25,900 bases of DNA from a virus. The stretch spans positions 1-25,900 of IMG/VR virus record IMGVR_UViG_3300025326_000186. One strand, written 5' to 3'. A program made the position numbers and the translations under genes. Position 1 is the first letter of the stretch. Every line of letters begins with the position of its first letter. A model generated the notes under the pieces. That model saw only the letters and a program-made list of their open reading frames with translations. It ran no database searches and was not told the DNA's origin. Of this stretch, positions 1-25,900 are shown one piece after another.

Positions 1-7447: not shown

Positions 7448-8149
7448 GTGGCTCTTGCCCCCATCCTCATCGACCTGGATTGGGCGGCGGGCGGCGTGGT
7501 GGTGCCCGCACCGCCGCCAGAGTTCCCCTTCGCCGACCAGGATCTCCTGCCTGGTATATCCTGTGGCATGGCCATCAACGAAGTCGGCCTGGCCAACATG
7601 GCCCTGACGCTGATCGGCGAGCAGCCGATCCTGTCCTTCACCGAGGACAACAACCCGGCCCGGTTCGTGTGCCACAACTACGAGAACATCCGGGACATGG
7701 TGCTCCGGGCGCACCCCTGGAGTTGCGCCATCCAGCGAGTCGCCCTCGCCAAGCTCGCCGAGACGCCGGCGTGGGGCTTCGCCAACGTCTTCCAGCTCCC
7801 GGAGGACTTTCTGCGGCTGGCCCAGGTCGAGGACTACAAGTTCGAGTACCGCATTGAACGCGGCCGCAAGCTGTTCACCGATGAAGCCACGATGAACATT
7901 GCCTATGTGTCACGGCTGACCGACGTGACGTTGATGGACCCTTTGCTCCAGAACGCGATCCAGTACCGGCTCGCGGCCGCCCTGGCCATTCCGATCGTCC
8001 AGAATCAGGAATTGGCCGACCGCCTCATGAATAGCTATGTCGCCTTCATTCGCCAGGCCCAGGAGGTTGACACGATCGAGGGGCCGATCGAAGTCATCCA
8101 GTCAACGAGCTGGGCGGAGCAGCGGGCGAACTGGCCGATCTCGCCCTGA
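7448..8149 (+). CDS. Tail tubular protein A (T7 gp11-like head-tail adaptor)
   Basis: The product is a gatekeeper/adaptor ring protein joining portal and nozzle in short-tailed phages. The family signature is NEVGLANMALTLIGEQPI, followed by a helix NPARFVCHNYENIRDMVL and the motif AHPWSCAIQRVALAKL. A PEDFLRLAQVEDYKFEYR segment and a helical C terminus come after. Two starts are possible. GTG 7448 has GAGG at 7436-7439 and gives 233 residues with an extra 40-residue Pro/Ala/Val-rich N terminus. ATG 7568 gives 193 residues, matches the usual N terminus of the family, but lacks a Shine-Dalgarno. I give the longer form because of the ribosome site. It is followed 6 bases later by the tubular B gene, the usual order. 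Confidence 0.85.
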   Translation: MALAPILIDLDWAAGGVVVPAPPPEFPFADQDLLPGISCGMAINEVGLANMALTLIGEQPILSFTEDNNPARFVCHNYENIRDMVLRAHPWSCAIQRVALAKLAETPAWGFANVFQLPEDFLRLAQVEDYKFEYRIERGRKLFTDEATMNIAYVSRLTDVTLMDPLLQNAIQYRLAAALAIPIVQNQELADRLMNSYVAFIRQAQEVDTIEGPIEVIQSTSWAEQRANWPISP

Positions 8150-8155
8150 GGCCCC

Positions 8156-10741
8156 ATGCCCCAGGGCAACGTCGTCATCAATGCGTTCACGAGTGGCGAG
8201 CTTTCGCCGCGTCTGTTTGATCGCAATGATCTCTCAAAGTATCAGAGCGGCCTGGCGGAGCAGCTCAACTTCCTGACCCAGAAGCACGGCGGGCTCATCC
8301 GCCGGAGCGGATCTCGGTTCGTGGCCGGCGTCAAGACGAACAGCTCGTTCACGCGGCTGATCGACTTCGACTTCTCCAACCAGGAAAGCTACGCCCTGGA
8401 GTTCGGGCACCTGTACGTTCGGTTCTTCAGGGATCGCGGGCGACTCCAGCACGGTGACATCTTCACGGTCACGGCGCTCTCGCACGCGGCCGGGATCTCG
8501 ACGCTGACGATCGGCGCCCATGCCCTCCAGGTCGGAGACGAGATCAGCGTCAAGAACGTGCGGACGACGGATGCCGCCTACCCGATCGGCTACGACGGCA
8601 CGTTCGTCATCACGGCGGTCACGGCGACGACGGTCAGCTACACGAACCCCAACAACCCGCCAGGTGCCTTTGCCAGCGCGGGTACGGTGGTCAAGACCTC
8701 TGGCGCCCTGCCGACGGAGATCGTGACGCCATGGACCGCCGCCGACCTGCCACTGCTGAAGGTGACGCAATCCGCCGACGTGCTCTACGTCTGCCACGGG
8801 GACTATGAGCCGAGGCTGCTGAGCCGCAGCGCCGGGGCCGATAGCGATCCGGCGATCTGGAGCTTGGCGATCCTCGACGCCAAGGATGGTCCGTACCTGG
8901 AGACGAACACGGTCACCGGGGCCACGGTGGACATTCCATCTACAAGTGCCATCGGGGCAACCATCACGCTCACATTCACCACGTCCTGCGTGCCGCTCAT
9001 CAATGCCGGGCAGGGGTTCACGGCATCGGACATCGGCCGGTTGGTGTCCTGGGATCAGGGCGGCCCGCCGCTGACCAGGAGGTACGGCCGGATCAGCGGC
9101 GTGACCGATCGCCGAACGATCAGCGTGGTTCTGCGGACAGCATCCCTACTTGATCCGGCCGTCTTGCCATGGCGGCTCGGGGCCTGGAGTGACACGACCG
9201 GCTGGCCGTTCTGCACGGTGTTCCACGAGCAGCGTCTTTGGTTCGGCGGGAACGACGCCTTCCCGCAGACGCTCTGGGCGAGCGTCACGGGCGACTTCGA
9301 CAACTTCGCGGCCTCGGCCGATGGCTCGGTGGCGGCTGCCCCCATCGGCACGGTCCTCGACACATCGGCCATTGTCAATACGCTGGATGCCGATACCGTC
9401 AACACGATCCATTGGGTGCTCTCGGATGCCAATGGCGTCATCGTCCCAACGGACGGAGGCGTATTCCTGGCCGCGAGCACGGCCGAGGACACGATCACGC
9501 CGCTGACCATCAACGTCATCCGGCACATTCGGGAGTCGGCGGCCCAGCGGCCCCGTCCCCAGCAAACCATCGGCATTACGCTGCTGCCGATGTCCGCAGA
9601 CCGCAAGGTCCGCGAGTTCGTCTTCCGCGTGGACGTGGATCGCTTCGTCGCCCCGGACCTGACGATTCTGTCGGAGCATGTCACGCTCTCCGGGCTCACG
9701 GAGACGGCGTTGCAACTGGAGCCCGACGTGGTTCTGTGGGCCGTCCGAGCCGATGGTGTTCTGGTGGCCATGACCTATGAACGCGAGGAGCAGGTCGTTG
9801 CGTGGAGCCGCCACATCCTCGGCGGGACGCTCTCCGATGCGGACCAACCTGCCGTCGAAAGCGCCGTCGTGGTGCGCGACGACGATGACGATCTGGTGTA
9901 CCTGATCGTGAAACGGACCATCGGCGGCGTGACCGTCCGCTACGTCGAGTTCATCGAGGCCCTGTTCCCGGACACTGCGACCGTCGAGGACTGGCCCTTC
10001 GTGGATTCCTGTCTGACACTGGACAGCCCCATTGCAATCACGGCGATCACGGCTGCGGACCCGGTGGTGGTCACGGCCCCGGGGCATGGATTGAATCCGG
10101 GCGACCGGGTGCGGATCCGTGCCGCCAAGGGATTGACGGACCTGAATGATCGCAGCTTCATCGTGGTGACCGTGATCGGCGACACGTTCTTCCCAGGCGA
10201 CTTGGAAGATGGCGCCACGATCGACGGATCGGGCTTCGATGCCTATGAAGGCAGTGGAACGGTTCGCAAGGAAGTCCAATCGGTCACGGGCCTGACGCAC
10301 CTGGCCGGGCAGACGGTTCGCATCCTTGCCGACGGCGCGACGCACGCCGACAAAGTGGTTTCTGCCGGCGGCGGCGTGACGCTGGATCGGTTCGCCTCGA
10401 TCGTCCATGTCGGGTTTGCGTATACCAGCAGGGCGACGACGCTTCCGCTGGTGCTGGCCGGTCCCGAGGATGTCCGGGGCAGGCCCGTGCGGGCCGATCA
10501 CGTCGTCGCCCGCTTCAATCGGACTCTCGGCGGCAAGGCCGGCTCGGAGCGAATGGACCCGATCATTCACCGGATGGCCCTGGATCTCATGGGCAAGCAG
10601 ATCCCACTCTTCACCGGCAGCAAGTCGCTTTCGATCGCTGCACGCCACGAATTGGATGCCACGGTGACCGTCGAAACCGAAGATCCATTGCCGATGAACC
10701 TTCTGGGACTCGTGGTGCAGGGAGCGGGCAGTGGCATCTGA
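8156..10741 (+). CDS. Tail tubular protein B (T7 gp12-like nozzle protein)
   Basis: The 861-residue protein forms the tail nozzle. The diagnostic N terminus is FTSGELSPRLFDRNDLSKYQ (residues 11-30), then GGLIRRSGSRFV (45-56). After this come LIDFDFSNQESYALEFG and YVRFFRDRGRL, all typical of the family. A further landmark is FHEQRLWFGGNDAFPQTLWAS in the middle, which matches the conserved RL.f.G....P..v..S motif. The C-terminal region has many beta strands. Length is slightly above T7 gp12 (794 residues). Two similar inserts around residues 98-175 and 625-690 (ITAVTA or ITAITAAD with G.GL..GD.VR-like text) look like small beta adhesin domains. It overlaps the next gene by 11 bases. Confidence 0.9.
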   Translation: MPQGNVVINAFTSGELSPRLFDRNDLSKYQSGLAEQLNFLTQKHGGLIRRSGSRFVAGVKTNSSFTRLIDFDFSNQESYALEFGHLYVRFFRDRGRLQHGDIFTVTALSHAAGISTLTIGAHALQVGDEISVKNVRTTDAAYPIGYDGTFVITAVTATTVSYTNPNNPPGAFASAGTVVKTSGALPTEIVTPWTAADLPLLKVTQSADVLYVCHGDYEPRLLSRSAGADSDPAIWSLAILDAKDGPYLETNTVTGATVDIPSTSAIGATITLTFTTSCVPLINAGQGFTASDIGRLVSWDQGGPPLTRRYGRISGVTDRRTISVVLRTASLLDPAVLPWRLGAWSDTTGWPFCTVFHEQRLWFGGNDAFPQTLWASVTGDFDNFAASADGSVAAAPIGTVLDTSAIVNTLDADTVNTIHWVLSDANGVIVPTDGGVFLAASTAEDTITPLTINVIRHIRESAAQRPRPQQTIGITLLPMSADRKVREFVFRVDVDRFVAPDLTILSEHVTLSGLTETALQLEPDVVLWAVRADGVLVAMTYEREEQVVAWSRHILGGTLSDADQPAVESAVVVRDDDDDLVYLIVKRTIGGVTVRYVEFIEALFPDTATVEDWPFVDSCLTLDSPIAITAITAADPVVVTAPGHGLNPGDRVRIRAAKGLTDLNDRSFIVVTVIGDTFFPGDLEDGATIDGSGFDAYEGSGTVRKEVQSVTGLTHLAGQTVRILADGATHADKVVSAGGGVTLDRFASIVHVGFAYTSRATTLPLVLAGPEDVRGRPVRADHVVARFNRTLGGKAGSERMDPIIHRMALDLMGKQIPLFTGSKSLSIAARHELDATVTVETEDPLPMNLLGLVVQGAGSGI

Positions 10742-11186
10742 CACGATGACGCAGCAGTCGCTCTACAGCCTCGTGCCGTTCCAGCTCGGTGATCTCCGCA
10801 TCGTCTCGCCAGCGTCGGCCGCTCTGAGCCGCTACCTGGCCTCGGGCGACTACACGCACGCATGGACGGCTCTGCGGAATGGCTTCCCGATCGCGTGCGC
10901 CGGGATTCAGCCCGTGCCAGACTGGCCGGGCCGCGCCTACTGCTGGTCGATCCTGGGCGACGTAGGACGCTGGGGCCTGCTCTGGAGCACCCGTGTCATC
11001 CTGGCACAGATCGAGGAGACGCGGATCGCGCTGAGCCTCCGGCGGTTGGAGGCGACGTGCCTCCTGAACTGGCGGCCGGGGATGCGGTGGCTGGAGATCC
11101 TTGGATTCCAGTATGAAGGCCGCATGATCGCGTACGATCCAGACGGGCGGGATCACATGCTCTGGGCGAGGACATGGCGGAACTAG
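10731..11186 (+). CDS. T7 gp13-like internal virion protein (GNAT acetyltransferase-like fold)
   Basis: The 151-residue protein matches the Phage_T7_Gp13 type, a virion-assembly protein with a GNAT-like fold. Evidence is a central segment AWTALRNGFPIACAGIQPVP (strand-turn-strand), then RLEATCLLNWRPGMRWLEIL (residues 105-124) and LGFQYEGRMIAYDPDGRDHM (124-143). The last is the family's C-terminal GF..EG.....PDGRD signature. Start GTG 10731 has GGAG at 10721-10724 and overlaps the tubular B stop. ATG 10746 is an alternative. T7 gp13 has 138 residues. Catalytic activity is doubtful in this family. The slot between tubular B and gp14-like genes is the same as in T7. Confidence 0.75.
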   Translation: MASDTMTQQSLYSLVPFQLGDLRIVSPASAALSRYLASGDYTHAWTALRNGFPIACAGIQPVPDWPGRAYCWSILGDVGRWGLLWSTRVILAQIEETRIALSLRRLEATCLLNWRPGMRWLEILGFQYEGRMIAYDPDGRDHMLWARTWRN

Positions 11187-11710
11187 CAATCGCACTCGGG
11201 GCAATCGGCGCCGCGGCCGGCATCGCCGGCGGCGTCTCGTCGATCACGCAGGGCCGCGATCAGGCGGACGCGATCGAGGCCGCCGGCCAGTACAACGCGG
11301 CCCTGGCACTCCAGGAGACCGCCGTAGCCGAGGAGCGGCTCCGCAGGGACCGCGAGAGGCGTCTGGGTGCCCTGCGTGCCGCCATCGGCGGGCGGGGCGT
11401 GCAGCTCACCGGAAGCCCCTTGGCGATCCTGGCGGACCAGGCGGCCGAGGCGGAAGAGGAGGCGCTGCTGGTCCGCTTCCAGGGCGTCCAACGTGCCCAG
11501 GCGATCCAGTACGGTGCCAGCTACGAGGCGTCTCTGGCGAAGTCACAGGGGCTCGCACAAGGCATCCTCGGGTTCGGTTCGGCGGCCACGTCGCTCCTGG
11601 GCGGCCTCCAGGCCGGCGGTGTCTTCGCGGGCGGCGGTAGCCAAGCCGGAACGACGTTGCTGGGCGGCACGAGCCCGAGTCGGAGTCACTTCTTCTACCG
11701 ACCGTCATGA
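11174..11710 (+). CDS. T7 gp14-like internal virion protein (ejectosome)
   Basis: The 178-residue protein is comparable to T7 gp14 (196 residues), which is ejected and forms the outer-membrane pore of the infection channel. The sequence starts with a hydrophobic Ala/Gly/Ile stretch (AIALGAIGAAAGIAGGVSSI, about residues 5-24). Next comes a long Ala/Glu/Arg helix with NAALALQETAVAEERLRRD. Then follows the characteristic GV.LTGSPL.ILADQAAEAEE segment and a Gly-rich C terminus with another hydrophobic stretch (AQGILGFGSAATSLLGGL). Its ATG overlaps the upstream gene by 13 bases, and its stop overlaps the next start as ATGA. Its position before the gp15- and gp16-like genes supports the call. Confidence 0.8.
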   Translation: MAELAIALGAIGAAAGIAGGVSSITQGRDQADAIEAAGQYNAALALQETAVAEERLRRDRERRLGALRAAIGGRGVQLTGSPLAILADQAAEAEEEALLVRFQGVQRAQAIQYGASYEASLAKSQGLAQGILGFGSAATSLLGGLQAGGVFAGGGSQAGTTLLGGTSPSRSHFFYRPS

Positions 11711-13938
11711 GCCGTCTCCCAACGATCACCGATCCGCGATACGCACCCGGCGAAGTCAGCCTCCATCTGACCGGCATCTCGGCCCCGCAACTCGGCCTGA
11801 CGCCGGGGCTCGCGCTTGCGCGGGTATCGGAGCAGCTCGCCGAGAAAGGCATCTCGATCGTCCAGGCGGTTCGAGCGGCCCGCAGACGCCGCGTGGTGGC
11901 GGACTTCGACACTGACGGCATGACGACGGCGGCGCAGGCGCTCGACGCGGCCCGCAATGCACCGGACGGTCAGGATCAGGTTGCCTTCGATCAGACGTTC
12001 GCCAACCTCGAAGGCAGGATCCGGGAAGAAGAGGATGCTGAGACTCGTGACGAAGCACTCCAGCGGTTCCGGCACACCTATGGGGCGACGAAGATCCTGG
12101 CGGGTCGGCAGCGCGTCGCAATGGAGGAGCGGCGATTCGGCGAGTCGCTCGCAAATCGCGGCAAGGCATATCTCGATGGCGTTGAGGCCGGGACGATCGG
12201 ACCCGATGCGGCCGTGTCCGGCTTCCGCGACCTGGCGCAATCTGGCGTGGGCATCCACTACATGCAGGAGGATGCTGACCTGCGCGTCGAGGAGTTCGAC
12301 CGTGCCGTCGATCAGGCGATGTCCAGCGGTCGGCAGGCGGCTCTGGTAGGGCTCTCGGCCCAGACGAGTTCGGCCTGGGCGCAGGCGGCGACCGACGCCG
12401 AACGCAACGATCTGGAGTCCCTATTCCGCTCCGAGCTCGACGAGGCGGTCTCCGTCAACGCGATCACCCAGGAGGAGGCCGAGCGTCGCTTCTTCGGAAT
12501 GAAGTCGGCTGCGGTCGGCCACGTCGATGACGAAGTGCGGTCGATCGTCCGACAGGCGAAGGACTACGCCAAGCTCGGCGAGCCCGAGTCGATCGACAGG
12601 CTCCGGACGCGGCTGGAGCAGTTGCCGGCGACGAATGAGCAGCAGGCGGCGCTGGTCGAGTTCCGCACGCTGGGCGTGTCCTCGCTGACCGTGCAGGACG
12701 CCGCGATGCAGTACGTCACGGCGATCCAGGCTGGTACCTGGCCCGACAACCCGCCGCAGGATTCCGACTCGATCAACGCGGCGCAGAACCACCTGCTGCG
12801 CGTGGGCATGACACCGGCGGCGGTCGCGTCGGTGTTCCTGAAGAATGGGAGCGTGATCGAGCATGACCTGAATCAGCAGATCGTGTCGTTGATGGATCAC
12901 GGAGATCCGCGATTCAACCTCGGATACGCGGCCGAAGTGCTGCGGGCGATTGCGGACGTGGACCCGAAGCAGGCCGAGAACATCGCGTTCAACAACGCCA
13001 AGGCGCCGGTGGTGGGCCGGGCCTTGTGGTATGCCCTCACCGAACAGAGCAGCTTCAGCCTGGCGGACACGCAGAAGCTCCTGGGCAATGCCGATGCTGT
13101 GCGGCTGCTGAGCGAATCCGGCCCCGTGATCGAGCCGTCAAAGATGGAGGATCGGAAGGCCACATTCAAGGCCATCGTCGATGCCCTGGGTGCCAATCCC
13201 GACTCTCAGATGTACGCACAGATCATCTCCGATGCGAGGCTGCATTACCTCTCACTGGTGATCGACCAGCGCGACAACAGTTCGGTCCCCGAGCGTGGCA
13301 TGGCGGCGATCGAGCGGGCGGCGGAATCCGTCGCCGGCCGGACTACGCGGGTTGATACCTTCCCTGGCCAGCAGTGGCCGCGAGAGTTCGGTGAGTCCTA
13401 CCTGGTGGACTCCAAGCGTCTCCCGAGCAATTTCAAGGCGTTTGAGGCCGCGATCGGCGCCAACTACTTCAGGTCGCCCTTCTCATTTCGCCGGCAGCAT
13501 CTCCACCCGGACATGATCATGCAGCGGGGGACGCTCTACTACGTCCCGGCGATTGAGGGACAGGTGATCGGTGCCATCTTTCAGTTCGACGACGCCACGG
13601 GCGAGAGCGAGATGATCCAGCCCGCCGATGAACGGTACAAGCCGCTCGCCGACGAGTTCTTCAAGCGGGACGAGGTGGAGGATTTCGACTCGCTGAGCTA
13701 CCTGCGGTGGTACAGCGGGTACTCGAGCAAGTACGTCATCGAACAGGATGCGCTCGGAGGCAGCCATCTTTGGGATCAGCTCTACCGGGATGTGGCGACT
13801 GGTCTGAGCGCTTCTGGCCTGCTGAGAAACATGACGCCGCAGCAGCAACAGGATCAGGTCGGGCGGGCCATGACGATCGAGGCCGTCCGCCGTGGCTGGC
13901 AAGGGCTCGACCCGCCGAAGAAGGCTGAGTCGCCGTGA
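11707..13938 (+). CDS. T7 gp15-like internal virion protein (ejectosome)
   Basis: The 743-residue protein is almost exactly the length of T7 gp15 (747). It is predominantly alpha-helical, with many Ala, Glu, Gln and Arg. The N terminus contains TGISAPQLGLTPGLALARV and a basic VRAARRRRV patch. Residues about 80-330 form long helices. From residue 560 the sequence is more compact, with QQWPREFGESYLVDSKRLP and GTLYYVPAIEGQVIGAIFQF. The family is defined more by position and helical architecture than by motifs, so the call rests mainly on order (tubular A, B, gp13-, gp14-, gp15-, gp16-like). It overlaps the next gene by GTGA. Confidence 0.75.
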   Translation: MSRLPTITDPRYAPGEVSLHLTGISAPQLGLTPGLALARVSEQLAEKGISIVQAVRAARRRRVVADFDTDGMTTAAQALDAARNAPDGQDQVAFDQTFANLEGRIREEEDAETRDEALQRFRHTYGATKILAGRQRVAMEERRFGESLANRGKAYLDGVEAGTIGPDAAVSGFRDLAQSGVGIHYMQEDADLRVEEFDRAVDQAMSSGRQAALVGLSAQTSSAWAQAATDAERNDLESLFRSELDEAVSVNAITQEEAERRFFGMKSAAVGHVDDEVRSIVRQAKDYAKLGEPESIDRLRTRLEQLPATNEQQAALVEFRTLGVSSLTVQDAAMQYVTAIQAGTWPDNPPQDSDSINAAQNHLLRVGMTPAAVASVFLKNGSVIEHDLNQQIVSLMDHGDPRFNLGYAAEVLRAIADVDPKQAENIAFNNAKAPVVGRALWYALTEQSSFSLADTQKLLGNADAVRLLSESGPVIEPSKMEDRKATFKAIVDALGANPDSQMYAQIISDARLHYLSLVIDQRDNSSVPERGMAAIERAAESVAGRTTRVDTFPGQQWPREFGESYLVDSKRLPSNFKAFEAAIGANYFRSPFSFRRQHLHPDMIMQRGTLYYVPAIEGQVIGAIFQFDDATGESEMIQPADERYKPLADEFFKRDEVEDFDSLSYLRWYSGYSSKYVIEQDALGGSHLWDQLYRDVATGLSASGLLRNMTPQQQQDQVGRAMTIEAVRRGWQGLDPPKKAESP

Positions 13939-16900
13939 CGGCACTCCAGACGACCGCCGACCGGCTGAAGCAGCTCATCCCCGATGAGGAGCAGGACGCC
14001 GAGCCGACCGGGACCGAAACCAGTCGCCGGATTGCGGAGCGCTTCGTCTCGGTCGTGCCCGACTCCGACGACCGGCTGACGGCCTGGGAGCTTGCAACCA
14101 GGATGCTCCAGATCGAAGAGGCCCTGGCGCAGCCGGACCGGGACGTGCTCGGTGAGGCGTTGATCTCCGTGCCGCGTGCCGGAGCGCAGGTTGCCCGCGG
14201 CATCGCTGGGCTGGAGCAGGCCGCCGGCCGCATCGGCGGGCCATTGGGCGAATCCATGCTCGCGGCCGGGCAGCGGCGAGAGGCGATGGCGCAACTCGTG
14301 CTGACCAAGTTCCCGAGATCGATCGACACCGGCGTCTCGCTCCGCCGGACGATCGGCGACATCGTGGAGAGCGGGCCAGCCCTGGTCGCGGGCGGCCTCC
14401 TGGCAATGGCGGTGCCCGAGTCGATCCCGCTGCAACTCCTGGCCTTCGCTGGCACGACGGGCGCACAGGCGGCCGGGCAGGCGTACCTCGACTCCATGCG
14501 ACAGACCGGCGACCACGAAGGAGCGCTCGTCGAGGGAGCCGCAGCCGGACTTCTGGAGACGTTCGTCGAACGGTTCACTTTCGGCACGGCGGTCCTGAAC
14601 AAGATCCCGCGTCAGTACCTCCGCATGGCCTCCATTCGTGTGGCCACAAGAATGGGGACCGCCGCGGCCGGCGAGTCGCTTGAGGAAGGCGTCGCCGCCG
14701 TCGGGATGGAAGTGACGAAGGCGCTGGTACGGGATGAGCCGCAGCGGATCAAGGCCATGCTGGAAGCCGATCCTGCCTTCACGAGCGATCTGATCCGGCA
14801 GATGCTCGCGGGCGCCGGGGCCGGTGGATTCGCCGGCACGGTGAGCGGCATCGTCGAGACGGCGCAGATCAGTGCCCTTCGGAAGAAGCTGGCCAAGGGG
14901 CTCGGAGTCACGCCCAAGGACATCGACGAGCTAACGGAAGCCATGCAGGCCGGCCTCGAGGCCGGGCTGGCGGAGCCCGAGAAGCCGGTGGAGCCGCCGA
15001 TGGCCACCATCGAGATCGCGCCGACCATCAATGAGAGGGAGCGGCTCGTCGTGGCGCCGCCTGAAGTAGTCACGGCAGAGCCGGAGGCGGCGGGTGCCGT
15101 CGTCCCTGTCTTTCGGGGGGGAACGCCGAGTACGCAGCCATCAACTGATGCCGAGTTCGGCAGCGGGACTTACTACGGCCCGCGCGCCGTGGCGGAAGAG
15201 TTCGCCGCGAACCGGCCGGAAGGAGAAGTTCAAGAGGTTCAACTCAACATTGCGGGCTTCTTTGATGAGCGAAACGCAGATGTGGCTGACCCGCAACATT
15301 CGGCGTTCATCGATTCGATTGTTGCCGCCACGGGCTTAGACAGAGAGAGCATCGTCAGAGACTATGGCGGTCTCGGGACGCTCCGCGCGCTTCGGAAGAG
15401 GATCGCCGAGAAGAGTGGCGAGACTGGCGCCTTTCCTGGCAGCACGATGCTGCGCCAGTTATTGATTGGCGCCGGCTTCAGGGGCGCCATCGCCGACTTC
15501 CGCGACACGATTCAATATGTCGAGTATCTGCCTGCGGCCATGGTCGCTGCCCCGCCGTCGGTGCCTGCTGCCGAGGCTCAACCGGCCGCTGTCGCCGAGC
15601 CGCAAATCGCCCCGGCCGATCCGGCCGGCCAGATCCGCGACGCACTGAAGAAGGCCCGAGCCGCTGGCGAGCGGGCCGGCAAGGCCAAGGAGGCCGCCGC
15701 CGAGGCGCTGCCCGAAGCCCCGCCGGCCGTGCAGAAACGTGTCGAGCAGGCCGAGAAGGCCGCGGCGGTCACGGAGTTCCGCGAGGCCCACAAGCAGGCG
15801 ATGGAGGCGCTCGGCGCTCTCCGCAAGGACTTCCTCCGTCAGCAGCAATCGACGCAGGCCATGCGTGACGACTTGGCGAAGCTGGTCAAGGCCGCCTTCG
15901 GCGGCACCGTGCCCGGCAACTTGCTCCTCCGCATCGGCCGAGCCAGAACAACCGGAACCTTTGCGCAAGCGTTGCGGGCCGCCAAGGACGCACTCGACAA
16001 GCGGAACCTCAAGGAAGCACGGGCCACGCTCCAGAAGGCCGTCCGCACGGCACAGAAGCGGCCGGGTTTCGCCACCGACATGGCCGAGGCGTTGCGGAGC
16101 GCCTTCGAGAGTGCCGGCATGGTGATCGAGGAGGGCGAAAGCCTGAAGCGTTCGCTGCGCCGGTTCCGCAAGCACGTTGGCAAGCTCGATGTCGATGAGG
16201 CGGTTCGGCTGACGGAGACGGTCACAGCGATCGTCGAAGGCCAGCAGCGGCTCCAGAACATTCAGCGGGCCAACTTCCGCCAGCTTGTCGAACTGATTGC
16301 CCCGTTGGTGGCCGAGGAGATCAAGACGAACCTGAAGGCGCTGAAGATCCAGCCGTCGGGCTCCGAGAAGCGCCCCCAGGTCGAGGAGCGTGCCCTGCTT
16401 CAGATCATGGTCGGCGCCGCGGGGTTGAGCACGCCGACGGTCTTGACCGAGATCATGGGCGGCGGTCGGACATCGCAGACGCATCAAGTCATCTTCCGCG
16501 CGTTGCACGAATCCCGCGGCGCTGCCCTTGCCCGGTGGTTCGAGGGCCAAGCCGCGCTCCGTGCGATCATCGAGGCCCACGGGCTGAAACTGAAATCGGA
16601 TGAGTTGACCGAGACGAGCACGTTCATGTCGGGCGAGAAGGCGATCGGCGGCGACACGAAGGCGAAGATCGTGCCAGTGACCTTCGGGGACGTGACGATC
16701 AACGCTACGCCGGCCGAGTGGGGCGACCTGTTGGCGAACCTGGAGGATCCCAAGACGTTCGACCTGATCTTCGGCCGCGGCGTGCCGCTCATCATCGACC
16801 GGCATGGTGCATCGGCCAAGCAGTTCAACATCACGATCGAGGACATCCCGCGTATCCGCGAAGCAGCCGGCGTTCTCGCCGGGATCGAGACTCCCATCGT

Positions 16901-18413
16901 GGACTACATGAACGGGCCGGTCACGGAGGACGTGCGACGCTACGACATGCAGCGCGACGGCATCGACCGCATCGGAGCGACCCGGTACTACCCGCGGAAG
17001 CGTCGGGTCAAGGGCCAGCAGGAAGAGGATCTGGAGAAGATGGCGGCCTCGGACCTGGATCGCATGACGATCAGCCAGACCGACATCGCCCAGGAGCGCG
17101 GCCACGATACCATCAGTCCGATCGTCATCCGCGACATCTTCCAGGTCTTCCGCAACACGACCTGGAAGGCGGCGCATCTGGCGAACATGGCCCCGGCCCT
17201 GCGCGTGGCCGACTCGACGTTGCGGCATCCGGACGTGCAGGCGGCCCTGCGCACGCGGCAACAGAGGCGATTCAACCGCCAACTCACGCTCCTGCTGGAC
17301 CTGATCGCACGCGATATCCTCGGGGCACCGTTCAACGTGACGGCCTCCGAGGCCAACTGGCGGACGCTGATGCAGAACGTCGGCAAGGGCCTGCTCGGGC
17401 TCAACGTCGCCGTGAATCTCTACCAGGTCGTGTCCCTGCTCTCGGCCCGAGAATACATCCCAGTTAGTTTCCTGACGCAAGCCGCCGGCGAAGTCGCCTT
17501 CATGCACCTGATGGGTGACAGCGAGATCGAGAAGCGCATGTACGCCGCCTCGCCCGACCTGCAATTCCGCGAGGAGCAATCGGCGATCGGCATCGTCCTT
17601 GAAGGCGGCCAGGCGCCCGGAGACTTCCTCGGCGCCAAGCCGCGTGGCGAGTGGATGCTGGCGGGCATGAAGCACATGGATCACCGGACGATCGTGGCGA
17701 TCTGGCGGGCATCGGAGCGATACGCCGATTCGCAGGTCGAGCAGGGCCGCCTTCAACCCGCCGGACGCGACGAGTTCGTGAAGGATCTGGCCGAAGAGAC
17801 GGTTCAGAACACGCAGCCCAATTTCGACCCGCTGCACCAGAGCTTTCTCGCAATGGAGTCCAAGAAGAGCGCCATGATCCGCATGGCGAGCTTCTTCAGG
17901 TCGCAGACCGGCATGTTCATGGCGACGACGATCCGGGACGTTTACCGGGTCAGGCGGGCCATCCGTGACCAGAAGAACGTCGGCCGCGAGGTCCGCCGTG
18001 CTACGGCCAATTTCTCGGTCAACTGGATGCTCAACTCGATTCTGATTCAGGCCATCGCCGACTTCGTGGGCTTCGCCTTCCGCGGCTTCCACCGGGACGA
18101 CAAGGACGACACGCTGCTGACCTTCCTGCGACGTTCGGCCAGCAACATGCTGGGCATCATCCCAATGGCGCAGTTCCTCTCGGCCAGCTTCCAGAACGTG
18201 TTTCCAGTGCTGAGCGTGATGACGGCGATCCGCGACGACATCATGGGGATCGGCGGCAAACACCCGATCAGGCGGATACTGGAGGCGGCCGCCGGCGTGT
18301 CCACGATGTTCGGCCTGCCCGGCGTGCCGGTGCTGCGGCAGTTGGAACAGTTCTATGATGCCATGATCGCCGAGGATGAGCGGGAGCTGAACGCGCCGCC
18401 CAGGAGTCACTGA
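13935..18413 (+). CDS. T7 gp16-like large internal virion protein with an ADP-ribosyltransferase-like domain
   Basis: The 1492-residue protein (T7 gp16 has 1318) is predicted to be ejected into the cell and span the inner membrane. Residues 60-340 are helical with hydrophobic Ala/Gly stretches (around 145-190 and 285-305). Residues about 390-535 look like an ADP-ribosyltransferase domain: PVFRGGT (391-397), FGSGTYYGPRAVAEEFA (from 408), EVQEVQLNI (431-439), and a closing GAGFRGAI followed by YVEYLP. Residues 555-800 are coiled-coil-like and rich in Ala, Lys and Glu. The C-terminal half (from about 880) contains TRYYPRKRR and a segment around residues 1075-1180 resembling polyvalent-protein associated domains. 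It ends in hydrophobic helices. I see no N-terminal lytic transglycosylase motif, unlike T7 gp16. GTG start in a GTGA overlap. Confidence 0.8.
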   Translation: MTALQTTADRLKQLIPDEEQDAEPTGTETSRRIAERFVSVVPDSDDRLTAWELATRMLQIEEALAQPDRDVLGEALISVPRAGAQVARGIAGLEQAAGRIGGPLGESMLAAGQRREAMAQLVLTKFPRSIDTGVSLRRTIGDIVESGPALVAGGLLAMAVPESIPLQLLAFAGTTGAQAAGQAYLDSMRQTGDHEGALVEGAAAGLLETFVERFTFGTAVLNKIPRQYLRMASIRVATRMGTAAAGESLEEGVAAVGMEVTKALVRDEPQRIKAMLEADPAFTSDLIRQMLAGAGAGGFAGTVSGIVETAQISALRKKLAKGLGVTPKDIDELTEAMQAGLEAGLAEPEKPVEPPMATIEIAPTINERERLVVAPPEVVTAEPEAAGAVVPVFRGGTPSTQPSTDAEFGSGTYYGPRAVAEEFAANRPEGEVQEVQLNIAGFFDERNADVADPQHSAFIDSIVAATGLDRESIVRDYGGLGTLRALRKRIAEKSGETGAFPGSTMLRQLLIGAGFRGAIADFRDTIQYVEYLPAAMVAAPPSVPAAEAQPAAVAEPQIAPADPAGQIRDALKKARAAGERAGKAKEAAAEALPEAPPAVQKRVEQAEKAAAVTEFREAHKQAMEALGALRKDFLRQQQSTQAMRDDLAKLVKAAFGGTVPGNLLLRIGRARTTGTFAQALRAAKDALDKRNLKEARATLQKAVRTAQKRPGFATDMAEALRSAFESAGMVIEEGESLKRSLRRFRKHVGKLDVDEAVRLTETVTAIVEGQQRLQNIQRANFRQLVELIAPLVAEEIKTNLKALKIQPSGSEKRPQVEERALLQIMVGAAGLSTPTVLTEIMGGGRTSQTHQVIFRALHESRGAALARWFEGQAALRAIIEAHGLKLKSDELTETSTFMSGEKAIGGDTKAKIVPVTFGDVTINATPAEWGDLLANLEDPKTFDLIFGRGVPLIIDRHGASAKQFNITIEDIPRIREAAGVLAGIETPIVDYMNGPVTEDVRRYDMQRDGIDRIGATRYYPRKRRVKGQQEEDLEKMAASDLDRMTISQTDIAQERGHDTISPIVIRDIFQVFRNTTWKAAHLANMAPALRVADSTLRHPDVQAALRTRQQRRFNRQLTLLLDLIARDILGAPFNVTASEANWRTLMQNVGKGLLGLNVAVNLYQVVSLLSAREYIPVSFLTQAAGEVAFMHLMGDSEIEKRMYAASPDLQFREEQSAIGIVLEGGQAPGDFLGAKPRGEWMLAGMKHMDHRTIVAIWRASERYADSQVEQGRLQPAGRDEFVKDLAEETVQNTQPNFDPLHQSFLAMESKKSAMIRMASFFRSQTGMFMATTIRDVYRVRRAIRDQKNVGREVRRATANFSVNWMLNSILIQAIADFVGFAFRGFHRDDKDDTLLTFLRRSASNMLGIIPMAQFLSASFQNVFPVLSVMTAIRDDIMGIGGKHPIRRILEAAAGVSTMFGLPGVPVLRQLEQFYDAMIAEDERELNAPPRSH
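13936..13951 (+). repeat. 16-bp direct repeat at a start codon, copy 2 (gp16-like gene)
   Basis: This segment is identical to 446-461 in the scaffold gene, at the same position relative to the start codon. The bases immediately outside differ (GTG instead of ATG start, and G instead of A after the repeat). Confidence 0.8.
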
Positions 18414-20143
18414 TGACGATCTCGAACGAATCCTTCCTGGTCGAATACACCGCCCAGGGCATCGCCTCCGAGAAGTTCCCGGTCACCTACGTCTTCTTCG
18501 CCCAGACGGAGCTGTTCGTCTACCACGGGGCGACTGAGGCGACCGCAGCGCTCCAGACCCTCGGGACCAACTACTCGGTTGGCGGCGGAGACGGAGGGCT
18601 CGGGACGATCATCTGGAACGGCACGCCGACGGCCGGCGGGTACGTCGGCATCCTCCGGCGGGCACCGGCGACCCAGGTGGCCGACTACCAGGAGAACGAC
18701 CCGTTCCCCGGTGAGGCGCACGAGGACGCCCTGGATCAGCAGGCACTCGCCCAACAGGCCGCCCTTCGGAGATCCTCGACCGATCCGCGGCACTTCGACG
18801 CACAGGACTCCAAGATCCAGGCCGTGACGCCTGGGGCGGCCACGGGCGAGGTCGTGACCTACGACCAGCTCCAGGCGGCAACGCTGACGCCAGGAAGTTT
18901 GCCGACGATCCTGGCCGGCGACGTGGGGCAGTTCCTTCAGGCGACCGACGATTCGCCGCAACTCGCGGCATGGGAGACGCCGCTTCCCTACATGCCGGCG
19001 TCGCCCGGCGCCGGTGACGTTGGTGAAGTCCTGACGGTGACGGGCGCCGGAGCAACGGCGTTCCAGCCCTTGCCCGCCCCGAGCGGTGCGACCTTCCCGT
19101 TCAACTTCATCACGAACGGGCAATTCGTCGTCAGCCAGCGGGCGGGCGATCTCGGCACGCATACGGCAGCCTCGACCTACCCCAACAGCGACGGTGCGTA
19201 TGTCCTGGATCGGTGGATCCTGCTGTCTGAAGTTGCCAACACGGTCGAAGTGACGCATGAGAACACGGTCGTCCCTGCGGGCGCGAGGCGTTCGCTGCGT
19301 GCAACGGTGACGGCCGCCGGTGCCGGCCAGAAGTTCGGGTTCTTCACCGTCATCGAGAGTGCTCTGGTTCGACGGTTGCTGGCGAACGGCACCACGAGTC
19401 GGCTGTCCTTCCGGTTCAGCCACCGGACGACGACGGGGGCACAGATCCGCAATATCCGCGTGGCGGTCCTGCCCTGGACGGGCGCGGCCGACGCGATCAC
19501 GCGAGATGCCGTTTCCGTCTGGGGCGCCGAAGGCACGACGCCGACCTTCATCGCCGCGTGGAACGCAGCGGAGAACACGGTCGCCAATATCCCAGTGACG
19601 CTCGACGCCTGGGGAGAGGACGTCGAGCAGAACATCCTCATGGACACGGCCAGCACGAACAACGTGGGCCTGTTCATCTGGGTGGACGACAAGGACACGG
19701 TCGCGGGCGACATTCTCTATCTCGGCGACGTGCAGCTTGAAATCGGGGCTCTTGCCAACAGCATCATCCCGGTGGACCCGAGCCTGGAGCGGCTCCGTTG
19801 CCAGCGCTACTTCCAGACCAGCTACCCTGAGACCGTTGCCCCCGGAACCGCCGCGACCACCAATGGCACGACGATCTTCTGGGCGCCGACCTCGATGGAT
19901 TCCGGTGACAACGTGACGACCGAACGCCTCTTTACCATCATGCGGATTGCACCGGGGGTGACGATCTACAACTCGGTGACCGGCGGGTCCGGCTCCATTC
20001 GCAATACGAGCGACGGTGATAACCCGACAGCGGTCGCGGCCCTCATTGGTACGGCGAGTTTCGCCGTGCAGACGACCGTCGCCGCAGCCTTGGATGACGG
20101 AGACCAGGGGCAATGGCTCTGGGTCGCGGACTCCGAACTGTGA
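18413..20143 (+). CDS. Tail fibre protein (T7 gp17-like N terminus, carbohydrate-binding-like C-terminal region)
   Basis: The 576-residue protein (T7 gp17 has 553) has an N-terminal domain of the phage T7 fibre type. Residues 1-130 show FPVTYVFFAQTELFVYHGAT, a YSVGGGDGG turn, GYVGILRRAPATQVADYQEN and then FPGEAHEDALDQQALA. This is the virion-anchoring module. A Pro/Gly/Ala linker follows. From about residue 225 a beta domain starts FNFITNGQFVVSQRAGDLG and continues YVLDRWIL, a pattern of phage receptor-binding modules with carbohydrate-binding-like folds. The end has SLERLRCQRYFQTSYPE and a distal strand-rich domain. The ATG overlaps the upstream TGA by one base. It is the probable host-range determinant. 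Confidence 0.85.
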   Translation: MTISNESFLVEYTAQGIASEKFPVTYVFFAQTELFVYHGATEATAALQTLGTNYSVGGGDGGLGTIIWNGTPTAGGYVGILRRAPATQVADYQENDPFPGEAHEDALDQQALAQQAALRRSSTDPRHFDAQDSKIQAVTPGAATGEVVTYDQLQAATLTPGSLPTILAGDVGQFLQATDDSPQLAAWETPLPYMPASPGAGDVGEVLTVTGAGATAFQPLPAPSGATFPFNFITNGQFVVSQRAGDLGTHTAASTYPNSDGAYVLDRWILLSEVANTVEVTHENTVVPAGARRSLRATVTAAGAGQKFGFFTVIESALVRRLLANGTTSRLSFRFSHRTTTGAQIRNIRVAVLPWTGAADAITRDAVSVWGAEGTTPTFIAAWNAAENTVANIPVTLDAWGEDVEQNILMDTASTNNVGLFIWVDDKDTVAGDILYLGDVQLEIGALANSIIPVDPSLERLRCQRYFQTSYPETVAPGTAATTNGTTIFWAPTSMDSGDNVTTERLFTIMRIAPGVTIYNSVTGGSGSIRNTSDGDNPTAVAALIGTASFAVQTTVAAALDDGDQGQWLWVADSEL

Positions 20144-21636
20144 GCGAACACCACGAGATCGCCAAGCTCCTTGACGAACTGGATTCGATCGATCGCCACC
20201 AGAAGCTCCGGGAGCTGTACCTGGTCAAGCCCGGCAGCGTTCCGGGCAGCCCGTACCCGTGGCAGGTCGCTTGGCACCAGGCGGGCGCCGCAGAGGCAGA
20301 GCGGGCGATTCTCTCGGCCAACCGGGTCGGCAAGACGCGCACCGCCGCCGCCGAAGTGGCGATCCATCTGACCGGGTTCTACCCCCGCTGGTGGAAAGGC
20401 CGACGCTATGACCGCGCTGTCGATGTCATCGTCGCTGGCCGAACGAACGAAGACGTGCGGAACATCCAGCAGAAGGCACTCTGCGGCGTCATCAATGAGC
20501 ACCACCTGCCGGACGGATCCGGGTGGCTGCCGCCCGAGACGATCGGCGCCTGCACTTTCCGCCAGTGCGGCGTGGCGAACGTCCTCGACACCGTGAAAGT
20601 GAAGCATGTTTCAGGTGGCACGAGCGAGATCACCTTCAAGAGCTACGAGCAGCACGCGACCAAGTTCCAGGGCGTGAGTCAAGACATCTGTTGGCTGGAC
20701 GAGGAGCCCGAAGAGTACGAAATCTTCACCGAATGTCAGACTCGCGTGCTCGATCGCAAGGGCATGGTGCTCTACACGAACACGCCGCTGCTGGGCATGT
20801 CCGACATCTGCAAGCACTTCATGGATGGCGGGCACGGGATCTTCTTCACACCCGCGACGTGGGACGATGCGCCGCATCTCGATGCCATCGCCAAGGAAGA
20901 ACTGAAGGCCCGCTACCCCGAGCACGAACGGGCGACACGCACCAAGGGCGTGCCGATGATGGGCACGGGCCGGGTCTACACAGTCGATGACGACGTGATC
21001 CTCTGCGACCCGTTCCCGATCCCCGACCATTTCCGCAGGATCATGGGGCTCGACTTCGGCATCGACCATCCGGCGGCTGGCGCGTGGATCGCCTACGACG
21101 CCGACACGGATATCGTGTACCTCTATGACACGTTCAGAGAGAAGGGCCTGACTCCGCCGGCCCAGGCACAGCTCATCCGGCCGCGAGGACTCTGGATCCC
21201 GGTCGCCTGGCCGCACGACGGGATGGCCCGAGACAAGGGATCCGGCGTCCCGCTCGCCCAGCAGTACCGATCCGCCGGCGTGAACATGCTACCGGAGCCG
21301 GCGCATTGGGAAAGCACGATGATGGTGGAACGCGGCATCCGCAGTTCGCAATCCCGCGAGGCAGGCGCAATGGAACTCTTGGAGCGGATGTATACCGGCC
21401 GGTTCAAGGTTTGCAAGACGCCTGCGACCGCCGTCTTCATGGAGGAGAAGCGGATGCTTCACCGCAAGGGCCAGCCGCCGGTGATCGTCGCGGTTCGGGA
21501 TCACGTCGAGAGTGCCGTCCGGTATGCGATCATGATGCTCCGGTACGCGATCAGCGACACCGAGGCTAACATGGAGGCGCCGGAGTCCGATGGCACGACC
21601 TTCAACCCGTTGGCGGAGTTCAGCCGTGGCCGATGA
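20140..21636 (+). CDS. terL: Terminase large subunit (DNA packaging ATPase-nuclease)
   Basis: The protein packages DNA into the prohead and cuts it. From GTG 20140 (GTGA overlap with the fibre stop) it has 498 residues. ATG 20113 is an alternative that would add 9 residues. Walker A is SANRVGKT (K65, T66). Walker B is ICWLDEEPEE (D187, E188), with the coupling motif in LYTNTPLLGMSD. The RNase H-like nuclease has acidic residues in GLDFGIDHP (D305), WPHDGMARDKGSG (D360) and VRDHVESAVRYAIMML (D454). T7 gp19 is longer (586). No small terminase gene is recognisable next to it. Fibre-then-terminase order matches T7, but here the portal follows rather than standing before the scaffold. Confidence 0.93.
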   Translation: MSEHHEIAKLLDELDSIDRHQKLRELYLVKPGSVPGSPYPWQVAWHQAGAAEAERAILSANRVGKTRTAAAEVAIHLTGFYPRWWKGRRYDRAVDVIVAGRTNEDVRNIQQKALCGVINEHHLPDGSGWLPPETIGACTFRQCGVANVLDTVKVKHVSGGTSEITFKSYEQHATKFQGVSQDICWLDEEPEEYEIFTECQTRVLDRKGMVLYTNTPLLGMSDICKHFMDGGHGIFFTPATWDDAPHLDAIAKEELKARYPEHERATRTKGVPMMGTGRVYTVDDDVILCDPFPIPDHFRRIMGLDFGIDHPAAGAWIAYDADTDIVYLYDTFREKGLTPPAQAQLIRPRGLWIPVAWPHDGMARDKGSGVPLAQQYRSAGVNMLPEPAHWESTMMVERGIRSSQSREAGAMELLERMYTGRFKVCKTPATAVFMEEKRMLHRKGQPPVIVAVRDHVESAVRYAIMMLRYAISDTEANMEAPESDGTTFNPLAEFSRGR

Positions 21637-21838
21637 AACCCTCACGAGCTTCAAGCAGTTGGAGCGGATCATCACCAAGGAGGGCCCGATGATTTGCGAG
21701 TGGCTTACCTGCCCGGTGTGCAAGTACCAGGAGCTGATGATCCATCCGTTTCGCGAGCGCGTCGGATTGGACTGCGGGCACGCGGCGGCGACGACGTGGG
21801 AGCGGGCCTTCGCGGCCCTGGGCAATTCAGGAGAGTGA
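21626..21838 (+). CDS. Small putative zinc-binding protein
   Basis: Starting at GTG 21626, which overlaps the terminase stop by 11 bases, the product has 70 residues. The frame is open from 21590, but an earlier start would intrude deeper into the terminase gene. Cysteines at C24, C29, C32 (TCPVC) and C50-G-H52 (LDCGH) suggest one zinc site of the knuckle or ribbon type. No named family is recognised. It lies between terminase and portal with two other small genes. A small terminase, DNA-binding or adaptor role is possible but unsupported. Confidence 0.6.
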   Translation: MADETLTSFKQLERIITKEGPMICEWLTCPVCKYQELMIHPFRERVGLDCGHAAATTWERAFAALGNSGE

Positions 21839-21840
21839 CC

Positions 21841-21975
21841 ATGCCAAAGGGCAGCAAGGTTCACCGGGCATATGACGCGATGCGGTCCAAGGGCTACTCG
21901 AAGGCGAAGGCGGCCCGGATCGCACAGAGCAAGACCCATCAGAGCCTCCGCACGGGGCGGAAGACGGGCAAATGA
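21841..21975 (+). CDS. Small basic phage protein (44 residues)
   Basis: This short protein, MPKGSKVHRAYDAMRSKGYS followed by KAKAARIAQSKTHQSL, is strongly basic and helical. Proteins with the same opening and a K..AARIAQ..TG.SL pattern are common next to terminase or portal genes of podoviruses, but no function is known to me. The ATG lies 2 bases after the preceding stop. It ends in an ATGA overlap with the next gene. An RNA- or DNA-binding role is suggested only by charge. Confidence 0.7.
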   Translation: MPKGSKVHRAYDAMRSKGYSKAKAARIAQSKTHQSLRTGRKTGK

Positions 21976-22175
21976 GCGGCCTCTTCAGTCCCAAGATTCC
22001 AGCGCCGCCGCCGATTGAGACTCCTCCGACCCGACTCGGTGACGAAGGCGAGATTGGCGAGGCGGTCGAGCGCGAGCGCAAGCGTCGCCTAGCCGCGACC
22101 GGCCGCGAATCCACAATCCTCGGCGGCTCGACGGCTGGGGCGACGCCGTACCGCAAGACTCTCCTGGGAGAATGA
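21972..22175 (+). CDS. Small conserved phage protein upstream of the portal
   Basis: The 67-residue protein starts MSGLFSPKIPAPPPIETPPT, a Pro-rich disordered arm. It then has a charged helix (EAVERERKRRLAATGRESTIL) and ends GATPYRKTLLGE. The R.RR.AA.GR.STIL pattern with a terminal K.LLG is familiar from small proteins encoded just before podovirus portals. The function is not established. It could be a minor head or assembly factor. ATGA overlap at its start, and its stop abuts the portal ATG. Confidence 0.65.
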   Translation: MSGLFSPKIPAPPPIETPPTRLGDEGEIGEAVERERKRRLAATGRESTILGGSTAGATPYRKTLLGE

Positions 22176-23807
22176 ATGGCCCTGACGCTCCGAGACTCGA
22201 TGGCCCGCTACGAGATCGCCAAGAGCGACCGCGGCACCTTCGATCAGCACTGGCAGGAGATGGCCGATCTGGTGTTGCCGACCCGAGACTTCACGGTGAC
22301 CAACCGCCAGCAGGGCGAGCAGCGTCGCATCCCGATCTTCGACGGCACGGCCCCGCTCGCCAACGACACGCTCGCCTCGGCCCTGCACTTCCTGCTGACG
22401 AATCCTGCCGATCGGTGGGTTGACATTCAACTCGAAGAGTACGAAGGCGAACCGGACCAGGAGGGCGCCGCGTGGCTCTATGACACGACGAATCGGATCT
22501 TGACGTATCTCTCCTGGCCGATCAGCGGATTCCCGACGGCTGCACACGAGGTCTACCAGGATCTCGGAGCCTTCGGGAATGGGCCGTGCCAAGCCGGGCC
22601 GCCGAAACTCGGCCTCTTGCGATTCACGTCCCGCTCGCTCGGCGGGATGCACTGGCTCGACGACGACGAAGGCAACATCACCGATGTCTTTCGGACGACG
22701 GAAGTTCGCATCCGTGATCTCGCCGTCATGTTCGATTCGCTGCCGTCGAGCCTCCAGGGCATGTTGCGCACGGCGTCTGGTGCCGAGGAGAAACGATGCC
22801 TCGTGCATCACGTCTGGGAGCGCCGCGACCGCGACCCGATGGGGCAGACGAATCTCGACATGCCGTGGTCGCGGTACTTCCTCGACGGCGGTGCGGATCG
22901 AGACGCCGAATTGGATGTCGGAGGATTCCTGGAGAATCCCTACCTGACGCCGAGATGGAGCAAGGCGTCGGAGGAGACCTACGGACGCGGGCCGGGCATG
23001 AGCGTGCTCCCGACGATCAAGGCCGTCAACGCCATGAGCCGCGACCAGCTTCTCGCAAGTGCTCTGGCGTTGCGGCCCCCGATGGCGGTCTGGGACACGC
23101 AGCTCAAGTACCGCAAGCTCGACCTGAATCCCGGCGGGATCATCTGGATGAGCCAATCCGCCCGCGAGCCACCCAAGGCCGTGGTCACGGGCACCGATCC
23201 CAACGCCGGCCAACTGACGATCGAGCGGGCACAGGCGATGATCGAGAAGGCGTACTACCTGGACACGATCGAATTGCCGCTGGTGCGGAAGTCGCACTCC
23301 GCCATGACGGCCGAGGAGATCATCGCCCGTCGGCAGCAGGCGTTGGCGAAGGCCAGCCCGATCATCTCGCGTCTCCAGGCCGAATGGCTCCAGCCGGTCA
23401 TCAGCCGGACGTTCAGTTGGCTGATGCGGAGCGGGAACCTGCTGCCCGTGCCCGAGAGCCTGAGCGGCCGGCGGCTTCGGCCCGTGTTCACGTCCCCGCT
23501 CGCCCAGAGCCAGCGATCCAGTGAGATCCGCAACATCAACGAAGCCCTTCAGGAGTCGAGCCTGGCGATCCAGACAGACCCGAGTGCGGTCCTGAACCTC
23601 GATGCGAACAAGGCGTTCCGGCGGATCTGGTCGCTCCGCAACGCCGACCCGCGACTGCTACGTCCGATCCGGCTCGTGCAGCAGATGCAGCAGCAGCAGG
23701 CCCAGCAGGCCGAGCTTGCACAGCAGGCGACGACCGCAAGAGAACTGGCGGCTGCGGGCAAGGATGCGTCGGTCGCTCTGCAAGGGCTCCCGGCGCCTGC
23801 GGCATGA
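22176..23807 (+). CDS. Portal protein (T7 gp8-like head-tail connector)
   Basis: The 543-residue protein (T7 gp8 has 536) forms the dodecameric portal. Family landmarks are DQHWQEMADLVLPTR (residues 23-37), the IFDGTAPLANDTLASALHFL segment with its LTNPADRWVDIQ continuation, and LGAFGNGPC in the first third. The middle has YGRGPGMSVLPTIKAVNAMS, the conserved G.GP....L...K..N motif, and later LDTIELPLVRKSHSAMTAEE with I.RRQ. The C terminus has a Gln-rich run near residues 504-520 (QQMQQQQAQQ), probably disordered or a crown helix. GGGAG at 22166-22170 supports the ATG. In T7 the portal precedes the scaffold. Here it is beside the terminase. Confidence 0.92.
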   Translation: MALTLRDSMARYEIAKSDRGTFDQHWQEMADLVLPTRDFTVTNRQQGEQRRIPIFDGTAPLANDTLASALHFLLTNPADRWVDIQLEEYEGEPDQEGAAWLYDTTNRILTYLSWPISGFPTAAHEVYQDLGAFGNGPCQAGPPKLGLLRFTSRSLGGMHWLDDDEGNITDVFRTTEVRIRDLAVMFDSLPSSLQGMLRTASGAEEKRCLVHHVWERRDRDPMGQTNLDMPWSRYFLDGGADRDAELDVGGFLENPYLTPRWSKASEETYGRGPGMSVLPTIKAVNAMSRDQLLASALALRPPMAVWDTQLKYRKLDLNPGGIIWMSQSAREPPKAVVTGTDPNAGQLTIERAQAMIEKAYYLDTIELPLVRKSHSAMTAEEIIARRQQALAKASPIISRLQAEWLQPVISRTFSWLMRSGNLLPVPESLSGRRLRPVFTSPLAQSQRSSEIRNINEALQESSLAIQTDPSAVLNLDANKAFRRIWSLRNADPRLLRPIRLVQQMQQQQAQQAELAQQATTARELAAAGKDASVALQGLPAPAA

Positions 23808-24088
23808 GCGAAGAGCGTGACGAACGGCCGGTCCAGTACCGGCTCGCCTTCGAGAGCGATTGCGGCCGCGCGGTCCTGGCGGATCTCATGTCGTTCTGCG
23901 GATTGCTCAATGAGACGCACGCGCCCGGCGACCCGGCCGAGACGGCGTTCCGAGAGGGCAAGCGTGCCGTCGCGCTCTACGTCATCCGGGTGATGCAGGG
24001 GACGCCGATGCCTCCGAAGCCGGAGGATGTGGCGCTGGCGAGCCTGGAACGGATGTTCCCGGGGATCTTGAGCGGTGCATCCGGCTGA
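23804..24088 (+). CDS. Bbp19-like conserved phage protein
   Basis: The 94-residue protein resembles the Bbp19 family of small proteins found after podovirus portals. It has FESDCGRAVLADLMSFCGL (residues 16-34), a PGDPAETAFREGKRAVAL segment (41-58), and a short C-terminal helix. This matches the F.s..Gr.VL.dL ... eG.R pattern of that family, whose role is unknown. It starts in an ATGA overlap with the portal. Its last 107 bases overlap the 3' end of the minus-strand helicase gene, so the two transcription units collide here with no visible terminator. Confidence 0.75.
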   Translation: MSEERDERPVQYRLAFESDCGRAVLADLMSFCGLLNETHAPGDPAETAFREGKRAVALYVIRVMQGTPMPPKPEDVALASLERMFPGILSGASG

Positions 24089-25544
24089 AGTACCAATCGG
24101 TCGCGCTCGTCTCCGCATCCCGCCAGCTCGGCGCCCCGAAGAGGCCCGTCACTTCGCTCGGCCACAGCCCGAAGGTGCCCTTGAACATCCCGCAGGCCCG
24201 TTTGATTGGCCAGCCCTTCGCCCGTGCGATGTGGACGCACTTGTCCCAGACCCGTTGCTTGCCGACGAGTGAGTAGCTGCCGACGTTCTGGTGCCGGCGG
24301 ATCTCTGTCAGTTCGCCGCGTTTGGTGGCGAGTGCTTGCGGCGCTCGCCGCGGCGCCGGCGTGCCGCACTGCGGGCAGAGCTTCTTGCCGGAGTAGACCG
24401 CATGGCAGTTCGGGCAGCGGATCGTCCGGGCGGCCCGGTCGGCCGCGATCTTGGCCTTCTCCTTCTTGGGCCGCTCGTGGAGATCCCAGAGGAGGTCTTC
24501 GTCCGGTAGCCCGTGCTCGAGCGCACAGCCGGAATGGTCGAGGATCATCGCGTCGATCTTGGATTCGTGCGGCCGTTGGATCCTGCCGGCCATCTGGCGA
24601 TAGAGGACCAGTGATTTCGTCGGACGGGCGATCACGGTGCAGGATGCCCGCGGGATGTCCGTGCCCTCGGTGAAGATCATGCAGTTGCAGAGGACTTCAA
24701 GCTCGCCCTGGTTGAATTGATCCACGATGCGGTCGCGGTCGAGCGGATCCATCTCGCCGTCAACGTGGTCGGCCTTCACGCCGGCCTTGACGAATTGCTC
24801 GCAAAGGTGCTGGCTGTGGGCGATCGTGACCGCGTAGACGAAAGTCGGGCGGCGTTCGGCCTTGTCGAGCCAGGTCTGCACGATGTCACCGACGAGCTGC
24901 GTCCGGTCCATGCGGCCGGCGAGCTGCTTCTCGTGGTAATCGCCCGCGACGATCTGGACGCCCTTCAAGTCCGGCAGGCTCGGGGCGAACACGCGGGTGG
25001 GTACGAGAAAGCCCTGCTGGATCAGTTCGGCGTAGCTGGAGCACGGCACGATCTCTTCGAAGAGATCGCCCAACGGAGCCCCGCTCTTGCGCGCCGGCGT
25101 CGCGGTGAGGCCGATCACGACCGCACAGGGGTACGCCTTGATGATCTTCGTCCAGGTGACGGCGCTGCTGTGGTGGGCTTCATCGACGATCAGGAGATCC
25201 GCCGGCGGTGGCGAGAGCACGCCCTTGCGCAGCCGCGTCGAGAGCGTCTGGACGGACGCGATCTGCACGGGGGCGGAGTGGTTGCGGCGTTTGTCGGCAC
25301 CCATCAGGATGCCGTGCTGGACTCCGTAGGCTTGGAGCTTGCTCGCGGCCTGGTTCACCAACTCCCGGCGGTGACAGATGAACAGGGCGCAGCGGCCCTT
25401 GGCGACGGCCGATTGGATCATCGCGGCGATGGCGACGGTTTTGCCCGAGCCCGTGGGCGCACAGAGGATCAGCCGCCGGCGGCCCTGGCGGATGGACTCG
25501 CGGAGGTCTTCGAGGGCCTTGGACTGGTAGGGGCGGAGGATCAT
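23982..25544 (-). CDS. Superfamily 2 DEAH-box helicase with zinc ribbon
   Basis: The 520-residue protein is an ATP-dependent nucleic acid translocase. Motifs seen: Q-like LRPYQ (3-7), motif I APTGSGKT (29-36), Ia HRRELVNQ (58-65), motif II DEAH (121-124), motif III TATPAR (147-152), motif V FTEGTDIPRA (291-300) and motif VI QMAGRIQR (317-324). A CPNC...CPQC zinc ribbon (C377, C380, C390, C393) and a helical domain with KGWPIKRA follow. The last about 35 residues are Ser/Pro/Ala-rich and antisense to the Bbp19-like gene, so they may not be functional. It is the only clear minus-strand gene and probably belongs to a replication module. No Shine-Dalgarno precedes ATG 25544. That ATG overlaps the stop of the repeat ORF (ATGA). 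Confidence 0.9.
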   Translation of the reverse strand: MILRPYQSKALEDLRESIRQGRRRLILCAPTGSGKTVAIAAMIQSAVAKGRCALFICHRRELVNQAASKLQAYGVQHGILMGADKRRNHSAPVQIASVQTLSTRLRKGVLSPPPADLLIVDEAHHSSAVTWTKIIKAYPCAVVIGLTATPARKSGAPLGDLFEEIVPCSSYAELIQQGFLVPTRVFAPSLPDLKGVQIVAGDYHEKQLAGRMDRTQLVGDIVQTWLDKAERRPTFVYAVTIAHSQHLCEQFVKAGVKADHVDGEMDPLDRDRIVDQFNQGELEVLCNCMIFTEGTDIPRASCTVIARPTKSLVLYRQMAGRIQRPHESKIDAMILDHSGCALEHGLPDEDLLWDLHERPKKEKAKIAADRAARTIRCPNCHAVYSGKKLCPQCGTPAPRRAPQALATKRGELTEIRRHQNVGSYSLVGKQRVWDKCVHIARAKGWPIKRACGMFKGTFGLWPSEVTGLFGAPSWRDAETSATDWYFSRMHRSRSPGTSVPGSPAPHPPASEASASPASPG

Positions 25545-25855
25545 TGGATCATGGGTTGGTTCGTTGGTTGGGCTCGCTCGGGCGTCTTGCGTTTGTCTTG
25601 GCGCGTGGCTCGCTCCTGCGCACTGCGTTTGTCAGGATGAGTGGCTCGCTCTGGTGGTATGCGTTTATCTGATCGACTGGCTCGCTCCGTCTTCCTGCGT
25701 TTGTCCGAATCCATGGCTCGCTCGTAGTAGATGCGTTTGTCGTCGGCGGTGGCTCGCTCGACAGGCTTGCGTTTGTCCGCGAACTTGGCTCGCTCTGCTG
25801 TGATGCGTTTGTCTTGTACCCTGGCTCGCTCTTTGTCGCATGCGTTTGTCGCCAT
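25541..25855 (-). CDS. Possible 12-residue repeat protein (DKR-xxx-ERA-xxx) read from the array; doubtful as a gene
   Basis: The minus-strand frame starting at ATG 25855 (TTG 25858 is an in-frame alternative) gives about 104 residues. It contains seven tandem DKRxxxERAxxx units in which DKR and ERA are fixed and the x positions vary freely. In favour of a gene: no stop over seven units, and the TGA at 25541-25543 overlaps the helicase ATG as ATGA. Against: the first B motif (25841-25850) is in another frame because one spacer is 9 nt. The next unit upstream contains TAA in the DKR frame. The same sequence is also open on the plus strand. Fixed codons include AAA for Lys and CGA for Arg, unlike the rest of the phage. 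There is no convincing Shine-Dalgarno. The frame may be incidental to a DNA or RNA array. Confidence 0.3.
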   Translation of the reverse strand: MATNACDKERARVQDKRITAERAKFADKRKPVERATADDKRIYYERAMDSDKRRKTERASRSDKRIPPERATHPDKRSAQERATRQDKRKTPERAQPTNQPMIQ

Positions 25856-25900
25856 CAATGGCTCGCTCTTTCATAGTGCGTTAGTCATAGGGTGTGGCTC
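25552..25900. repeat. Alternating two-motif array with 8-bp unique spacers (36-bp period), truncated by the window end
   Basis: Motif A (TGGCTCGCTC) starts at 25570, 25606, 25642, 25678, 25714, 25750, 25786, 25822, 25859 and, cut off, 25895. Motif B (TGCGTTTGTC) starts at 25588, 25624, 25660, 25696, 25732, 25768, 25804, 25841 and 25877. All copies point the same way and strictly alternate. The spacers between them are 8 bp, except 9 bp at 25832-25840, and no two are alike. Only three substitutions occur in the 180 motif positions (first base of A at 25570, one base in the B copies at 25660 and 25877). The stretch 25552-25569 holds degenerate motif-like sequence (TGGGTTGGTT, TGGTTCGTTG), as at the worn end of an array. 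A and B share 5 of 10 bases. The period is 18 bp per half-unit, not a whole number of helical turns. There is no dyad symmetry. Function unknown. Confidence 0.95.

Follow-up and report, generated by a model that had tools for sequence, protein, structure and literature searches.

A phage contig ending in two alternating 10-mers, most probably a TIGR array

The stretch of DNA analysed here (the window; 25,900 bases) is a complete IMG/VR record and has the gene content of a short-tailed phage: a head-tail adaptor, a major head protein, tail tubular proteins, internal virion proteins and a terminase. Its last 331 bases are built of two 10-mers, A (TGGCTCGCTC) and B (TGCGTTTGTC), which alternate in 18-nt steps with a period of 36 nt, and the record ends within them. 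Full copies of A start at 25570 (one mismatch), 25606, 25642, 25678, 25714, 25750, 25786, 25822 and 25859, and those of B at 25588, 25624, 25660 (one mismatch), 25696, 25732, 25768, 25804, 25841 and 25877 (one mismatch); a partial tenth A (25895-25900) carries the array off the contig end, and a degenerate B-like 10-mer (7/10) stands in register at 25552. A recount of positions confirmed the original prediction as to the alternation, the nine full copies of each motif, the partial tenth A and the conservation of 177 of the 180 bases in full copies, three deviating. Near-exact A-N8-B occurs eight times in the window and never in 100 shuffles. The spacers, described before as unique 8-mers, are indeed all unrelated, with a mean spacer-spacer identity of 2.01 of 8 against 2.06 +/- 0.09 for shuffled letters, i.e. 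at chance level; their uniform length did not hold, 17 of the 18 being 8 nt and one (25832-25840) 9 nt long. The earlier view that nucleotide-level constraint acts on the motifs and leaves the spacers free is right. As A and B share TGnnTnnnTC, they are two versions of a single motif, a point absent from the original prediction.

TIGR arrays, which belong to the RNA-guided DNA-targeting TIGR-Tas systems (Faure et al. 2025, PMC12045711), consist of alternating edge and loop repeats with two short spacers per unit. By the published definition, two alternating repeats of 8-12 nt and spacers of about 9 nt (8 nt in SpTIGR) form a 36-nt unit, mostly 5-15 units occur in an array, and the hosts are phages; the repeats have box C/box D-like ends and a conserved or covarying pair in both, with an extra pair in the edge (PMC12045711). 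When Tas is present the precursor is cut to 36-nt tigRNAs; of the two spacers in a tigRNA, each pairs with a different strand at the same DNA site (PMC12045711). The window holds alternating 10-mers, unique spacers of 8 or 9 nt and, up to the contig end, nine units, all of 36 nt but for one of 37 nt. On the minus strand, the locus comprises the following features.

23982..25544, minus strand: SF2 DNA helicase gene (phrog_16), oriented like the array, whose start codon follows the last edge repeat at a distance of 25 nt
25570..25900, minus strand (the RNA strand): probable TIGR array of nine predicted tigRNA units, running off the contig end
25859..25868, minus strand: edge repeat GAGCGAGCCA, with more copies from 25822, 25786, 25750, 25714, 25678, 25642 and 25606 and a partial one at 25895-25900; assigned from the 4-7 pair and the truncated ends in relatives
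25570..25579, minus strand: terminal edge repeat GAGCGAGCCC, its last-base change identical to the terminal edge of Salicola phage CGphi29
25877..25886, minus strand: loop repeat variant GACTAACGCA
from 25841, 25804, 25768, 25732, 25696, 25624 and 25588, minus strand: loop repeat consensus GACAAACGCA
from 25660, minus strand: loop repeat variant GATAAACGCA
25864..25899, minus strand: predicted tigRNA 1, spacers CACCCTAT / CTATGAAA, cut point presumed
25827..25863, minus strand: predicted tigRNA 2, spacers TTGATGGC / TGCGACAAA, 37 nt with the sole 9-nt spacer, cut point presumed
25791..25826, minus strand: predicted tigRNA 3, spacers GGGTACAA / TCACAGCA
25755..25790, minus strand: predicted tigRNA 4, spacers AGTTCGCG / AGCCTGTC
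25719..25754, minus strand: predicted tigRNA 5, spacers CCGCCGAC / TCTACTAC
25683..25718, minus strand: predicted tigRNA 6, spacers TGGATTCG / GGAAGACG
25647..25682, minus strand: predicted tigRNA 7, spacers GTCGATCA / TACCACCA
25611..25646, minus strand: predicted tigRNA 8, spacers CTCATCCT / GTGCGCAG
25575..25610, minus strand: predicted tigRNA 9, spacers CGCGCCAA / AGACGCCC

Viral contigs were searched with a relaxed pattern of four TGnnTnnnTC motifs at 18-nt steps, positions 3, 4, 5, 7 and 8 being free. Among the matches listed, about 60 viral loci carry 10-8-10-8 arrays of two alternating 10-mers with unique 8-mers; independent arrays are somewhat fewer, since near-copy contigs occur (L060/L063, L092/L159, L067/L097). 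Exact A-N8-B, a search that the original prediction had suggested, was found nowhere else in the viral collection; in genome contigs it gave one isolated match, in a coding sequence of an Acetobacteraceae MAG, about what chance predicts. An Rfam search returned no match. Other matches of the relaxed pattern are plain tandem repeats with identical spacers (e.g. L047, L065, L073), and the 18-nt tandem repeats of L171, L175, L178, L182 and L185 (GACCCACGCATTACCGAA-like and GACTGAAGCATTGCCATA-like), whose spacers are repeated, mimic the pattern and are probably unrelated. An assembly artefact was rejected, since dozens of contigs from other samples show the same anatomy. Among the related arrays, the commonest repeat is the window's A, and its minus-strand form, the edge GAGCGAGCCA, appears in 41 of their 160 repeat classes (both among the matches listed).

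Within the 10-mers, positions 3 and 8 covary as G-C, A-U, U-A and C-G over 30 distinct repeat consensuses among the matches listed, with more mutual information than any other position pair (z = 7.1, 0/500 shuffles, which ignore shared descent); in the same set 4-7 is the second-strongest covarying pair. The known structure of the RNA calls for the 3-8 covariation, and the like has been published for TIGR repeats (PMC12045711). The search pattern fixed only positions 1, 2, 6, 9 and 10, so neither covariation was built in. In the window both repeats have GA...CA ends, the 3-8 pair is G-C in the edge and C-G in the loop, and the loop variant at 25660 keeps it as U-G; the 4-7 pair is C-G in the edge and is confined to it. 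The extra 4-7 pair in the edge (C-G or U-A) and a loop that is A-rich at those positions match the published TIGR repeats. Such base-pair covariation argues against iterons, i.e. an array of binding sites for a replication initiator, a reading that would suit the position directly upstream of a helicase gene and the constraint on nucleotides. As Tas genes also stand at the same arrays in other contigs, and two alternating motifs are not known to us from any iteron system, we regard iterons as extremely improbable.

Many related arrays have the 3' half of the edge as their first element (AGCCA or GCCA) and its 5' half (GAGCG) as their last. Arrays starting and ending in such halves identify GAGCGAGCCA as the edge repeat, and the cut is expected at about GAGCG/AGCCA. 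The RNA should lie on the GA...CA strand, which is the minus strand of the window, according to the Tas genes and terminators of relatives and of CGphi29. A rho-independent terminator was sought after the window's array and none was found, unlike in a typical TIGR array; several relatives are also devoid of an obvious hairpin after the array. Co-transcription of the array with the helicase gene is therefore possible.

The junction with the helicase gene allows another reading: a repetitive-protein gene (DKRxxxERAxxx, 12 residues per 36 nt) whose 3' part is the array and which runs into the helicase start. The minus-strand frame 25541-25855 is indeed open, with a stop codon that overlaps the helicase start codon in the sequence ATGA. 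Third-position G+C, however, is 0.58 in the spacers against 0.82-0.90 in the other genes of the window, the third codon positions of the motifs are invariant, and the first base of one free codon is fixed as well. Both the 9-nt spacer and a TAA in one loop copy interrupt the frame, yet the array continues upstream; relatives have a TGA inside the repeat in that frame (GAATGAATCA); and neither a phage homologue of the ORF nor, in viral contigs, a DKRxxxERAxxxDKR coding pattern was found. A repeat protein is thus very improbable. The ATGA overlap is most likely due to chance, but it could couple the array RNA to translation of the helicase.

Among the matches listed, a single protein family of 235-373 aa adjoins the array in 42 loci, its genes always lying on the GA...CA strand of the array and mostly ending 5-18 nt upstream of it. 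All 14 aligned members match NCBIfam NF052498 (TIGR_Tas_endo), the best at 2e-66, and the first aligned member scores 211 bits against a cut-off of 100 bits. By sequence the family matches the solved TasR (9mty, 6e-37) and TasH (1e-30), and the top fold matches of an AlphaFold model (pLDDT 86) are the TasH and TasR complexes. The 14 aligned members also match phrog_4285, annotated as a transposase, and 13 of them match the IS110 domain PF02371, with E up to 1. Most Tas proteins beside arrays of the window's type match a solo Nop domain in size, and the same profile search found Tas in further array-bearing records. The Tas of the window's phage may cut DNA, as TasR and TasH do, or may only bind it, like TasA. 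A hypothetical protein of an isolated phage, Microcystis phage Mvi-JY20 (PP438412.1; L188:4034-4759), is likewise Tas by NF052498 (2e-58).

No Tas gene was detected in the 25.9-kb window with NF052498, with the Pfam Nop profile PF01798 or with an HMM of the 42 relatives. The negative with PF01798 is meaningless because this profile misses Tas proteins, for which reason NF052498 was used instead. The usual Tas slot in relatives is upstream of the array, which in the window's phage lies beyond base 25900; as the contig ends inside the array, the Tas-negative window says nothing about that slot. The absence of Tas from the window, the one 37-nt unit and the one loop mutation at the upstream end of the array would also suit an orphan or decayed TIGR array, whose phage has lost Tas or borrows one encoded elsewhere. 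The conservation of the repeats argues for recent function, and most of the 42 related loci (among the matches listed) have Tas exactly at the slot that is missing here, so we consider an orphan array unlikely. Searches for relatives of the window's phage with the helicase, terminase, capsid and portal brought up only distant contigs; those from the helicase and terminase searches held neither Tas nor arrays.

Helicases 29-35% identical to that of the window lie near the arrays of six other TIGR loci, in four of which the helicase is downstream of the array, behind a ParB-like gene. ParB-like genes adjoin Tas and array in L057, L071, L076, L092, L110, L112, L129, L131, L132 and L146, and the order array, ParB-like gene, helicase was seen in L092, L110, L146 and L076. 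TasA-ParB operons have been reported in the literature.

The anatomy of the array, together with two features of relatives, RNA-type covariation and Tas genes next to arrays of this kind, identifies the array at the contig end, with high confidence, as a phage TIGR array; it is very likely functional. The original prediction had held that no such element was described, which is wrong, as TIGR arrays with this very anatomy were published in 2025 (PMC12045711). Of the candidates that it listed, an RNA array with very short variable segments was the right one, matching the TIGR anatomy, while the replication-origin, decoy and repeat-protein candidates found no support. By analogy with the published system, we propose that transcription yields a precursor RNA of minus-strand sequence, with edge GAGCGAGCCA and loop GACAAACGCA, which would be cut inside each edge, probably at GAGCG/AGCCA, into nine tigRNAs of about 36 nt with two 8-nt spacers each. 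Each tigRNA would be bound by a Nop-domain Tas protein, whose gene is expected beside the array just past the contig end, and the two spacers of the tigRNA would pair with opposite strands of a single DNA target. Spacer targets obeying this opposite-strand rule were sought in 1.45 Mb of fetched viral loci and showed no excess over the control: 409 within-unit spacer pairs gave 7 exact and 127 one-mismatch cases, and 417 across-edge control pairs gave 6 and 127.

Related phages share some of their spacers, most being different (the related contigs L080, L107 and L133; L145 and L146). In L080 and L133 the order of the shared spacer blocks differs. Turnover and reshuffling thus seem to take place in TIGR arrays, which bears on the question of spacer gain. 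An extreme array, L133:2326-4009, is TIGR-like with 91 repeats, far above the usual 5-15 units, and is placed before its Tas gene.

With this array, TIGR-Tas gains a further phage lineage as well as a distinct loop repeat. The array also illustrates that TIGR arrays are recognisable in raw sequence without a Tas gene: the simple pattern GAnnnAnnCA every 18 nt with unique 8-mers retrieves dozens of them from public viral contigs. The loop repeat with its inverted C-G pair is a minor novelty. It is unlikely that the locus represents a TIGR subtype of its own, with a G3-C8 edge and an inverted C3-G8 loop, a short-tailed phage as host and an array leading directly into a helicase gene; such a subtype would imply a Tas able to distinguish the two repeats by their box C/D pair.

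Compared with known systems, the array resembles CRISPR in having repeats interspersed with unique spacers, but CRISPR arrays have a single long repeat (25-36 nt) with spacers similar in size, instead of two 10-mers and 8-mers, and a CRISPR array was rejected on these grounds. TasR has the published motif UG...CCA, from which the exact box letters of the window differ. In the loop GACAAACGCA the 3-8 pair has the rarer orientation, C-G, which is shared by the TIGR-like arrays with GACnnnnGCA loops (L174, L183 and L184), whose repeats are much more variable than those of the window; the L174 and L183 records contain Tas, which was not found in the 24-kb record of L184. The IMG/VR TIGR loci with a Tas of solo-Nop size (TasA-like; e.g. 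L150, L105, L070, L060 and L133) share with the window the 10-8-10-8 layout, the edge GAGCGAGCCA and unique spacers, but their loops are mostly G3-C8 (GAGAGAACCA, GAGAAACCCA) and the Tas gene is on the contig. Salicola phage CGphi29 (NC_020844.1), the experimentally studied TasH phage, was found by a Tas query; its array has the edge AAGCGAGCCA, the loop AAGACAACCA and the terminal GAGCGAGCCC, followed by a terminator-like hairpin and a T run. Unlike that of the window, this array lies in the head gene region, ends in a terminator and is accompanied by a Tas gene, and the loop repeats differ (AAGACAACCA against GACAAACGCA). SpTIGR-TasH of CGphi29 and the window nevertheless have in common the 36-nt period, the 8+8-nt spacers, the terminal GAGCGAGCCC and a tailed phage as host, and their edge repeats are nearly identical (AAGCGAGCCA and GAGCGAGCCA).
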